Of a stretch of 64,000 nt of DNA, positions 1 through 64,000 are shown piece after piece; positions within the stretch are counted from its first letter, which is position 1; the number at the start of each line of letters is the position of its first letter. The notes below the pieces were generated by a model. That model was not told the DNA's origin. It made no database searches and saw only the letters and a list, made by a program, of their open reading frames with translations. The stretch lies in NCBI GenBank assembly GCA_947499935.1, contig CANMQH010000001.1, positions 124,001-188,000 on the forward strand, read 5' to 3'. Both the position numbers and the translations under genes were made by a program. This stretch comes from an uncultured Algibacter sp. (GTDB taxonomy: Bacteria; Bacteroidota; Bacteroidia; Flavobacteriales; Flavobacteriaceae).

Positions 1-519
1 GATTTGGATTATGAAAAAAAAGTACAGTTGCAACCTCATATTGTTTATTTAGCTAATTCTAGTAATGTTAAAGTGGGCGTAACTAGAAAAACCCAAGTGC
101 CAACGCGTTGGATTGATCAGGGCGCGCACGAAGCTATAGAAATTGTAGAAGTACCCAATAGATATTTGGCAGGCATTACAGAGGTTGCTTTAAAAGATTT
201 TGTAGCCGATAAGACCAATTGGAGAAAAATGTTGAAAAATGATATAGAAGATGAGAGTTTGGTAGTGTGGCGTGATCGTTTAAAACAGTATATACCAGAC
301 GAAGCCAAAGATTATTTTATACAAAATAATACTGAAACACATCTAGCGTTTCCTGTTAATCAATATCCCGAAAAGCCTAAAAGTTTAAACCTTACTAAAG
401 AACATAAATTTACAGGCAAACTAGTAGGTGTAAAAGGGCAATACTTAATTTTTGAAGACAATACTGTATTTAATGTTCGTGCTAACGAGGGGTTGGTTGT
501 TAAAATAACTTTAGCCTAG
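1..519 (+). CDS. DUF2797 domain protein, 3' part (cut by window start)
   Basis: The reading frame is open from base 1, so the gene begins upstream of the window; the TTG at base 4 is only the first possible start inside it. The visible 172 residues look like the C-terminal two thirds of a DUF2797 protein. I recognise the family by a stretch with YLANSSNVKVGVTR followed by PTRWIDQGA, which resembles the GIY-YIG-like core of these proteins, and by the end region with LAFPVNQYPEKPKSLNL. The biochemical role of the family is not known to me. It ends one base before the convergent LysE-type gene. Confidence is good for the family and low for any function. Confidence 0.75.
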   Translation, partial: DLDYEKKVQLQPHIVYLANSSNVKVGVTRKTQVPTRWIDQGAHEAIEIVEVPNRYLAGITEVALKDFVADKTNWRKMLKNDIEDESLVVWRDRLKQYIPDEAKDYFIQNNTETHLAFPVNQYPEKPKSLNLTKEHKFTGKLVGVKGQYLIFEDNTVFNVRANEGLVVKITLA

Positions 520-520
520 C

Positions 521-1138
521 TTAAATATAAAGTTTAACAGCTTGGAAAAACGCTACAAGTACCAACAATACGCCAGTAATCTTGTTAACTATAACAGAGG
601 TGTTATTGACTTTGTTTTTAATTAATTTACTACATATACTATAAAGATATAGTGTTAGTAATTTTCCCAAATACACGCCCAAAAAGAATAGGAGTAGCGT
701 TACAAATGAAGAATGTAATGAGAGCATAATATATTTATTATTAATTATGCTAAATGCTATAACCCAATATATTAATACAGGAGGGTTTAAAATACCTAAA
801 AAAAAACCAGTAGCATATTTAGATTGCGTAAGTCTTATTCGTTTTGTAGTTTCAGAATGTTTTTTGAAAAATAAATATAAGCCAATAAGCCCCAAAGCAA
901 AAATAATAATAACTTGAAGCCATGTATTATGGTTAAAGAAGTCTATAAGCATCATGTTGTATTGTAATGCACAAAACGATAAGATAACTTCTGCTATTCC
1001 TGCAGCTAAAGCAATTTTAAAGGCTTTGGTTACATTTTCCTTTAGTGTTGTATTTATTACGGCAATGTTAGATGCTCCCAGCGGTAGCGCTCCGAGAGTA
1101 GATGTTAAAAGTCCTAAAAGTAAATAAACAAAAATCAT
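521..1138 (-). CDS. LysE/RhtB family amino-acid exporter-like membrane protein
   Basis: A 205-residue protein of about six hydrophobic segments. The N-terminus carries the LysE-type PLGASNIAVINTTL segment after the first membrane helix, and a second conserved stretch GFFLGILNPPVLIYW sits in the middle, as in LysE/RhtB translocators that export amino acids or related small molecules across the inner membrane. The substrate cannot be told from sequence. The ATG used (1136-1138) lies inside the first copy of a perfect 66-bp tandem duplication, so the 5' untranslated region has been doubled. It converges with the DUF2797 gene with a one-base gap. Confidence 0.75.
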   Translation of the reverse strand: MIFVYLLLGLLTSTLGALPLGASNIAVINTTLKENVTKAFKIALAAGIAEVILSFCALQYNMMLIDFFNHNTWLQVIIIFALGLIGLYLFFKKHSETTKRIRLTQSKYATGFFLGILNPPVLIYWVIAFSIINNKYIMLSLHSSFVTLLLFFLGVYLGKLLTLYLYSICSKLIKNKVNNTSVIVNKITGVLLVLVAFFQAVKLYI

Positions 1139-1266
1139 AAATAATTTGTAGAAGAAGCCTTTAAAAACTTACACAGAAATCAATATTTATATCTCATAAA
1201 TCATAAATAATTTGTAGAAGAAGCCTTTAAAAACTTACACAGAAATCAATATTTATATCTCATAAA
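1135..1266. repeat. Perfect 66-bp tandem duplication over the LysE-type start codon
   Basis: Bases 1135-1200 and 1201-1266 are identical 66-mers directly abutting. Copy 1 contains the start codon of the LysE-type gene; copy 2 carries a second upstream ATG (at 1204 on the minus strand) that meets a TAA after five codons. The duplication therefore moves any upstream promoter 66 bp away and adds a tiny upstream frame. Complete identity suggests a recent event, such as replication slippage, or an assembly artefact. Confidence 0.95.
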
Positions 1267-1484
1267 TTTTGAAATGATTCATCATAAATTTGAGTTGTAC
1301 TTTCCTTAGATGAAATAGGAAATAAAAGTATAACTACAATTTTAGATTTTGTTTAAATTATTAATTATCAAAACAACTAATTTAATCCGTTATTTTAAGT
1401 CTATTAGGTTTTGTAGTTTCTATTAGGAATTAGAGATATTTAACGCAAAGAAGCATGTAGCGTCATTATATTTGAAATAAAAAA
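1267..1484. other. Intergenic stretch between LysE-type gene and rpsU terminator
   Basis: AT-rich spacer with no coding frame that I can support. It contains an imperfect dyad around 1294-1335 (TACTTTCCT against AGGAAATAAAAGTA), and presumably the promoter of the LysE-type gene, but no clear TAnnTTTG box was identified. Confidence 0.4.
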
Positions 1485-1509
1485 CCGTATACAAAAGTTT
1501 TGTATACGG
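1474..1509 (-). terminator. Rho-independent terminator of rpsU
   Basis: Bases 1485-1509 form a perfect 12-bp inverted repeat around a single central base (ccgtatacaaaa / ttttgtatacgg). On the minus strand it is followed by a T-rich run (complement of 1474-1484). It lies about 30 bases past the rpsU stop codon. Confidence 0.85.
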
Positions 1510-1539
1510 CTATAATATGTGGGTTTAAAAGATAAGAAA

Positions 1540-1734
1540 TTAAACTTCTTCTTGATCTCTTAAATTTTGAATGTATTCTGCTTTTTGAACTTCGCGACGT
1601 CTTTTAACAGATGGTTTTGTAAAGAATTGTCCATCTCTTAAGTTTTGCATTACTTTAATGTTTCTGTGCTTACGCTTGTAACGTTTTAAAGCACGCTCAA
1701 TATTTTCGCCGTCTTTAACTATTATCTTTAACAT
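1540..1734 (-). CDS. rpsU: 30S ribosomal protein S21
   Basis: A 64-residue basic protein, the usual length for S21 in Bacteroidota. It begins with MLKIIVKDGENIERALKRYK and contains KPSVKRRREVQKAEY, the characteristic Arg/Lys-rich S21 core. It is a small-subunit protein located near the 3' end of 16S rRNA. In Bacteroidota bS21, with bS18 and bS6, is reported to help sequester the anti-Shine-Dalgarno sequence, which fits the general lack of Shine-Dalgarno motifs in this window. It is a single-gene unit with its own strong terminator downstream. Confidence 0.97.
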   Translation of the reverse strand: MLKIIVKDGENIERALKRYKRKHRNIKVMQNLRDGQFFTKPSVKRRREVQKAEYIQNLRDQEEV

Positions 1735-1870
1735 AATTATCTTTTAATTAATTCTATTCTTTAGGTGTTTAATTTCCTAATAATAAGTTTGCAAAATTTG
1801 GGCTTTTTATTTAAAAAACCTAATAATTTAAAGTTTAATTTAAAAAACTAATAAAAACCTAAAACTACGT

Positions 1871-4552
1871 CTATTTTACAGAGTCTTTAACCTTTTTCTT
1901 TTTATTACCAAACAGGCCGTCAAGGGCATTTTTTACTGTGTTGGTGGTATTATTGGTTTTTGTAGAATCTGTTTTGGTTTTTTGACCTCCAATAATACCG
2001 CTAAGAACATCTTTAACAGCATCAGTTTGTTTTTGTTTTACAGAATCTGTTTTAGATTTATTACTTCCAATAACATCACCAATTAAGCTTTTAACTTTGT
2101 CTTTGCCTTTATTTAATAGTTTTTGCTTTTCAATTTCAACAAGTTGTTTGGTTAGGTTGGATACTCCGCTTGTTAAATCGGTTTTAACATTTGGATTAGT
2201 ATAAGTGCCTCCAATATTTGCAGTAACAGGAACTGTTAGCTCGTTAACGTCACTATCATTTATTTTGCCAATAAGCCTGTTAACCTCACTGCCTAAGTAT
2301 TTAGCTGGGACATTAAGGACAGCACTATAATTTAACGTTTTATCAAAACCATGAGCGCCAGAAACCGTGATGCCAATATCTTTATATTTTAAATCGAATG
2401 GCTCAACGCTAACTTTGCCATTAGCAAAACTAAGTTTTGTTTTCAAGTCTTTTAAATCCAACTTATCAAACTCAATAAAACTAAGTGCGCCTTCAAGTTT
2501 GCTTAAAAGGCCGTCTTGGGTGGCGCCTATTTTGGTGTTTAATAATTCGGCAAGTGCTTTGCCAGAAACACTATTTAAATCTGGAGAGAATTCTTGGTCC
2601 AAGTTACCAGATAAATTAATATTGGTATTAATTTTACCTTGTAATAGTTTTGCAATAGGGGCTAAATTTTGCAATAATTCTAATTCTTTAAAGGATTTAG
2701 AAATATCAAAACCATTAGCGCCAAGATTTAAATTAAAAGTTGGTGTCTCATTTTTTGTTGATACATCTCCAGAAATGGATAAGGCGCCATCAAATATACT
2801 AGAGGTCATATCTTTTAAATTAGCCTGTTGGTCTTTAATAGAAAGTGACCCTTTAATGTCTTTTAGATTTAAATTATCGTAGATTACTGTCTTTGCGTTG
2901 GCATTGATTGTGCAATCTAAAAATGCTGGAATTTTTAAAGATTCGGTATCGTTAGTCGTTTTGTTATCTGTTGGTGTAGATTCATCTTCAGACATAAAAT
3001 CACTAACTTTAAATAGATTAGAATTTAACTGAAAATTCCCTTTTAAAGTATTGTCACTTAATAAAAAACCTAATAAGTTATTAATAGTTCCTGTGGCATC
3101 TAAATCGCTATCTCCTGTTTTAGCTTTAAAATTATTTAGAGAGACTGTACCTGGATTAAAGGTCATGCTGGCCTGTGAAATATGAATTGGATTTACAATA
3201 TCTTCAGAAGAAAACACAAAGTCGGTAACGCTAGCAGAACCATTGTTTTTAATACGCTCATAGGCATTGGTTTCTATAGCTTTCATATCAAAAGCCGTGT
3301 TTATTTTTCCTTTTAAAAGCCCAGTTAATGTGTTTTCTAATTCAATAGGATAGACTTTTGTAATATTTGCTAAATTTAAAGCGCCATCTATATGCGCATC
3401 TACAAACATGTTTTTGGTTATGTTTTTTAATGTCGCAGAAGATTTAAAGACATCTTCATCAATTTTAAAATTGAGTGTCTTAATATCAACATAAGTATCA
3501 TCAACATGTCCAGTTTCATTTTTTATAATGGTGTTTATAATAATGTTGCTTACGCGTTTTGGTAAGTCTGGATATTTAAAAGAAGCATTGTGAGATACAA
3601 TACTAATATCTAATTTAGGGATGGTTTCATCAGAGCTTAATCCTTTTACAATACCTTTAATTTTAAAGTCTCCAGAGGTCTCTACCTGATCAATATTTTT
3701 TGAATATTGTTTTGGGATAATCGCTAAGAAATTTTTAAAATCGGACTCTGGGTTTTCAAACGTAATATCAATGTTTTGTCCATTTTCTAATTGCTGTACA
3801 AAGCCATTAAACTCTATGGGGAGTTGGTTTATTAAAGCTTTATTTTCTTTAAAAGTATATTTGCTATTGGCTAAATCTAACCCAATTAAGGCATCTAGTT
3901 TAATGGGGTTATTACTTAAATAATTGCTGCTATCTAACGTAAAGCTAACATTAGCTTCGGTTTTTGTGTCTAATTCAGACGATTCTGCTGTAAATTTTCC
4001 AGCACCTTCGTGGTTAAATTCAGAAAGGTGAATTAACATTTTAGAAATATCGTCAATATAAGTTATGGCACTGTTTTTAATGCTATAATTTTCAATATCA
4101 AAGGCAAAACTACCAGATTCAGGTTTGGTAGAGGTTTGTTCTTTTTCTTCTTTGGCAATATCAAAATTAGTTTGGCCAAATTTGTCTGTTTTAAGGGTAA
4201 GTAGTGTTTCGTTAACAGCTATAGAATTAATGATGATAGGTTCTTCGCCACTGGTTTTAAACAGCTCTTTAATAGACATAGAAAACGCAATATTTTTTGC
4301 AGTAACTAAAGTCTCGTCTTTAAATGGCTCAAAATTAGTGATAACCAAATCACTTACCGATACGTGTGCATTGGGGAAATTTCTAATAAAACTTAAGCTA
4401 ACATCACTAAACTCAACCTTGGCATTTAGATTTTCGTTTATAAAACGCTTAACCATATCTTTTATTTGTCCTTGAAAAGCAAAAGGAATTGCTATAAGCA
4501 AGGCTAATATTATAAGTAGGGTGATGCCAATAATTTTAAAAACTTTTTTCAT
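1871..4552 (-). CDS. AsmA-like family envelope protein
   Basis: An 893-residue protein with one N-terminal membrane anchor (residues about 4-27) followed directly by the AsmA-type start region (KRFINENLNAKVEFSDVSLSFIRNFPNAHVSVSDL) and then a long, beta-rich body. AsmA/TamB/YhdP-type proteins are rod-like repeating beta-groove proteins that span the periplasm and are linked to phospholipid transport and outer-membrane assembly. The C-terminus is a low-complexity Lys/Thr/Asp/Ser tail with repeated KTDS(V/T)K segments (about residues 830-893), probably unstructured. It is a stand-alone gene between rpsU and the queuosine transporter. The family call is firm; the exact lipid role is inference. 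Confidence 0.85.
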   Translation of the reverse strand: MKKVFKIIGITLLIILALLIAIPFAFQGQIKDMVKRFINENLNAKVEFSDVSLSFIRNFPNAHVSVSDLVITNFEPFKDETLVTAKNIAFSMSIKELFKTSGEEPIIINSIAVNETLLTLKTDKFGQTNFDIAKEEKEQTSTKPESGSFAFDIENYSIKNSAITYIDDISKMLIHLSEFNHEGAGKFTAESSELDTKTEANVSFTLDSSNYLSNNPIKLDALIGLDLANSKYTFKENKALINQLPIEFNGFVQQLENGQNIDITFENPESDFKNFLAIIPKQYSKNIDQVETSGDFKIKGIVKGLSSDETIPKLDISIVSHNASFKYPDLPKRVSNIIINTIIKNETGHVDDTYVDIKTLNFKIDEDVFKSSATLKNITKNMFVDAHIDGALNLANITKVYPIELENTLTGLLKGKINTAFDMKAIETNAYERIKNNGSASVTDFVFSSEDIVNPIHISQASMTFNPGTVSLNNFKAKTGDSDLDATGTINNLLGFLLSDNTLKGNFQLNSNLFKVSDFMSEDESTPTDNKTTNDTESLKIPAFLDCTINANAKTVIYDNLNLKDIKGSLSIKDQQANLKDMTSSIFDGALSISGDVSTKNETPTFNLNLGANGFDISKSFKELELLQNLAPIAKLLQGKINTNINLSGNLDQEFSPDLNSVSGKALAELLNTKIGATQDGLLSKLEGALSFIEFDKLDLKDLKTKLSFANGKVSVEPFDLKYKDIGITVSGAHGFDKTLNYSAVLNVPAKYLGSEVNRLIGKINDSDVNELTVPVTANIGGTYTNPNVKTDLTSGVSNLTKQLVEIEKQKLLNKGKDKVKSLIGDVIGSNKSKTDSVKQKQTDAVKDVLSGIIGGQKTKTDSTKTNNTTNTVKNALDGLFGNKKKKVKDSVK

Positions 4553-4692
4553 AATTGCTATTTAGTTTAATATACGAAATAAGCTGTTATAATAGCGAAA
4601 TAACAAAAAAGTTTATTACAAATTTAACCTAAAAGATTATTATATGAATGCAAACCAAAATCTTATGGATTTTATGTTTTTTATCGAGAATT

Positions 4693-5397
4693 TCATACCA
4701 AATTAATTTCTTGGTTTACTCTTAAATGAAATCGTTTTCTAAATAAATAGACTCCTAAATATAAAAAAGGTGTATCGCAAGCAGCTATGATTACTTTAAA
4801 TAAAAATCCGCTAATTAATAAACCCTTAAAATTAGCCCAATCTATAATGCCAAAAGAACACAATAAAAACGTAATAGAAAACGTGTCTACAAATTGCGAA
4901 AACCAAGTTGAAAAATTATTTCTAAGCCATAAATGTTTGCCTTTCGTTAAGCGTTTCCAGAAATGATATATTTGTATATCTATAAATTGAGCAAACAAAT
5001 AGGTAAGCATACTGGCAAAAACAGCAATAGCCGAATTGCCAAAAACAGTATTAAACATATCATCCTTTACATAAGACCATGAGGTAGCTGGTACATGGTT
5101 GGCAGTGTATATAATTAGTAAAGAAAATAAGGAAGCAAAAATACCTGTAACTACAATGTCATTAGCACGTTTTTTACCATAAATCTCGCTAATTAAGTCG
5201 GTAATTAAAAACGTTATGGGGTATGGTAAAATACCTACTGAAATTTCAAAAAGCTTGGTTCCGAAAATTTCAATATCTAACGGATACCAGTAAAAGAATT
5301 TTTGAAAAATAAGATTAGAAACCACTAGAGAGGTGATAAATAAAGCTCCTAAAAGTATGTAAATACGTTGTGCAGCTAATTTGTCTTTTAATGTCAT
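4693..5397 (-). CDS. Queuosine precursor transporter (YhhQ/VUT family)
   Basis: A membrane protein of about six helices with the family signatures YPITFLITDLISEIYGKKRAND and, later, RNNFSTWFSQFVDTFSITFLL. YhhQ-type proteins import queuine precursors such as preQ0/preQ1 for tRNA wobble modification. The frame is open further upstream to an ATG at 5475, but the extra 26 residues are aromatic-rich and unlike the family. The ATG at 5397, giving MTLKDKLAAQRIYILLG and 234 residues, matches the usual length and start, so I chose that. It is monocistronic. Confidence 0.85.
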   Translation of the reverse strand: MTLKDKLAAQRIYILLGALFITSLVVSNLIFQKFFYWYPLDIEIFGTKLFEISVGILPYPITFLITDLISEIYGKKRANDIVVTGIFASLFSLLIIYTANHVPATSWSYVKDDMFNTVFGNSAIAVFASMLTYLFAQFIDIQIYHFWKRLTKGKHLWLRNNFSTWFSQFVDTFSITFLLCSFGIIDWANFKGLLISGFLFKVIIAACDTPFLYLGVYLFRKRFHLRVNQEINLV

Positions 5398-5665
5398 ATA
5401 AATGGCGAATAAATTATAGCGTAGATTATAAAGATAAAAACTTCTAGATATAAAAGCCCAGAAAGTTAGGAACAACTTTAAATGATACGTTATATTGAAC
5501 TCATCCAGACTTTTTCTAATTTAAAAATAATAATAAAAATCACCTTATGTTTTGTTTATTTTAAAATTAAGATGAGTCATAGAAAAATTTAAATACCTTA
5601 ACTGTGAATAAATAGCTGTTTTAATTTAATAGATTAAAAATTGTTTTAGTTATTTTGCTTTTTCT

Positions 5666-6796
5666 ATGATGAAGCTCACAAGATACCATATAGCACTTGG
5701 CAGTAATAAAGGTGATAAATTTAAAAATTTACAGCATGCTCTCGATGTGGTTTATGAGCGCATTGGTAACATAACGTTAATTTCTAAGGTATATAAATCT
5801 CCTGCATTTGGTTTTGAGAGTGACGATTTTTTTAATGCATGTTTTGTAGTAGAAAGTGAATTAGTTCCTGAAGATGTGCTTAAAAAGCTTCAAGAGATAG
5901 AGATTTACTTAGGGCGCACGCCAAAAACAACGCTTGGGTATGAAGCTCGTGTTATAGATTTGGATATAATTTTTGCAGAAGACCAGATTATAAACTCTAA
6001 CACGCTACAAGTGCCTCATCCAGAAATGGAAAAGAGAAAATTTGTGTTACAACCTCTAAATGATATTGCACCAAAAACTAAGCATCCAAAATTAGATGAA
6101 GAGGTTGGTATTTTGTTGGCTAATTGTAATGATTTATCTGTTTTAGAACCTATTAATATATGGCTTAAAAACCCAAGTAAAGCATTCAATTTTTCGAGAT
6201 ATAATTACATTGCTATAGAAGGTAATATAGGCTCCGGAAAAACAAGCTTAACTAATAAAATAGGTCGTGATTTTAATGCAAAACTTATTTTAGAACGGTT
6301 TTCAGATAATCCATTTCTGCCTAAGTTTTATAAAGATTCTAGTAGGTATGCTTTTACTTTAGAGATGTCTTTTTTGGCTGATAGGTATCAGCAAATCTCA
6401 GAAGATGTATTACAGTTAGATTTGTTTAAGGATTTTATGGTTAGTGATTACGATGTTTTTAAATCACTTATTTTTTCTAAAATTACACTTCAAGAAGATG
6501 AATTTAAACTCTATAGAACTCTTTTTTATTTAATGTATAAAGATTTAAGAAAGCCAGATTTGTATGTTTATTTATACCAAAATACCCAGCGATTACAAGA
6601 AAACATAAAAAAACGAGGACGAGATTATGAGCAAAATATCGATAACGAGTATCTAGAAAAAATTAATACGGGTTATTTAGATTTTTTAAAATCGCAAACC
6701 GATTTTAATATTAAAATTATTGATGTTTCAGAAAAAGATTTTATTGAAAATAGGGCAGATTATCTATGGGTTTTAAGGCAGATTTGTGACGTGTGA
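5666..6796 (+). CDS. folK: FolK - deoxynucleoside kinase fusion protein
   Basis: Two enzymes in one 376-residue chain. Residues about 5-160 are 2-amino-4-hydroxy-6-hydroxymethyldihydropteridine pyrophosphokinase (HPPK, folate synthesis). The ALGSN start, the YKSPAFGF loop, the E..LGR segment and RVIDLDIIF with the paired catalytic Asp residues are all present. Residues about 176-376 are a deoxynucleoside kinase: P-loop GNIGSGKTS at 186-194, then ERF.DNPFLPKFYKD, DRYQQ and a YLYQNTQRLQENIKKRGRDYE lid region. HPPK makes the pterin diphosphate for dihydropteroate synthase; the kinase salvages deoxynucleosides. The pairing links folate supply with deoxynucleotide supply. ATG-ATG at the start leaves a one-residue ambiguity. 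It is flanked by convergent or unrelated genes. Confidence 0.92.
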   Translation: MMKLTRYHIALGSNKGDKFKNLQHALDVVYERIGNITLISKVYKSPAFGFESDDFFNACFVVESELVPEDVLKKLQEIEIYLGRTPKTTLGYEARVIDLDIIFAEDQIINSNTLQVPHPEMEKRKFVLQPLNDIAPKTKHPKLDEEVGILLANCNDLSVLEPINIWLKNPSKAFNFSRYNYIAIEGNIGSGKTSLTNKIGRDFNAKLILERFSDNPFLPKFYKDSSRYAFTLEMSFLADRYQQISEDVLQLDLFKDFMVSDYDVFKSLIFSKITLQEDEFKLYRTLFYLMYKDLRKPDLYVYLYQNTQRLQENIKKRGRDYEQNIDNEYLEKINTGYLDFLKSQTDFNIKIIDVSEKDFIENRADYLWVLRQICDV

Positions 6797-6816
6797 TAGT
6801 TGTTGTATTTACAAGT

Positions 6817-7371
6817 TTATTTTAATCTAACACGCTTAATTCTTAAATAATCACGCACACTAGGGTCAGTAAAAATGGTTTTGCCAGATATCTTGTTTCT
6901 TTTAGCATTAAAATCGTGATCTTTAAAAAAAGGCCTATCAAATACATTATGTATGTCGTAACCTAGAACATGTAATTTGCCAACTAGATGAGTAAATTCA
7001 TAATGTTCTGTCATGTTTTGATGCTTTAAAATATGGTTTCTAATGGCATTAAATAATGCAGCATAGCCTACGCAATGGGCTCTGTTTTTAATAAGAGTAT
7101 TATTTGGATTGCTAGGCGCTTTATTAAAGGTAAATTTTAGTTTTTCGGATGTTATTTGGTTACTCAAATCTATAACATCTTCAATGTTTAAAATTTTATT
7201 TTTAATTTGTGCGTCAATCTCATTGATGAGGTTAACGTTAGTTAAGGCCATATTTTTTCTAACATTAATTTTATTGTACTTAACAAGGCTTCTATATAAA
7301 AAACCGCGGCATAAAATAATTGTTAAAGCTATTATAACTGTATATTTTAAAATGTTTTTAAGTCGCTTCAA
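6817..7371 (-). CDS. Membrane-anchored transglutaminase-like hypothetical protein
   Basis: A 184-residue protein with one N-terminal hydrophobic segment (about residues 9-27) and a soluble domain. NRAHCVGYAALFNAI resembles the nucleophile-Cys helix of transglutaminase-like (papain-fold) proteins. It is followed by His-containing segments (YDIHNVF, KDHDFN) and a late IFTDPSV that could supply the Asp of a Cys-His-Asp triad. This assignment rests on motif order only. No ATG is available near the start: the call uses a TTG at 7371 and the frame stays open upstream, so the true start may differ. It converges with the folK fusion gene. Confidence 0.5.
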   Translation of the reverse strand: MKRLKNILKYTVIIALTIILCRGFLYRSLVKYNKINVRKNMALTNVNLINEIDAQIKNKILNIEDVIDLSNQITSEKLKFTFNKAPSNPNNTLIKNRAHCVGYAALFNAIRNHILKHQNMTEHYEFTHLVGKLHVLGYDIHNVFDRPFFKDHDFNAKRNKISGKTIFTDPSVRDYLRIKRVRLK

Positions 7372-7451
7372 AAAAAATATAAATTTTAAATACCGATGAT
7401 ATTGTTATATAATAACGCTTTAAGTTTTGCTTTAGTTTATCACTTACAAGC

Positions 7452-7487
7452 ATAAAAAAGCACCCGTAAAATTAATTTATGGGTGCT
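7452..7487 (-). terminator. Rho-independent terminator of the DoxX operon
   Basis: A 12-bp stem (7459-7470 with 7476-7487, one G-T pair) and a five-base loop, followed on the minus strand by a run of six T (complement of 7454-7459). It sits about 25 bases past the DoxX stop codon. Confidence 0.85.
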
Positions 7488-7510
7488 AATAATATTTTTA
7501 ATATGGTATT

Positions 7511-7870
7511 TTATACTATAAAAACTTTGCGGTCGTAAATCCATGATACAATAATGCTAACAACAGCTATAACAGAAAGCATGCTTTCTCCATCTCCAGC
7601 TATGGTATGAGCTGCAAGTGCTAAAATAGCATCAAAAAGAAACCCAGCATAAGCTAATTCTTTTAGAAATTTAGATTTTTTTGTTAAAATGGCAATAACT
7701 GCTGCAATTTTAAGTATTGCCAATGGGTAAATAAGCCAAGTTGGGAAGCCTAGGTGAACAAAAAAGCCTGAGGCTCTTTCGTAATTAAATAAATACATGC
7801 CTGCCGATAAAAGAAAAACGAGACACATAATACTTGTGGATATCCAATAAATGATTTTATTTGTTTTCAT
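7511..7870 (-). CDS. DoxX family membrane protein
   Basis: A 119-residue protein of four hydrophobic helices. The family pattern is visible: GMYLFNYERASGFFVHLGFPTWLIYPLAILKI, then LKELAYAGFLFDAILALAAH. DoxX-like proteins are small inner-membrane proteins. Some members work with redox or sulfur enzymes, but most have no assigned reaction. It is the third gene of an apparent operon with an NTF2-like protein and a peroxiredoxin-like protein (gaps 24 and 4 bases), which points to a redox or stress role. The last step of that reasoning is inference. Confidence 0.75.
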   Translation of the reverse strand: MKTNKIIYWISTSIMCLVFLLSAGMYLFNYERASGFFVHLGFPTWLIYPLAILKIAAVIAILTKKSKFLKELAYAGFLFDAILALAAHTIAGDGESMLSVIAVVSIIVSWIYDRKVFIV

Positions 7871-7894
7871 AATTTGTAATTTGTTAATTAATAT

Positions 7895-8287
7895 TTAATT
7901 AAGTGGTTGGGCAAAAATAACCTCTCGCACAACTTGCCACCTTTGTTCTTCGAAAATTAAATCAATACTTAAGGTTAGTTTTTGTTCTTCGTCGGTTAAT
8001 TTCACTTTTCTAGTTACTATAGCATGCGCTTTGTTCGCTTCTGCTTCAATAAGATTAAACTCAGCCCATGTGTTTAGTGGTGGTTCATTATTATCTAACT
8101 TAGATTGAAATAAGTTTTTAAAAGCGTCTTTATTAGCTTTCATAATATCGCCATTATCATTAACCATCGTTACATCTAAATCTTTATGATACAAAAGCTC
8201 TAATTGATTAATGTTAAAACTAGTCCCAGCTTGAATGAGTTTGTTAATGGTAGTTTCTACTTCTTTTTTTAAATTATTATCTTTCAT
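7895..8287 (-). CDS. NTF2-like/SnoaL-type small protein
   Basis: A 130-residue cytoplasmic protein with a predicted cone-fold pattern: N-terminal helix (VETTINKLIQAG), LELLYHKDLDVTMV, then alternating strands ending VDLIFEEQRWQVVREV-like residues, as in NTF2-like domains (DUF4440/SnoaL-like). These folds bind small ligands or act as enzymes, and the active-site residues are too variable to assign a reaction. It lies four bases downstream of the peroxiredoxin-like gene and 24 bases upstream of the DoxX gene, almost certainly cotranscribed. Confidence 0.65.
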   Translation of the reverse strand: MKDNNLKKEVETTINKLIQAGTSFNINQLELLYHKDLDVTMVNDNGDIMKANKDAFKNLFQSKLDNNEPPLNTWAEFNLIEAEANKAHAIVTRKVKLTDEEQKLTLSIDLIFEEQRWQVVREVIFAQPLN

Positions 8288-8291
8288 GATA

Positions 8292-8942
8292 TTATTTTTT
8301 CAAGACGTTTAGTAATGTTTTAGGTTCTAATCGTGTTGTGTAATCGGCTTCAAAATGCGTAAATACAATGTTAAATGCTTTATCAATAATATATACCGCT
8401 GGTACAGGGAGTTCAAAATTAGAATTCCCATGAATGTTATTTAAATCTAATCCAAAATTAGTATACTCCTTTTTTAGTTTTTCGTTAAGCTGAAATACAA
8501 TACCAAATTGTTTCATAACTAGAGCATTTTCGTCACTTAAAACAGGGAACGTAATTGTGTTTTTTTGCGATGTTTGTGCTATTAATTCTGGTTTTTCGGC
8601 ACTAATGGCAACAATATTGGCGCCTAGTTTATTAAAGTCTGCTTTTAAGCTTTCGTATGTTCTAAGCTCTAGGTTGCAATATGGGCACCATCCACCTCTG
8701 TAAAAATTTATGATTAAATAGTCGTTCTTTAATAAAGAACTTAATAATGTGGGTTGACCATTAGTATTTAAAAACGAAGCATCTGGTGCTTTGTCACCTG
8801 TTTTTAGAGCATTTTGTTTTAAATCACTTTCAGATATCTCTTTTATGCCGTCAATTAATACTTCTACTATAGCTATCGGCATTCTTGCAAAACCGTTTTC
8901 TCTTATTTGTGTTAATTGTTCTTCTAATGTCATAAGGTGCAT
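8292..8942 (-). CDS. Peroxiredoxin-like (AhpC/TSA) protein
   Basis: A 216-residue thioredoxin-fold protein. The middle contains LIINFYRGGWCPYCNLELRTYE, where the WCPYC pair corresponds to the peroxidatic or redox-active cysteines of the AhpC/TSA family. A helical N-terminal extension (about residues 1-60) precedes the domain, typical of the peroxiredoxin-like family proteins of Bacteroidota. No signal peptide is seen, so it is probably cytoplasmic. It should reduce peroxides using a thiol donor. It is the first gene of the three-gene operon with the NTF2-like and DoxX genes. ATG at 8942 or 8933 are both possible; the latter gives MTLEEQLTQI. Confidence 0.8.
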   Translation of the reverse strand: MHLMTLEEQLTQIRENGFARMPIAIVEVLIDGIKEISESDLKQNALKTGDKAPDASFLNTNGQPTLLSSLLKNDYLIINFYRGGWCPYCNLELRTYESLKADFNKLGANIVAISAEKPELIAQTSQKNTITFPVLSDENALVMKQFGIVFQLNEKLKKEYTNFGLDLNNIHGNSNFELPVPAVYIIDKAFNIVFTHFEADYTTRLEPKTLLNVLKK

Positions 8943-9406
8943 TTATATGGCAAAATTAACTTATGAGGCTTTTTTAACAATAATCTATGCTGTTTTATAA
9001 ATAGTCAATATGTAACCAATTCGATAATTTAATAAAATTCACCTATTGTAAAATATGTCTATTATTTTGTTTTTATGGTAAAGGAAACCTATATAATGAA
9101 AGTATATAAAGTAAAAATGTGTCTTTATGTTTTATAATGAACATAAAAAAAGAGTCGAGAGGGTAATTAGGTAAGACTTAATATGTTTATTAATTAGCCT
9201 ATGTATTCTATAAAGTAAATCTATATTTATTTGTAAAATAACTACGCCTTACACTAAAAATACAAGTGTAAGGCGTAATTAATTTTGTGTATGGATTTTA
9301 CAGATATTTAAGAGAGAACGTAAAGTTTAATTTCTTTTTTTAAAAGAAATTTTTTGATTAAATCTCTGATGAGGGGAATATTTGCTATAATGTAATGGTA
9401 CTCTAT
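8943..9406. other. Intergenic region with two dyads
   Basis: No gene is supported. It holds a perfect 13-bp inverted repeat (9243-9255 with 9265-9277, nine-base loop) and an AT-rich dyad (9329-9338 with 9342-9351, three-base loop, T-run on the plus strand). The first could end transcripts coming from the roadblock genes at 9407, although it lies about 130 bases past the stop. The second is oriented for a plus-strand transcript for which no gene is visible. Confidence 0.5.
9243..9277 (-). terminator. Possible terminator downstream of the roadblock pair
   Basis: A perfect 13-bp stem (9243-9255 / 9265-9277). The T content following it on the minus strand is only moderate, and it lies 130 bases from the nearest minus-strand stop, so terminator status is plausible rather than firm. 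Confidence 0.5.
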
Positions 9407-9784
9407 TTAAGAAAGCTCTGCTACGATATTTTTCTTGTATCTTTTAAGAAGCGCTCTTGTCATTCCTAAATTTGCTTTAGCAGAATCAACAGCTAAATAA
9501 ATAAAATACTCACCATTTTCTGAAAGATCAATAATGTGTATTTGGTCTGTAAGTGTAATTAGAATATCCTGGATAGTTGATTCTAATCCTAATTCTTTAA
9601 TAGCACTTTGTTTAGCCTTTACAACTTCTAGGTTAAAAGCAGAAGCGATTTCTGGATCAAAATCTTTACTATCAGAGTGAGATACATAGCATACACCTGA
9701 GCTTACTTCGGTTACTGTTACTGCAATATAACCAGGTACGTTTTTTTTGATGTCTTGGCTAAATTGTTCTAAAAAATTTGACAT
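9407..9784 (-). CDS. Roadblock/LC7 domain protein A
   Basis: A 125-residue single-domain protein. A short helix (SNFLEQFSQDIKKNVPGYIAVTVTEV) is followed by two strands, a long helix (DPEIASAFNLEVVKAKQSAIKELG), three strands (DILITLTDQIHIIDLSENGEYFIYLAVD) and a last helix (NLGMTRALLKRYKKNI). That strand-helix order is the roadblock/LC7 (MglB-like) fold. Such proteins dimerise and act as regulators or scaffolds for small Ras-like GTPases. A second roadblock gene lies immediately upstream (gap 19 bases). No GTPase gene is next to them in this window. Confidence 0.75.
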   Translation of the reverse strand: MSNFLEQFSQDIKKNVPGYIAVTVTEVSSGVCYVSHSDSKDFDPEIASAFNLEVVKAKQSAIKELGLESTIQDILITLTDQIHIIDLSENGEYFIYLAVDSAKANLGMTRALLKRYKKNIVAELS

Positions 9785-9803
9785 AATGTTAATTAAATTT
9801 GGG

Positions 9804-10127
9804 TTAATATTTATTGTTAATAGAATTCATGTATTTAAGAACCAATCCAAATCTTGATAAGTTGTCTGATGCTATCAAGACTAAATTATCAGATTTAATT
9901 TTATTGACTATAAAATAATTATCAGCAGATCTAGCTATTAATTGGTCTAAGCTACTGCTCGATATATCATTTAGTAAATTGTTGCACATAGAAAAAGCAG
10001 CTTGTCCCATCAATGCTAAATTTTTTGAATATTCAGTATTTATAGAGTCAATAATCTTTCCGTCTTTATCAGCAATAACTACGATATTGGCACCTGTTTC
10101 TTCTTTTAATTTATTTAAATCTATCAT
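9804..10127 (-). CDS. Roadblock/LC7 domain protein B
   Basis: A protein of 107 residues starting MIDLNKLKEETGANIVVIADKDGKIIDS, followed by a helix with LALMGQAAFSMCNNLLNDI and strands DNYFIVNKIKSDNLVLIAS, then a helix (LSRFGLVLKYMNSI). This is the roadblock/LC7 pattern. The frame extends to a TTG at 10151, but a good -7 promoter box (10149-10156 on the minus strand) overlaps that codon, so the ATG at 10127 is the better start. It is first in a two-gene unit with the roadblock protein at 9407, so a heterodimer is likely by inference. Confidence 0.72.
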   Translation of the reverse strand: MIDLNKLKEETGANIVVIADKDGKIIDSINTEYSKNLALMGQAAFSMCNNLLNDISSSSLDQLIARSADNYFIVNKIKSDNLVLIASDNLSRFGLVLKYMNSINNKY

Positions 10128-10148
10128 AGAAATTTGTAATAACGGGTG

Positions 10149-10156
10149 CAAAACTA
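10149..10156 (-). promoter_or_regulatory. -7 box TAGTTTTG for the roadblock genes
   Basis: On the minus strand this octamer matches the Bacteroidota sigma-ABfr -7 consensus TAnnTTTG exactly and lies 22 bases before the ATG at 10127. No clear -33 TTTG was seen. It decides the start of the downstream gene, because the alternative TTG overlaps it. Confidence 0.5.
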
Positions 10157-10371
10157 GGTAATTTTATATAAGCGAGTATAATATAAATTAAAGAATTTGA
10201 AATCTTAGACAAAAAGATGTATTTTATCGATTAAGTGTAATTTTAAGTATATTTTGTTTAACTTTATTTATTCTATATTATACAAAAAAGTCTTATGTAT
10301 AAAGGGTTTTGTTAATTTTTGTGTTAACAAAAAATTAAACAAAAAAAACACTTAAAAGTCAATATGTTTCC

Positions 10372-10379
10372 TATTTTTG
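10372..10379 (+). promoter_or_regulatory. -7 box TATTTTTG for the 115-aa gene
   Basis: An exact TAnnTTTG match 51 bases before the ATG at 10431. No good -33 element was found upstream. Confidence 0.45.
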
Positions 10380-10430
10380 CAGTGTCAATTTGAATAACCA
10401 AAGCCCTCTCTAATAAATATTTTTACACCC

Positions 10431-10778
10431 ATGAATCTTGTACACAAAGCAACTGCAGAATTGATAATAATTTTAGAGCAAAAGAGAAGCGAATTCAATT
10501 CTTACCGAATTGATTATATAGCTAATGATAAAGATTTAGATTCTAGCACATCAACTATTGCTACTAAAGATAATGATGTTACAGAAAATAAAGAGGTTGT
10601 TTTTGAGGTTATAAAAGCGGACAAGAAAGAAGCTTTAGTTGAAGAGGTTGAGGTGGAATCTGACGATGTAAAGGTTGTAGATTTGGAGAAAAGATTTAAC
10701 AATGCCGCTACAGATGCAACAAAAACATATAATGAACGTATGAAGAGTGGCTTTTTTGGAAGAAGAAGATCTCGTTAA
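10431..10778 (+). CDS. Hypothetical protein, acidic middle and basic end
   Basis: I do not recognise this 115-residue protein. Residues 1-28 form a helix with a hydrophobic face (VHKATAELIIILEQKRSEFN). Residues about 30-80 are Asp/Glu/Ser/Thr-rich and probably disordered. The last 35 residues contain a helix (LEKRFNNAATDATKTYNERM) ending in SGFFGRRRSR. There is no signal peptide. It is divergent from the roadblock pair and has its own -7 box. The short patch of basic residues at the end could contact nucleic acid or membrane; that is a guess. Confidence 0.6.
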   Translation: MNLVHKATAELIIILEQKRSEFNSYRIDYIANDKDLDSSTSTIATKDNDVTENKEVVFEVIKADKKEALVEEVEVESDDVKVVDLEKRFNNAATDATKTYNERMKSGFFGRRRSR

Positions 10779-10841
10779 ATAATTATAAGGTTTCGGTAAT
10801 AAAATTGTTTACTTAATAACATGTTTTATGGTCCGTAATGT

Positions 10842-11501
10842 TTAGAATACATTAAAAAGTACTGTTTCAATACGCCCTTTTCCATTATCAAGAATATACT
10901 CCCCAAGTTGCTTTTTAGCTTTAATTTTAAAGTTAAAAGGATAATTTAATATATCTACACCACTATTTTTTTTCAGTCTAATACCTTGTCCAGAAATTAT
11001 GTCTTTATTAGGTGTAAAACTTCCTATAGGGATATGTTCGGTTAAAATAATGTATTTATAAATCGCTAATTTATTTACAATACGTTTTATGTCTTTGTTA
11101 GATAGATGCTGGAGAACTTGCCTTAGTATTATACAATCTGCTTGTGGAAGTTCATCTTTTGTAATATCCAGACAATAAAATTCTAAATGATTAGCTTTAT
11201 ATAATATCTTATTTCTATTAATAAGGCCTTCTACAACATCTACAGCGATATACTTTTTGGAGTATTTAATTAAACGTTTACCAATATTAAAATCACCACA
11301 ACCCAAATCACAAATGGTTAATGCGTTATTATGAGATTCTAAAAAGGATATTATACTATTAATATAAGGAGTTATAATTTTTGGGTCATGAGAACCTGAT
11401 CCAGAATAAAAATCAGACGTTTTTCCGCCCCAAAGATTCATGTCGTAAATCTGAGTCATTGCATCTTTTGTAGGCCAAGGTCTTTTTATCTTTTTTGTCA
11501 C
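10842..11501 (-). CDS. Class I SAM-dependent methyltransferase
   Basis: A 219-residue protein with the SAM-binding motif I (LTICDLGCGDFNIGKRL), an acidic motif II region (YIAVDVVEGLI) and a motif IV-like LPQADCIILRQVLQHLSN, as in the Methyltransf_23/25 type. Substrate unknown. The N-terminal WPTKDAMTQIYDMNLWGG block is a recurrent feature of a methyltransferase subfamily often found near sugar or secondary-metabolite genes, but no such genes are adjacent here. It starts with GTG five bases after the stop of the TrmH-like gene, so the two are probably cotranscribed. Confidence 0.75.
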   Translation of the reverse strand: MTKKIKRPWPTKDAMTQIYDMNLWGGKTSDFYSGSGSHDPKIITPYINSIISFLESHNNALTICDLGCGDFNIGKRLIKYSKKYIAVDVVEGLINRNKILYKANHLEFYCLDITKDELPQADCIILRQVLQHLSNKDIKRIVNKLAIYKYIILTEHIPIGSFTPNKDIISGQGIRLKKNSGVDILNYPFNFKIKAKKQLGEYILDNGKGRIETVLFNVF

Positions 11502-11506
11502 CTAAT

Positions 11507-12040
11507 TTATATTTGTGATAATTTACTATACAAATCCCAAACTACAATCCCACAACTTACAGATATGTTTAAAGAGTGCTTTGTGCCAAATTGCGGAATT
11601 TCAATAACAAAATCACTGTTAGTTACTACGTCTTGATTTACACCTTTTACCTCGTTACCAAATACCATAGCGTATTTAGTGTTGAGTTTAGGAGTAAAAT
11701 CATTTAACATAGTGGCATTTTCTGCCTGTTCTATCGAACAAATTTTTATGTTTTCAGATTTTAATAAATTAATTACATCTAAAGTATTTTCAGCATATTC
11801 CCAAGTTACGGTTTCGGTACTTCCCAAAGCCGTTTTATGAATATCTTTATGTGGGGGCGTAGCAGTAATACCACATAAGTATATTTTTTCTATCAAAAAG
11901 GCATCACTCGTTCTAAAAACCGAACCTATATTGTTTAAGCTTCTAATATTATCTAGTATGATTATAATTGGTGTTTTCTGGGCTTCTTTAAAAGCACTAA
12001 CACTTAATCTATTTAATTCACTATTTTTAAGTTTTCTCAC
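11507..12040 (-). CDS. TrmH/SpoU family RNA 2'-O-methyltransferase
   Basis: A SPOUT-class RNA methylase. Motif 1 is IIILDNIRSLNNIGSVFRTSDAF, motif 2 is YAMVFGNEVKGV and motif 3 is IEIPQFGTKHSLNISVSCGIVVWDL. Together these form the trefoil-knot SAM site and the catalytic Arg/Ser residues of TrmH-like enzymes. Target RNA is probably tRNA or rRNA and cannot be chosen from sequence. The frame can be opened to a GTG at 12061, but those bases belong to a REP-like repeat. The GTG at 12040 gives MRKLKNSELNRLSV (177 aa), the usual start in flavobacterial homologues, so I chose it. Confidence 0.85.
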   Translation of the reverse strand: MRKLKNSELNRLSVSAFKEAQKTPIIIILDNIRSLNNIGSVFRTSDAFLIEKIYLCGITATPPHKDIHKTALGSTETVTWEYAENTLDVINLLKSENIKICSIEQAENATMLNDFTPKLNTKYAMVFGNEVKGVNQDVVTNSDFVIEIPQFGTKHSLNISVSCGIVVWDLYSKLSQI

Positions 12041-12053
12041 GTTATATATTCTT

Positions 12054-12118
12054 ATTGTCACTCAGAGCGAAGTAAAAGCGGCTTATTGTAAGACTGTTTA
12101 GGTCGTTCAGAATGGCAA
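12054..12118. repeat. REP-like dyad (decayed copy)
   Basis: The left end ATTGTCACTCAGAGCGAAG and the reverse complement of the right end (TTGCCATTCTGAACGACC) are imperfect inverted copies, both near a TTGTCATTCnGAGCGAAG consensus. The same motif (TGTCATTCCGAACGAGG) occurs at 43417. The element sits between the start of the TrmH-like gene and mutS. Confidence 0.6.
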
Positions 12119-12241
12119 CTATTGTTAAAATCTCATTTTAATTGTAGATAACTTCTAATATGTCAGCTTTAAAAAACATGAAATTAGTGGTACATTGCAT
12201 GCTACAATTTTGTCAAAAATAACATTAATAAATTACTTAAG

Positions 12242-14854
12242 TTGGCTCAGAAAACAAAAAAAGAAACTCCGTTAATGAAACAATACAATGCCATAAAGGC
12301 AAAGTATCCTGATGCGCTTTTGTTATTTAGAGTGGGCGATTTTTACGAAACTTTTGGCGAAGATGCTGTAAGAACAGCTGGTATTTTAGGTATTATTTTA
12401 ACAAAACGCGGTGCTGGTAGCGAGAGTGAAACCGAGCTGGCTGGATTCCCGCATCATTCTTTAAACACCTATTTGCCAAAACTGGTAAAAGCCGGGGAGC
12501 GGGTAGCTATTTGCGACCAATTAGAAGATCCTAAGTTAACTAAAAATATAGTAAAACGTGGTGTTACCGAGCTGGTTACGCCAGGTGTAGCATTAAATGA
12601 TGAGGTATTAGTTTCTAAATCTAATAATTTTCTGTGCTCTGTACATTTTGATAAAAAATATATTGGTATTTCGTTTTTAGATATTTCTACGGGCGAGTTT
12701 TTAACATCGCAAGGTAATGCCGAGTATATAGATAAATTACTTCAAAATTTTAATCCTAGCGAAGTCTTAATCTCTAAGCAAAAACGAACAACATTTAATG
12801 ATGCTTTTGGGAGCGATTTCCATACGTTTTACCTAGAAGATTGGGTGTACCAAACCGATTATACATACGAAACACTCATTAAACATTTTGATACAAAAAC
12901 ACTTAAAGGTTTTGGTATTGAAGATTTATATGAAGGTATTATTGCATCGGGTTCTATTTTGCATTATTTAGGAGAAACACAACATAATAAATTACAGCAT
13001 ATAACCTCTATTGCTAGAATTGCTGAAGATGAATATGTATGGATGGATAAGTTTACCATACGTAATTTAGAGCTTTATAATTCTACAAATAATAATGCTG
13101 TAACGCTTTTAAATATTATAGATAAAACCATTTCGCCCATGGGTGGTAGGTTATTAAAGCGCTGGTTGGCATTACCACTTAAAAGCCTAGATAAAATAAA
13201 ACAGCGTCACGAAGTCGTGAGTTTTTTAACCAAAGAGAATACAACACTTCAAAAAATTCAAAATCATATAAAGCATATTGGCGATATTGAGCGCTTAATA
13301 TCTAAAATAGCTACTGGCAAAGTAAGCCCAAGAGAGGTTATACAACTTAAAAATTCTTTAGAAGCTATTGTGCCAATTAAATCGTTAACTTCAAATTGTA
13401 AAAATGAATCGCTTAAAATTATTGGTGATACCCTACAAAGTTGCGAAGTACTTCGCGAAAAAATAAAAGAGACAATAAACGAAGATGCTCCTGTAAATGT
13501 TTTAAAAGGCCAAACCATTGCTGATGGGTTTTCTTTAGAGTTGGATGAACTCAGGGGCTTATCAAAATCGGGAAAAGATTATTTAGATAATATGTTGGCT
13601 CGCGAAAGTGAGCGTACAGGTATAGCATCGCTTAAAATAGCATCAAATAATGTGTTTGGTTACTATATTGAAGTGCGTAATACACATAAAGATAAAGTTC
13701 CTGAAGATTGGATTCGTAAGCAAACTTTGGTAAATGCAGAACGTTATATTACAGAGGAACTTAAAGAATACGAAGCCAAAATTTTAGGTGCAGAAGATAA
13801 AATTCAAGATATAGAACAACAATTGTTCGCAGAATTAGTGGGCTGGATGAGTCAGTATATAAAACCCGTACAGCAAAATGCTTATTTAATAGGGCAGTTA
13901 GATTGTTTATGTGGTTTTGCACAATTAGCAAAAGATAATAAGTATGTATACCCAAGTATTGATCAATCTCATGATTTGGATATAAAAGCAGGTCGACACC
14001 CTGTTATTGAGAAACAATTACCTATAGGAGAAGCTTATATAGCTAACGATGTGTTTTTGGATAAAACTTCGCAACAAATTATTATGATTACTGGGCCAAA
14101 CATGTCTGGTAAATCGGCTATTTTGCGTCAAACCGCACTTATTGTATTGCTTGCTCAAATTGGAAGTTTTGTGCCAGCAAAAGCGGCGAGAATTGGTTTG
14201 GTAGATAAAATATTTACACGTGTAGGAGCAAGCGACAATATCTCCATGGGAGAATCAACATTTATGGTTGAAATGAATGAAACAGCATCTATTTTAAATA
14301 ATATTTCAGACAGAAGTTTGGTTTTGTTAGACGAGATTGGAAGAGGTACAAGTACTTATGATGGTATTTCTATAGCATGGGCAATTAGCGAATATTTGCA
14401 TGAACATCCAGCAAAAGCTAAAACATTATTTGCGACCCATTATCATGAACTTAATGAAATGACAGAAACTTTTGGTAGAATAAAAAATTTCAATGTTTCA
14501 GTAAAAGAATTAAAAGATAACGTCTTGTTTTTAAGAAAACTTGTAGAAGGCGGCAGTGCCCATAGTTTTGGAATTCATGTAGCAAAAATGGCAGGGATGC
14601 CACAACAAGTATTGCATCGAGCAAACAAGATTTTAAAGAAATTAGAGAAGTCTCATTCTAGTGAAGAGCTTACCGATAAAGTGAAATCTATAGAAAATGA
14701 CATGCAGTTGAGTTTCTTTAATCTAGATGATCCATTATTGGAAAATATTAAAGACGAAATATTACACATTGATATTGATACACTTACGCCTGTTGAAGCG
14801 CTCATGAAACTCAATGAAATTAAGCGAATGTTAGTAAAGAAAAAGCAAGCGTAA
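12242..14854 (+). CDS. mutS: DNA mismatch repair protein MutS
   Basis: An 870-residue MutS of normal length. N-terminal mismatch-binding domain: [34 protein letters not shown], with the F-Y-E mismatch-contact residues at about 36-39. The connector, lever and clamp follow. The ATPase has Walker A GPNMSGKS at 618-625, the [14 protein letters not shown] stretch, Walker [17 protein letters not shown] and the ATHYHEL His switch. It recognises base mismatches and recruits MutL. The start codon is TTG, giving [16 protein letters not shown]. No ATG lies nearer than residue 12, which would trim the conserved N-terminus, so TTG is well supported. Transcription may continue into the downstream tRNA-Gly region, since no terminator is visible before it. 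Confidence 0.98.
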
Positions 14855-14951
14855 AATAAATTTTATTTATTTTGCTAAAAGGCTTTGGTTTTAGTAGAAA
14901 AATTTTAAATTTGCATCCGCAATAGCAATGTTGCTCGTTCATTAAATTACT

Positions 14952-15023
14952 GCGAAAGTAGCTCAGGGGTAGAGCATCACCTTGCCAAGGTGGGGGTCGC
15001 GGGTTCAAATCCCGTCTTTCGCT
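14952..15023 (+). tRNA. tRNA-Gly (GCC)
   Basis: A 72-nt cloverleaf. The acceptor stem GCGAAAG pairs with CTTTCGC, the anticodon loop TTGCCAA gives anticodon GCC, and the T arm contains GGGTTCAAATCCC. Discriminator base T, no encoded CCA. It lies 28 bases upstream of tRNA-Leu and is probably transcribed with it. Confidence 0.97.
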
Positions 15024-15051
15024 CTGAAACTTTCTTTTAAAATATACCAAT

Positions 15052-15135
15052 GCTGAAGTGGTGGAATTGGTAGACACGTTGGACTTAAAATCCAATGTCC
15101 ATTAGGACGTACGGGTTCAAGTCCCGTCTTCAGTA
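15052..15135 (+). tRNA. tRNA-Leu (TAA)
   Basis: An 84-nt tRNA with a long variable arm, as expected for leucine. The acceptor stem GCTGAAG pairs with CTTCAGT (first pair G-T), the anticodon stem TTGGA/TCCAA encloses loop CTTAAAA with anticodon TAA, and the T arm is GGGTTCAAGTCCC. Discriminator A, no encoded CCA. Confidence 0.97.
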
Positions 15136-15136
15136 C

Positions 15137-15175
15137 TAAAAGCCTTGTTAATCTTTTGATTTTCAAGGCTTTTTT
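15137..15175 (+). terminator. Terminator after the tRNA pair
   Basis: AGCCTTG (15141-15147) pairs with CAAGGCT (15164-15170), followed by a T-run (15170-15175). It directly follows tRNA-Leu. Confidence 0.85.
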
Positions 15176-15582
15176 AATTTAAATACTTTTTTTTCGTACG
15201 TTTATTGTACGTAAAATTTCTTTTACTTCAATTTTATTAAATAGTATTCTTTTGCTAACAATGCTGTGATGCAAATAGATTGGGTTAAGGCATGCAGAAA
15301 ATAACCTTAATATAATTCTATTAAATACAAATTTACTTTAAAACTAATATAGGTTATTTTTAAATTTTTATTTGATTATGAAATGCAACAAATGAATTAC
15401 TATGTGCAACATAATTAACATATAGACAATCTGCTTATTTTAATCTTTGTGATTAATTAGATTACAATTTTAATACTTTATTTAATTGTTAGTTTAGTTT
15501 AGTTTAGTTTAGAAAGAAAGGGGGTAGTTTCCCTTTCTTTTTCCGTAACTAAAAAAAATCTTGTGAAATCATAAAAATATTT
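15176..15582. other. Intergenic region with TTTAG repeats and a hairpin
   Basis: No gene is supported. A run of about five TTTAG pentamers (15489-15512) runs into a strong hairpin at 15513-15540 (10-bp stem AAAGAAAGGG / CCCTTTCTTT, eight-base loop) followed by TTTCC. The hairpin resembles a terminator on the plus strand, but no intact gene ends before it; it may be left over from the decayed carbohydrate locus that follows. Confidence 0.55.
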
Positions 15583-15693
15583 ATGAATTCCTTTAATGAA
15601 TTAAATGGAGTTCTAGTAAAAGGCAATATTTTTTTACAACGCGAAGTGCTTAAAAAAGATTGGAATTTTGGTGGCTTTGTAGTACCAAAATAA
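15583..15693 (+). pseudogene. Remnant of a GH3 beta-glucosidase-type gene
   Basis: A 36-codon frame, MNSFNELNGVLVKGNIFLQ... ending WNFGGFVVPK and a stop. This matches the stretch of glycoside hydrolase family 3 enzymes in which MNSFN.LNG.P..GN.FL is followed by W.F.GFVVSDW, just before the catalytic nucleophile Asp (SDW). Here the frame turns into a stop exactly where SDW would stand, and there is no coding match before the ATG. So it is an internal scrap of a roughly 750-residue enzyme with the catalytic residue lost. It lies next to an intact GH43 gene on the other strand, suggesting an eroded polysaccharide-utilisation locus. Confidence 0.72.
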
Positions 15694-15816
15694 CCTAATT
15701 GTTTTCTGTTAGTTAAAATCAACTGAAAGTATTTATCTTTTTTAGTTGTTTTTTTGTTGAATTATCTACGGATTAAATTTGTTTTCAATTTAAATATGCA
15801 TAACTCATGTTTAGAG

Positions 15817-17442
15817 TTATAGTTTATTATCCTTGTATTCAAACCAATCGTAGCTAGCATTGGTATTACTTGTTTTATTGTTACTAGTAGTATACATCCC
15901 TACACCAGTTCCATTAAATTGATTTCCGTTTCCATCAGCAATTACGATTAAGCTATGAGTATCTCCAATTTTTTTCATTTCATTTAAGGATGATCCGTAA
16001 GTGAAATTAATGTTTAAATTATCGCCTTCAGCTTTTAAAATAACCTTAGACTTATTATATGGAATTCTAGCAATTTCTTCTTTAACACCTTTAAAAGATT
16101 TAATTAATACCAATTCTTTTTTCTCTTTCATTAAAAGGTAATAATTTTCATTTGTTCTGTAAATAATTAATCCTGCTTGTTCATTCTCCTTTTTGGTTTT
16201 GAATGAAAGTTTTGTTGATGCAGAAAATTTATGATGCTCAATTCTTTGTATAATGAGAGATGAATTAAGCCTTTTGTCAATAGTATTTGGTTGTAATTTT
16301 ATATTTAGTTTTCCTTTTTTAATATCGTAAAATTGTTTTTTAGGAACTCTAATGAAACACCATTTCAATGCTAATTCATCTTGATTGAATTGATCTTTTA
16401 CAGGTTCAGGTACAAAAGGAAACCATGGTAAATTAGGGTTTTCTTGTTTATCCAATATTTTTCCTTTGCCATTATTAAATATAGGGGTCTTACCTTCAAA
16501 ATGTACTCGAGACAAAAAGGTTTCTCTTGCTAATGTTGTCTGGCCATCAATAACTCGTTTACCTAATGTTACACACCACCATTCGTCGTTTTGTGTTTTA
16601 ACTAAATCGCCATGACCTACGGCTTGAATAGGTGATTTGTTCCCAAATTGTCTGTGGGATAAAACAGGGTTAATCATGTCTGCATTGTAAGGGCCCCATA
16701 AAGAATCACTATGATGTACAGATAAAGCATGATATAATCCAGTACCACCTTCGGAAAGCATGAGCATGTAATTTCCATCTATTTTATATAAATGTGGACC
16801 TTCAGTATATGATGCGTTATTAGCATGACCGTATGTCAATATTTTTCTATTACCGACTAACTTTTTTTGTTTTAAATCTAGTTCTTGTAGCCATATGCCA
16901 CATTGTGTTGGCCACATTTCATCATCAATTGGAGTATGGCCCGTGTAATAGCATTTTCCGTCATCATCCCACATAAGAGAGGGGTCAATTCCTGGCGCGT
17001 CTTTTAACCAAATTGGATTTGACCATGGGCCTGAAGGGTCTTTTGCAGTTATGTAAAAATTACCCTCGCAATTAATACATGTTGTAATTAAATAGAATAT
17101 ACCTTCGTAATATCTTATAGTGGCTGCATATATGCCTTGTCTGTCCTCTAAACCATCTAAGTTTATTTGGTTTGGACGATTTATACCATGTCCGATAAGT
17201 TTCCAATTTACAAGATCTTTACTGTGATAAATTGGGATTCCTGGGTACCATATAAAAGTAGAGTTTACTAAATAATAGTCATCTCCAACGCGACATATTG
17301 AGGGATCTGGATGATAACCAGATAGAATGGGGTTTTGAAATGTGTTTGGTGTATTCTCAGTATTATCGTTTTGAGCATTGGTAATACTGAAACTTAAAAT
17401 TATACTAAAAATGTATATAAATGATGAGTGATTAATTTTCAT
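15817..17442 (-). CDS. Secreted glycoside hydrolase family 43 protein
   Basis: A 541-residue enzyme with a signal peptide (residues 1-23, ending SITNAQ). The GH43 five-blade propeller starts with NPILSGYHPDPSICRVGDDYYLV, where the Asp of HPDPS is the general base. An Asp in APGIDPSLMWDDDG is the likely pKa modulator, and the Glu of YTEGPHLYKIDG is the general acid. Residues about 350-541 form a beta-sandwich C-terminal domain as in beta-xylosidase-type GH43 enzymes. Probable activity is exo-acting on xylan or arabinan side chains in the periplasm; the exact substrate is unresolved. There are no SusCD or other CAZyme neighbours apart from the GH3 scrap. A -7 box lies 20 bases upstream. Confidence 0.88.
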   Translation of the reverse strand: MKINHSSFIYIFSIILSFSITNAQNDNTENTPNTFQNPILSGYHPDPSICRVGDDYYLVNSTFIWYPGIPIYHSKDLVNWKLIGHGINRPNQINLDGLEDRQGIYAATIRYYEGIFYLITTCINCEGNFYITAKDPSGPWSNPIWLKDAPGIDPSLMWDDDGKCYYTGHTPIDDEMWPTQCGIWLQELDLKQKKLVGNRKILTYGHANNASYTEGPHLYKIDGNYMLMLSEGGTGLYHALSVHHSDSLWGPYNADMINPVLSHRQFGNKSPIQAVGHGDLVKTQNDEWWCVTLGKRVIDGQTTLARETFLSRVHFEGKTPIFNNGKGKILDKQENPNLPWFPFVPEPVKDQFNQDELALKWCFIRVPKKQFYDIKKGKLNIKLQPNTIDKRLNSSLIIQRIEHHKFSASTKLSFKTKKENEQAGLIIYRTNENYYLLMKEKKELVLIKSFKGVKEEIARIPYNKSKVILKAEGDNLNINFTYGSSLNEMKKIGDTHSLIVIADGNGNQFNGTGVGMYTTSNNKTSNTNASYDWFEYKDNKL

Positions 17443-17461
17443 AAATCTTTTTCTGAAAAAA

Positions 17462-17469
17462 CAAAGTTA
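17462..17469 (-). promoter_or_regulatory. -7 box TAACTTTG for the GH43 gene
   Basis: An exact TAnnTTTG match on the minus strand, 19 bases before the ATG at 17442. A -33 TTTG at normal spacing was not found. Confidence 0.45.
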
Positions 17470-17896
17470 GATTATGCTATAAAATTGAATACTACTTATT
17501 ATGCAATAATCATAATATTTGCTGCATTTATCACTTTTTAAGTTGAGTATGAAGTTATAATATAAGAGACTAATATAATAATCTGTTGAAATTAATTATG
17601 CAGAGTGTATTTAGAAATTATAAGTATAGCCGAAAGTTTTGATAGTATTCCAATCGATGATTTTTGAAAAAAGGCTATTCTTAATAAAAGAATAAGTAGA
17701 TAGAAAGAATTTTTAAACTCAAAAAGTTGATTAAGTTGTGATTTAAGTCACTAATTATCAATTTATCCCTACAGCAATTTTATTGCCACTTTAAAAACCA
17801 TTGGTTTTAATAGATAGAGGCTCGTTTTAAGGCTTCTAATAAGTATCCTTTTTAAGGTAAGTTTCATTAATTTACCCTAAAAATATCAAGAAGCAT
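17470..17896. other. Intergenic region upstream of GH43
   Basis: About 430 AT-rich bases with no coding frame, repeat or RNA that I can support. Confidence 0.4.
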
Positions 17897-17926
17897 AAAA
17901 AAAACCACCCAAAGGTGGTTTTTTAA
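17897..17926 (-). terminator. Terminator of the LEA-like lipoprotein gene
   Basis: The stem AACCACC (17903-17909) pairs with GGTGGTT (17914-17920) around a CAAA loop. T-runs on both strands make it potentially bidirectional. It is 25 bases past the stop codon at 17951. Confidence 0.85.
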
Positions 17927-17950
17927 AAAATTATAATAAATAGAAGTTTA

Positions 17951-18406
17951 TTAAAGTTTTTCAGCTCCTTTTTTAACAACTGCTTTTGTTTTAGTAGCAG
18001 CGTTATCTAGAGTTTTACCAGCAGCATCAACAGCTTTTCCAGTAGCATCAACTGTTTTGTCAACAGCTTTACCTGTAGCGTCAACAGCATTGTCTATGGC
18101 TTTACCCGTAGCATCAACAGCTTGGTTAGCTTTTTCTCCAGCAGCATCAACAGCTCCTTCAACAGCTTTACCAGCGTCGTTAAGCGCTTTACCTGTAGAT
18201 TCTGCAGCGTTATCAATGGCTTCACCTGCAGAGTTAACAGCATTGCCAGTGGCTTCAGCAGCAGAATTAACAGCGTCAGTAGTAGCCTCAGCTGCATTCT
18301 CAATAGCGTCATCAACTGCGGTTTCTGTATTTTTTGCATCTCTACATGATGTAACAGATAGTCCCAGTGCTAAAAGCATGACTGTACTTAAAAATAAATT
18401 TTTCAT
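17951..18406 (-). CDS. Lipoprotein made of LEA-like 11-residue repeats
   Basis: A 151-residue protein with a lipoprotein signal peptide (lipobox VTSC, Cys21) followed by about ten near-repeats of the type (A/V)DATGKAVDxAVDA. Period is 11 residues and they are rich in Ala, Asp, Lys, Thr and Asn, with no aromatic residue or proline after the signal. Such repeats form extended amphipathic helices or coiled coils like those of group 3 LEA and apolipoprotein-type proteins. It ends with a basic stretch (KTKAVVKKGAEKL). It is probably anchored in the envelope and may act as a membrane or stress stabiliser, by analogy only. The repeated DNA produces long shadow frames on the other strand. Single gene with its own terminator. 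Confidence 0.8.
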   Translation of the reverse strand: MKNLFLSTVMLLALGLSVTSCRDAKNTETAVDDAIENAAEATTDAVNSAAEATGNAVNSAGEAIDNAAESTGKALNDAGKAVEGAVDAAGEKANQAVDATGKAIDNAVDATGKAVDKTVDATGKAVDAAGKTLDNAATKTKAVVKKGAEKL

Positions 18407-18517
18407 TTCTCTTGTTTTAGTGTTAATTAGTGTTTAAAGTTTTACTAAGTTAATGAGTAATTATTGATTTGTTTCTAAAATTATTTTAAATTTTAACATT
18501 TCAACTCATAAATCATA

Positions 18518-19780
18518 CTATATACGCAGATAATCGAGTATTTGGATGACTGCCCCTTTATTTTTAATAACGTATTGCGTGTTGGAGTTTCCAGATTGCT
18601 TACGTTTAAAGTCATTCTCAATTAACTCATTTAAAACAGTATTAAATTCGTTTTGGTTTGAAATAGAAAACATACCGCCATGTTCAATCATGGCTTGAGC
18701 TTCAGGAAATTTATTGTGATTATTACCAATAATTATAGGGATACCAAATACAGCAGGTTCTAATGTGTTGTGTAAGCCAGTAGTGCCTAAAGCACCACCT
18801 ATATAAGCTACATCAGCATAATTGTAAATTTTAGAAAGTATACCAATAGTATCAATTATAAATACATTGGACTCTTGTAAATGAGCATGGTCTTTCTTAG
18901 AAAACAAAATAGATTTTACATTAAGTTTCTCTTGGATATGATTAATTTGCTGGGATTTAATGTTATGGGGAGCAATAATAAATTTGATGTCCTTTAAGGC
19001 TGTAGCATTAATAAATTTTATAAGCAAAGCCTCGTCTTCTGGCCAAGTACTACCAGCAATTATACAAAGTTTATTATCCTTAAAGTTTTTAATAAAGTCT
19101 AATGTATTATCAATTTTTAGTTGACTATAAACCCTATCAAAACGAGTGTCTCCAGAAACAGTAACGTTATTATAATTAATAGTGTGAAGTAAATTTTTAG
19201 AGGTTTCGTTTTGTGTAAAAATATGATCAAAAGTAAATAAAGCCTGTTTTAAATAACGTCCATAAAATTTAAAATAGGTTTGTTGTTTTCTAAATATTGC
19301 AGAAATTAATATAGCTTTTAGTTTTCTTTGCTTTAATTCATTTAAAAAATTAGGCCAAATATCGTATTTAACAAAAATAGTTAGTTCAGGATTAATCAGA
19401 TTTATAAAGCGTTTGGCATTCTTTTTTGTGTCTAATGGGAGGTAAATAACAATATCTGCTACGGGTGTGTTTTTACGAATTTCGTATCCTGAAGGAGAAA
19501 AGAAACTTAGTACGATTTTATGGTCGTTATAGTGTTTTCGTAAAGCTTGAAAAACGGGTAGACCTTGTTCGTATTCGCCTAAAGAGGCACAATGAAACCA
19601 TAAAGTTTTTTCTTGGCCATTAATATGTTTTTCTAAAGTGCTAAATGTTTGATCGCGTCCTTTTACGCCCAACTCAATTTTTTTATTAAAAAATGCTGCG
19701 CATTTTAAGCTAAAATGCACCAATTTAATACCAATGTTATAAAGAAAACTCAATTTTATTTGTTTGATGCTAAAATACAT
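18518..19780 (-). CDS. waaA: 3-deoxy-D-manno-octulosonic acid (Kdo) transferase
   Basis: A 420-residue GT-B glycosyltransferase with an N-terminal membrane-associated stretch (residues about 1-30). The acceptor-side signature LWFHCASLGEYEQGLPV has the catalytic Glu in the GE pair. The C-terminal CMP-Kdo side has AGSTWPEDEALLI and then YIGGALGTTGLHNTLEPAVFGIPIIIG. It adds Kdo to the lipid A precursor at the inner-membrane face. It is divergent from the DegT aminotransferase gene, and both belong to envelope sugar metabolism. Length is normal for the family. Confidence 0.93.
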   Translation of the reverse strand: MYFSIKQIKLSFLYNIGIKLVHFSLKCAAFFNKKIELGVKGRDQTFSTLEKHINGQEKTLWFHCASLGEYEQGLPVFQALRKHYNDHKIVLSFFSPSGYEIRKNTPVADIVIYLPLDTKKNAKRFINLINPELTIFVKYDIWPNFLNELKQRKLKAILISAIFRKQQTYFKFYGRYLKQALFTFDHIFTQNETSKNLLHTINYNNVTVSGDTRFDRVYSQLKIDNTLDFIKNFKDNKLCIIAGSTWPEDEALLIKFINATALKDIKFIIAPHNIKSQQINHIQEKLNVKSILFSKKDHAHLQESNVFIIDTIGILSKIYNYADVAYIGGALGTTGLHNTLEPAVFGIPIIIGNNHNKFPEAQAMIEHGGMFSISNQNEFNTVLNELIENDFKRKQSGNSNTQYVIKNKGAVIQILDYLRI

Positions 19781-19855
19781 TTCTTTAAAATAAATTCATT
19801 GGTTAACATCCATGAATTTCGTAATTTCGTGAATTACACGCTATAATTTTTTTAG

Positions 19856-21010
19856 ATGAAAAAAATTCAAATGGTTGATCTTAAAGGTCAATATAACGAT
19901 ATAAAAGATGTTGTAAATACGTCTATTCAAGAAGTAATTGAAACAACAGCATTTATAAATGGTCCAAAAGTCCATGATTTTCAAAAAAAATTAGAAACGT
20001 ATTTGGGCGTAAAACACGTTATTCCTTGTGCTAATGGTACAGATGCCTTACAAATAGCCATGATGGGGTTAGGTCTTAAACCTGGTGATGAGGTTATTAC
20101 TGCAGATTTTACTTTTGCAGCAACCGTAGAGGTTATTGCATTGTTGCAATTAACACCTGTTTTGGTAGATGTTAACGAAGATGACTTTAATATAAACATA
20201 GAGGCCATTAAAAAAGCAATAACACCAAAAACTAAAGCTATTGTTCCTGTTCATTTATTTGGACAATGTGCCAATATGGAAGCTATTATGGATATTGCGA
20301 AAGCACATAATTTATTTGTTATAGAAGATAATGCACAAGCTATAGGTGCTAATTATACATACAAAAACGGCTCAAAAGTTAAAGCAGGAACTATCGGCAA
20401 TGTTGGAGCAACATCTTTTTTTCCATCAAAAAACTTAGGCTGTTACGGCGATGGTGGTGCTATTTTTACAAATGATGATGATTTAGCACATACCATTAGA
20501 GGTATTGTAAATCATGGTATGTACGAACGCTACCATCATGATGTGGTGGGTGTTAACTCAAGGTTAGATAGTATTCAGGCTGCGGTTTTAGGAACTAAAC
20601 TACCACGTTTAGATGCTTATAATACAGCTAGACGTACTGCTGCAAAAAAATATAATGCTGCCTTTAAGCATATAGAACATATAACCACACCAAAAACAAT
20701 AAATGGTTGCGAGGGAATTTGCGATACGTGTGATTGCCATGTTTTCCATCAATATACCTTAAAGATTACAGGTATAGATAGAGACGCTTTAGTAAAACAT
20801 TTAAACGAAAAAGAAATTCCTTGTGGTGTGTATTACCCTATACCGCTTCACAAGCAAAAAGCATACATAGATGACAGGTATAACGAGGCAGATTTTACGG
20901 TAACTAATCAATTAGTTAAAAATGTTATCTCCTTACCAATGCATACTGAGTTGGACGATGAGCAAATAGAATACATTACATCAACAATTATAAATTTTAT
21001 AAATGAATAA
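19856..21010 (+). CDS. DegT/DnrJ/EryC1/StrS-type sugar aminotransferase
   Basis: A 384-residue PLP enzyme. ANGTDALQIAMMGLGLKPGDEVI is the cofactor phosphate-binding region, EDNAQAIGA carries the PLP-contacting Asp and Gln, and SFFPSKNLGCYGDGGA contains the Schiff-base Lys (FPSKN). It transfers an amino group onto a keto sugar nucleotide. An unusual insertion holds four cysteines at 285, 289, 292 and 294, followed by HVFHQYTL. The stop overlaps the start of galE by eight bases, so the two are coupled. Together they suggest synthesis of an amino-sugar nucleotide for surface polysaccharide. The exact sugar is not known. Confidence 0.88.
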   Translation: MKKIQMVDLKGQYNDIKDVVNTSIQEVIETTAFINGPKVHDFQKKLETYLGVKHVIPCANGTDALQIAMMGLGLKPGDEVITADFTFAATVEVIALLQLTPVLVDVNEDDFNINIEAIKKAITPKTKAIVPVHLFGQCANMEAIMDIAKAHNLFVIEDNAQAIGANYTYKNGSKVKAGTIGNVGATSFFPSKNLGCYGDGGAIFTNDDDLAHTIRGIVNHGMYERYHHDVVGVNSRLDSIQAAVLGTKLPRLDAYNTARRTAAKKYNAAFKHIEHITTPKTINGCEGICDTCDCHVFHQYTLKITGIDRDALVKHLNEKEIPCGVYYPIPLHKQKAYIDDRYNEADFTVTNQLVKNVISLPMHTELDDEQIEYITSTIINFINE

Positions 21011-22025
21011 AATATTAGTTACTGGCGGATTAGGATTTATTGGTTCGCATACGGTTGTAGAATTACAAAATGAAGGTTACGAAGTCGTTATTATCGATGA
21101 TTTGTCTAACTCATCAGAGAAAGTACTTGACGGTATTAAAGCAATAACTGGAAAAGCTCCGATTTTTGAAAAATTAGATTTAAAAGATAGAACGGGAGTT
21201 GAATCCTTTTTTGCAAAACACAACGATATTAAAGGTGTTATACATTTTGCAGCAAGTAAAGCCGTTGGTGAAAGTGTTCAAGAACCTTTATTGTATTATG
21301 AAAACAATATAGCGACACTAGTTTACATTCTTAAAGAATTAAAAAAATTACCATCTGCGTCATTTATATTTAGTTCGTCTTGTACCGTTTATGGACAAGC
21401 AGATGAGTTGCCAATTACAGAAAACGCGCCTGTTAAACGTGCCGAATCTCCATACGGAAATACCAAGCAAATAGGTGAAGAGATTATTATAGATACATGT
21501 AAAGTTGTACCAACATTAAAAGCCATTGCCTTACGTTATTTTAACCCTATTGGTGCTCATGAGTCTGTAGAGATTGGAGAGTTGCCAATAGGCGTACCAC
21601 AAAATCTAGTGCCTTTTATAACACAAACTGCTATTGGTTTACGTCAAGAACTATCTGTTTTTGGTGACGATTACCCAACTACAGATGGTACTTGTGTTCG
21701 TGATTATATTCATGTCGTAGATTTAGCTAAAGCTCATGTCATTGCTTTAGAACGGTTGTTAAAAGATAAAAATAAAGCAAACTACGAAACTTTTAATTTA
21801 GGTACAGGAACTGGTAGCTCGGTATTGGATGTTGTTAAGTCTTTTGAAAAAGTTTCTGGCGAAAAATTAAATTATAAAATTGTTGGAAGACGCGAAGGCG
21901 ATGTTGTAGCGGCATATGCAGATACTAATAAGGCTAATGATGAGCTAGGTTGGAAAACAAAATTATCGCTAGACGATGCTATGCGTTCTGCATGGAAATG
22001 GGAGCAAAAGGTAAGAGCAAAATAA
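21003..22025 (+). CDS. galE: UDP-glucose 4-epimerase
   Basis: A 340-residue extended short-chain dehydrogenase. GGLGFIGSHTVVELQNEGYEVVIIDDLSNS is the NAD-binding start, HFAASKAVGESVQEPLLYYENN the central block, SSSCTVYG plus the YGNTK motif (Tyr-x-x-x-Lys) the catalytic site, and RYFNPIGAHESVEIGE the substrate loop. It interconverts UDP-glucose and UDP-galactose, and possibly the N-acetyl forms. It begins eight bases inside the aminotransferase gene. A 27-bp perfect inverted repeat downstream ends the unit. Confidence 0.95.
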   Translation: MNKILVTGGLGFIGSHTVVELQNEGYEVVIIDDLSNSSEKVLDGIKAITGKAPIFEKLDLKDRTGVESFFAKHNDIKGVIHFAASKAVGESVQEPLLYYENNIATLVYILKELKKLPSASFIFSSSCTVYGQADELPITENAPVKRAESPYGNTKQIGEEIIIDTCKVVPTLKAIALRYFNPIGAHESVEIGELPIGVPQNLVPFITQTAIGLRQELSVFGDDYPTTDGTCVRDYIHVVDLAKAHVIALERLLKDKNKANYETFNLGTGTGSSVLDVVKSFEKVSGEKLNYKIVGRREGDVVAAYADTNKANDELGWKTKLSLDDAMRSAWKWEQKVRAK

Positions 22026-22057
22026 ATTTTTAAGCTGAAGAATTTGGCTTAAATTTT

Positions 22058-22114
22058 AGTTTATACAAAAAGGCTACTTAAAATCATATTTTAAGTAGCC
22101 TTTTTGTATAAACT
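22058..22114 (+). terminator. 27-bp perfect inverted repeat (terminator-like) after galE
   Basis: Bases 22058-22084 are exactly the reverse complement of 22088-22114, with a three-base loop. The stem core AAAAAGGCTACTT / AAGTAGCCTTTTT gives terminator character on both strands. It is much longer than the usual terminators in this window and abuts the lspA remnant that starts at 22117. Confidence 0.9.
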
Positions 22115-22116
22115 AC

Positions 22117-22216
22117 TGCTTCTCGGTAGTTTTTTTGTTCTTAATCATGTTATCATTAAAATTATCATACCTGTAGTAACTAATAAATCTGCTAAATTGA
22201 AGATACGGGTTTTAAA
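22117..22216 (-). pseudogene. Remnant of the lspA 3' end (direct copy of 25688-25788)
   Basis: About 100 bases match the 3' end of the intact lspA gene at about 90 percent identity by eye, in the same orientation. Translated on the minus strand it reads IFNLADLLVTTGMIIL and, after a one-base deletion, MIKNKKTTEK; the intact gene has IFNLADLSVTTGMIIL and MIKNKKTIEK. Weaker similarity may run on to about 22250. The two copies bracket the accessory genes at 22597-25628. Confidence 0.85.
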
Positions 22217-22596
22217 AACTAGACGCGATAAGAATAAGAACGGTTTGTTTTATCTATTATACATATTTTAATGGTTAGCGGGGTGCTATTATTAATTTAA
22301 AGTAACGATAAGTAGTATTTGGTAAAAGTGAAAACCATCAATTTACGGAAAAACCACAGCATAAATTTAAATAACAAGATAAAGACTATAAAAAATAGCA
22401 AATAAACGTATGTTAATTGTTATTTTTTCTTCATATTTATAATTTTTAAATTAACTTTAATTTCCCTAATTAAAGTTAATAGTGTTTTGCTAACCTTATG
22501 TGCTAGCTGTTCGTATCTTAGTGCGTTACAATATTAAGGTGTAATTCATTTTTGTATACATGAACTTTTTTAAATTTTAAATAAACCATAACACAA
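22217..22596. other. Intergenic region upstream of the lipoprotein block
   Basis: About 380 AT-rich bases. No coding frame is supported beyond the possible extension of the lspA remnant. A GC-richer patch at about 22338-22360 (ATTTACGGAAAAACCACAG) stands out from its surroundings and could be a regulatory site for the operon at 22597, but I cannot test that. Confidence 0.35.
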
Positions 22597-24168
22597 ATGA
22601 CGAACAAATTAAAAAACTTCCTTAAAATTGTTACATTAATTCTATTTGTAGGATGCAATGAAAACTCTGAACCTATTTTGGAGCAAGAACAACAAACAGA
22701 AAGCTTAACAAATACCTATTACACTACAAAAGTTACTCTTGATGATATTCCCGAAATTTCATCTTACTTGGGTGTAGACTCTAAAAAAGGGTTGGTTTCT
22801 AAAAATGGTAGCCAAAAGGCTATTTTTAATTTTGATGAAATTTTAGAAGTGGTTGACACTCTTGGGCATACCAATTATTCCATAAACTTCTCCATGGTAG
22901 ATACGCCGTACAATGTTATGTATAATTTGGTTGTCGGGGTAGACGCTTTAGGGCAAAAAACTAATCCGCTTATATTAAAACTTACGAGCGATAAAGACAG
23001 CTATAAATCATGGGCAGAAAATAATTTTGATTTTTCACATTTTACAGGAACTTTAGATTTGCATAAGTTTTCAAGTTTTTTCGGTGATTTTACACGTTTT
23101 AAAAATACGACTTCAAAAAATGATTGTATACAGTTTGATGCCCAAGGCGACCCCATACCTTGTAACAGAAATAGAATAGAGGGAGGAAACCCAAATTCTG
23201 GAGGAGGTAGACCCAATGGCGGTAGAAATACAGGTGGAGGTTCAGGTGTTGTTACTACACCAGATAATTCTGGGTCGGGTTGCACCATTAATACCTATTG
23301 GCGTACCTGTGGCGGCTCTAATGAATATGATGCGCACGGCTCATCTACATGTGGTGGTGATGGTGGCGGAGCAGGATGGGTAATTTCCATTAACTGTGGT
23401 AATAACGGTGGCAGTAATCACCGACCACCACTTGAATTTAATAAAAATAGCACTACAGGAAATAGCGACTGTACCGATTGTAATACTGGTTTATCTGGTG
23501 GGGTTGGTGTTAACACGGGTGTCGCCATGCGAATAGATATTCTTGTTGATAACTTACACCAGGAGATTGGTTTAACACCAACTGAAATAAGGTTTCTTAA
23601 AAAACAGGACAATTGGGAGTTAACGGGTAAGGTTATTTCTTTTTGGAATACTAGTGATAAAACAGATGAAGCTAAAGCGTTTGTTAAGTACGCAATTAAA
23701 ATTTTAGAAGCTAATCCTAATGCTAATCCGTTTTTAGGTGCAGATTGTAGAAGTTTTGAATATGCCAAACCCCCCGGAGCATTACAAAGAGGTTGTGCTG
23801 TAAAAGATTTTGATCATACGTTTTATACTGCTGGTGTTAGGTCTAATGGTAACTCATATTATGGTGAAATTGATGTTCCTGTTAATCTTTTGTATTTTAC
23901 CATGCCAACCTGGATGACCAATGGTCGTGCGGCTAATCTCACTGCAGTAGCTGTTACTGGAGCAATAAAGGCTACAGACGTGCACTTTTTTAATAATCCA
24001 GATATTAGTAAACATAGATTAGCAAGTTTTTTTAGAGACCAACTTAAAACCCAAATGGCTTCAGTTGGTGGTCGTTTTAGTACAACTATAGCTCCTTTTC
24101 CAATACGTAATCCAGCACCTTATATTACTAGTATTTTGGGTATCAGTAATCCTTTTGATTGTGAATGA
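22597..24168 (+). CDS. Lipoprotein with Cys/Gly-rich linker and unknown C-terminal domain
   Basis: A 523-residue protein that I do not recognise. Residues 1-20 are a lipoprotein signal (LILFVGC, Cys20). About 21-170 is a mixed alpha/beta domain (TKVTLDDIPEISSYLGV, then repeated strand-like segments). About 180-300 is a Gly/Asn/Ser-rich, Cys-containing linker (GGGRPNGGRN, CTINTYWRTCGG, CGGDGGGAGW, DCTDC). About 303-523 is a separate domain with IDILVDNLHQEIGLTPTEIRFLKKQ, KDFDHTFYTAGVRSNGNSYYGEIDVP and HRLASFFRDQLKTQ. The layout of lipid anchor, flexible linker and terminal domain recalls delivered effectors. Its stop overlaps the start of the next gene by four bases (ATGA). Calling it a toxin is inference; it could equally be a surface adhesin or ligand-binding protein. 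Confidence 0.7.
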   Translation: MTNKLKNFLKIVTLILFVGCNENSEPILEQEQQTESLTNTYYTTKVTLDDIPEISSYLGVDSKKGLVSKNGSQKAIFNFDEILEVVDTLGHTNYSINFSMVDTPYNVMYNLVVGVDALGQKTNPLILKLTSDKDSYKSWAENNFDFSHFTGTLDLHKFSSFFGDFTRFKNTTSKNDCIQFDAQGDPIPCNRNRIEGGNPNSGGGRPNGGRNTGGGSGVVTTPDNSGSGCTINTYWRTCGGSNEYDAHGSSTCGGDGGGAGWVISINCGNNGGSNHRPPLEFNKNSTTGNSDCTDCNTGLSGGVGVNTGVAMRIDILVDNLHQEIGLTPTEIRFLKKQDNWELTGKVISFWNTSDKTDEAKAFVKYAIKILEANPNANPFLGADCRSFEYAKPPGALQRGCAVKDFDHTFYTAGVRSNGNSYYGEIDVPVNLLYFTMPTWMTNGRAANLTAVAVTGAIKATDVHFFNNPDISKHRLASFFRDQLKTQMASVGGRFSTTIAPFPIRNPAPYITSILGISNPFDCE

Positions 24169-24719
24169 TGAAAAATATTTTTGCCCTGTTGTTAATTTTT
24201 ATTTTATATTACAAAAGTTATATGATAAATCATATTAAGTTTGAGGAATTATTAGGAAAACATGTCTCTAAGTTTGAAGATAGCATTGGAATCGATTTTG
24301 AAAACACTCTTTTTCAAAAGAGTTTTTATTATATATCTGATGAATTTACAAAGAAACATTTCTATGGTATGGAATACAACATGGTGGATATTATAACTAA
24401 TGAAGATCAGAAAGTACAATCTATCTCTGTGCTTTTTAGAAAAGTGATTGATAGCCAATTTTACAATGCGTTTATTGTAAACTATGGAGAGCCTGATCAT
24501 ATTCAAGTTGTCTTAAATAAAAAAGAAATAAAAGAAGATTACCCAAAAGAGAATAACAATGATTTTACTCGCAATGCTAAGAAATACGAAATTGAGCTAA
24601 AAGAAGGAAGTTTCAATGAAAAACCATTATATATTATTTGGAAAAAAGATAATTATGAGATTAAGGCATTTCTAAGACATAAGCAAAACATGAGTGAAAT
24701 AACGTTTAGTATAAAATGA
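24165..24719 (+). CDS. Small paralogue 1 with N-terminal membrane segment (immunity-like)
   Basis: A 184-residue protein of no family I recognise. The ATG at 24165 overlaps the previous stop (ATGA), implying translational coupling; an ATG at 24168 is equally possible. Residues 1-20 are hydrophobic (NIFALLLIFILYYKSY), an uncleaved anchor or signal without a clear cleavage site. From residue about 25 (KFEELLGKHVSKFEDSIGIDF) onward it is related to the 158-aa protein encoded at 24962. The last 30 residues (KPLYIIWKKDNYEIKAFLRHKQN...) are nearly the same in both. The position after a lipoprotein with a variable-looking C-terminus, plus a tandem paralogue, is the pattern of immunity genes, but that is inference. 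Confidence 0.7.
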   Translation: MMKNIFALLLIFILYYKSYMINHIKFEELLGKHVSKFEDSIGIDFENTLFQKSFYYISDEFTKKHFYGMEYNMVDIITNEDQKVQSISVLFRKVIDSQFYNAFIVNYGEPDHIQVVLNKKEIKEDYPKENNNDFTRNAKKYEIELKEGSFNEKPLYIIWKKDNYEIKAFLRHKQNMSEITFSIK

Positions 24720-24961
24720 AAATAATGTTATATTACAGTTCGTAAAATAGCAGTTAACAATCAAGTTTTGTAGTTTTTTATTAAGAATAAATAACTTTAC
24801 TCCGCTAACTTTTATATGTGGAAATGTTAATTAACACTTATCTAAAATAAAAGTGTATTTTACATAAGTGTTCCATTTCATCAGACTATAGGCATTGTAA
24901 ATAATTAAAAGTTATATTATTTATTATAGCCCTAATTCAAAATTATTATTTTGTAGAATAT

Positions 24962-25438
24962 ATGGAATTTGAGAATCTTTTAGGGAAAGACCTTTTAAGT
25001 GTTGAGAAAATTATTGGTATCGATTTTGTAAAAAAAGATTATGGTTATCCTTTTTACATTGGTGAATACTTTAATAATGATTTTTTTGGGATGGAGTGTA
25101 GCCATATAACTTTACTAACAGATGATAAAGATATGTTACAATCTATTTCTATTCATTTTCCTAAAATACTTAACCGTAAATTTTATGATTTGTTTATCAA
25201 AAAATGCGGAAACCCTGATAATATTCAAGTAATTGAAAATAGAAAAATTGAGAGTAAGTCTTTCGTAAAAGATGATAATGGTAAGGTTGTTCAAACGTTA
25301 AGAAAGAGTACTTTTGATTTAAGAGAAGGTAGTTTTGAAGAAAAGCCTTTGTATATTATTTGGAAAAAGGACAACTATGAAATTAAAGCCTTTCTTAGAC
25401 ATAAACAGAATATAAGCGAAATAACGTTTAGCATGTAA
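24962..25438 (+). CDS. Small paralogue 2, soluble form (immunity-like)
   Basis: A 158-residue protein, paralogue of the preceding gene but without its hydrophobic N-terminus. It begins MEFENLLGKDLLSVEKIIGIDF, aligning with KFEELLGKHVSKFEDSIGIDF of the other copy. Shared landmarks are FFGMEC / FYGMEY, LQSISIHF / VQSISVLF, GNPDNIQVI / GEPDHIQVV and the C-terminal KPLYIIWKKDNYEIKAFLRHKQN. In the last 30 codons the two genes differ at about 15 synonymous sites and one amino acid. It is separated by 242 bases from copy 1 and followed by a decayed frame. Function unknown. Confidence 0.7.
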   Translation: MEFENLLGKDLLSVEKIIGIDFVKKDYGYPFYIGEYFNNDFFGMECSHITLLTDDKDMLQSISIHFPKILNRKFYDLFIKKCGNPDNIQVIENRKIESKSFVKDDNGKVVQTLRKSTFDLREGSFEEKPLYIIWKKDNYEIKAFLRHKQNISEITFSM

Positions 25439-25439
25439 T

Positions 25440-25628
25440 AAATATTTTTATGTAGACAATAAGAAACTGCCAGAAAGTTATATAAAAGTGTATTCGTTTA
25501 TCATCGATGGTAATAATATTAATGTTGAGTTATTTTACAATGTAGAAGGTGTTAATATTACTTGTAAACTTATAAAAAACGGTAATGATAAATTGGAAGT
25601 AGTTAATGTAAGTTTTATTGAAATTTAG
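25440..25628 (+). pseudogene. Start-less C-terminal reading-frame remnant
   Basis: A frame open from 25425 to the TAG at 25626 encodes about 60 residues with normal-looking composition (YFYVDNKKLPESYIKVYSF, then GNNINVELFYNVEGVNITC) but has no ATG and no room for one before the upstream stop at 25422. It looks like the 3' end of a third gene whose 5' part was lost. The remaining frame could start only at GTG 25488. I see no homology to the two paralogues before it. Confidence 0.5.
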
Positions 25629-25683
25629 TGTCTAGCATATTGCTTACTGAACTAGATGTGTGATTTTGGTACATAGATGCTCA

Positions 25684-26202
25684 TTATTGTTTCTCGATAG
25701 TTTTTTTGTTCTTAATCATCGTTATAATTAAAATTATCATACCTGTAGTCACCGATAAATCTGCTAAATTAAAGATGCCGGTCTTAAATACACCACCTAA
25801 ATCTATAAATAAGAAATCTGTTACTTTTCCAAAAGCAATTCTATCAAAAACATTGGCAATCCCACCACCTATAATACTAGCAAATGCAAAAAGAGACCAG
25901 TTGTTAAGTGTTTTGTCTTTAAATACATAACGTAACACATACCCTAGAACAAGAATAGGTAAAATAAGTAATAATATAATTCTTAGACTTTCATTAAGTT
26001 CGCTCCCCATACCAAGAAAAGCGCCTTCGTTTTCCACATTCATCATAATAAAAGCATCACCAATTAAAGGAATGCGTTCACCAGAATTTATTTCTGTTCT
26101 TAAATCTACATGTTGTCTTACCATCACTTTTGAAATTTGGTCAACGGTAATCGTTAATATGATTACTAAAATGATAAAGATGGAGCGTTTAGATAATTTC
26201 AT
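25684..26202 (-). CDS. lspA: Lipoprotein signal peptidase (signal peptidase II)
   Basis: A 172-residue protein with four membrane helices. The first conserved region is DQISKVMVRQ; the catalytic Asp residues are in GGGIANVFDRIAFGKVTDFL and IFNLADLSVTTG (the FNxAD motif). It cleaves the signal of prolipoproteins at the +1 Cys after lipidation, which matters here because the window encodes many lipoproteins. It starts seven bases after the fabD stop, so fabD-lspA form a unit. Its last 100 bases are duplicated at 22117-22216, and the block of accessory genes sits directly downstream of its stop. Confidence 0.95.
   Translation of the reverse strand: MKLSKRSIFIILVIILTITVDQISKVMVRQHVDLRTEINSGERIPLIGDAFIMMNVENEGAFLGMGSELNESLRIILLLILPILVLGYVLRYVFKDKTLNNWSLFAFASIIGGGIANVFDRIAFGKVTDFLFIDLGGVFKTGIFNLADLSVTTGMIILIITMIKNKKTIEKQ
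25688..25788 (-). repeat. lspA 3' segment, partner copy of the direct repeat at 22117
   Basis: These bases are the intact member of the imperfect direct repeat pair (about ten differences and one indel in 100 bases, counted by eye). They code for the last 33 residues of LspA. The two copies lie about 3.57 kb apart. Confidence 0.85.
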
Positions 26203-26209
26203 TTATAAA

Positions 26210-27100
26210 TTATTGTTTTTCAAAACTTGCAGAAACGGTTTCCGAAGCTCTGTTAATTTTTTTCACTAAACCTTGCAGTACTTTACCTGGGCCAACTTCT
26301 GTAAAAAGTGTTGCGCCGTCTGTAATCATTTGTTCTACAGATTGAGTCCAACGCACAGGAGCCGTTAATTGCGAAACAAGATTAGTTTTAATATCGTCTG
26401 CATTAGTTACGGCATTAGCGGTAACGTTTTGATAAATAGGGCAGTTGGGTTTACTAAACGTCGTGTTTTTTATAGCTGCTGCTAATTCTTCTCTAGCAGG
26501 TTCCATAAGTGGTGAATGGAATGCACCACCTACAGGTAAAACTAAGGCTCTACGTGCGCCTTCTGCTTTTAGAGTTTCACATGCGTTGTTTATGGCTTCA
26601 ATTTCACCCGAAATAACCAATTGCCCTGGGCAGTTATAATTTGCTGCAACTACAATACCTTGAGTGCTTTCGCATATTTTTTCAACAATAGCATCATCCA
26701 GTCCTAAAACGGCAGCCATAGTACTTGGTTGTAATTCGCAAGCCTTTTGCATAGCTAAGGCACGTTGCGATACTAATTTAAGACCATCTTCAAAAGTTAA
26801 TGTGCCGTTGGCAACTAATGCTGAAAATTCTCCAAGAGAATGTCCTGCTACCATATCTGGTTTAAAGCGATCTCCTAATGTTTTTGCTAATATTACCGAA
26901 TGTAAAAATATGGCAGGTTGGGTAACCTTAGTTTCTTTAAGGGCTTCTGCTGTGCCTTCAAACATAATATCTGTGATATTGAAACCCAGAATTTCATTAG
27001 CTTGTTCAAATAACTCTTGAGCTAGTGGTGTGTTTTCATAGAGGTCTAAACCCATTCCAGAAAATTGTGCACCTTGGCCCGGAAAAATATATGCGTTCAT
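26210..27100 (-). CDS. fabD: Malonyl-CoA:ACP transacylase
   Basis: A 296-residue FabD of normal length. It begins MNAYIFPGQGAQFSGMG; the nucleophile Ser lies in VAGHSLGEFSALVANG (GHSLG), the substrate Arg in SQRALAMQKA, and the catalytic His in GGAFHSPLM. The GPGKVLQGLVKKI end is also typical. It moves malonyl groups from CoA to acyl carrier protein for fatty-acid synthesis. First gene of a fabD-lspA unit. Confidence 0.96.
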   Translation of the reverse strand: MNAYIFPGQGAQFSGMGLDLYENTPLAQELFEQANEILGFNITDIMFEGTAEALKETKVTQPAIFLHSVILAKTLGDRFKPDMVAGHSLGEFSALVANGTLTFEDGLKLVSQRALAMQKACELQPSTMAAVLGLDDAIVEKICESTQGIVVAANYNCPGQLVISGEIEAINNACETLKAEGARRALVLPVGGAFHSPLMEPAREELAAAIKNTTFSKPNCPIYQNVTANAVTNADDIKTNLVSQLTAPVRWTQSVEQMITDGATLFTEVGPGKVLQGLVKKINRASETVSASFEKQ

Positions 27101-27284
27101 AATTTGGTTTAATTTTGATGGTGCTAAAATATGAATTTTATGAGACTTTAAAGTCTACTCAAGATAAACTTGTATTGCATTGCAGGAGAGCAGAAAAGTG
27201 GTTTTAAATTAAAACTAAAGTATTTATTTTAACTGCTAAGACTTAACTTAAAATACAACAGGACTATGATTTTTGTAGAGTTAA

Positions 27285-28841
27285 TTACAATCCAACTACA
27301 GCTGCTTCCGCACAGCGTTCACCATCCATGGCAGCAGAAACAATACCGCCTGCGTAACCACCACCTTCCCCACAAGGAAATAAGTTTGATATTTGGGGAT
27401 GTGCTAAATGCGTTGTCCTAGGAATAGAAACAGGAGATGATGTTCTGGACTCTACGCCTACAATATTGGCTTCTTCGGTATAATAGCCTTTCATTTTTTT
27501 TCCAAAAGCTTCAAATCCTTTTCGTAATCGACTTCCAATAAATTTAGGCAATAGCGAATGCATTGGAGCAGATTTTAAACCAGGCTGATATGATGTGGGG
27601 TTTAAATCTTTAGATAATTTACCTTCAACAAAATCTGTTAAACGTTGCGCTGGTGCTACTTGGCTTCGTCCTCCAGAGGTAAAGGCCAAACGTTCTAAGT
27701 TTTTTTGATATTCTAAACCTTTTAAAGGTCCAAACTGTTCGTATTTGTGTAAATCGGTGTCTACATTAATTTCTACCACAATACCCGAATTTGCATATAG
27801 ATTATTTCGTTTTGATGGCGACATGCCATTTACAACAACCTCTCCATTAGCGGTGGCAGCAGGTACTATAAAACCGCCAGGACACATGCAAAATGAGTAA
27901 ACACCACGCTCATTAACTTGTTGTACTAAGCCATAGGAAGCAGCAGGTAGTAATTCATGCCGATTGCCAGAACAATGGTATTGAATAGAATCTATAATAT
28001 GTTGTGGATGCTCTACCCGAACGCCCATGGCAAAAGATTTAGCCTCTAGGGCAATTTGTTTTTTGTGAAGCAGATAAAAAATATCGCGTGCAGAGTGCCC
28101 TGTGGCTAAAATAACTTTGCTAACAGGTATTTCGTTTTTATTGTTAAGCTGGATAGCCTTAATGCTACTGTCTTTTATAATAAAATCGGTAACCCGAGTT
28201 TCAAAATGAATTTCGCCACCGTATTTTAGAATAGTTTCTCTTATGTTCTGTACTACTTTTGGAAGTTTGTTTGTACCAATATGCGGGTGCGCATCAATTA
28301 AAATTTGATCTGTTGCGCCATGAAACACCAAGTTTTCAAAAATACGTCGTACATCACCACGTTTAAGACTGCGCGTGTAAAGCTTGCCGTCACTATAAGT
28401 ACCGGCACCACCTTCGCCAAAGCAATAATTAGAATCTTCGTTTACAATATGGTCTTGATTAATGGCTTTTAAATCTCTACGACGTTCTTTAACGTTTTTG
28501 CCACGCTCTAAAACAATAGGTTTAAATCCTAGTTCGATACAGCGTAAGGCGGCGTACATGCCAGCTGGACCAAAACCAATAATATGAATAGGCTTTGATT
28601 TTGTAACATCTTTATAATCGAATTGGTATGCTGATGTTTCTGGTAAAGCTTCTTTAATATAAACTGCTAATTTATAATTTAGAATAATTTTTGATTTTCT
28701 AGCATCAATAGACTTTCTCAGTACTTTTATACCCGTTATGTCGTCTCTTTTAATATCTAAAAATTGAGCAGATTTAATTGCTAAAATATCACTGCGTTCT
28801 TCTTCTTTTAATGTAACACGAAGCTGAATGTTTTTAACCAT
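27285..28841 (-). CDS. FAD-dependent oxidoreductase (COG2509 type)
   Basis: A 518-residue flavoprotein. Residues about 1-85 form an N-terminal alpha/beta domain. The FAD Rossmann motif follows as IHIIGFGPAGMYAALRCIELGFKPIVLERG, then GEGGAGTYSDGKLYTR, ATGHSARDIFYLL and a C-terminal FPCGEGGGYAGGIVSAAMDG that closes the FAD site. This group of dehydrogenases is widespread and conserved, but the physiological substrate is not established. It stands alone, with no clear partner gene. Length is normal. Confidence 0.85.
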   Translation of the reverse strand: MVKNIQLRVTLKEEERSDILAIKSAQFLDIKRDDITGIKVLRKSIDARKSKIILNYKLAVYIKEALPETSAYQFDYKDVTKSKPIHIIGFGPAGMYAALRCIELGFKPIVLERGKNVKERRRDLKAINQDHIVNEDSNYCFGEGGAGTYSDGKLYTRSLKRGDVRRIFENLVFHGATDQILIDAHPHIGTNKLPKVVQNIRETILKYGGEIHFETRVTDFIIKDSSIKAIQLNNKNEIPVSKVILATGHSARDIFYLLHKKQIALEAKSFAMGVRVEHPQHIIDSIQYHCSGNRHELLPAASYGLVQQVNERGVYSFCMCPGGFIVPAATANGEVVVNGMSPSKRNNLYANSGIVVEINVDTDLHKYEQFGPLKGLEYQKNLERLAFTSGGRSQVAPAQRLTDFVEGKLSKDLNPTSYQPGLKSAPMHSLLPKFIGSRLRKGFEAFGKKMKGYYTEEANIVGVESRTSSPVSIPRTTHLAHPQISNLFPCGEGGGYAGGIVSAAMDGERCAEAAVVGL

Positions 28842-28910
28842 AATGCGAAATTAAAGAAATTTAAAAACATGAGCTTTAAAATTGGCTGTGGATATTTATT
28901 ATGTTTACAA

Positions 28911-28955
28911 AAAAAAGACCCTTTACATGTTTTTAACTGTAAAGAGTCTTTTTTT
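28911..28955 (-). terminator. Terminator of the metal-uptake operon
   Basis: AGACCCTTTACA (28916-28927) pairs with TGTAAAGAGTCT (28938-28949) with one mismatch, and T-runs flank it on both strands. It lies 21 bases past the stop at 28970. Confidence 0.8.
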
Positions 28956-28969
28956 AATTGGTGTATTTT

Positions 28970-29533
28970 TTATTGTACAGTAACATCAAATGTAGCCGTA
29001 ATATCTGTTTCACCACCTGCGTCTTCAAGACCTGTATTAGGTTTTTTTGGTTCATGACGTAGTGTAAATGTTAATGTGCCAGAACTGGCAGCACCTGCGG
29101 TTAGTGTAAAGCTAGTGCCTAGAGGGGCTCCGTTACCATCAAAATTAGTATATGCTGTAGTGGCATCTAACGCTCCGTTTAAGGTGTAGAAAAATTGATG
29201 TTCATCAGATAGCTCTTCTACTTGTTCAGTAATATCTTCAGGAGGGCTAACAGTTTCGTTAAGAAGTTCTATAGAACCATTATATTCAACACCACTAATT
29301 AAATCTCCTGATACATCAATAGTTGGAAGATTTGGACCATCGGCATCTAAATCGCGGAATTGTAATATTATTGCTGGATTAGTACCACTACTTGGCGTTA
29401 ATTTTACGTTTAGTGTTGTGATAACTTCTTCCTCAACTATAGGTTCGGGGTTATTATTATCATCATCACTGGAGCAAGCCGTTAGTATTATAGCTGTAAA
29501 TAATAATAAAGAAAAAATTTTAAAATGTTTCAT
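28970..29533 (-). CDS. Surface-type lipoprotein partner of the TonB receptor
   Basis: A 187-residue lipoprotein (lipobox ILTAC, Cys20). The Cys is followed by SSDDDDNNN, an acidic stretch like the export signal that sends flavobacterial lipoproteins to the cell surface. The mature part has two beta-sandwich-like halves (LNVKLTPSSGTNPAIILQFRD and GTLTFTLRHEPKKPNTGLEDAGG). It directly follows the TonB-dependent receptor (gap 17 bases). Homologues I have seen next to such receptors carry generic annotations only. A role in ligand capture or handover for the receptor is inferred from position. Confidence 0.65.
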   Translation of the reverse strand: MKHFKIFSLLLFTAIILTACSSDDDNNNPEPIVEEEVITTLNVKLTPSSGTNPAIILQFRDLDADGPNLPTIDVSGDLISGVEYNGSIELLNETVSPPEDITEQVEELSDEHQFFYTLNGALDATTAYTNFDGNGAPLGTSFTLTAGAASSGTLTFTLRHEPKKPNTGLEDAGGETDITATFDVTVQ

Positions 29534-29550
29534 TTGTATTGATTTAAGGA

Positions 29551-31950
29551 TTAATAATTGATTTTAAGATTTAATAAAAAATTTCTACCCAAATCATCTG
29601 CATAGTAACGCAGGCGATTTAGATAATTTCGGTATGAGGTATTCAATATATTAGTAACACCAAAACCTAATGTAAGTGCTGATTTTTTGTTTATATTAAC
29701 ATCTAAGCTTGAATTAAAATTAAATAAGTGGTAGGCATCTGGTGGTGTACTAATATCAACAATATCATTAGTTTGAGTTTCTGGTATAAAAACTTCAAAA
29801 TTGTTATTAGGGAATTCGTTTTGTTTAAAAACATACACGCTTTCTAATGCTATTCTTAAGTTATTTAACTTAGGGTTATTGTAAATAATTTCATTTTTTG
29901 TATTTGCTGGCGGCATACTAATTAAAGGCTCGTTTCTGTTTAAGTCATAACCTTTAACTAATGAGAATTGATGGTCTAATCTTAGGTTTTTTAAAAACTT
30001 ATAAGAAGCATCAATATCAAAGCCTAATAATTGGGCATTGGTTTGACGATATTCCCAAACTTGAAAATTGCCTCGTACTGTTTGCTGAATACTTGTAGGC
30101 TCAATAACAATAAAATCGTTTATAGTATTAATGTATGGGTTTATTGAAAAACTAAAAATATCATCTGTGCGCTGTAATGTTAATGCAAATTTATGCGCCA
30201 ATTCAGAGTTAAAACTTAAGTCACCTAGCTCAATCCTAGAAGCAGAATGGTGTAAGCCTTCACTAAATAATTCAGATGGATTGGGTGCTCTAGATGCTAA
30301 AGAATAATTAAAAAATAATTTTGAATTTTCACTTAAGCTATATTGCCCACCAACAGTAGTAGAGGCATTATAAAAGTTAAGCTCTGGATTTGTTAAAATT
30401 TGATTGTCAAGTTCTTCTACAACAATGTCAGGAAAACGTTGGTCGTAGTTTCTAGATTCCCAAAACGATGTTCTATAAAATTTAAACGCATCTAAAAGGG
30501 TGTAATCAAATCGACCTCCAATTTCTAGTATTAATTTGTCGTTCAAACTAAAATCTGAAACCGCATAGACGCCCAAATTATATTTATCATAATCAGGAAT
30601 TAATCTACGTACGCCCGTGTTAGGGTTTGCTATGTTTTTTTGATATTTAGCTGAAATGCCAGTTTTTAAATTTATAGATTCAGAAAGTTTAGAATCTAAA
30701 TCTAGCATAAGTGTATGCGTTGTTAGTTCTAAATCTAATGAAGCTTTATCTCGATCATTACCTCGTCTAACATCAAATTCCAATCTATTGTTTTTTTGAA
30801 AATCGTATTGAAAACTAAGCTTTCCTAAGTCATTAAACCTTTTAAAGCCTTTTAATCGAGCTAAATGGTGAGTAACATCTTGTTTTGGTGCATCTATGCG
30901 GTATGTAAAATTATTAATAATAAGAGGTCGAGTACTATTTATAGCTCTAATTTGGTCTTGAGCACCACCTAAGTGCGAGGCGCGTAATATGCCTATCTCG
31001 TTTGTAAAAAGCGAATAATAAGCTTCTAGCCCATAGTTAAAACGATTTAAGCCAATTCGTAGTGATGCATTGCGTTCAGAAATCCCTGTATTACTCAAAA
31101 CATAATCAGGAGCTTCAAAATCTCCAAATCGTTTTAAGGTGCCTTGCACTGTGCCATACCAACCATTATCATAGCTTTTTGTTAATTGAGATGCTAGTGA
31201 TGAACCACGTCCATTAGAAGCACCAGACAAAATAGTTTTTCCATAAAGGCTATCTTTTATGGGGACTTTTACGGCTTCTGCTACAATAACACCACCAACA
31301 GCATCACCACTATATTGTAGTGCACTCGCGCCTTTAATAAGTGTAATATTGCCGGCTGTGTTGATGTCTACATTTGGTGCATGTTCTGCGCCCCATTCTT
31401 GGTCTTCCATGCGTACACCATTATTTATAATAACAACTCGGCTACTATGCAAACCATTAATTAATGGTTTAACAACGGTATTTCCTGTGTTTAAAGAAGA
31501 TACACCAGATAGACTATTTAAGGCATCACCTAAAGTACCAATACTAAAGCGTTCTATTTTTTCTTGTGATATGGTGTTTTCTGTGATAGAATGTGATTTA
31601 TTGCTATAAGCCTTCCCTTTGACCATAACTTCATTTAATTCTTCTAAATGATGTTCTAAACGGAATGTTTTTTTTGTGTCTCCAGAAACTTTTACTGTAT
31701 ACGTTTTTGTAGAGCAATAAGGGTGTGAAACCTTAATGGTGTAGTTTTGGTTACACAGGTTTGAAATGGTATAACGACCTTCAAAATTAGTTTGTATTAC
31801 TTGTTGGGTTTCTACAACAACAAGTGCAGCTCCAGCAAGTGCAGAGTTATCGTGAAAATCAATAAGATTACCACTAAGGGTGTTGTTACAGTTTTGCGAA
31901 TTACTAGTAATACCGACAAAAAACAGTAACCATAGGATATAAATACGCAT
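29551..31950 (-). CDS. TonB-dependent receptor, probably for metal (ZnuD-like)
   Basis: A 799-residue outer-membrane receptor. It has a signal peptide (1-18) and an N-terminal carboxypeptidase-like beta domain (about 20-105: LSGNLIDFHDNSALAGAALVVVE). The plug follows (about 115-225: ISQEKIERFSIGTLGDALNSLSGVSSLNTGNTVVKPLINGLHSSRVVIINNGVRMEDQEWGAEHAP), then a 22-strand barrel. The plug loop DQEWGAEHAPNVD resembles that of ZnuD-type zinc receptors. The gene lies between a His/Cys-rich small protein and a lipoprotein in one operon. Zinc or copper is the likely ligand, by family and context. The C-terminal strand ends NLKINY. Confidence 0.82.
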   Translation of the reverse strand: MRIYILWLLFFVGITSNSQNCNNTLSGNLIDFHDNSALAGAALVVVETQQVIQTNFEGRYTISNLCNQNYTIKVSHPYCSTKTYTVKVSGDTKKTFRLEHHLEELNEVMVKGKAYSNKSHSITENTISQEKIERFSIGTLGDALNSLSGVSSLNTGNTVVKPLINGLHSSRVVIINNGVRMEDQEWGAEHAPNVDINTAGNITLIKGASALQYSGDAVGGVIVAEAVKVPIKDSLYGKTILSGASNGRGSSLASQLTKSYDNGWYGTVQGTLKRFGDFEAPDYVLSNTGISERNASLRIGLNRFNYGLEAYYSLFTNEIGILRASHLGGAQDQIRAINSTRPLIINNFTYRIDAPKQDVTHHLARLKGFKRFNDLGKLSFQYDFQKNNRLEFDVRRGNDRDKASLDLELTTHTLMLDLDSKLSESINLKTGISAKYQKNIANPNTGVRRLIPDYDKYNLGVYAVSDFSLNDKLILEIGGRFDYTLLDAFKFYRTSFWESRNYDQRFPDIVVEELDNQILTNPELNFYNASTTVGGQYSLSENSKLFFNYSLASRAPNPSELFSEGLHHSASRIELGDLSFNSELAHKFALTLQRTDDIFSFSINPYINTINDFIVIEPTSIQQTVRGNFQVWEYRQTNAQLLGFDIDASYKFLKNLRLDHQFSLVKGYDLNRNEPLISMPPANTKNEIIYNNPKLNNLRIALESVYVFKQNEFPNNNFEVFIPETQTNDIVDISTPPDAYHLFNFNSSLDVNINKKSALTLGFGVTNILNTSYRNYLNRLRYYADDLGRNFLLNLKINY

Positions 31951-31982
31951 GATATGTCTTGATTATGATAAAAAAAATTTAA

Positions 31983-32315
31983 CTAAACAAGACTATGCGG
32001 AGGTGCTCTTAATTGCGTATTGGTTTTTTTGTGAAAATTAAAGAATAAAACAGGAAGATATTCTTCGGTATTAAAAAATATTTCAGGATTTAAAATTTGA
32101 GTATATTCAGGAATCTGATAACTAAAAGAAGTTAAGTGAAAATCGCAAATTTTACATTCTTGAACATTTTGATGAAGGTGCGTTTGTTTATTATTACAAG
32201 ACGTATGTTCGTGATGTTCGAATGAGTGAGAAAATTGAATGCCAGTAGGAAGCAACAATACCACTAGCAGTAGTATTGATAAAATAGCTTGTCCTATTTG
32301 TTTTTTAGATGACAT
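31983..32315 (-). CDS. His/Cys-rich small membrane-anchored protein
   Basis: A 110-residue protein with one N-terminal hydrophobic segment (about 9-27) followed by a dense metal-ligand patch: FEHHEHTSCNNKQTHLHQ and ECKICDFHL. Together these supply at least six His and four Cys. The rest is aromatic-rich (PEYTQILNPEIFFNTEEYLPVLFFNFH). It is first in the operon with the TonB receptor (gap 32 bases) and the lipoprotein, under a good -7 box. It probably binds a transition metal in the periplasm as a sensor or chaperone. The role is inferred from ligands and context. Confidence 0.68.
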   Translation of the reverse strand: MSSKKQIGQAILSILLLVVLLLPTGIQFSHSFEHHEHTSCNNKQTHLHQNVQECKICDFHLTSFSYQIPEYTQILNPEIFFNTEEYLPVLFFNFHKKTNTQLRAPPHSLV

Positions 32316-32335
32316 TAATCTTCTTTTCTAGAATG

Positions 32336-32343
32336 CAAAGGTA
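32336..32343 (-). promoter_or_regulatory. -7 box TACCTTTG for the metal-uptake operon
   Basis: An exact TAnnTTTG match on the minus strand, 20 bases before the ATG at 32315. A TTTG lies 13 bases further upstream, closer than the usual 19-21 base spacing. Confidence 0.45.
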
Positions 32344-32441
32344 TAAAACTATTATTCAAACGGTGGATTTTAACTTTTTTTTATTAAATATGAAATACTA
32401 AAATGCTCAATAGAGTTGGTTTTGTTTCTTTAGAAACTAGA

Positions 32442-33380
32442 TTAAGCGTCTTTTTTTAGATAGGTGATAAACGAAAATTCATAATCATGATTTTCATCTT
32501 TGTTATGAAATGTGTTAGCGACTTCTTTCCAAATATGAGAATCAATTTTCGGAAAAAATGTATCAGCTTCAAAATTATCATGTACCCGAGTAAGCTCTAT
32601 TTTATTTGCAACAGCTAAAGCTTGTTTATATATTTCGCCGCCGCCAATTATAAAAGGTTGATTATCTGATCTTGCAGCATCAATGGCATCTTCTAGGCTA
32701 TTAACTATAATAACACCATTAGGGGCCTTATAATTAGGTTGTCTTGTAATGACAATATGTGTTCTGTTTGGTAATGGTTTAGGGAAACTTTCAAAAGTTT
32801 TGCGTCCCATAATAATGTGATGCCCATTAGTTAGAGATTTAAAACGTTTAAGATCATCACTTAAATGCCAAATTAATTTATTGCCTTTACCTATGGCATC
32901 ATTTTCAGCAGCTGCCACAATAATAGTAAGGCCTATTAGGGTGTTTTTAGTATTTAAATCCTGATTAGCAGGGTTAATGTTATTATAAACCTCGCTTTGT
33001 GCTAAAAGTTTTTCTTCTTTTACAAACCCCGCTTTGAGTTTGTCAATACGTATTTGTTGTTTAGCTACAAGTTTGTCCAATTGTTTTTTCTCCCAAGATT
33101 TCCCCATAAATTTATGAGTTACAAATACTCTAAAAACATGGTAAATTAAAAAGAATAACCAAATTAAGATGGCAAATAGAAACCACTCTTTGCCTAATAT
33201 TGTAAAATCTTTACCAATACCTAAAACGGTATTTGCAATAATTAAAAATACAGCACCAATTAAAAATATAACAAAATGGGCATATAAATATTTTTTTTGT
33301 TTAATTCGTTTTTGAGCATATTCAATGAGCTCTAATTGGTCTTGGTCTATTTGCGGTCTTGATTTCTTTTTTCCAAACAT
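32442..33380 (-). CDS. folA: 2TM domain - dihydrofolate reductase fusion
   Basis: A 312-residue fusion. Residues about 15-105 form a 2TM domain: two membrane helices (YAHFVIFLIGAVFLIIANTVLG and FLFAILIWLFFLIYHVFRVF) with the amphipathic IEYAQKRIKQKK and GKSWEKKQL ends typical of that family. Residues about 150-312 are a complete DHFR: LTIIVAAAENDAIGKGNKLIWHLSDDLKRFKSLT with the catalytic acidic Asp, IIMGRKTFESFPKPLPNRTHIV, and IIGGGEIYKQALAVANKIELTRV. It reduces dihydrofolate with NADPH and would be held at the inner membrane by the N-terminal helices. thyA, which produces dihydrofolate, lies 1.1 kb away, beyond two other genes. Confidence 0.93.
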   Translation of the reverse strand: MFGKKKSRPQIDQDQLELIEYAQKRIKQKKYLYAHFVIFLIGAVFLIIANTVLGIGKDFTILGKEWFLFAILIWLFFLIYHVFRVFVTHKFMGKSWEKKQLDKLVAKQQIRIDKLKAGFVKEEKLLAQSEVYNNINPANQDLNTKNTLIGLTIIVAAAENDAIGKGNKLIWHLSDDLKRFKSLTNGHHIIMGRKTFESFPKPLPNRTHIVITRQPNYKAPNGVIIVNSLEDAIDAARSDNQPFIIGGGEIYKQALAVANKIELTRVHDNFEADTFFPKIDSHIWKEVANTFHNKDENHDYEFSFITYLKKDA

Positions 33381-33538
33381 ATTAATAAAATAATGTAGTA
33401 AAGTTAAAGTTTTTTTGGGAGTTTATGTCTGATTAAAAACACATATAAACAGAGTTTTAATCTGCTATTTTTATTTTATATGTAGTCATTACTGTTAATA
33501 AAACACTGATAATTATATAATTGTCTTATGGGTTTTTT

Positions 33539-33570
33539 ATGTAGCCTATCTTTTTTAAGGCTACATTTTA
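33539..33570 (+). terminator. Orphan terminator-like hairpin
   Basis: ATGTAGCC (33539-33546) pairs with GGCTACAT (33559-33566), followed by TTTTA. It lies between two divergent genes, where no transcript should end unless a small RNA is made or a gene has been lost. Confidence 0.45.
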
Positions 33571-33630
33571 ATAAAATGATAATTATTTAAAGTTAATACC
33601 TACAAATTATTATGCATTATAAAATGTTTT

Positions 33631-33638
33631 TAAATTTG
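33631..33638 (+). promoter_or_regulatory. -7 box TAAATTTG for the CBM48-type gene
   Basis: An exact TAnnTTTG match, 37 bases before the ATG at 33676. No good -33 TTTG was seen. Confidence 0.45.
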
Positions 33639-33675
33639 TAACAACAATATAAATAATATATCAATAAATAAAATT

Positions 33676-33972
33676 ATGGCTATTAAAAAACAGTTTTTGA
33701 AAAGTAAACCAGTTTGCAAAGTAACTTTTTCTTTACCTGCTAAAGACGCCAAAAAAGTTTCTGTTGTTGGTTGTTTTAATGAATGGAATGCAAAAAAAAT
33801 GCCTCTTAAGAAGTTGAAAAATGGTACTTTTAAAGGGACTACAGATTTAGATTCTGGAAATTCTTATGAATTTAAATATCTTGTAGATGGAGCATATCTT
33901 AATGAAGACAATGCAGATGCTTATGTTTGGAACGATTATGCTGGCGGTGACAATAGTGTTATTACTTTGTAA
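33676..33972 (+). CDS. Stand-alone glycogen-binding (CBM48/AMPK-beta-like) domain protein
   Basis: A 98-residue protein that is only one domain. KVTFSLPAKDAKKVSVVGCFNEWN..KMPLKKLKNGTFKGTTDLDSGNSYEFKYLVDG is the early-set beta-sandwich found at the N-terminus of isoamylases and in AMPK beta subunits, with the FNEWN and YEFKYLVDG core. It should bind alpha-glucan or act as a protein-interaction module. There is no signal peptide and no enzyme domain. It is monocistronic with its own -7 box. What it binds in this cell is not known. Confidence 0.85.
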   Translation: MAIKKQFLKSKPVCKVTFSLPAKDAKKVSVVGCFNEWNAKKMPLKKLKNGTFKGTTDLDSGNSYEFKYLVDGAYLNEDNADAYVWNDYAGGDNSVITL

Positions 33973-34028
33973 TACTGTTTAGGCTAAAATATTTGATAAT
34001 ATTTTTTCTAGTTTGATTGTCTTAGATT

Positions 34029-34445
34029 TTAGTTGCCAAGACTAAATGTAACTGGTAATACATAGCTAGGTGTTATTACAGGTTCTCCTTTATAAATGCT
34101 TGGTTTCTTAAATTTTGGTAACCGTTTTACAACTCTTATGGCTTCTTTTTCAAGAAGTGGATGAGGTGCTTTTGCACCTACATCAATGACTTTACCTTCC
34201 TTATTAACTTTAAAAGAAATATCAATTCTTACTCTATTACTGGGTAGCTTCACGCCATTAACTACACTAAGATTTAAATTTCTAGACATGTGTATGGTAA
34301 TCCCTTTAGCCATACATTTAGTTAGCTCAGTATTGTTCATTTTTTCACGGCAACCTTTGTAAACAGGTCCTTTTAGTGGGTCATTATCAATTTGTGCAAA
34401 AGTTGCTTGGGTAATAATAAAGATTAAGAGTAGAATTTTTTTCAT
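34029..34445 (-). CDS. TonB C-terminal domain-like periplasmic protein
   Basis: A 138-residue protein with a signal peptide (1-17, ending TFAQ). The mature part holds a TonB-like C-terminal fold: VRIDISFKVNKEGKVIDVGAKAPHPLLEKEAIRVVKRLPKFKKPSIYKGEPVITPSYVLPVTF. There is no N-terminal anchor or Pro-rich spacer, so it cannot be a standard energy transducer and may be a free periplasmic member. It follows thyA by five bases and is probably cotranscribed with it. Confidence 0.75.
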   Translation of the reverse strand: MKKILLLIFIITQATFAQIDNDPLKGPVYKGCREKMNNTELTKCMAKGITIHMSRNLNLSVVNGVKLPSNRVRIDISFKVNKEGKVIDVGAKAPHPLLEKEAIRVVKRLPKFKKPSIYKGEPVITPSYVLPVTFSLGN

Positions 34446-34450
34446 AGTTT

Positions 34451-35275
34451 TTATATAGCTACAGCACCCTTAATATGGGGATGCGGGTTATAATCCAGTA
34501 GAGTAAAATCTTTAAAAGTAAAATCAAAAACATCAGTAACTTCTGGGTTTATAATCATTTTAGGTAAAGGTCTTATATCTCTAGATAATTGTAATTCTAA
34601 TTGTTTATAGTGGTTGCTATAAATATGCGCATCTCCAAATGTGTGAATAAAATCTCCAACTTCGTAACCACAAACTTGAGCCATCATCATGGTAAATAAG
34701 GCATAAGATGCAATGTTAAAAGGTACGCCTAAAAAAATATCTGCACTACGCTGGTATAGTTGGCAGGATAGCTTTCCATTGGCAACATAAAACTGAAAAA
34801 AAGCATGACAAGGAGGTAAGGCTGCTTTACCATTAGCTACATTTTCGTTAAATGATTTTGAAGTATCAGGTAAAACTGAAGGGTTCCAGGCCGAAACCAG
34901 CATTCTTCGACTATTTGGGTTGTTTTTAAGGGTGTGGACAATGTCTTTAATTTGGTCAATCTCGTCACTATTCCAATTGCGCCATTGATGGCCATATACG
35001 GGGCCTAAATTACCATTATCATCAGCCCATTCATTCCAAATACGAACTCCATTTTGAGTGAGATATTCAATATTAGTATCGCCTTTTAGAAACCAAAGTA
35101 ATTCATAAATTATAGATTTTAAGTGTAATTTTTTTGTAGTAACCATGGGGAAACCTTCACTCAAATCAAATCTCATTTGGTATCCAAAAACACTTTTGGT
35201 ACCTGTTCCTGTTCGGTCTCCTTTTTCGTTACCGTTTTCTAAAACGTGTTTTACTAGGTCGTGATATTGTTTCAT
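34451..35275 (-). CDS. thyA: Thymidylate synthase
   Basis: A 274-residue ThyA. The dUMP phosphate Arg is in [18 protein letters not shown]. The folate-binding region is [11 protein letters not shown], the catalytic Cys is in [13 protein letters not shown], and [24 protein letters not shown] follows. It makes dTMP from dUMP with methylene-tetrahydrofolate and releases dihydrofolate, which the nearby DHFR recycles. First gene of a unit with the TonB-like protein. Confidence 0.97.
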
Positions 35276-35451
35276 AAGCTTGTCTCTTGCAAAGGCAAGA
35301 GTCTAAATATTTAAAAAGTGAGGGTTATGGATTAGCAATTTAACATCGCACGCTAATTTAAAGAAAATGCATGTTAGTTGACTTTTTTTAGTCTTTTATA
35401 TATTAAAAGTTATTAACTTTTAATATATAAAACTCCCACTATCAATACAGT

Positions 35452-36975
35452 TTATCCAATTATCATGCCAGCAATGGTTGCAGATATTAATGACGCTATA
35501 GTTCCACCAATAAGTGCTTTCATACCAAATTTAGAAAGTGTTTTACGTTGTCCTGGTGCTAAAGAGCCAATGCCTCCAATTTGTATGCCAATAGAAGCAA
35601 AATTAGCAAAACCACAAAGCATATAAGTGGCCATGATTATAGATTTTTCGTAGCTAAGGTGTATAGCGTTGGATGCGTTTTTTAATTCTCTTAATTGTAT
35701 ATAGCCAATAAATTCGCTAGCAGCTAATTTTATACCTAAAAGCTGGCCCATAAGAGTCATGTCTTCTTTGGCTATACCAATAAGCCACATAAGGGGGGCA
35801 AAGGCGTAGCCTAAAATGAGCTCTAAGGACAATTTATTATATGTAGTTTTTGCTGAAACCCATTCATTTAAATACGTTATATCTCCTACCCAGCCTAATA
35901 TACCATTAAACATGGCTATAAATGCTACAAAAACTAAAAGCATGGCGCCAACGTTAACAGCGAGTTTTAATCCCTCGGTAGTACCATTAGCTATAGCGTC
36001 TAAAAAGTTAGTTCCTATTTTGTCTTGAGAAACAGCAACATTTGTATTGATACCTTCTGTTTGAGGATACAATATTTTTGAAATAACAATAGCTCCTGGT
36101 GCAGCCATAACAGAAGCTGCCAATAAGTGCTTGGCATAAAATAGCCTAAGGGCTTCATCTTCGCCACCAAGAAAACCAATATAAGCTGCGAGTACCGCAC
36201 CAGCAACAGTTGCCATGCCACCTATCATGACCAAAAGCATTTCAGACTTATTCATTTTTTCTAAATAAGCCTTAATTAAAAGCGGCGCTTCGGTTTGTCC
36301 TAAAAAAATATTTCCTGCCACACTCAAACTTTCAGCTCCCGATATCTTTAAAGCTTTGGTTAATAACCATGCCATAGCTTTTACAATTTTTTGAATAATG
36401 CCTAAATAAAATAAAACAGAAGTTAAAGCTGAAAAGAATATAATAGTAGGCAAAACCTGAAATGCGAATATAAACCCAAAGGTTTCCATGTCTACAACTA
36501 AACCTTCAAATAAAAATTTACTTCCAGCACGAGTAAAATTCAATACTTCAATAAATAAGCCCCCAATAAATTCAAAAATTGATTTAATAAAATTAACTTT
36601 TAAAACACCTATAGCTATTAAAAGTTGAAAACCTAATCCTATACCAACAATTTTCCAATCGATAGCTTTTCGGTTACTGCTAAAAAGAAAGGCTATAAAT
36701 ATTAAAGAAACCATACCTAAAAGACCTCGCCATAAGCTGTTTATAGAAAAGCCTTGACTTGGAATTATTTGACTTTTAGTTGGAGTAGAAACGGTATTAA
36801 GTGGAATTGTATCTTCATTTATTATATCTGGATTAGATATGTTTTTTGAAGACTTTGAAACTTCAGTCGAAGTTGTTATAGTATCTTGAAGAATGGTGTT
36901 GTTAGCTTGTTGAGCCTCTGTTATTAAAGTGAATACAAAAAACATGACTGTAAAAACTAGAAACAGCTTCTTCAT
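35452..36975 (-). CDS. Concentrative nucleoside transporter (NupC/CNT family)
   Basis: A 507-residue permease. Residues 1-22 look like a cleavable signal (ending TEAQQ), then about 60 Ser/Thr/Asn-rich residues, then the CNT core. The core has FQVLPTIIFFSALTSVLFYLGI, the substrate-site motif SGAESLSVAGNIFLGQTEAPLLIKAYLEKM, and CGFANFASIGIQIGGIGSLAPGQR. It imports nucleosides with Na+ or H+. The periplasmic N-terminal extension is longer than in NupC of enterobacteria. It starts 15 bases after the stop of the bifunctional nuclease gene, so the two are cotranscribed, and thyA follows downstream. Confidence 0.9.
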   Translation of the reverse strand: MKKLFLVFTVMFFVFTLITEAQQANNTILQDTITTSTEVSKSSKNISNPDIINEDTIPLNTVSTPTKSQIIPSQGFSINSLWRGLLGMVSLIFIAFLFSSNRKAIDWKIVGIGLGFQLLIAIGVLKVNFIKSIFEFIGGLFIEVLNFTRAGSKFLFEGLVVDMETFGFIFAFQVLPTIIFFSALTSVLFYLGIIQKIVKAMAWLLTKALKISGAESLSVAGNIFLGQTEAPLLIKAYLEKMNKSEMLLVMIGGMATVAGAVLAAYIGFLGGEDEALRLFYAKHLLAASVMAAPGAIVISKILYPQTEGINTNVAVSQDKIGTNFLDAIANGTTEGLKLAVNVGAMLLVFVAFIAMFNGILGWVGDITYLNEWVSAKTTYNKLSLELILGYAFAPLMWLIGIAKEDMTLMGQLLGIKLAASEFIGYIQLRELKNASNAIHLSYEKSIIMATYMLCGFANFASIGIQIGGIGSLAPGQRKTLSKFGMKALIGGTIASLISATIAGMIIG

Positions 36976-36990
36976 AAATTTGTAGAAATT

Positions 36991-37614
36991 TTATTCGCGT
37001 TTAGAAATTTCATCTCGTATATGTGCCGCTTTTTCATAATCTTCATTAATAACAGCTTCTTCTAAAAGATTTTGGAGTTCTTCTATAGTTTTTCCTTTAT
37101 AGTTTTCTCTAGAGTCACTCGGGTCAAGTTCATTCGCAACAAGTTCATCCATAAGGATGCTATCTCCTTCGTTTTCATTGTCGCCATCTTTTTTAGGGTT
37201 CACTTTTAAATAAATACCAGCTTTATCTAAAATGTTTTTATATGTAAAAATAGGGGCTTGAAACCTAAGCGCTAAAGCAATAGCATCACTAGTTCGAGCA
37301 TCAATAATTTCTTCAATTTTATCGCGTTCACAGATAAGACTTGAATAAAACACACCATCCACTAATTTGTGTATAATAACTTGTTTTACAACAATGTCAA
37401 ATCTATCTGCAAAATTTTTAAAAAGATCGTGTGTAAGTGGTCTTGGCGGACTAATCTCTTTTTCTAAAGCTATAGCAATAGATTGGGCCTCAAAAGCACC
37501 AATAACTATAGGGAGTTTTCGGTCGCCATCTACTTCATTTAAAATTAAAGCATAAGCACCATTTTGTGTTTGGCTGTATGAAATTCCTTTAATGTTTAAT
37601 CTTACTAAACTCAT
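36991..37614 (-). CDS. Bifunctional nuclease (DUF151) with C-terminal UVR motif
   Basis: A 207-residue protein. Residues about 1-135 are the DUF151 domain: LNIKGISYSQTQNGAYALILNEVDGDRKLPIVIGAFEAQSIA, RPLTHDLFKNFADRF and ARTSDAIALALRFQAPIF. DUF151 proteins have been called bifunctional DNase/RNase. Residues about 170-207 (KTIEELQNLLEEAVINEDYEKAAHIRDEI) are a UVR motif, the helical pair that UvrB uses to bind UvrC. It is first in a unit with the nucleoside transporter; together they could feed nucleotide salvage, which is inference. Confidence 0.88.
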   Translation of the reverse strand: MSLVRLNIKGISYSQTQNGAYALILNEVDGDRKLPIVIGAFEAQSIAIALEKEISPPRPLTHDLFKNFADRFDIVVKQVIIHKLVDGVFYSSLICERDKIEEIIDARTSDAIALALRFQAPIFTYKNILDKAGIYLKVNPKKDGDNENEGDSILMDELVANELDPSDSRENYKGKTIEELQNLLEEAVINEDYEKAAHIRDEISKRE

Positions 37615-37730
37615 AATTTATAAAAACGCAAAGAACTGCTTAAATTAAAACTTTACCAACTACTTTTTGCAGATTAAGATAAAATGCTAATTTAAACAGT
37701 TCTTTAAGACTATACAATTTATTGAATAAT

Positions 37731-38690
37731 TTATTGTTGTGCCTTAAAAGCTTTTAGTTTTTCGATGAGTTGAGGAACGACTTGAAATGCATCACCAACA
37801 ACACCGTAATCTGCAGCTTTAAAGAAAGGCGCTTCTGGGTCTGTATTAATAACTACTTTTACTTTTGATGCATTAATACCAGCTAAATGCTGAATAGCTC
37901 CAGAAATACCAATGGCAATGTATAAATTTGAAGCTACAGGTTTACCCGTTTGTCCTACATGTTCGCCATGAGGTCTCCAACCTAAATCTGATACCGGTTT
38001 AGAACAGGCTGTTGCTGCACCTAACACATCGGCTAATTCTTCAATCATACCCCAGTTTTCAGGTCCTTTTAACCCGCGACCTGCAGATACTACAGTATCA
38101 GCATCTGCAATAGTTACTTTATCTGTAGCCTTATCTACAGATTCTACAGTAACGCCTAAATTAAGAATGGAAGGCGAAAAATCTTCTATAGAAGCACTAC
38201 CTGTGTTTTCAACCAATCCGAATGAATTATTTGATACTCCAATTATTTTAACATCGGTGTTTATTTGTGTATTCTCAAATGCTTTATTGGTAAATGCACT
38301 ACGCTTTACTGTAAAAGGATTTGTGTTTGTAGGAGCTTCAACGACATTTGATGCATAACCAGCATTTAAATGAACCGCTAAGAGAGGAGAAAGATATTTA
38401 CTATCTGCACTCGAGCTAACAACAATAACTTTAGCACTTTCTTGTTCTGCAGCTTGTTTAATAGCAGCGGCATAACCATGAGCACTAAATTTATCTAATT
38501 GTGTGTTTGTAATGTTTAACACTTTATTTACACCATAATTGCCTAGCGAGGTGGTATCTTTTGTATTGATACTAACCGCAGTAACAGTTGTGCCTAATTG
38601 GTCGGCTACCGCTTTTGCATATGATGCAACTTCTAAAGCACCTTTTTTTAATGTGCCTTCTTCTGATTCTGTATATACTAAAACTGACAT
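37731..38690 (-). CDS. etfA: Electron transfer flavoprotein alpha subunit
   Basis: A 319-residue EtfA. The N-terminal domain starts MSVLVYTESEEGTLKKGALEVASYAKAVADQLG. The C-terminal FAD domain contains VVSAGRGLKGPENWGMIEELADVLGAATACSKPVSDLGWRPHGEHVGQTGKPVASNLYIAIGISGAIQHLAG, the family signature with the FAD-contacting Arg, Ser and Gln. It accepts electrons from acyl-CoA dehydrogenases. It lies 141 bases after etfB on the same strand. Confidence 0.96.
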   Translation of the reverse strand: MSVLVYTESEEGTLKKGALEVASYAKAVADQLGTTVTAVSINTKDTTSLGNYGVNKVLNITNTQLDKFSAHGYAAAIKQAAEQESAKVIVVSSSADSKYLSPLLAVHLNAGYASNVVEAPTNTNPFTVKRSAFTNKAFENTQINTDVKIIGVSNNSFGLVENTGSASIEDFSPSILNLGVTVESVDKATDKVTIADADTVVSAGRGLKGPENWGMIEELADVLGAATACSKPVSDLGWRPHGEHVGQTGKPVASNLYIAIGISGAIQHLAGINASKVKVVINTDPEAPFFKAADYGVVGDAFQVVPQLIEKLKAFKAQQ

Positions 38691-38831
38691 ATTCTTTATT
38701 TTTTATCTCTATCGAACATCAATCTTTAGATGGGATGTCTATTGAGTTTGTTTGTGTGTTTTTTTTCGAAATACTAATTACGTTTCCTTCATAACAGTTT
38801 TTCTCATCTTTCAGAGACGTTTAGTGGAGAA

Positions 38832-39578
38832 TTATATCACCTTGGCTTCGTTATGAAGCAAGTTTACTAATTCGTCTAAATTATCTGGAGATACTAAGGT
38901 TACTGCTCCTTTTGGAGTAGGCTTTTCAAATGAAATAGACGTTGTTTCAGCATTAGTATCTAAAGGTTCAACGACGTTTAAGGGTTTTTTACGAGCCATC
39001 ATAATACCACGCATGTTTGGTATACGTAAATCGCTTTCTTCAACAAGCCCTTTTTGTCCTCCAATTATTAGAGGGAGTGATGTAGATACGGTTTCTTTAC
39101 CACCATCAATTTCTCTAACGGCTTTAGCACTTGTACCATCAATTTCTAAACCAATACAATTGTTTACAAAATTAGCTTGTGTTAAACCAGCTATCATGCC
39201 AGGTACCATACCACCATTGTAATCAATAGATTCTCGACCAGCAATAACTAAATCGTAACCGCCATCTTTTATAACATGAGCTAATTGTTTTGCAACCGAA
39301 AACCCGTCGGTAGCTACTGTGTTTACACGAATAGCAGCATCGGCACCAATGGCTAAAGCTTTTCTAAGTGTAGGCTCGGTTTCTGCGCCACCAACATTAA
39401 CAACAGTAACATTGGCACTTTGTTTTTCTTTAAACCACATGGCTCGAGTTAATCCAAATTCATCATTGGGGTTTATAACAAATTGTACGCCATTGGTATC
39501 AAATTTGGTGTCGTTTTCTACGAAATTTATCTTTGAAGTCGTATCGGGAACGTGGCTAATACATACTAATATTTTCAT
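38832..39578 (-). CDS. etfB: Electron transfer flavoprotein beta subunit
   Basis: A 248-residue EtfB: MKILVCISHVPDTTSKINF at the start, INPNDEFGLTRAMW, DLVIAGRESIDYNGGMVPGMIAGLTQ, and LRIPNMRGIMMARKKPL near the end, the recognition loop used to dock with dehydrogenases. It forms the ETF heterodimer with the downstream etfA. It is divergent from pdhB. Confidence 0.96.
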   Translation of the reverse strand: MKILVCISHVPDTTSKINFVENDTKFDTNGVQFVINPNDEFGLTRAMWFKEKQSANVTVVNVGGAETEPTLRKALAIGADAAIRVNTVATDGFSVAKQLAHVIKDGGYDLVIAGRESIDYNGGMVPGMIAGLTQANFVNNCIGLEIDGTSAKAVREIDGGKETVSTSLPLIIGGQKGLVEESDLRIPNMRGIMMARKKPLNVVEPLDTNAETTSISFEKPTPKGAVTLVSPDNLDELVNLLHNEAKVI

Positions 39579-39703
39579 ATATCTATCTATTAAATGACTT
39601 AATGCTTATCAAGATACGAAGTTAATTATTTTATTTCGGATATATACTATGCGTGCATAATAAATTTTAAATAATTCTTCTAAGACCATAAATCATTTAT
39701 TCC

Positions 39704-39711
39704 TATTTTTG
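39704..39711 (+). promoter_or_regulatory. -7 box TATTTTTG for pdhB
   Basis: An exact TAnnTTTG match 57 bases before the pdhB ATG, in the etfB-pdhB divergent spacer. Confidence 0.45.
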
Positions 39712-39768
39712 CAATTCGATTTATTTTTAACTAAAATCACTTCCTAGTAAGGAATACAGAAGAAGAGA

Positions 39769-40746
39769 ATGAAGACAATTCAATTTAGAGAGGCTATTTG
39801 CGAAGCAATGAGCGAGGAAATGCGCAGAGACGAAAGCGTTTATTTAATGGGCGAAGAAGTAGCAGAATATAATGGTGCATACAAAGCATCAAAAGGAATG
39901 TTAGATGAGTTTGGTGCAAAACGCGTTATTGATACACCAATTGCAGAGTTAGGTTTTGCAGGGATAGCTATTGGTTCTACAATGACAGGAAATAGACCGA
40001 TTGTGGAATACATGACCTTTAATTTCTCTTTAGTTGGTATTGATCAGATTATAAATAACGCCGCTAAAATTAGACAAATGTCTGGAGGACAGTTTAAATG
40101 TCCTATTGTATTTCGTGGCCCAACGGCTTCTGCAGGACAATTGGGTGCAACACATTCGCAAGCTTTTGAGAATTGGTTTGCTAACACACCAGGCTTAAAA
40201 GTTGTAGTGCCATCAAACCCGTACGACGCAAAAGGTTTGTTAAAGGCTGCCATTAGAGATGATGATCCTGTTATTTTTATGGAGAGTGAACAAATGTATG
40301 GTGATAAAGGTGAAGTTCCAGAAGGCGAGTATGTTTTACCAATTGGTGTTGCAGAAACCAAGCGAGTAGGTACAGATGTTACTATTGTATCTTTTGGTAA
40401 AATTATAAAAGAAGCCTACAAAGCGGCAGACGAATTAGAGAAAGAAGGTATTTCTTGTGAAATCATCGATTTACGTACCGTTCGTCCTTTAGATAGAAAA
40501 GCAATTGTAGAATCTGTTAAAAAAACTAATAGATTGGTGATTTTAGAAGAAGCATGGCCTTTTGGAAATGTTGCGACAGAAATTACATATTTAGTACAAT
40601 CTGAAGCATTTGATTATTTAGATGCTCCCATTATAAAAATTAATACGGCTGATACTCCGGCACCATATTCACCAGTTTTATTAGAAGAATGGTTACCAAA
40701 TAAGGATGAGGTTATTAAGGCCGTAAAAAAAGTAATGTACAAATAA
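39769..40746 (+). CDS. pdhB: Pyruvate dehydrogenase E1 component, beta subunit
   Basis: A 325-residue E1-beta. QFREAICEAMSEEMRRDESVYLMGEEVAEYNGAYK is followed by RVIDTPIAELGFAGIAIGSTMTGNRPIVEYMTFNFSLVGIDQI (thiamine pyrophosphate contacts), RGPTASAGQLGATHSQAFENWF and ISCEIIDLRTVRPLD. It needs an E1-alpha partner and E2 from elsewhere on the genome, since neither is encoded here. It is followed by a long hairpin that abuts the next gene. Confidence 0.95.
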   Translation: MKTIQFREAICEAMSEEMRRDESVYLMGEEVAEYNGAYKASKGMLDEFGAKRVIDTPIAELGFAGIAIGSTMTGNRPIVEYMTFNFSLVGIDQIINNAAKIRQMSGGQFKCPIVFRGPTASAGQLGATHSQAFENWFANTPGLKVVVPSNPYDAKGLLKAAIRDDDPVIFMESEQMYGDKGEVPEGEYVLPIGVAETKRVGTDVTIVSFGKIIKEAYKAADELEKEGISCEIIDLRTVRPLDRKAIVESVKKTNRLVILEEAWPFGNVATEITYLVQSEAFDYLDAPIIKINTADTPAPYSPVLLEEWLPNKDEVIKAVKKVMYK

Positions 40747-40770
40747 CCCCAATTTTACAACCTAAATTTA

Positions 40771-40822
40771 AACTTTATCAACCTTCGAAGGCATATTAGC
40801 ACGATTGTTGATAAAGTTTTTT
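40771..40822 (+). terminator. Terminator of pdhB, ending just before the DUF5686 gene
   Basis: A 12-bp stem, AACTTTATCAAC (40771-40782) with GTTGATAAAGTT (40807-40818), encloses a smaller CCTTCGAAGG hairpin; a T-run follows to 40822. Only five bases separate it from the ATG at 40828, so it may also limit read-through into that gene. Confidence 0.8.
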
Positions 40823-40827
40823 ACATT

Positions 40828-43335
40828 ATGAACATAAGATTATTTATAGCCCTGTTTTTTTTCTTCGGAATATTTTCGGTTACCGCCCAAACTAAGGTTA
40901 GTGGCTATGTATTTGACGAAAGTAATCTGCCTGTGTCATTTGCTAATGTTGTTTTAAAAGGGTCTACAGTTGGTACAATTACGAACGAAGATGGTAAATT
41001 TTATTTAGAGTCTGATGATGATTGGAGCACATTAGTGATTTCCTTTATAGGTTACCAAACCGAAGAAATTAAATTAGATAAAAAAGTAAATTACAATTTA
41101 AAGTTAATACTAAAAGAAGAAACGTCGCAATTGGGTCAAGTTTTAATAGTATCTGGTAAACAGCCCAAAAAAAACAATCCAGCTATAGATTTACTCAGGA
41201 AAATTTGGGCAAACAAACGTAGTAATGGCCTCAAACAATTTAAGCAATACGAGTATGATAAATACGAAAAAGTAGAGTTTGATATTAATACCATAGATAG
41301 TGCGCTTATAAAAAGCAAACTTTTTAGAGGTATGGAATTTGTGTTTGATCAAGTAGATACTTCTAGCGTAACAGGTAAAACGTATTTGCCTATGTTTATA
41401 AACGAAGCTGTTTCTAAAGTATATGGCGATAATGTAGTTAATAAAAAGAAAGAGGTTTTAGAAGGGAACAAAAATTCAGGATTTAGTGATAATCAAGTCA
41501 TAATAGATTTTGTAGATGATTTATATTCAGATTTTAATGTTTATGATAATTACCTAAAGTTTTTTGATAAAAGCTTTGTGAGCCCACTTTCTAGAACAGG
41601 AATTAACACTTATAACTATGTGTTGTCTGATAGTGCCTTTGTTGATAATAAATGGTGCTATAATGTTATTTACTACCCGCGACGAAAAAACGAACTAACT
41701 TTTAAAGGTGATTTTTGGGTAGCAGATTCTACGTATGCTATTAAAGAAATAAATTTACAAGCATCAAAAAGTGCTAATATAAATTGGGTAAAAGAAATTT
41801 ATATAGAACAAGAATTCGAGGTTTTAAATGATTCTTTGTTTCTTGTAAAACGTGATTATATGTTGTCTGATTTTGCATTCAACAAAAAAGAAAAATCTCG
41901 TGGTGTCTATGGTAAGCGAACAACGTTGTACAATAATTATAAATTTGATATAGAAAAAGATAAAAAATTCTATGAAAAGGAAGTTAATAATTATGATAAA
42001 GATGTTTACGACAGAGATGCAACCTTTTGGAAAGAAAACCGTTTAGAAGCTCTAAATAAAGACGAGCAGGGCGTTTATAAAATGTTAGATACCTTAAAAA
42101 CTGTAAAAAAGTTTAAACGTCTTTATAATCTAGGAAGTGTTTTAGCTTCTGGGTACATAGAATTAAATGCTTTGCCTTTAGATTATGGGCCTATCTTTTC
42201 TACTTTTGGTTTTAATGAAGTAGAAGGATTACGACTTCGTGCCGGAGGTAGAACTTATTTTGGTAGAAATGACCTTTGGAGATTGGAAGGTTTTTTAGCT
42301 TATGGTTTTAGAGATAATAAGTTTAAATATGGTATTTCAGGAAAATGGTTAATTGATAAAAAGAACCGATTAATTCTTTCAGGTGGTAATCGAAGAGATG
42401 TAGAACAAATAGGAGCTAGTTTAACCAATTCTACAGATGTTTTGGGTAGAAATTTAGCATCATCATCGGTTGTTGGTACAGGTGCAAACGATAAGTTAAC
42501 GACAATTAATTTAACGAGTTTGGCTATTGAAGCTGAGCCATTAAGAAATGTGATTTTTAGATTAGGCGGAAGCTATAGAACATTAGAGTCTGCATCGCCA
42601 ACATTTAGTTTAGACTATAATACACCAACAGGTCTAGAGTCTGAAATTAAACAGTACGAAACAAGCTTTTCTGTTAATTATTTGCCTAAACGAAAAATGA
42701 CAGGTTATGGTGTAGAGCGTAGAGTAGCAAATGATGGTTTTCCTAGTTTGTTTGCACAGATTAGTAGAGGCGATAAAGGTATTCTTAGCAGCGATTTTAA
42801 TTATACTAAGCTTCAGTTTTCATATACTCAACCATGGCAAGTTGGTGGTTTTGGTCAATTAACAACTACCATAGAGGCAGGTAAAACTTTTGGAGAAGTA
42901 CCACTAGGTTTACTTAGTGTCATTCCTGGAAATCAAACATATTTCTCTATTTATAATACATTTTCTCAGCTGGATTTTTATGAGTTCGTATCAGATACTT
43001 ATACGTCGTTTCATTTAGAGCATAATTTTAACGGACGATTGTTTTCTAGAATTCCATTTCTTAAAAAACTAAATCTTCGCGAGATTGTAAGCGTTCGTGG
43101 TGTTTGGGGTGAGATTTCGGACGAAAATATAAGACTTAACGATACAGGTTTGTCTAATGCTATTCCATTAGTGGCTCCTTCTACAGACCCTTACTACGAA
43201 TATAGTCTCGGTATAGGTAATATTTTTAAAGTTTTTAGAATAGATTTTAATTTTAGAGGAAACTACAAAAACGAAGTCACTTATCCAGATGCTAGGAAAT
43301 TTGGAATTACAGGCAGTTTTGGATTTTATTTTTAG
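40828..43335 (+). CDS. DUF5686 / carboxypeptidase-like regulatory domain outer-membrane protein
   Basis: An 835-residue protein with a signal peptide (1-20, ending SVTAQ). A CarboxypepD_reg-like beta domain follows (about 22-105: KVSGYVFDESNLPVSFANVVLKGSTVGTITNEDGKFYL), then a long DUF5686 region with many aromatic beta-strands ending in NFRGNYKNEV...FGITGSFGFYF, consistent with an outer-membrane barrel that ends in Phe. The family is common in Bacteroidota and its function is not settled. No promoter is visible between the pdhB terminator and the start, so it may depend on read-through or on a promoter inside pdhB. Confidence 0.85.
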   Translation: MNIRLFIALFFFFGIFSVTAQTKVSGYVFDESNLPVSFANVVLKGSTVGTITNEDGKFYLESDDDWSTLVISFIGYQTEEIKLDKKVNYNLKLILKEETSQLGQVLIVSGKQPKKNNPAIDLLRKIWANKRSNGLKQFKQYEYDKYEKVEFDINTIDSALIKSKLFRGMEFVFDQVDTSSVTGKTYLPMFINEAVSKVYGDNVVNKKKEVLEGNKNSGFSDNQVIIDFVDDLYSDFNVYDNYLKFFDKSFVSPLSRTGINTYNYVLSDSAFVDNKWCYNVIYYPRRKNELTFKGDFWVADSTYAIKEINLQASKSANINWVKEIYIEQEFEVLNDSLFLVKRDYMLSDFAFNKKEKSRGVYGKRTTLYNNYKFDIEKDKKFYEKEVNNYDKDVYDRDATFWKENRLEALNKDEQGVYKMLDTLKTVKKFKRLYNLGSVLASGYIELNALPLDYGPIFSTFGFNEVEGLRLRAGGRTYFGRNDLWRLEGFLAYGFRDNKFKYGISGKWLIDKKNRLILSGGNRRDVEQIGASLTNSTDVLGRNLASSSVVGTGANDKLTTINLTSLAIEAEPLRNVIFRLGGSYRTLESASPTFSLDYNTPTGLESEIKQYETSFSVNYLPKRKMTGYGVERRVANDGFPSLFAQISRGDKGILSSDFNYTKLQFSYTQPWQVGGFGQLTTTIEAGKTFGEVPLGLLSVIPGNQTYFSIYNTFSQLDFYEFVSDTYTSFHLEHNFNGRLFSRIPFLKKLNLREIVSVRGVWGEISDENIRLNDTGLSNAIPLVAPSTDPYYEYSLGIGNIFKVFRIDFNFRGNYKNEVTYPDARKFGITGSFGFYF

Positions 43336-43353
43336 GGAATATGTTTATTTTAT

Positions 43354-43564
43354 AACGTGAGTTCGATATATTGTTATCTGACAATCCGTTATTTAAAAAT
43401 AAAAATAGGAGAAATGTGTCATTCCGAACGAGGCACGAGGAGGAATCTCATCTTTCTGAGATGTCTCGTCGCTCATGTCTTCGCTCTGTCGACATGACAA
43501 ATCACTGTTTTTTTTCAGAAATATAAATGCTATTGTTTATTGAATTTTATATCGAACTCACGTT
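43354..43564. mobile_element. MITE-like element with 17-bp inverted ends and REP-like core
   Basis: The left end 43354-43370 is the exact reverse complement of the right end 43548-43564 (AACGTGAGTTCGATATA). Inside, 43417-43499 is a second palindromic unit with TGTCAT / ATGACA ends, a TCTCATC..GAGATG hairpin, and a GTCATTCCGAACGAGG motif related to the dyad at 12054. There is no coding capacity. This is the architecture of a nested non-autonomous repeat; no transposase is visible in the window. Confidence 0.7.
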
Positions 43565-43584
43565 GATAGTTTATATCACAATGG

Positions 43585-44067
43585 TTATTGTGATACGTTT
43601 TGATTAGAAATTGTAATAAACTCAAAAGACCAAGTATCTCCATTTTTGTATTTTTTGTTAAAATTAGGAGGATGAATTCCTGCGTAAATCATTCCAGCAG
43701 CTGGTATCGTTAATAAAAAGGCCGTAGAATTAATGAGTAAACCAATTAATACACCAAAACCAGCAGCAATAACGCCTCCATAAAGAAAGATTCCACCACT
43801 AAGAACAGATACTAAAAGCGGATGGCGTTTTATGCCTTGTATCTCCGTTAATAAAAATGATTGATTATCTAAAAAAAGCATGTTATCTTTAATACTAAAA
43901 CGACCAGAAACTTTTTTGCCATCTACGGTTTCAATTTTTATTCGTTTGTTTTCTTTGATAATGATTTCTTTTTTAGAAACCTGATTTGTGATTTTAATAG
44001 CTTGTCCTTGAGCAAGTACAATATTAGAAACGAGTAAGCTAAAACTTAAAAGTATTAATGTTTTCAT
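43585..44067 (-). CDS. Hypothetical secreted/membrane protein
   Basis: A 160-residue protein I do not recognise. A signal peptide (1-19, ending VLAQ) is followed by an about 60-residue beta-rich domain (IKITNQVSKKEIIIKENKRIKIETVDGKKVSGRFSI, then FLLTEIQGIKRHP) and two hydrophobic segments (about 85-130). The first domain looks like a small beta-barrel with a GKKVSGRF turn, resembling domains in other Bacteroidota envelope proteins of unknown role. It stands alone between the MITE-like repeat and the LysR gene. Confidence 0.6.
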   Translation of the reverse strand: MKTLILLSFSLLVSNIVLAQGQAIKITNQVSKKEIIIKENKRIKIETVDGKKVSGRFSIKDNMLFLDNQSFLLTEIQGIKRHPLLVSVLSGGIFLYGGVIAAGFGVLIGLLINSTAFLLTIPAAGMIYAGIHPPNFNKKYKNGDTWSFEFITISNQNVSQ

Positions 44068-44199
44068 AGATGTTTTTTCTAGGTATTACAATTTATAAAA
44101 GATTACATAAAATCTACTGTTTTTAAAAAGGCATTTAATAATATTTTTCATAAAGTTAAACGTTTGTTTTGTATGTATGGTTCAAATAAAAAAGAACCT

Positions 44200-45093
44200 C
44201 TATATTTTAAGGTGTTTTACTAAATTCAAAACATCAGTTAGTATTGGATTTCTATTCATTTTGTTCCAAACAATAGACAAATCTGTACGTTGTTTAATCA
44301 TGTCCAATTCAATAAATTTCACTTTTTCTTTGGTATCCAATGTCAATGATTTTGGAACAATAGAAATACCAAAATTATTTTCAACGAGTTTATAGATAGA
44401 GCTAGAATGTATAGTAAGATGCGATACTGATGGCGTAAAACCAGCATCTTCGAATATTTGAATGACTTTTTCGTAATATGATTTACTGTATTCGGGATCA
44501 AAAAGGATAAAAGAGTCATCTTTAAATTGAGACAATTTTTTAAAATTTAAAGTGTCAATAGGATGATTTTTAGGTAAAACCAGACAAAATGTGTCTTTTA
44601 AAACAGGTTTAATTTCTATATTATTTGGTACGCGTTCTAATCTTACAAAGCCCAAGTCTACATCAAAATTTAATAAACCATCAATTTGTTTTTGGTTATC
44701 CATTTCCTTTAAATTGAAAACAATATCTGGGTTTTCTTTTTTAGATTGTAATAATAAATTAGGTATAATTTGTTGCATAGCAGAGCCAACATAACCTAAT
44801 TTTAGCTGTCCCTTTTTACCTTGATGTAATAAGTGCGCATGATTAAATGTGTCATCAAGTTGTTTTACATATATAGATAATTCTCTTTTTAAATAGGTGC
44901 CTGCTTTAGTTAATTCTACTTTTCTATTATGGCGTTCAAAAAGTAAAATACCTAAATCTTCTTCCATTTGTTTTATTTGTCTACTCAAACCTGGTTGAGA
45001 TATATAAAGGCGTTCTGCCGCTTTTCTAAAATGCAAATCTTCTGCAACGGCTAAAAAATAATGGATATGGCGTAATTCTAATTGATAACTCAT
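44200..45093 (-). CDS. LysR family transcriptional regulator, likely controls hut genes
   Basis: A 297-residue LysR protein. The N-terminal winged helix is LRHIHYFLAVAEDLHFRKAAERLYISQPGLSRQIKQMEEDLGILLFERHNRKVELTKAG; the effector domain follows (about 90-297). It is transcribed away from hutH with an 81-base shared spacer, the usual arrangement when a LysR protein regulates its divergent neighbour. The likely inducer is urocanate or histidine, which is inference; Hut regulation in other groups uses HutC or HutP, so this would be a different solution. Confidence 0.9.
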   Translation of the reverse strand: MSYQLELRHIHYFLAVAEDLHFRKAAERLYISQPGLSRQIKQMEEDLGILLFERHNRKVELTKAGTYLKRELSIYVKQLDDTFNHAHLLHQGKKGQLKLGYVGSAMQQIIPNLLLQSKKENPDIVFNLKEMDNQKQIDGLLNFDVDLGFVRLERVPNNIEIKPVLKDTFCLVLPKNHPIDTLNFKKLSQFKDDSFILFDPEYSKSYYEKVIQIFEDAGFTPSVSHLTIHSSSIYKLVENNFGISIVPKSLTLDTKEKVKFIELDMIKQRTDLSIVWNKMNRNPILTDVLNLVKHLKI

Positions 45094-45143
45094 AGGTATT
45101 AATACTTGATTAAAATAGTCTTTTTAAGCATTAAAAATAACAA

Positions 45144-45151
45144 TAACTTTG
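45144..45151 (+). promoter_or_regulatory. -7 box TAACTTTG for the hut operon
   Basis: An exact TAnnTTTG match 23 bases before the hutH ATG, within the LysR-hutH spacer, where the regulator would be expected to bind. Confidence 0.45.
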
Positions 45152-45174
45152 GAGTAATCCATTAATATATTAAA

Positions 45175-46668
45175 ATGACTTTTAATTACGGTTTCGATAG
45201 ATTGACAGTTAATAAACTAATTAAAATCTCAAAAGGAGGCTTAAAAGGTATTTTATCTAGCCAAACGATTGAGAAAATAAACAGTTGCAGACAGAAGGTA
45301 GAAACTATGGCGGGCTCTAATAAAGCTGTCTATGGTATAAATACAGGTTTTGGACCATTGTGTGATGTCCAAATTACACCTAATGAAACTAATAAATTAC
45401 AAAAAAACCTATTGATTACGCATGCCGTTGGTGTTGGTAATCCTATAGATAAAGCATTGTCTAAAATCATGATGATTTGTAAAGTACATGCATTATGCCA
45501 AGGGTATTCTGGAATACGTTTAAAAGTTATTGAACGTATTTTGTTTTTTATAGAGCACGATTTAATTCCTGTTGTACCAGAACAAGGCTCGGTAGGCGCT
45601 TCTGGAGATTTGGCGCCATTATCTCACTTGTTTTTACCATTATTAGGCGAAGGCGAGTTTTGGGATGGAGATACCATAATGTCTGCTCGCAAAGTTTTAG
45701 ACAAGTATAAACTACAGCCTATTGTTTTAGAAGCTAAAGAAGGCTTGGCTTTAATTAACGGGACACAGTTTATTTTGGCTCATGCCGTTATAGGATTGTA
45801 TAAAATGAAATATTTGTTAGACTTAGCCGATGTTGCTGGCGCTATAAGTATAGAGGGCTATAAAGGTAGTGCTTCGCCATTTAAAGAAGCTTTGCATGTA
45901 ATTAGGCCATTTCTTGGGGTTATAAAAGTAGCTAAACGCATGCGCATGCTTTTTAAAAACTCAAAAAACATCATGTCGCACGAAAATTGCGAACGTGTAC
46001 AAGATCCATATTCCATGCGTTGCATCCCACAAGTGCATGGTGCTTCAAGAAGTGCTTATATGCATTTAAAAGATTTGGTGAAAATAGAGTTGAATGCAGT
46101 AACTGATAACCCAATTGTTCTTACAGATACCGAAGCTATTTCTGGTGGTAATTTTCATGGTCAACCTCTGGCCATGGCACTAGATTATACTTCTATAGCA
46201 GCTTCAGAATTAGGGAATATTTCAGATAGAAGATGTTATTTGTTAATAGAAGGCAAGTTTGGATTACCTCGCTTATTAACAAAATCTGGTGGATTAAATT
46301 CTGGTTTTATGATTCCTCAATATACTACTGCGGCCTTGGTTACCGAAAATAAATCGTTGTGTTTTCCGCCTTCGGCAGATAGTATTCCAACATCTTTAGG
46401 TCAAGAAGATCATGTGTCTATGGGAAGTATTTCGGGACGAAAATTGAATCAAATTTTAGGGAATTTAGAAAAAATACTAGCTATAGAACTTATGTATGGT
46501 GTTCAAGCACTAGAGTTTAGACGACCAAATACATTTTCAAAACTCATAGAAACCAATTTTAAAATTATTAGAAAAAAAGTTAAAAAACTTGAAGAAGACA
46601 GACTTTTAAAAGATGATATTAATGCTATGATTGGTATGGTGAAAAATAGGATTATCAAAGTAAAATAA
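45175..46668 (+). CDS. hutH: Histidine ammonia-lyase
   Basis: A 497-residue HutH. The self-made MIO cofactor arises from Ala142-Ser143-Gly144 within GSVGASGDLAPLSHL. YGINTGFGPLCDVQI supplies the active-site Tyr, and QDPYSMRCIPQVHGASR and NGTQFILAHAV are also family blocks. It removes ammonia from L-histidine to give urocanate, the first step of histidine breakdown. First gene of hutHUIG, divergent from the LysR regulator. Length is normal. Confidence 0.97.
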   Translation: MTFNYGFDRLTVNKLIKISKGGLKGILSSQTIEKINSCRQKVETMAGSNKAVYGINTGFGPLCDVQITPNETNKLQKNLLITHAVGVGNPIDKALSKIMMICKVHALCQGYSGIRLKVIERILFFIEHDLIPVVPEQGSVGASGDLAPLSHLFLPLLGEGEFWDGDTIMSARKVLDKYKLQPIVLEAKEGLALINGTQFILAHAVIGLYKMKYLLDLADVAGAISIEGYKGSASPFKEALHVIRPFLGVIKVAKRMRMLFKNSKNIMSHENCERVQDPYSMRCIPQVHGASRSAYMHLKDLVKIELNAVTDNPIVLTDTEAISGGNFHGQPLAMALDYTSIAASELGNISDRRCYLLIEGKFGLPRLLTKSGGLNSGFMIPQYTTAALVTENKSLCFPPSADSIPTSLGQEDHVSMGSISGRKLNQILGNLEKILAIELMYGVQALEFRRPNTFSKLIETNFKIIRKKVKKLEEDRLLKDDINAMIGMVKNRIIKVK

Positions 46669-46677
46669 AGTAACGTA

Positions 46678-48675
46678 ATGACATTTAAAGAACACATATT
46701 ACAAGGTATTCCAAACGAGCTACCTAAACCTAAAGCATACCCCAAGGATATAAACAGGGCGCCAAAACGTAAAGACATACTTTCTGTAGACGAAAAGCGT
46801 TTGGCTATTAGCAATGCATTACGATATTTTCCCAAAATCTGGCACAAAACATTAGCTGTTGAATTTGCTAATGAGTTGCAAGAGTACGGACGTATTTACA
46901 TGTACAGGTTTAAACCAGATTATAACATCCATGCTAGAGCTATTAGTGAATACCCTGCTAAAAGCCAACAAGCAGCAGCTATTATGTTGATGATTCAAAA
47001 TAATTTAGATCCTCTAGTAGCACAACATCCCGAAGAATTAATAACGTATGGTGGTAATGGTGCTGTGTTTCAAAACTGGGTGCAATATGTATTAACTATG
47101 CAGTATTTGGCAACCATGACAGATGAGCAGACTTTACACATGTATTCTGGACACCCTATGGGATTGTTCCCTTCTTCAAAAGAAGCTCCAAGAGTTGTCG
47201 TTACTAACGGCATGATGATTCCTAATTACTCTAAACCAGATGATTGGGAAAAGTATAATGCATTAGGTGTAACGCAATATGGACAGATGACAGCAGGGTC
47301 GTATATGTATATAGGCCCTCAAGGTATTGTGCATGGTACAACCATAACAGTAATGAATGCGTTTAGAAAAATTTTAAAAAAAACGGAAACGCCAGCAGGT
47401 AAAATATTTTTAACCTCTGGTTTGGGCGGTATGAGTGGTGCTCAACCAAAAGCAGGTAATATAGCAGGTTGCATAACCATCTGTGCCGAAATAAATCCTA
47501 AAGCAGCAAAAAAAAGGCATGAACAAGGTTGGGTAGATGTTTTAATTAAAGATATTAAGGTTTTAATAGAACGTGTAAAGCAGGCGCAAGAATATAACGA
47601 AGTGGTTTCCATAGCTTATATAGGTAATGTTGTTGAGGTTTGGGAACGTTTTGATAAAGACAATATATTTATCGATATTGCTTCAGATCAAACCTCTTTG
47701 CATATACCATGGACGGGCGGTTATTATCCAGTAGATTGTTCTTACGAAGCATCTAATGTTTTAATTAGAGAGAACCCTAAATTATTTAAAGAGAAGGTAC
47801 AAAATTCATTAAGACGTCAGGTTAATGCCATAAATAATCATACTAAAAAAGGGACTTATTTTTTTGATTATGGGAATGCTTTTTTATTAGAAGCTTCTAG
47901 AGCAGGCTCCGATGTTCTTGCTGAAAACAATATTGATTTTAAATATCCATCATATGTGCAAGATATTTTAGGACCTATGTGTTTCGATTATGGTTTTGGA
48001 CCATTTAGGTGGGTATGTGCATCTGGAAAACCTGAAGATTTAGATAAAACAGATTTAATTGCTGTAAAAGTATTAGAAGCTATTATGGCTAGTTCACCAA
48101 GTGAAATTCAATTGCAAATGCGTGATAATATCACGTGGATTAAAAATGCTAAAAAGAATAACATGGTAGTAGGCTCGCAAGCACGTATATTGTATGCTGA
48201 TGCCGAAGGACGTATTAAAATAGCTAAAGCTTTTAATGATGCTATTGCTCAAGGAACCATAGGAGCGGTTATTTTAGGAAGAGACCATCATGATGTAAGT
48301 GGTACAGACTCACCATATCGCGAAACTTCAAATATTTACGATGGTAGTAAGTTTACGGCAGACATGGCTATACATAACGTTATAGGAGATAGTTTTAGGG
48401 GAGCAACATGGGTGTCTATCCACAATGGCGGCGGTGTAGGATGGGGAGAAGTTGTTAATGGCGGATTTGGATTACTTTTAGATGGAACACCAGAAGCAGA
48501 GATGCGTTTAGAACGCATGTTGTTTTACGATGTAAACAATGGTGTAGCAAGAAGAAGTTGGGCTAGAAACGACGAAGCTCAATTTGCTATTAAAAGAGAA
48601 ATGAAACGTTCGCCAAATTTAAAAGTAACACTGCCAAATATTGTAGATGAACAGATTTTAAAAGACCTATTTTAA
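46678..48675 (+). CDS. hutU: Urocanate hydratase
   Basis: A 665-residue HutU. Family blocks include YGGNGAVFQNWVQYVLTMQYLATMTDEQTLHMYSGHPMGLFP, YGQMTAGSYMYIGPQGIVHGTT, the NAD-binding FLTSGLGGMSGAQPKAGNIAGC, and CFDYGFGPFRWVCASGKPEDL. It uses tightly bound NAD+ to hydrate urocanate to imidazolonepropionate. It is about 100 residues longer than the enzymes of Pseudomonas or Bacillus and closer in length to the animal form, with extra N-terminal and internal segments. It follows hutH by nine bases. Confidence 0.96.
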   Translation: MTFKEHILQGIPNELPKPKAYPKDINRAPKRKDILSVDEKRLAISNALRYFPKIWHKTLAVEFANELQEYGRIYMYRFKPDYNIHARAISEYPAKSQQAAAIMLMIQNNLDPLVAQHPEELITYGGNGAVFQNWVQYVLTMQYLATMTDEQTLHMYSGHPMGLFPSSKEAPRVVVTNGMMIPNYSKPDDWEKYNALGVTQYGQMTAGSYMYIGPQGIVHGTTITVMNAFRKILKKTETPAGKIFLTSGLGGMSGAQPKAGNIAGCITICAEINPKAAKKRHEQGWVDVLIKDIKVLIERVKQAQEYNEVVSIAYIGNVVEVWERFDKDNIFIDIASDQTSLHIPWTGGYYPVDCSYEASNVLIRENPKLFKEKVQNSLRRQVNAINNHTKKGTYFFDYGNAFLLEASRAGSDVLAENNIDFKYPSYVQDILGPMCFDYGFGPFRWVCASGKPEDLDKTDLIAVKVLEAIMASSPSEIQLQMRDNITWIKNAKKNNMVVGSQARILYADAEGRIKIAKAFNDAIAQGTIGAVILGRDHHDVSGTDSPYRETSNIYDGSKFTADMAIHNVIGDSFRGATWVSIHNGGGVGWGEVVNGGFGLLLDGTPEAEMRLERMLFYDVNNGVARRSWARNDEAQFAIKREMKRSPNLKVTLPNIVDEQILKDLF

Positions 48676-49919
48676 TGGCTACATTATTCAAAAACATTAA
48701 AGAATTAATTCAAGTTAGGAGAGAGCCTGTAACTTTTGTTTCAGGGAAGGATATGAATAATTTACCAACTATTAAAAATGCGTTTTTAGTAGTTGTAAAT
48801 GGCTTTATAGCTGATTTTGGTAGTATGGATAATTGCCCTGAAGAAAATTTTAGTAAGATTGTTGATGCTAAAGATAAAATGGTATTACCCGCTTGGTGCG
48901 ATTCGCATACGCACATTGTTTATGCGGGAAACCGAGAAGGCGAATTTGTAGATAGAATAAAGGGTATGACGTATACCGATATCGCAAATAAGGGTGGTGG
49001 CATCTTAAATTCTGCTAAAAAACTACAAGAAACATCAGAAGATGATTTATACAATCAAAGTAAAGTTCGGTTAGAAGAGATTATGACATTAGGTACTGGA
49101 GCTGTTGAGATAAAATCTGGATATGGCCTTACTGAAGATTCAGAATTAAAAATACTTCGTGTTATTAAAAGGCTAAAAAAAAACTATAGTATTTGTATAA
49201 AGTCTACATTTCTTGGCGCTCATGCGATACCAAATGAATACAAAAACAACAAGAAAGGATATTTAGAGGTGTTGATTAATGACATTATGCCAAAAATAGC
49301 AAAAGAACAGTTGGCAGAGTATATTGATGTTTTTTGTGAAACAGGATATTTTTCAGTCAGTGATACTGAGTTGCTTTTAAAACATGCTAAAAAATTTGGA
49401 TGGATTCCAAAAATTCATGTTAATCAGTTTACCGCTATGGGTGGTGTTCAGGCAGGAGTAAAATACAATGCGTTATCTGTAGATCATTTAGAGGTGATGA
49501 GAGATGAAGATATTGAGGTTCTAAAAAATACATCTACAATGCCAGTAGCCTTGCCTGGTTGTTCTTATTTTTTAAGTATTCCGTATACGCCTGCCAGAAA
49601 AATGATTGATGCCGGTTTACCATTAGCCCTCGCAACAGACTACAATCCAGGTTCGGCGCCTTCAGGTAATATGAATTTTGTGGTAGCTACAGCTTGCGTT
49701 AAAATGAATATGACTCCAGAGGAGGCTATAAATGCTGCAACTATAAATGGAGCATATGCTATGGGCTTAGAAAATAAATTGGGAACAATAACTAAAGGAA
49801 AATGGGCTAATTTAATTATAACGAAACCCATAAATTCATATGATTTTATTCCGTATTCTTTTGGGAATAGCGTCATAGAAAGTGTTTATATAAAAGGTGT
49901 AGAAATTAAAAACAACTAG
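48675..49919 (+). CDS. hutI: Imidazolonepropionase
   Basis: A 414-residue amidohydrolase. The metal-binding DSHTHIVYAGNREGEF is followed by VEIKSGYGLTEDSELK, HAIPNEYK, KIHVNQFTAMGGV, VDHLEVM and the metal Asp in ATDYNPGSAPSGNM. It opens the imidazolone ring to formiminoglutamate. Its ATG overlaps the hutU stop by one base (TAATG), so translation is coupled. Confidence 0.96.
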   Translation: MATLFKNIKELIQVRREPVTFVSGKDMNNLPTIKNAFLVVVNGFIADFGSMDNCPEENFSKIVDAKDKMVLPAWCDSHTHIVYAGNREGEFVDRIKGMTYTDIANKGGGILNSAKKLQETSEDDLYNQSKVRLEEIMTLGTGAVEIKSGYGLTEDSELKILRVIKRLKKNYSICIKSTFLGAHAIPNEYKNNKKGYLEVLINDIMPKIAKEQLAEYIDVFCETGYFSVSDTELLLKHAKKFGWIPKIHVNQFTAMGGVQAGVKYNALSVDHLEVMRDEDIEVLKNTSTMPVALPGCSYFLSIPYTPARKMIDAGLPLALATDYNPGSAPSGNMNFVVATACVKMNMTPEEAINAATINGAYAMGLENKLGTITKGKWANLIITKPINSYDFIPYSFGNSVIESVYIKGVEIKNN

Positions 49920-49929
49920 TTTTTTAAGT

Positions 49930-50898
49930 ATGAGTGCAGTGTATAAATCAGGAGAGAATAAAAATTGGACAGGGAGAAAAACCAACCCTAAGCTGGGAAG
50001 TCAATATTGGTATCAAGAAATAGAATGTTTAGATGTTAATGATATTACAGAGAAGATGTTTCCTCATGTAGGGTTAATAGGTTATGTATGTGATGAAGGT
50101 GTTAGAAGAAACTTTGGTCATGTGGGCGCAAAGCATGGGCCAAAAAGTATTAGAGATGCTTTAGCGAAATTACCATGGCATATTAATGATAAAACTATTG
50201 GAGATTTTGGAGATGTTATATGTATTGATAATGATATGGAATCTTGCCAAGAGGTCTTTTCAAAAAGTATTAGTAGTTTAATTACTCAATCTGTTTTTCC
50301 TATAGGTTTAGGAGGCGGTCATGATATGGCTTACGCGCATTTTAATGGGATTAAAAATGCGCAAAAAAATAAGCGCATTGGTATTATTAATTTTGATGCC
50401 CATTTTGATTTAAGACCTGTTGAGACAGAATCTAACTCAGGTACACCTTTTAATCAAATTATTTCAGAATATAAAAAGGAAAATAAAACGGTTGATTATT
50501 TTGCAATAGGTATTCAAAAACAATCGAACACAAAGCAACTTTTTGATATCGCTTTGCAAGACAATGTAGCTTTTGTATATAATGATGCTTGCCATGTTTC
50601 ACAAGTGGCTATGGATGATATAAAGCAAAAATTATTATCCATTATACAAACTAACGATTACTTATATATTACTATAGATTTAGATGGTTTTTCTTCTGCT
50701 TATGTAAAAGGTGTTAGTGCACCTTCTCCTTTAGGGTTTTCGCCTCAATTTGTATTTGAAATGTTAGCGTTTTTATTAAAGACAGGTAAAGTTATATCGT
50801 GCGATATTGCAGAGTTAAACCCTAATAAAGATATTGATGGGCAAACCGTAAATTTGGCTTCGAAACTAATAGATTTTATAGTGAGGCATTTGCCTTAA
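49930..50898 (+). CDS. hutG: Formimidoylglutamase
   Basis: A 322-residue arginase/agmatinase-fold enzyme. Mn ligands are recognisable in GLGGGHDMAYAHF (His and Asp), IINFDAHFDLRP (two Asp and His) and LYITIDLDGFSSAYVKG (Asp-x-Asp). It splits N-formiminoglutamate to glutamate and formamide, completing the four-step pathway. Last gene of the operon, ten bases after hutI. Its final 23 bases overlap the 3' end of the convergent sulfatase gene, so the two transcripts are antisense at their ends. Confidence 0.93.
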   Translation: MSAVYKSGENKNWTGRKTNPKLGSQYWYQEIECLDVNDITEKMFPHVGLIGYVCDEGVRRNFGHVGAKHGPKSIRDALAKLPWHINDKTIGDFGDVICIDNDMESCQEVFSKSISSLITQSVFPIGLGGGHDMAYAHFNGIKNAQKNKRIGIINFDAHFDLRPVETESNSGTPFNQIISEYKKENKTVDYFAIGIQKQSNTKQLFDIALQDNVAFVYNDACHVSQVAMDDIKQKLLSIIQTNDYLYITIDLDGFSSAYVKGVSAPSPLGFSPQFVFEMLAFLLKTGKVISCDIAELNPNKDIDGQTVNLASKLIDFIVRHLP

Positions 50899-52321
50899 TA
50901 TAATCAAGATTGCTTTTTACAGATTTTGCATTGGTAGCCTTTTTAAGCTCATGCAATCTGTTTTGTAACATTATAGCTTTTTGTGGATATTTTAATGACA
51001 GGTCTTTTGTTTCAGAAATATCAGTAGCTAGATTATATAATTCTATAGTATTAGAATCATAAAACTCAATAAATTTCCAATCACCTTGCCTAATTGCTGA
51101 ACCTGGAGCCCAACCGCTAGCATGGTAATGTGGGTAGTGCCAGAATAGTTCTTCTCTATCAATAGGTTTATTGTTATTTATTAACGGACTGATATCTATA
51201 CCGTCAATTTTAGTATTATTATCATATTTTATCTTCGCTAAAGCTAGTAATGTTGGATATAAATCATGACTAATTACAGGATCATCAATAACTTTTTTTG
51301 TAGTATTAGAGTAATGAGCAGGTTTGATAAGTAATGGTACACGAATACCACCTTCGTACAGCCAGCCTTTTCCTCCTCTTAAAGGTGTAACAGCTGTTGG
51401 GGCTTTCTGTCTTTTATTTTTAAGAACAGTCGATAGCCCGCCATTATCTGATGTAAAAACAATAATCGTATTGTCGTATAGATCTGCTTCTTTAAGTTTA
51501 TTAATGAGTTTGCCTACATTGTCGTCTAGGGCATATACCATAGAAGCGTACTCTGGATTTAGCTGTTGTAAACGTGTGCTGCCTCTACCTTCATCTTTAA
51601 AACCTAAGTTTTTAATCTTTATAGTTTCTAGAATAGTATTAAACTTTTCTAGATGTTTTTTGTTTGCTTGAATAGGTGTATGTACTGTATAATAGCTTAA
51701 ATATAAAAAGAAAGGGTTTTCTCCAATAGTGTCTATAAAATTTATAGATTCGTTGGTAAGCCTATCGGTTAAATATTCACCATTGGGGCCGTCTGTTAGT
51801 TTTGGATTTTTGTAAGGTGTATAATAACCACCTGGAGGGCTGCCTTTATGATGTCCACCGATATTAATGTCAAAACCTTGGTCTTCTGGAAAATATCCAG
51901 TATTTCCTAAATGCCACTTACCTGCAAAAAATGTTTTATAGCCATGAGCTTTAAAAGTTTCGGCTAAAGTAGATTCTTCAAGCGGTAATTCATTCAATAT
52001 ATCTGGGCCAATTAATTTTTCGTTTTCTGGAATAAATCCAGGAATCCAATCTGTTATTTTTAATCGAGCAGGATGTTTGCCAGTCATTATAGCTGCTCTA
52101 GTAGGTGAGCAAATTGAAGCTGATGCATAGGCATTTGTAAACTGAATACTTTCTTGACTAAAAGCATCTATATTTGGACTTTGGTGAAATGTACTGCCTG
52201 CATAACCTAAATCTGTCCAACCTAAATCATCTACCAGAATAAATACGATATTTTGCTTTTTTTCTTTACAGGATGTTAAGACTGATACTAAAATTAATAG
52301 TAAAAGATATTGCTTTTTCAT
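50876..52321 (-). CDS. Lipoprotein sulfatase (arylsulfatase type)
   Basis: A 481-residue sulfatase with a lipoprotein signal (lipobox VLTSC, Cys18). The formylglycine site is Cys71 in CSPTRAAIMTGKHP, the CxPxR signature. The N-terminal metal site is FILVDDLGWTDLGY, and later residues include HGYKTFFAGKWHLG and FTSDNGG. It hydrolyses sulfate esters after a maturase converts Cys71; no maturase is encoded here. Natural substrates are probably sulfated algal or animal glycans, as is common in marine Flavobacteriaceae. It converges with hutG with a 23-base overlap. Confidence 0.93.
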   Translation of the reverse strand: MKKQYLLLLILVSVLTSCKEKKQNIVFILVDDLGWTDLGYAGSTFHQSPNIDAFSQESIQFTNAYASASICSPTRAAIMTGKHPARLKITDWIPGFIPENEKLIGPDILNELPLEESTLAETFKAHGYKTFFAGKWHLGNTGYFPEDQGFDINIGGHHKGSPPGGYYTPYKNPKLTDGPNGEYLTDRLTNESINFIDTIGENPFFLYLSYYTVHTPIQANKKHLEKFNTILETIKIKNLGFKDEGRGSTRLQQLNPEYASMVYALDDNVGKLINKLKEADLYDNTIIVFTSDNGGLSTVLKNKRQKAPTAVTPLRGGKGWLYEGGIRVPLLIKPAHYSNTTKKVIDDPVISHDLYPTLLALAKIKYDNNTKIDGIDISPLINNNKPIDREELFWHYPHYHASGWAPGSAIRQGDWKFIEFYDSNTIELYNLATDISETKDLSLKYPQKAIMLQNRLHELKKATNAKSVKSNLDYIKANASL

Positions 52322-52366
52322 AATGGTTTATTGTAAAGAAATATAATTTAGGTTGAGTCTTATCAT

Positions 52367-54601
52367 TTAGTTTTTTGATGCTTTGTTTTTAAAAGTATCA
52401 AAACCTGATTGCTTTTTGGTTTTAGGGAAACTATTATTTTCTGTATTTGTGTCTGCAAATTCAAAATTAGGATCTAGATTAACTTGGCTCACTTCTTTAT
52501 TTTTTATGAAGGTTTGCTGTGTTTCGTATTCGTTTCTTCTCCAAATTTCGGCAGGCAAGGTATCAATTTCTTTAGTGCCATCTGTAAAAATCCATTCTAT
52601 AGTAACAGGCATAACAAGACCGCCAATGTTTTTAATGGTGATTTCATAAATATTTTTCCCAGATAGTTGTTTTCGTATTGCTGGTTCGTCTAATCTAGAT
52701 AGAAATTGACCATAATCATTGTCTGGTGTTGAGGTCATGGTGATTGTTTCTGGTCCTTTAGAAAAGTCTTTAGCAGGCTCATTTTGCTGTCTACCTTGAT
52801 TAGTTATTTTAACTCTTGATGTTTTATTTTGGTTTTCAATATTAGCGTTGTCTTCAAAAACTTTAAACCATTTTACATGACTCAATTCCATATCTACATG
52901 ATCGGTAGTAAAAAACCAACCTTTAAAAAACCAATCTAAATCTGTTGCTGTAGCATCTTCTAAAGTTCTAAATAAGTCAGAAGGATTTGGGTGTTTGTAT
53001 TTCCAACGGTTAGCATATTCTTTAAATGCTTCGTCAAAGAGTTCTTTTCCTATAATGGAATTTCTTAGCATTTGTAATCCAACGGTTGGTTTTACATAAA
53101 AATTGGCGCCAAATTGATTAAATAATTCAGTGTCCGATGTCGTCATAATTGGGCGGAGTATGTTTTTGTCGCCATCCATAAATGGTACAATAGTTTTTGG
53201 TGTTACACTTGTAAAACTAGGGTAACGTTCAGCCACTGTCCTTTGATGTAAAAACGTATTTAAACCTTCGTCCATCCACATCCATTTACGCTCGTCTGAA
53301 CTTACAATCATAGGAAACCAATTATGGCCTACTTCATGGATTATTGTACCAATCATGCTTGATTTTTCGCGGTCGCTCATCTTTCCATTTTTTGGTCTAC
53401 CACCGTTAAAACTTATCATTGGGAATTCCATACCTATATTAGATGTATTAACCGATATGGCTACAGGGTATGGATAATCAAAAGTGGCTTCAGAATATAC
53501 TTCAAGGGCATGTTTAATAGCTTTTGTAGATTCGCCTTGCCATACAGGTAAGCCTTCTTTTGGGTAATAAGACATGGCCATAACTGTATTGGTAGGGAGT
53601 TTAACGGCTTGGGCATCCCACATAAATTTTCTAGATGATGCAAATGCAAAATCTCTAACATTTTGTGCGTTAAACTTCCATGTTTTTTGTTTTGACGTTT
53701 TTTGCTTTTCATTAGCCTCAGCTTCTTCTTTTGTAATAATCATCACTGGCTTATCAAAAGATTTTTTAGCTTTTGCTATTCTCTTGCGTTGTACTTTGTT
53801 TAGTACATCGTCACTATTTTTTAAAGTCCCTGTAGACGCTACAATATGGTCTTCGGGTACAGTGATTTCTACCTCATAATCGCCAAATTCTAAAGCAAAT
53901 TCGCCTAGTTTTTGAAATTGTTGATTTTGCCACCCTTCAGTATCATTATAAACCGCCATTCTTGGAAACCAATGCGCAATAAGATAAGTCGTATTATCAT
54001 CTTCTGGAAAATATTCATAACCTTCTCTAGATAATAAATACATGTTTCTATCTGTAATAGGGTAAGACCAAGCAATTGATAGAGTTGTAGATGTTCCAGA
54101 TTTTAAAACGGTATTTAATTTAACCTTCATCATGGTGTTGTTTACCATAGTTTTTATGTCCTTTCCGTTAGCGTCTTTAACATGCTTTATAGAATAACCA
54201 GCAGGAAAGTCGATGGCTCTGGTAAGAAATTGCATTTCTTGTGTGGTTATAGAATCTTTAATATTATTATTAATACTTCCAAAATCTTCGTTTCCTTTTT
54301 TGTTTACATTTTGTTCTAATTGCATCCATAAATAAGGCAAATCATCTGGGGAATTATTATAATACGTAATAGTTTCTTCGCCAGTAATAGTGTTGCTTTT
54401 TTCATTTAAAGTCGCCTTTATTTTATAATCAGCACGTTGTTGCCAATAGGCTTTTCCGGGAGCTCCACTCGCTGTTCTGTATGCATTTGGTGGTGACAAC
54501 ATATTGTCAATAGGTTCAAACTTGCCTTGCCAAGGTTTAGTTTGAGAGTAAATAAAAGTATGAGAAAAAAAGGAGAGGGAAACAAATAGAATTAATCGCA
54601 T
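52367..54601 (-). CDS. M1 family metallopeptidase (aminopeptidase-like)
   Basis: A 744-residue secreted peptidase. A signal peptide (1-19) is followed by an N-terminal beta domain (KATLNEKSNTITGEETITYYNNSP). The zinc site is HEVGHNWFP, His422-Glu423-His426, with the third ligand Glu445 18 residues on in MDEGLNTF, the gluzincin pattern of M1 enzymes. The usual GxMEN substrate loop is represented by SNIGMEFPMI, where Asn is replaced by Phe after the Glu, so specificity may be unusual. The C-terminus is an Ig-like domain with a low-complexity tail. It lies 45 bases upstream of the sulfatase gene on the same strand. Confidence 0.88.
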   Translation of the reverse strand: MRLILFVSLSFFSHTFIYSQTKPWQGKFEPIDNMLSPPNAYRTASGAPGKAYWQQRADYKIKATLNEKSNTITGEETITYYNNSPDDLPYLWMQLEQNVNKKGNEDFGSINNNIKDSITTQEMQFLTRAIDFPAGYSIKHVKDANGKDIKTMVNNTMMKVKLNTVLKSGTSTTLSIAWSYPITDRNMYLLSREGYEYFPEDDNTTYLIAHWFPRMAVYNDTEGWQNQQFQKLGEFALEFGDYEVEITVPEDHIVASTGTLKNSDDVLNKVQRKRIAKAKKSFDKPVMIITKEEAEANEKQKTSKQKTWKFNAQNVRDFAFASSRKFMWDAQAVKLPTNTVMAMSYYPKEGLPVWQGESTKAIKHALEVYSEATFDYPYPVAISVNTSNIGMEFPMISFNGGRPKNGKMSDREKSSMIGTIIHEVGHNWFPMIVSSDERKWMWMDEGLNTFLHQRTVAERYPSFTSVTPKTIVPFMDGDKNILRPIMTTSDTELFNQFGANFYVKPTVGLQMLRNSIIGKELFDEAFKEYANRWKYKHPNPSDLFRTLEDATATDLDWFFKGWFFTTDHVDMELSHVKWFKVFEDNANIENQNKTSRVKITNQGRQQNEPAKDFSKGPETITMTSTPDNDYGQFLSRLDEPAIRKQLSGKNIYEITIKNIGGLVMPVTIEWIFTDGTKEIDTLPAEIWRRNEYETQQTFIKNKEVSQVNLDPNFEFADTNTENNSFPKTKKQSGFDTFKNKASKN

Positions 54602-54731
54602 GATTTTTTGTAGTTATGTTAACAGTTAACAATGCACAAGATAATAAATATTCGTGCTGTTTTTTAATAAAATCATGTTCTAAGTTACCTTAAGTTTATC
54701 TTTTAAAAAATACACACAAAACGTATGGTTT

Positions 54732-54766
54732 TTTGTTGCTTTAAGGGGTGGCGTTCTGTACATTTG
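54732..54766 (+). promoter_or_regulatory. Bacteroidota-type promoter of ppa
   Basis: A TTTGTTG -33 region (54732-54738) is followed, with about 20 bases spacing, by a perfect -7 box TACATTTG (54759-54766). It is the best two-part promoter match in the window and lies 56 bases before the ppa ATG. Confidence 0.6.
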
Positions 54767-54822
54767 CAATCTTAAATGGGTGTAAATTCCTGAATTATTG
54801 AAAGCTATAAAACACGTTTATT

Positions 54823-55356
54823 ATGAGTGAAAAGAAGTTAGACAATGTAACATTTGATGTATTAATAGAAATTCCAAAAGGGAGTAGAAATAAGTATGAA
54901 TATGACTTTACATTACATAAAATTAGATTTGACCGTATGCTGTTTTCATCTATGATGTACCCTGGGGATTATGGGTTTATTCCAGAAACTTTGGCGTTAG
55001 ATCAAGATCCCTTAGATGTTTTAGTATTAGGGCACCAACCAACATATCCTATGGTAGTTATGGAAGTGAGACCAATTGGTGTTTTTTATATGACTGATGA
55101 AAAAGGACCTGATGAAAAAGTTATTTGTGTACCAGTATCGGATCCTATATGGAGTAAGAAAATGGATATCACAGACCTAAACCCACATAGACTTAAAGAA
55201 ATAGAACACTTTTTTCAAGTTTATAAAGATTTAGAAAAGAAAAAAGTTGATACAGGAGGTTGGGGAAATGCCCAGGCTGCGCTTAAAATTTATCATGAAT
55301 GTGTTGATCGTTATGATAATAGTGAACATAAGAAAAAGCGAACTTTTACAATCTAA
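54823..55356 (+). CDS. ppa: Soluble inorganic pyrophosphatase (family I)
   Basis: A 177-residue family I enzyme. IEIPKGSRNKYEYD is followed by MMYPGDYGFIPETLALDQDPLDVLVLG, which holds the catalytic Asp cluster (DxDPxD) and Tyr, and later VCVPVSDP, HFFQVYKDLE and the basic end. It splits cytosolic pyrophosphate to drive biosynthetic reactions. It is followed 130 bases later by the membrane pyrophosphatase gene. Confidence 0.96.
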   Translation: MSEKKLDNVTFDVLIEIPKGSRNKYEYDFTLHKIRFDRMLFSSMMYPGDYGFIPETLALDQDPLDVLVLGHQPTYPMVVMEVRPIGVFYMTDEKGPDEKVICVPVSDPIWSKKMDITDLNPHRLKEIEHFFQVYKDLEKKKVDTGGWGNAQAALKIYHECVDRYDNSEHKKKRTFTI

Positions 55357-55390
55357 ATTGAAGGATTGATAAAATACTAACCTAATAAAT

Positions 55391-55421
55391 GAACCATCTT
55401 TAATAAAAGGTGGTTTTTTTT
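55391..55421 (+). terminator. Terminator of ppa
   Basis: AACCATCTTT (55392-55401) pairs with AAAGGTGGTT (55406-55415, one T-G pair), followed by a run of T. Confidence 0.85.
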
Positions 55422-55486
55422 ATCACTTTAATTTTCCTATTTTGGCTACGTTAAAAGAATAATTAATTTAAAACCAATTAACTAAT

Positions 55487-57823
55487 ATGGAATTAATAGT
55501 GAAATTTTTACCGCTTTTTGGTGTTCTAGCGCTTGCATTTGTTTTTATTAAAAGTGCATGGGTTACAAAGCAAGATGTAGGCGATGCAAAAATGTCTAGA
55601 ATTGCCAAAAATATTGCAGATGGGGCGATGGCCTTTTTAAAAGCTGAATATAAAGTTTTGGCGATTTTTGTTGTAGCCGTAGCCATTCTGTTGTTTTTTA
55701 AAGGTAATGCCGAAGAGGGCTCTAATGGTATGGTTGCTGTATCTTTTATAGTTGGTGCCATTTGTTCTGCATTAGCAGGTTTTAGCGGTATGAAGGTAGC
55801 TACGAAAGCTAATGTTAGAACTACACAAGCTGCACGTCAATCTTTAGGAAGAGCATTAGAAGTTGCTTTTGCAGGAGGTGCTGTTATGGGGCTAGGTGTT
55901 GTAGGATTAGGTGTTTTGGGGTTGAGCGGTTTATTTATGATTTATAGTGGACAAGGTTGGGAAATTGGTGAGATACTAAATGTACTTTCTGGTTTTTCAT
56001 TGGGTGCATCATCTATTGCGCTGTTCGCACGTGTAGGTGGTGGTATATACACTAAAGCTGCCGATGTTGGTGCAGATTTAGTGGGTAAAGTTGAAGCTGG
56101 TATACCAGAAGATCATCCGTTGAATCCTGCAACTATTGCGGATAACGTAGGTGATAATGTAGGTGATGTAGCAGGTATGGGTGCAGATTTATTTGAATCT
56201 TATGTAGGGTCTATAATAGGTACTATGGTTTTAGGAGCTATTTATGCCACGTTGCCAGAATTTAAGGATAATTTTGATGGGTTGGGTGCTGTATATTTAC
56301 CTTTAGTGCTAGCTGCGGTAGGTATTATTATGTCTATTCTAGGAACCTTTTTTGTGCGTGTTAAAGACGGTGGAAATCCGCAAACAGCTTTAAATATTGG
56401 AGAGTTTGGTTCTGCTGGCTTAATGTTGGTTGCTTCTTATTTTATAATCAATCAAATGTTACCAGAATCTTGGGTTGATGCAGGAATCACATATACTTCT
56501 ATGGGTGTGTTTTGGGCAACCATAGCAGGTTTAGTTGCAGGTTTAGCAGTAGGTAAAGTTACCGAATATTATACGGCTACAGGTAAAAAGCCTGTAATGT
56601 CTATTGTTAAACAATCTGAGACTGGGGCGGCTACAAACATTATAGCTGGTTTAGGTGTTGGTATGATGTCTACAGCCATTCCTATTCTTTTAATAGCTGC
56701 GGCTATTATGGTATCTCATCATTTTGCTGGATTATATGGTATTGCTATTGCTGCAGTTGGTATGTTAGCAAATACAGGTATTCAATTAGCTGTAGATGCT
56801 TACGGTCCTATTTGTGATAACGCAGGTGGCATTGCCGAAATGGCAGAATTACCAAGTGAAGTACGTGAGCGTACAGATAAATTAGATGCCGTTGGAAACA
56901 CAACAGCTGCTATTGGAAAAGGATTTGCTATTGCCTCTGCAGCGTTAACTGCGTTAGCGTTATTTGCAGCGTTTATGAAAACTGCAAATGTGACCTCTAT
57001 TGATGTGTCAAGACCAGATATCATGGCTGGTTTATTAATTGGTGGTATGTTACCGTTTGTGTTCTCTGCTTTATCAATGAATGCTGTTGGTCGTGCGGCC
57101 ATGGCCATGATTGAAGAGGTTCGTCGTCAATTTAGAGATATTCCAGAGTTGAAAGCGGCACTGGGTATTATGAGAAAATATGATTCAGATATGTCTAAGG
57201 CTACAGAGGCTGATAGAGCTATTTTTGATGCGGCCGATGGGGTTGCAGACTACGGTAAGTGTATAGACATTTCTACAAAAGCATCTATTAGAGAAATGGT
57301 TTTCCCAGGTTTATTAGCTATTGTTGTTCCTGTATTAGTAGGTTTTGGAGGCCAATGGTTTGGTGTCGGAGGTGCCGAAATGCTAGGAGGCTTGTTAGCA
57401 GGTGTCACTACATGTGGTGTTTTAATGGCTATTTTTCAATCTAATGCTGGAGGCGCTTGGGATAATGCTAAGAAGACTATTGAAGAAGATGGCAGAAAAG
57501 GAACTGATGTACATAAGGCCGCGGTTGTTGGAGATACCGTGGGTGATCCGTTTAAAGATACTTCTGGACCTTCTTTGAATATTTTGTTAAAACTAATGTC
57601 GGTGGTTGCTTTGGTTATTGCGCCGAGTATAGCTATAGATTCTGAGATTGTTACAGCTTATGTAGAAGATAAAGCTGCTACAGAAATGGTAATTTCTAAA
57701 TCTGTAAATACTATTGATGATGTTACTGAAGGTGATAAAGCAATTGTTACAAATAAAGAGGTCGTAACTGTTAATTATGAAGATGTTTTAGTAGCTTCTA
57801 AAGGTTATGAAAGCACAAATTGA
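55487..57823 (+). CDS. hppA: Membrane ion-pumping pyrophosphatase (K+-dependent type)
   Basis: A 778-residue integral membrane pump of about 16 helices. The substrate site is [43 protein letters not shown], with later acidic motifs DNAGGIAEM and [17 protein letters not shown]. The marker position is Ala in [10 protein letters not shown] (Ala474), as in K+-dependent enzymes; K+-independent H+ pumps have Lys there. It couples pyrophosphate hydrolysis to Na+ and/or H+ export. The C-terminal about 50 residues ([20 protein letters not shown]...) are an extra hydrophilic tail. It lies beside the soluble pyrophosphatase gene but has a terminator before it. Confidence 0.95.
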
Positions 57824-57838
57824 TTTATTGTTTTCAAT

Positions 57839-57882
57839 AAAAAAACAGACCGTCTAAAAATTATTTAGACGGTCTAGTTTTT
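57839..57882 (+). terminator. Terminator after hppA (possibly bidirectional)
   Basis: AGACCGTCTAAA (57847-57858) pairs perfectly with TTTAGACGGTCT (57864-57875) around a five-base loop; T-rich sequence follows on the plus strand and an A-run precedes it. It can serve both hppA and the convergent SusCD operon. Confidence 0.88.
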
Positions 57883-57954
57883 AAACTCAAGTTTTTTTAG
57901 TTTTATAACACATAATCTAGTGGTTAAAAAGCTTTTTTTTATATTAAAAACACT

Positions 57955-59148
57955 TTATTCTTCTAAAAGCGATTCTAATAATTTAAAAGCATCCTCACCA
58001 CCTCCAACAAATCGTTTTACAATATTTCCTTTTGGGTCAATTATAAACTTTGTTGGAAAACCTTGGACGTTAAATCGGTTTACAAAATTATCAGATGTAT
58101 TTTTTTTATCACTTAGTATTTGTTGCCAATTATAGTTATGCTCATCAATAAATTTTTGAGCTTTTTCTTTCGTGTCACCAGAATTAATGCCTAAAACAAC
58201 CAGTTTATCTTTATACTTTTCTTGAAAAGCTTTTACTTCTGGCATTTCTTTTACGCAAGGTCCGCACCAAACACCCCAAAAATCAATTAAAACATATTTT
58301 CCTCTTAGCGAATTGATATTAAATTCACTACCATCTAATGTAGCTGTTGTTTTAATTGAGGGGACAGGAAACCCATCTTTGGTATTCTTAATGCCCGCAA
58401 TTCTAGTGGCTATATTTTTATAGTCTTCATATTCTGATAAATCTGTTGAGAAACCATTAAACAAGGCTTCAGCTTCTGTTTCATCAATTTGTCTTCTTCG
58501 TAGTAAATCATTTAAATACCATATGGCACCCAATGATTTTGGGTTACTTTTAATATGGGTAACTAGCTCCTTTGTGTTTTGTTTAAAGATACGCTCTGCT
58601 TTTTCTTCATTTTTAGTTATAACTAATGAATCCTTTTCATGTGTATTCGCTACAGCAATGTTTCCCATTTTGTTATAATTTGGAAACGTTAGTTTATTAG
58701 CTGCTGCTAAAGCATCATTAAATGTATCGCCACTAGGGTAGGCATTCATAAAATCTGTAGCTTCGCCTGTAACCTTAATATCTGCACCAGGAAATGCGTA
58801 AAACATTAAACTTACACATTTAACTGGGAAATAACCTAGACTATCGGCTGGTATCTTAAACAGCTTTTTATCTGGACCTTGAAAATTTGGGAATGCTCTA
58901 ACAAGGGTTAGTTTTGAAATCGTATCTGAAAAATGGATTTTACCATTTATAACCTTAATCGTATCTAAAGGAGTTTCTCTTGTATACTCTTTATCGGGAT
59001 GTCTGAAAAATAAATCACCTTCAAGTCCTTTAATTTCTCCGCGCAATGTAAACTGGTTGGGATGTGTTTTTTTTGTTTCATTTTTACATGAATTCAAAAA
59101 AGTAGCAATAAGTAAAAGCACTATAATATTTTTTATTAAATATCTCAT
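57955..59148 (-). CDS. TlpA-type thiol-disulfide lipoprotein 1 (DUF4369 N-domain)
   Basis: A 397-residue lipoprotein (lipobox FLNSC, Cys21). Residues about 30-130 are a DUF4369-type beta domain (FTLRGEIKGLEGDLFFRHPDKEYTRETPLDTIKVINGKIHF), then a helical region, then a TlpA-like thioredoxin domain (about 255-397) with the redox pair in LIDFWGVWCGPCVKEMPEVKAF. A cis-Pro region follows at QGFPTKFIIDPKG. It should handle disulfide reduction or protein repair on the periplasmic side. Last gene of the SusC-SusD-TlpA-TlpA operon, 12 bases after its paralogue. Confidence 0.85.
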   Translation of the reverse strand: MRYLIKNIIVLLLIATFLNSCKNETKKTHPNQFTLRGEIKGLEGDLFFRHPDKEYTRETPLDTIKVINGKIHFSDTISKLTLVRAFPNFQGPDKKLFKIPADSLGYFPVKCVSLMFYAFPGADIKVTGEATDFMNAYPSGDTFNDALAAANKLTFPNYNKMGNIAVANTHEKDSLVITKNEEKAERIFKQNTKELVTHIKSNPKSLGAIWYLNDLLRRRQIDETEAEALFNGFSTDLSEYEDYKNIATRIAGIKNTKDGFPVPSIKTTATLDGSEFNINSLRGKYVLIDFWGVWCGPCVKEMPEVKAFQEKYKDKLVVLGINSGDTKEKAQKFIDEHNYNWQQILSDKKNTSDNFVNRFNVQGFPTKFIIDPKGNIVKRFVGGGEDAFKLLESLLEE

Positions 59149-59160
59149 AATTATAAGTTT

Positions 59161-60363
59161 TTAGAAGCCGAATATATCTTTTAGTTTAGTATCCAACTCT
59201 TCTTTGGTAGGATTTCTTAACACAATAGTTTGGTTTTTATCAATTAAGAATGTAGTTGGTAAATGAGGTACGCCATACTTTTTGGCTACTTGCCCGTATG
59301 CACGTTTTTCATTAGTATCAAATACATGTATCCAAGGTGTTTGGTCTTCTTTAATAGCCTTACGCCATTTATCTTCTTCATCGGCAGTACCTATACCGAC
59401 TATTTTAAAGCCTTTAGTCTGGTATTTTGTTCTTAATTCTTTTAAATGTGGGAAAGACTTTCTACAAGGTACGCACCAACTCGCCCAAAAATCTACCAAT
59501 GTATATTTACTTTCTACATGAGATAATGTAAACGGTTTTCCATCAACTGTATTTAGCGTAAAATCGGGAACCATATTACCAATACCTAAGTTTTCAAAAT
59601 TGTCTTTATAAACTTTGGTGATGTGATTTTTGTAAAAATCAGTATTTTTTGCGTCGCCTTTAAATAGATTATAAAATTCTTTCAATTCTGTTTTAGTCAT
59701 TCTTCCTTCACTATATTGAAACCCTAATATGTAGACTGCTACAGGGGAGTTGGGATTATTTCTAACAAAATCGATTTTATTTTTTTTATATCTATCCATT
59801 CTGTCTTGACTAAGAGCAGCTAGTTCTTTTTGCTTGTCTTGAGCCTTTATTAAATCGTCTTTATTGTCTGACTTCTGTGCTTTAGCAAAAAGTTCCCTAA
59901 TTTCTTCTAGAGGCTTATATTTTTCCTCTTCCATAATGGTTTTCCCTTTATCTTCTATAGCAGCAAATAAATCGTGACTTTTAGAGCCCGATACTTTTGG
60001 TATGAAGCTAGTATTTCTACCCTCAAGCTGTGTTACATCTATTTCTATATCAATAGGACTATTTTCTAACATGAATCTACCTTGATATTTTGAATCTATA
60101 ACAAGATTTACCATATCAACAGAAGCTGCTTTCCCTTTAAAAGAAAACGCTCCATTTATAATTTTTGTACTATCTATAACATTTTTGTTTACCTCATCTA
60201 TAGAACCTGTTTCAACTAGTTTAATAAAAACATTATCAATGCCCTTAACAGAACCATCAATAGTATAACCATCGAATTTATCCGTTTTTTTTTCTTGTTT
60301 ACAAGACATTAAACTTACTGCAATTATTACTACTGAAAGTAATTTGTAAATTGTCTTTTTCAT
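59161..60363 (-). CDS. TlpA-type thiol-disulfide lipoprotein 2 (DUF4369 N-domain)
   Basis: A 400-residue lipoprotein (lipobox LMSC, Cys21), paralogue of the next gene. The N-terminal DUF4369-like domain is YTIDGSVKGIDNVFIKLVETGSIDEVNKNVIDSTKIINGAFSFKG. A Lys/Glu-rich helical part follows (about 130-200), then the thioredoxin domain with LVDFWASWCVPCRKSFPHLKEL, and VPHLPTTFLIDKNQ at the cis-Pro site. It differs from its partner in the middle two residues of the active site (CVPC against CGPC), so redox potentials may differ. It sits between SusD (gap 127 bases) and the other TlpA gene. Confidence 0.85.
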   Translation of the reverse strand: MKKTIYKLLSVVIIAVSLMSCKQEKKTDKFDGYTIDGSVKGIDNVFIKLVETGSIDEVNKNVIDSTKIINGAFSFKGKAASVDMVNLVIDSKYQGRFMLENSPIDIEIDVTQLEGRNTSFIPKVSGSKSHDLFAAIEDKGKTIMEEEKYKPLEEIRELFAKAQKSDNKDDLIKAQDKQKELAALSQDRMDRYKKNKIDFVRNNPNSPVAVYILGFQYSEGRMTKTELKEFYNLFKGDAKNTDFYKNHITKVYKDNFENLGIGNMVPDFTLNTVDGKPFTLSHVESKYTLVDFWASWCVPCRKSFPHLKELRTKYQTKGFKIVGIGTADEEDKWRKAIKEDQTPWIHVFDTNEKRAYGQVAKKYGVPHLPTTFLIDKNQTIVLRNPTKEELDTKLKDIFGF

Positions 60364-60490
60364 GATATTAAAAAGTTTTACTATATGAATATTCCTAACC
60401 TCATAAAAAAGTAAGAGGTTAGGAATTTTAAAGTAATAGACTCATCTTGACTCTTTCTATTTCCTAAAAAATAAAAAAGTCAAAATAGAT

Positions 60491-61978
60491 TTATTCATAA
60501 CTTGGGTTTTGTTCTACTATGTTACCTCCAGATTGAATTGATTCTGATGGGATAGGTAAAATAAATTTATCAGGATTAGTCGCAGATGGTTTAATGTCGG
60601 ATACTTGAAAACCAGATCCAAAACCATCAGCTATATCATAACGAACCAAATCAAACCATTCTTCTCCCATCTCTGTGCCTAGCTCAACCCATTTTTCAAC
60701 TCTAACAGCTTCTAAAAACTCAGGGAGTGTAATGCTTGCCGGGTAGGTTTCAAAACCATCAGCACCCGTTGTAGTAGCTCCGGCTCTTGATCTTACAGTA
60801 TTTAAAGCTCCTAAGGCATCAGCTGTAACAGCGTTATTTGCTCTAGCATCAGATTCTGCATAAATTAAGTGTAGTTCTGCCATACGCATATGGTATAGCA
60901 TTTCAAAAGTCTCGGCGGAAGAGAAAAACTCTGCAAATTTGCCTGCACCTCCTGAAAAGTCTTCAAAAAATCGACCACTATTATCATAATTAATAGTTTG
61001 ACCATCAATTTCGACACTTCCTGTGAAAATACTACGATAGTCCTCAGTAAGTGCTGCATATTCTCCACCCCAAAAATTACCTAACCTTAAATCTTCTTCG
61101 TTTGTAATCCCTCTTGAGCCAAAAAGAAGTTCGCTCGAATTAAAAAGTGCTTCACTTGTATTATCAAAAATCTCAGTAACGGTTGGTGCTAATTGAAAAC
61201 CACCTCCAGAGGTATCAAGCACTTCTTTAGCCAATACAGCAGCTTGAGCATAATTACCTTGATATAGTAATACTTTTGCTTTTAAAGCTTTTGCATAAGA
61301 TTTATTGATAAAAAACTTAGCTCTTAAATCTGGTGCATTAGCTATGGCATCGTCTAAATCCTCCATAATAATAGCATAACTATCTGCTACGTTATTTCTA
61401 GGGAATGCATCGTCTGATAAAGCTGGTGAGGTTTTTACAACGATTCCAAAATTAGAATTTAAATCATAAAATTGCCCCCAAAGGCGTAATACATAAAAGT
61501 GTGCTGTAGCACGCATGCCTTTAGCCTCAGCGATGATTTCGTTTTTTCTATCAGGGCTAGAAAATGTAGCTTCTGGTATATCTGCAATACTTTCTAGTAA
61601 CCAATTGGCATTATTAATAATACCATACAACCTTGTATAACCGCCTCTCATGTCAACAGTGCCTGTTGCCAGTGGAACATTAATCGAAATCGCTTCACTT
61701 TCTGCATTTCTACTAAAACCAGGTTGTGCTACACCACTTAGTAGAGAAGGTATAATGTAAATATGTGGATTCCCAGCGCCTATAAAAGTTCCAAAGCCAG
61801 CGTAAACACCAGTTAAGGCAAGTTCTGCGGTAGATTCATTAGTTATTTCTGAAGCTCCTAAAGCAAAAGGGCGCTCAAAATCATCTATGTCTTCTGTTAA
61901 TTGACATGAATTAAAACATGTAATCATTAGAATTAATACTAGGGTATATATTTTTTTTATTGTTTTCATTTGATTCAT
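60491..61978 (-). CDS. SusD/RagB family outer-membrane nutrient-binding lipoprotein
   Basis: A 495-residue lipoprotein; the lipobox ends CFNSC (Cys25 if started at 61978). An ATG at 61969 giving MKTIKKIYTLVLI is equally possible. Family marks are LYGIINNANWLLESI, EAKGMRATAHFYVLRLWGQFYDL, the TPR-like KALKAKVLLYQGNYAQAAVLAKEVLD, and the C-terminal MRMAELHLIYAESDARANN and FLEAVRVEKWVELGTEMGEEWFDLVRY. It forms the lid of the SusC channel and binds the glycan or peptide. It follows susC by nine bases. No CAZyme is encoded downstream, so the ligand cannot be named. Confidence 0.93.
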   Translation of the reverse strand: MNQMKTIKKIYTLVLILMITCFNSCQLTEDIDDFERPFALGASEITNESTAELALTGVYAGFGTFIGAGNPHIYIIPSLLSGVAQPGFSRNAESEAISINVPLATGTVDMRGGYTRLYGIINNANWLLESIADIPEATFSSPDRKNEIIAEAKGMRATAHFYVLRLWGQFYDLNSNFGIVVKTSPALSDDAFPRNNVADSYAIIMEDLDDAIANAPDLRAKFFINKSYAKALKAKVLLYQGNYAQAAVLAKEVLDTSGGGFQLAPTVTEIFDNTSEALFNSSELLFGSRGITNEEDLRLGNFWGGEYAALTEDYRSIFTGSVEIDGQTINYDNSGRFFEDFSGGAGKFAEFFSSAETFEMLYHMRMAELHLIYAESDARANNAVTADALGALNTVRSRAGATTTGADGFETYPASITLPEFLEAVRVEKWVELGTEMGEEWFDLVRYDIADGFGSGFQVSDIKPSATNPDKFILPIPSESIQSGGNIVEQNPSYE

Positions 61979-61987
61979 TTTTAATGA

Positions 61988-64000
61988 TTAGAAACTTAAT
62001 TGAACTCCAAAAGTGAATGTTCTTGCTTGTGGATAAGCAAAACCTCCATCAGTTCTTCTTGAGATTGAGGAACCTCCTTGAGCGACTGTTACATTCTCTG
62101 GATCTTGACCCGGATAATTAGTTATAGTAAACAAATTATTACCACTTAATGTTATTCTAGCCGTATTGAAACCAATAGTATTAACTAATTTTTGTGGCAA
62201 ATTATAGCCTAATCCAAGATATCTTAGTCTTGTATAAGAACCATCTTGTACATCTTTTGAAGTAGCACCTCCTGTTGGATTATGCGTACTAGAGCCTAAC
62301 CTTGCATAAGTTGCAGAAGTATTATCTGCACTCCACGTATCTAATACTTGTATGGGTTGATTAAAACTTAAATCTATTCTAGGCTCATCAAATCTGCTTG
62401 GAATCACCCAATCCCTACTATTACCTTGTACAAACTGAAAATTAAATGATAAATCAAAATTTTTGTAGGTTATCGTATTATTCCAACCACCAAAATAATC
62501 TGGATTAATATCGCCTAAATTCTTGCGGTCATTATCTGTAATCTCTCCATCGCCATCAATATCTCTAAAAATATAATCTCCTGGCGCTCTTAAACCACTA
62601 AAATAATTTCCGCTTGGAGCAGCTGTATTTAAAGCATCTATTTCATCTGGTGTTTGTGCTATACCTACAACATCATAACCTAATATAAAACCAATAGGTT
62701 CGCCTTCTTGAATACCATTACGTGCTGGTAAAAAAGGATTGTTTTCATTTGTTCCGCCATTTAAAGCATCTACATTATTTTTTATAAAAGAAATATTAAA
62801 ATTAGAATTCCATGTAAAATCTTTCGTTCTAATAACATCTGCACCGATGTTAAATTCCCATCCTTTATTGGATACATCGGCAACGTTACCAAAGAAACTT
62901 TGAAATCCAGTTTCATGCGGAACTGATGTTATTAAAATAAGTTCATCTGTGTTCTTTTCAAAATAAACAACCTCGCCATTTATGCGCCCATTTAACAACC
63001 CAAATTCTAAACCTAAATCCAATTGGTCTGTTTCTTCCCATTGTATATCTGGGTTTGGCAAGTCTTGTACAGAAATACCATTTACGCCATTATAAAATGA
63101 CCCAATGCCCAAAGTCGTATAGAAAGGTTGGTATGAAAATGCCTCTATGTTATCATTACCTGTTCGGCCTAAACTCGCTCTTAATTTTAACTGATTAACA
63201 AAACTTTCGTTATTAAAAAAGTCTTCATTGTGGATATTCCACCCAAATCCTGCGGAAGGGAAAAACCCACGTCTATTATTGGGTCCAAATTTAGCAGACG
63301 TATCATTTCTTGCTGTAAATGTAACTAAATAACGGTCTTTGTAGTTGTAATTAAGTCTCCCAAAAATAGAATTTAAACCCGTTTCGGAAGTGGCACTTCC
63401 AAAATCATAAAGATTAGTTGCAGAGCCTATGTCTATAAGTTCAAAATCATCTGGGAAATTAGAATAATTTTGAGTCTCTAAATTTAAATAGACTCTATCC
63501 CATGCTAAACCTGCAACCACATCTAAACGATGGTCGTCATTAAACGTTACGTTATAATTTAATGTATTACTAAACGATGTTGTATAACCATCTGTAGTTT
63601 GGTTAGCTCTAAAAGCATCACCCTCGAAGCCTCTTCTACGTCCTTCTATTAATGCAGTAGAAGTGAACGATGGATTAAATATTGAACTTTTGTCGTTATT
63701 TAAACCAACATTAATTTGTGATTTTAGTTTTAAGTTTTTAACCAGCCTAAGCTCTCCGTACACAGAAGCCAAAACATTTTGCGAAATAGCCTGATCACTT
63801 ACTTTACCTAAATTTTCAACAGGGTTTATAAAAGTACGTCCTCTAAAACCATTACTAGATTGTACTTCTGTAGGATTACCATCTGCATCAAAAACACCTA
63901 AATCTGGTCTAAAATTACCATTATTTAAGGATAAAAGACCAGATTGATTATTTTTACCGTACGTATAGTTTATAGAGGCTCCAATTTTAAAATTATCTTT
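61988..64000 (-). CDS. SusC/RagA TonB-linked outer-membrane protein (5' end beyond window)
   Basis: The frame is open to the last base, so the gene is cut by the window edge; 670 residues of an expected roughly 1000 are visible. The part upstream of 63772 reads DNFKIGASINYTYGKNNQSG and then GFRGRTFINPVENLGKVSDQ, confirming continuation past an internal TTG. Visible signatures include VTFTARNDTSAKFGPNNRRGFFPSAGFGWNIHNEDFF, LKLRASLGRTGNDNI, PNPDIQWEETDQLDLGLEFGLLNGRINGEVVYFEKNT, PGDYIFRDIDGDGEITDNDRKNLGDINPDYFGGWNNTITYKNFDLSFNFQF and the terminal FTFGVQLSF strand. It is the TonB-driven channel partner of the SusD below. The plug domain lies outside the window. Confidence 0.95.
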   Translation of the reverse strand, partial: KDNFKIGASINYTYGKNNQSGLLSLNNGNFRPDLGVFDADGNPTEVQSSNGFRGRTFINPVENLGKVSDQAISQNVLASVYGELRLVKNLKLKSQINVGLNNDKSSIFNPSFTSTALIEGRRRGFEGDAFRANQTTDGYTTSFSNTLNYNVTFNDDHRLDVVAGLAWDRVYLNLETQNYSNFPDDFELIDIGSATNLYDFGSATSETGLNSIFGRLNYNYKDRYLVTFTARNDTSAKFGPNNRRGFFPSAGFGWNIHNEDFFNNESFVNQLKLRASLGRTGNDNIEAFSYQPFYTTLGIGSFYNGVNGISVQDLPNPDIQWEETDQLDLGLEFGLLNGRINGEVVYFEKNTDELILITSVPHETGFQSFFGNVADVSNKGWEFNIGADVIRTKDFTWNSNFNISFIKNNVDALNGGTNENNPFLPARNGIQEGEPIGFILGYDVVGIAQTPDEIDALNTAAPSGNYFSGLRAPGDYIFRDIDGDGEITDNDRKNLGDINPDYFGGWNNTITYKNFDLSFNFQFVQGNSRDWVIPSRFDEPRIDLSFNQPIQVLDTWSADNTSATYARLGSSTHNPTGGATSKDVQDGSYTRLRYLGLGYNLPQKLVNTIGFNTARITLSGNNLFTITNYPGQDPENVTVAQGGSSISRRTDGGFAYPQARTFTFGVQLSF

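Follow-up and report, generated by a model that had tools for sequence, protein, structure and literature searches.

A candidate polymorphic toxin-immunity cassette with a lipoprotein carrier, located next to lspA in a member of the Flavobacteriaceae

The window, a stretch of 64,000 nucleotides from the genome of an uncultured Algibacter sp. (3.96 Mb, 91 contigs, 99.95% complete), encodes on its forward strand a 523-aa putative lipoprotein (22597..24168), a 184-aa protein (24165..24719) whose gene overlaps the first by ATGA, and a 158-aa protein (24962..25438). These open reading frames and the overlap had been described in a sequence-only reading and were all confirmed, as was, by sequence comparison, the homology of the two small proteins. 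The N-terminal module of the large protein (N-module; residues 1-200, 22597..23196), delimited by alignment, has a signal-like start ending in FVGC, with Cys20 as the expected lipidation site. By direct reading it is followed by a Gly/Cys/Asn-rich linker (residues ~201-302, 23197..23502). Residues 303-523 had been taken as one C-terminal domain but consist of two parts: a ‘pretoxin’ segment (residues ~303-372, 23503..23712) that is also present in relatives with other C-termini, and the toxin-like domain proper (C-domain; residues 375-523, ~149 residues, 23719..24165), delimited by alignments and a structure model. The 184-aa protein, the proposed cognate immunity protein, has an N-terminal hydrophobic segment. 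The claim that only one of the two small proteins has such a segment holds for the listed reading frames, but the frame of the second gene is open to 24905 and encodes a hydrophobic segment resembling that of the first gene (24905..24961). This frame starts with TTA right after a stop codon and contains no ATG, GTG or TTG before 24962. Behind the second copy lies a 62-codon open frame without a start codon (25440..25628, forward strand), a possible gene remnant that matched none of the fetched loci at E up to 1. In the source genome the large protein has a single match and the immunity protein has two, both of which lie in the window.

The block is located between galE and lspA, so the earlier impression of a region free of housekeeping genes was mistaken: by reading of the translations, its upstream neighbours include an aminotransferase and a galE-like epimerase, and lspA and fabD follow downstream. 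The upstream flank contains a degenerate second copy of the lspA 3' end (22114..22219, reverse strand) with a broken reading frame. It forms a direct repeat with the 3' end of the intact lspA gene (25685..25791, reverse strand), 91% and 87% identical in two ungapped pieces. Eight galE/lspA regions of relatives were fetched and both genes were found in six of them (L171, L172, L173, L174, L176 and L177); tblastn gave no toxin or immunity match at this region in any of the six. An amidohydrolase-like gene, as we read it, lies between galE and lspA in three of those relatives. In G006, which has the most similar galE homologue of the relatives compared (87% identical), the galE-lspA gap is 152 bases. 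Given the lspA repeat and the relatives that lack the block at this position, the block seems to have been inserted at the 3' end of lspA. Base composition, at 0.306 for the block, 0.37 for the toxin gene, 0.259 and 0.27 for the immunity genes and 0.324 for the window as a whole, gave no clear hint as to whether the block is foreign. No phage match was found by tblastn of the whole protein and no plasmid match by tblastn of the C-domain only, and none of 14 pattern matches in viral contigs was confirmed. PADLOC gave no match at E up to 1, and the only PHROGs matches had E values of 0.16 and 0.21.

The window proteins matched no Pfam family at E up to 10 and gave just two NCBIfam matches, both far below the cut-offs. 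An alignment of 18 C-domain rows likewise gave no Pfam match for any row at E up to 0.1. The C-domain model was confident (mean pLDDT 89.4, pTM 0.85), with two long strands, two helices and short further strands. No clear solved relative was found either with the sequence profile (best E 0.096) or with Foldseek (best E 0.14). SPFH domains gave the best Z (4.8, with 91-97 residues aligned at an rmsd of 3.4-3.8), which may reflect a mere common arrangement, and were not accepted as the fold. C10, S12 and C148 are invariant in all 18 rows, E14 and Y59 are present in 17 and N68 in 16, and most conserved positions are occupied by small, aromatic or structural residues. A disulphide probably closes the domain. 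A search for a catalytic signature gave none, as His, Asp, Lys and Arg all stay below 14 of the 18 rows at every position.

The C-domain is rare. A five-row alignment detected 16 loci in the genome contigs collection and 3 of 395 genomes of the class, and the 18-row alignment detected 5 of 375 genomes of the phylum, the source genome being included in both genome counts. Two weak matches were dropped: a doubtful one in a 102-aa frame from the class search (L061) and one inside an 844-aa protein that reads as helicase-like from the phylum search (L183). Nearly all loci are labelled Flavobacteriaceae or the genera Aquimarina, Dokdonia and Flavobacterium, and one is labelled just Bacteroidia. Within this set the C-domain is joined to different N-terminal parts. 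It is found on the N-module in the window, L007, L043, L045, L053 and L055, on a secreted part of ~560 residues in L044, L046, L048, L054 and L057, on another lipoprotein part in L050, L056 and L058, and on other N-terminal parts in L047, L052 and L060. The groups other than the N-module were assigned by reading the sequences, and on these carriers the N-module profile matched at most the signal region.

The N-module is far more common than the combination found in the window. A search with the whole protein gave a match in 21 of 397 family genomes, and the N-module profile matched 77 of the 397 sampled family genomes at E<=0.001, 41 of them below 1e-9. This profile is a 16-row alignment to which about a dozen of the matched genomes had supplied rows, and some of the weakest matches span just the first ~50 positions, which is the signal region. 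From the stronger matches, 40 regions were fetched, in which an ORF scan gave 37 N-module proteins of at least 300 aa. In 33 of these 37, as we read the regions, an ORF of at least 100 aa begins within ~100 bases of the stop codon. The downstream ORF of L136 looks like a continuation of the N-module gene itself.

Pfam was run on 33 of the 37 proteins, and known nuclease toxin domains were among the matches above the cut-off: AHH on three (L003/L111, L124 and L129) and WHH plus colicin-DNase on one (L008/L114). DUF6973 was above the cut-off on L133 and L135. Below the cut-off were a GH19 chitinase in L130 (25.1 vs 25.5 bits), DUF4056 in L145 and SprT-like in L011 and L128. In all, 27 of the 33 had no Pfam domain above the cut-off. 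By eye, several other N-module proteins contain an HExxH-like motif, with no family above the cut-off. The 16 N-module rows had no NCBIfam match at E up to 0.01. Since N-module relatives end in various C-termini, the N-module appears to be one carrier with many tips; a conserved N-terminal part with exchangeable C-terminal domains is, at the level of sequence, the make-up expected of a polymorphic toxin.

Downstream of the C-domain a second regularity was found. An ORF of the immunity family lies directly downstream in 20 of 22 loci, namely the window, G001, 16 named loci, the fragments G176 and G119 and the divergent G671 and G924. The G119 fragment was met via its immunity gene, and leaving it out makes the count 19 of 21. 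All other loci were detected with toxin or C-domain sequence, although five of them also contributed their immunity proteins as rows to the immunity model; L049 is counted despite a broken toxin frame. The two exceptions are divergent C-domain loci (L105/L181 and L182) with unrelated small genes downstream. The distances between C-domains and those between immunity proteins were strongly correlated over 17 intact pairs (Mantel r 0.88, p 0.0001), and r was 0.85 over the 127 locus pairs with a C-domain distance >0.3. Sharing a hand-labelled type of N-terminal part correlated weakly with immunity distance (r 0.20, p 0.03) and not clearly with C-domain distance (r 0.09, p 0.15). When both were clustered into three groups, the C-domain and immunity groupings differed for some loci, e.g., L051 and L056. 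A downstream immunity gene that tracks the C-terminal domain, as these comparisons indicate, is the second hallmark of a predicted polymorphic toxin. The survey of homologous loci for exchange of C-terminal domains with co-varying downstream genes, proposed with the sequence-only reading, thus showed both, and the large protein was not found conserved at full length with a known adhesin or enzyme fold.

The opposite view, from the immunity gene, was less uniform. An immunity relative was found in 14 of 397 family genomes. In seven of the 14 it is directly preceded by a C-domain, either intact or fragmentary, and in the other seven no C-domain ORF was found within about 4-5 kb, so that the possibility raised earlier, that the small proteins occur without the large gene in most genomes, applies to half of them. 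Among these seven, a shortened N-module protein lies upstream in G257 and an N-module protein with another C-terminus in G362, and in G068 the immunity gene itself is broken. Orphan immunity genes are common in polymorphic toxin systems and we therefore do not count the seven against the pairing. In G176 (L101), an 885-aa protein, by our reading of another carrier type and without any domain named by Pfam, and a small gene are followed by a 59-aa C-domain leftover and an intact immunity gene. Such an arrangement is the expected leftover after displacement of an older cassette.

The 158-aa gene of the window looks like an orphan immunity allele, judging from its relationships. It is 57% identical to the immunity protein of L004/L047 and 45% to the first copy, and it is therefore more likely an allele for another toxin variant than a recent duplication. 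Over the first part of the two window copies (141 aligned residues) identity is 33%, and over the last 36 residues it rises to 92%. Gene conversion between them was rejected: in the last-36 stretch the DNA of each copy is 0.76-0.81 identical to other loci vs 0.81 between the copies, and conversion is not needed because conservation suffices for the nearly identical ends. Extra immunity copies are also present in L045, L046, L054 and L056.

The explanation that we consider best, with a probability of roughly 0.83 for the reading as a whole, is that the block is a polymorphic toxin-immunity cassette, acquired by horizontal transfer, with a carrier lipoprotein, a so far undescribed toxin domain, and cognate and spare immunity genes. 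The large gene would encode a lipoprotein whose N-terminal module and pretoxin segment serve as a reusable carrier, and its last ~149 residues, a long beta hairpin and two helices, would form a toxin domain directed against a neighbouring cell. The overlapping 184-aa gene would provide the cognate immunity protein, exported or anchored via its N-terminal hydrophobic segment, and the 158-aa gene may be an additional immunity allele that belonged to a related variant of the toxin. The most likely site of action of the C-domain would be the cell envelope, not the cytoplasm. Within this picture, module exchange, the pairing and co-divergence of C-domain and immunity family and the insertion signature at lspA were observed in the sequences, and lipidation and surface exposure, toxicity, its neutralisation, the envelope target and delivery by contact are predictions. 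The toxin-immunity interpretation offered in the sequence-only reading is supported by C-terminal swaps with co-varying downstream genes in both directions and by the known nuclease toxin domains on the same N-module.

Delivery of the predicted toxin was approached through its signal. A lipoprotein signal was assigned by pattern, without a predictor, and rests in the window protein on FVGC. The strict lipobox pattern is present in 25 of 55 carrier proteins, and 19 of these 25 carry at least two acidic residues at positions +2 to +6. Among the 30 carriers outside the strict pattern, several of which lack the true start in the ORF call, ten read NC at the expected place and five are the secreted carrier without a lipid anchor. 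The acidic pattern resembles the surface-export signal described for lipoproteins of Bacteroidetes (PMC5080379); lipidation and surface exposure of the carrier are plausible. A variant that concerns delivery only, and is compatible with the best explanation, would make the protein a cargo of type VI secretion (subtype iii) or of the T9SS, not handed over at the cell surface. The source genome does encode a TssC of family PF17541 (E 2.5e-239), which we take to be the mark of subtype iii, with no match to PF05943, and has 88 matches to the T9SS sorting domain. Still, this route seems rather unlikely, as the toxin has a signal of the lipoprotein type, none of the listed sorting-domain matches is on the toxin, and type VI effectors are normally loaded from the cytoplasm.

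The compartment in which the C-domain would act was approached through the immunity family. A hydrophobic N-terminal stretch, defined by a mean hydropathy of at least 2.0 over 11 residues, is present in 23 of 32 immunity alignment rows, one of them the second window copy read from a non-start codon, vs 0 of 109 internal windows; the other 9 relatives are below the threshold. A comparison of cognate (16/19) and other copies (6/13) gave a Fisher p of 0.049, but it was weak, hand-sorted and scored the second window copy as lacking the stretch, and is not relied on. Because most immunity relatives have such an export-type start, we infer an envelope target. The absence of a visible catalytic set in the C-domain together with an export-type immunity protein leads us to prefer, with modest confidence and provided that the C-domain is a toxin, a membrane- or envelope-acting one. 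Alternatively, the locus could be a predicted toxin-immunity pair whose C-domain acts in the cytoplasm, e.g., as a nuclease, the hydrophobic N-terminus of the immunity protein being a mere tether or bypassed by internal starts. This would fit the nuclease domains elsewhere on the same N-module and the Met found just before the folded part in several immunity relatives, about where some extra or orphan copies start (the second copy of L054, L035 and the second copy of the window). However, in our reading the genes directly downstream of the AHH/WHH relatives (L111, L114, L124 and L129) encode no N-terminal hydrophobic segment, whereas most immunity copies beside the C-domain do, and the invariant cysteine pair of the C-domain suits an oxidising compartment. 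A cytoplasmic target is thus quite unlikely.

The immunity fold does not decide the matter. The AlphaFold model of the 184-aa protein has a mean pLDDT of 83.9, and its best Foldseek match has E 1.7e-3 (4ifa). The C-terminal part of TagH (Z 7.9, rmsd 4.1, 104 aligned), YjgB (Z 7.8, rmsd 5.3, 120 aligned) and the Rhs immunity protein 6xtd_B (Z 5.7, rmsd 3.9, 108 aligned) were not taken as membership. Most of the solved structures nearest to the model are periplasmic or extracellular proteins, one is an Rhs immunity protein, and none is decisive. Against Pfam, the 32 immunity rows gave six families, each in one row (best E 0.0071), and no curated cut-off was reached. That the locus is no weapon at all, but rather a surface lipoprotein carrying an enzyme or binding domain and served by a chaperone or partner in the periplasm, is very improbable: the other roles of these structural look-alikes would agree with it and the toxin activity of the C-domain is a prediction, but the exchange of modules, immunity copies that stand as orphans, known nuclease domains on this carrier elsewhere and a patchy distribution form the pattern of a conflict system.

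A bolder form of the preferred toxin-immunity reading would see in these proteins a widespread and so far undescribed class of surface-lipoprotein toxins of the Flavobacteriaceae, with the lipid anchor as a contact delivery device and the C-domain as a non-enzymatic, envelope-attacking new fold with its own periplasmic immunity family. We put it forward only tentatively.

Several known systems resemble the locus in part. Polymorphic toxins in general have a constant N-terminus, a variable C-terminal toxin and an immunity neighbour, and lipobox-bearing N-terminal domains with polymorphic C-termini were described in Amoebophilus, where they are predicted to act on the host (Zhang et al., 2012, PMC3482391). 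In the window locus, by comparison, the C-domain and immunity rows have no consistent Pfam family. TANFOR toxins are Bacteroidetes proteins, most with Sec signals, that combine AHH/WHH and other C-termini with downstream immunity genes and a suggested T9SS link (PMC7073777). The window locus shares with them its occurrence in the Bacteroidota, AHH/WHH tips on relatives of the carrier and downstream immunity genes. For TANFOR, the window protein had no match in Pfam and in NCBIfam only choice_anch_C at E 0.23, the presence of a TANFOR model in these libraries being unconfirmed. A further parallel is SitA/SitI of myxobacteria, in which lipoprotein toxins have conserved N-terminal escort parts, varied C-terminal domains including a WHH nuclease, and a downstream immunity gene, and in which the SitA C-termini are described as nucleases that target the cytoplasm after delivery by outer-membrane exchange (PMC5562445, PMC8546572). 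The window locus agrees in its lipoprotein signal, constant N-part, exchangeable C-termini (WHH among them) and downstream immunity gene. In this comparison by description, it differs in belonging to another phylum and in immunity proteins that look exported, and the compartment of action is probably other than that of SitA. As far as tested, the carrier module differs from those of SitA/SitI and TANFOR. A search of open-access literature, which is weak evidence of absence, recognised no paper on the carrier module, the C-domain or the immunity family. The locus offers a toxin-like domain and an immunity family, neither of which matched any of the curated families searched. The domain has a confident model for which no clear solved counterpart was found, and it sits on a carrier module present in roughly 10 to 19% of the sampled family genomes (41 or 77 of 397, by threshold). 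The locus makes it testable whether Bacteroidota, like myxobacteria, use surface lipoproteins as contact weapons.

The 3' end of lspA is present on both flanks of the block, as a degenerate second copy at window 22114-22219 and as the matching end of lspA itself at window 25685-25791; in the closest relative compared, galE and lspA are neighbours. A perfect inverted repeat with arms of 28 bases and a loop of 3 bases lies directly downstream of galE (window 22057-22115) and appears terminator-like. Behind the second, 158-aa immunity gene there is a start-less open frame of 62 codons (window 25440-25628), for which comparison with the fetched loci gave no match.

A 320-aa protein with two immunity-family domains in tandem is encoded at L041 (1411-2373) and L100 (4559-5521), and no ORF for the toxin-like C-domain was found within the 10-kb stretch. 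In L056, one toxin is followed by three immunity-family genes in a row.

The second carrier type is represented in L101 by a secreted protein of 885 aa (1304-3961), which had no Pfam match. Since its end looks HNH-like by eye, tips may be exchanged on this carrier too. In L133 and L135, DUF6973 is located close to the C-terminus of the N-module lipoprotein carrier, and small genes with lipoprotein-like starts come after the carrier gene. DUF6973 on this carrier is a candidate toxin domain.
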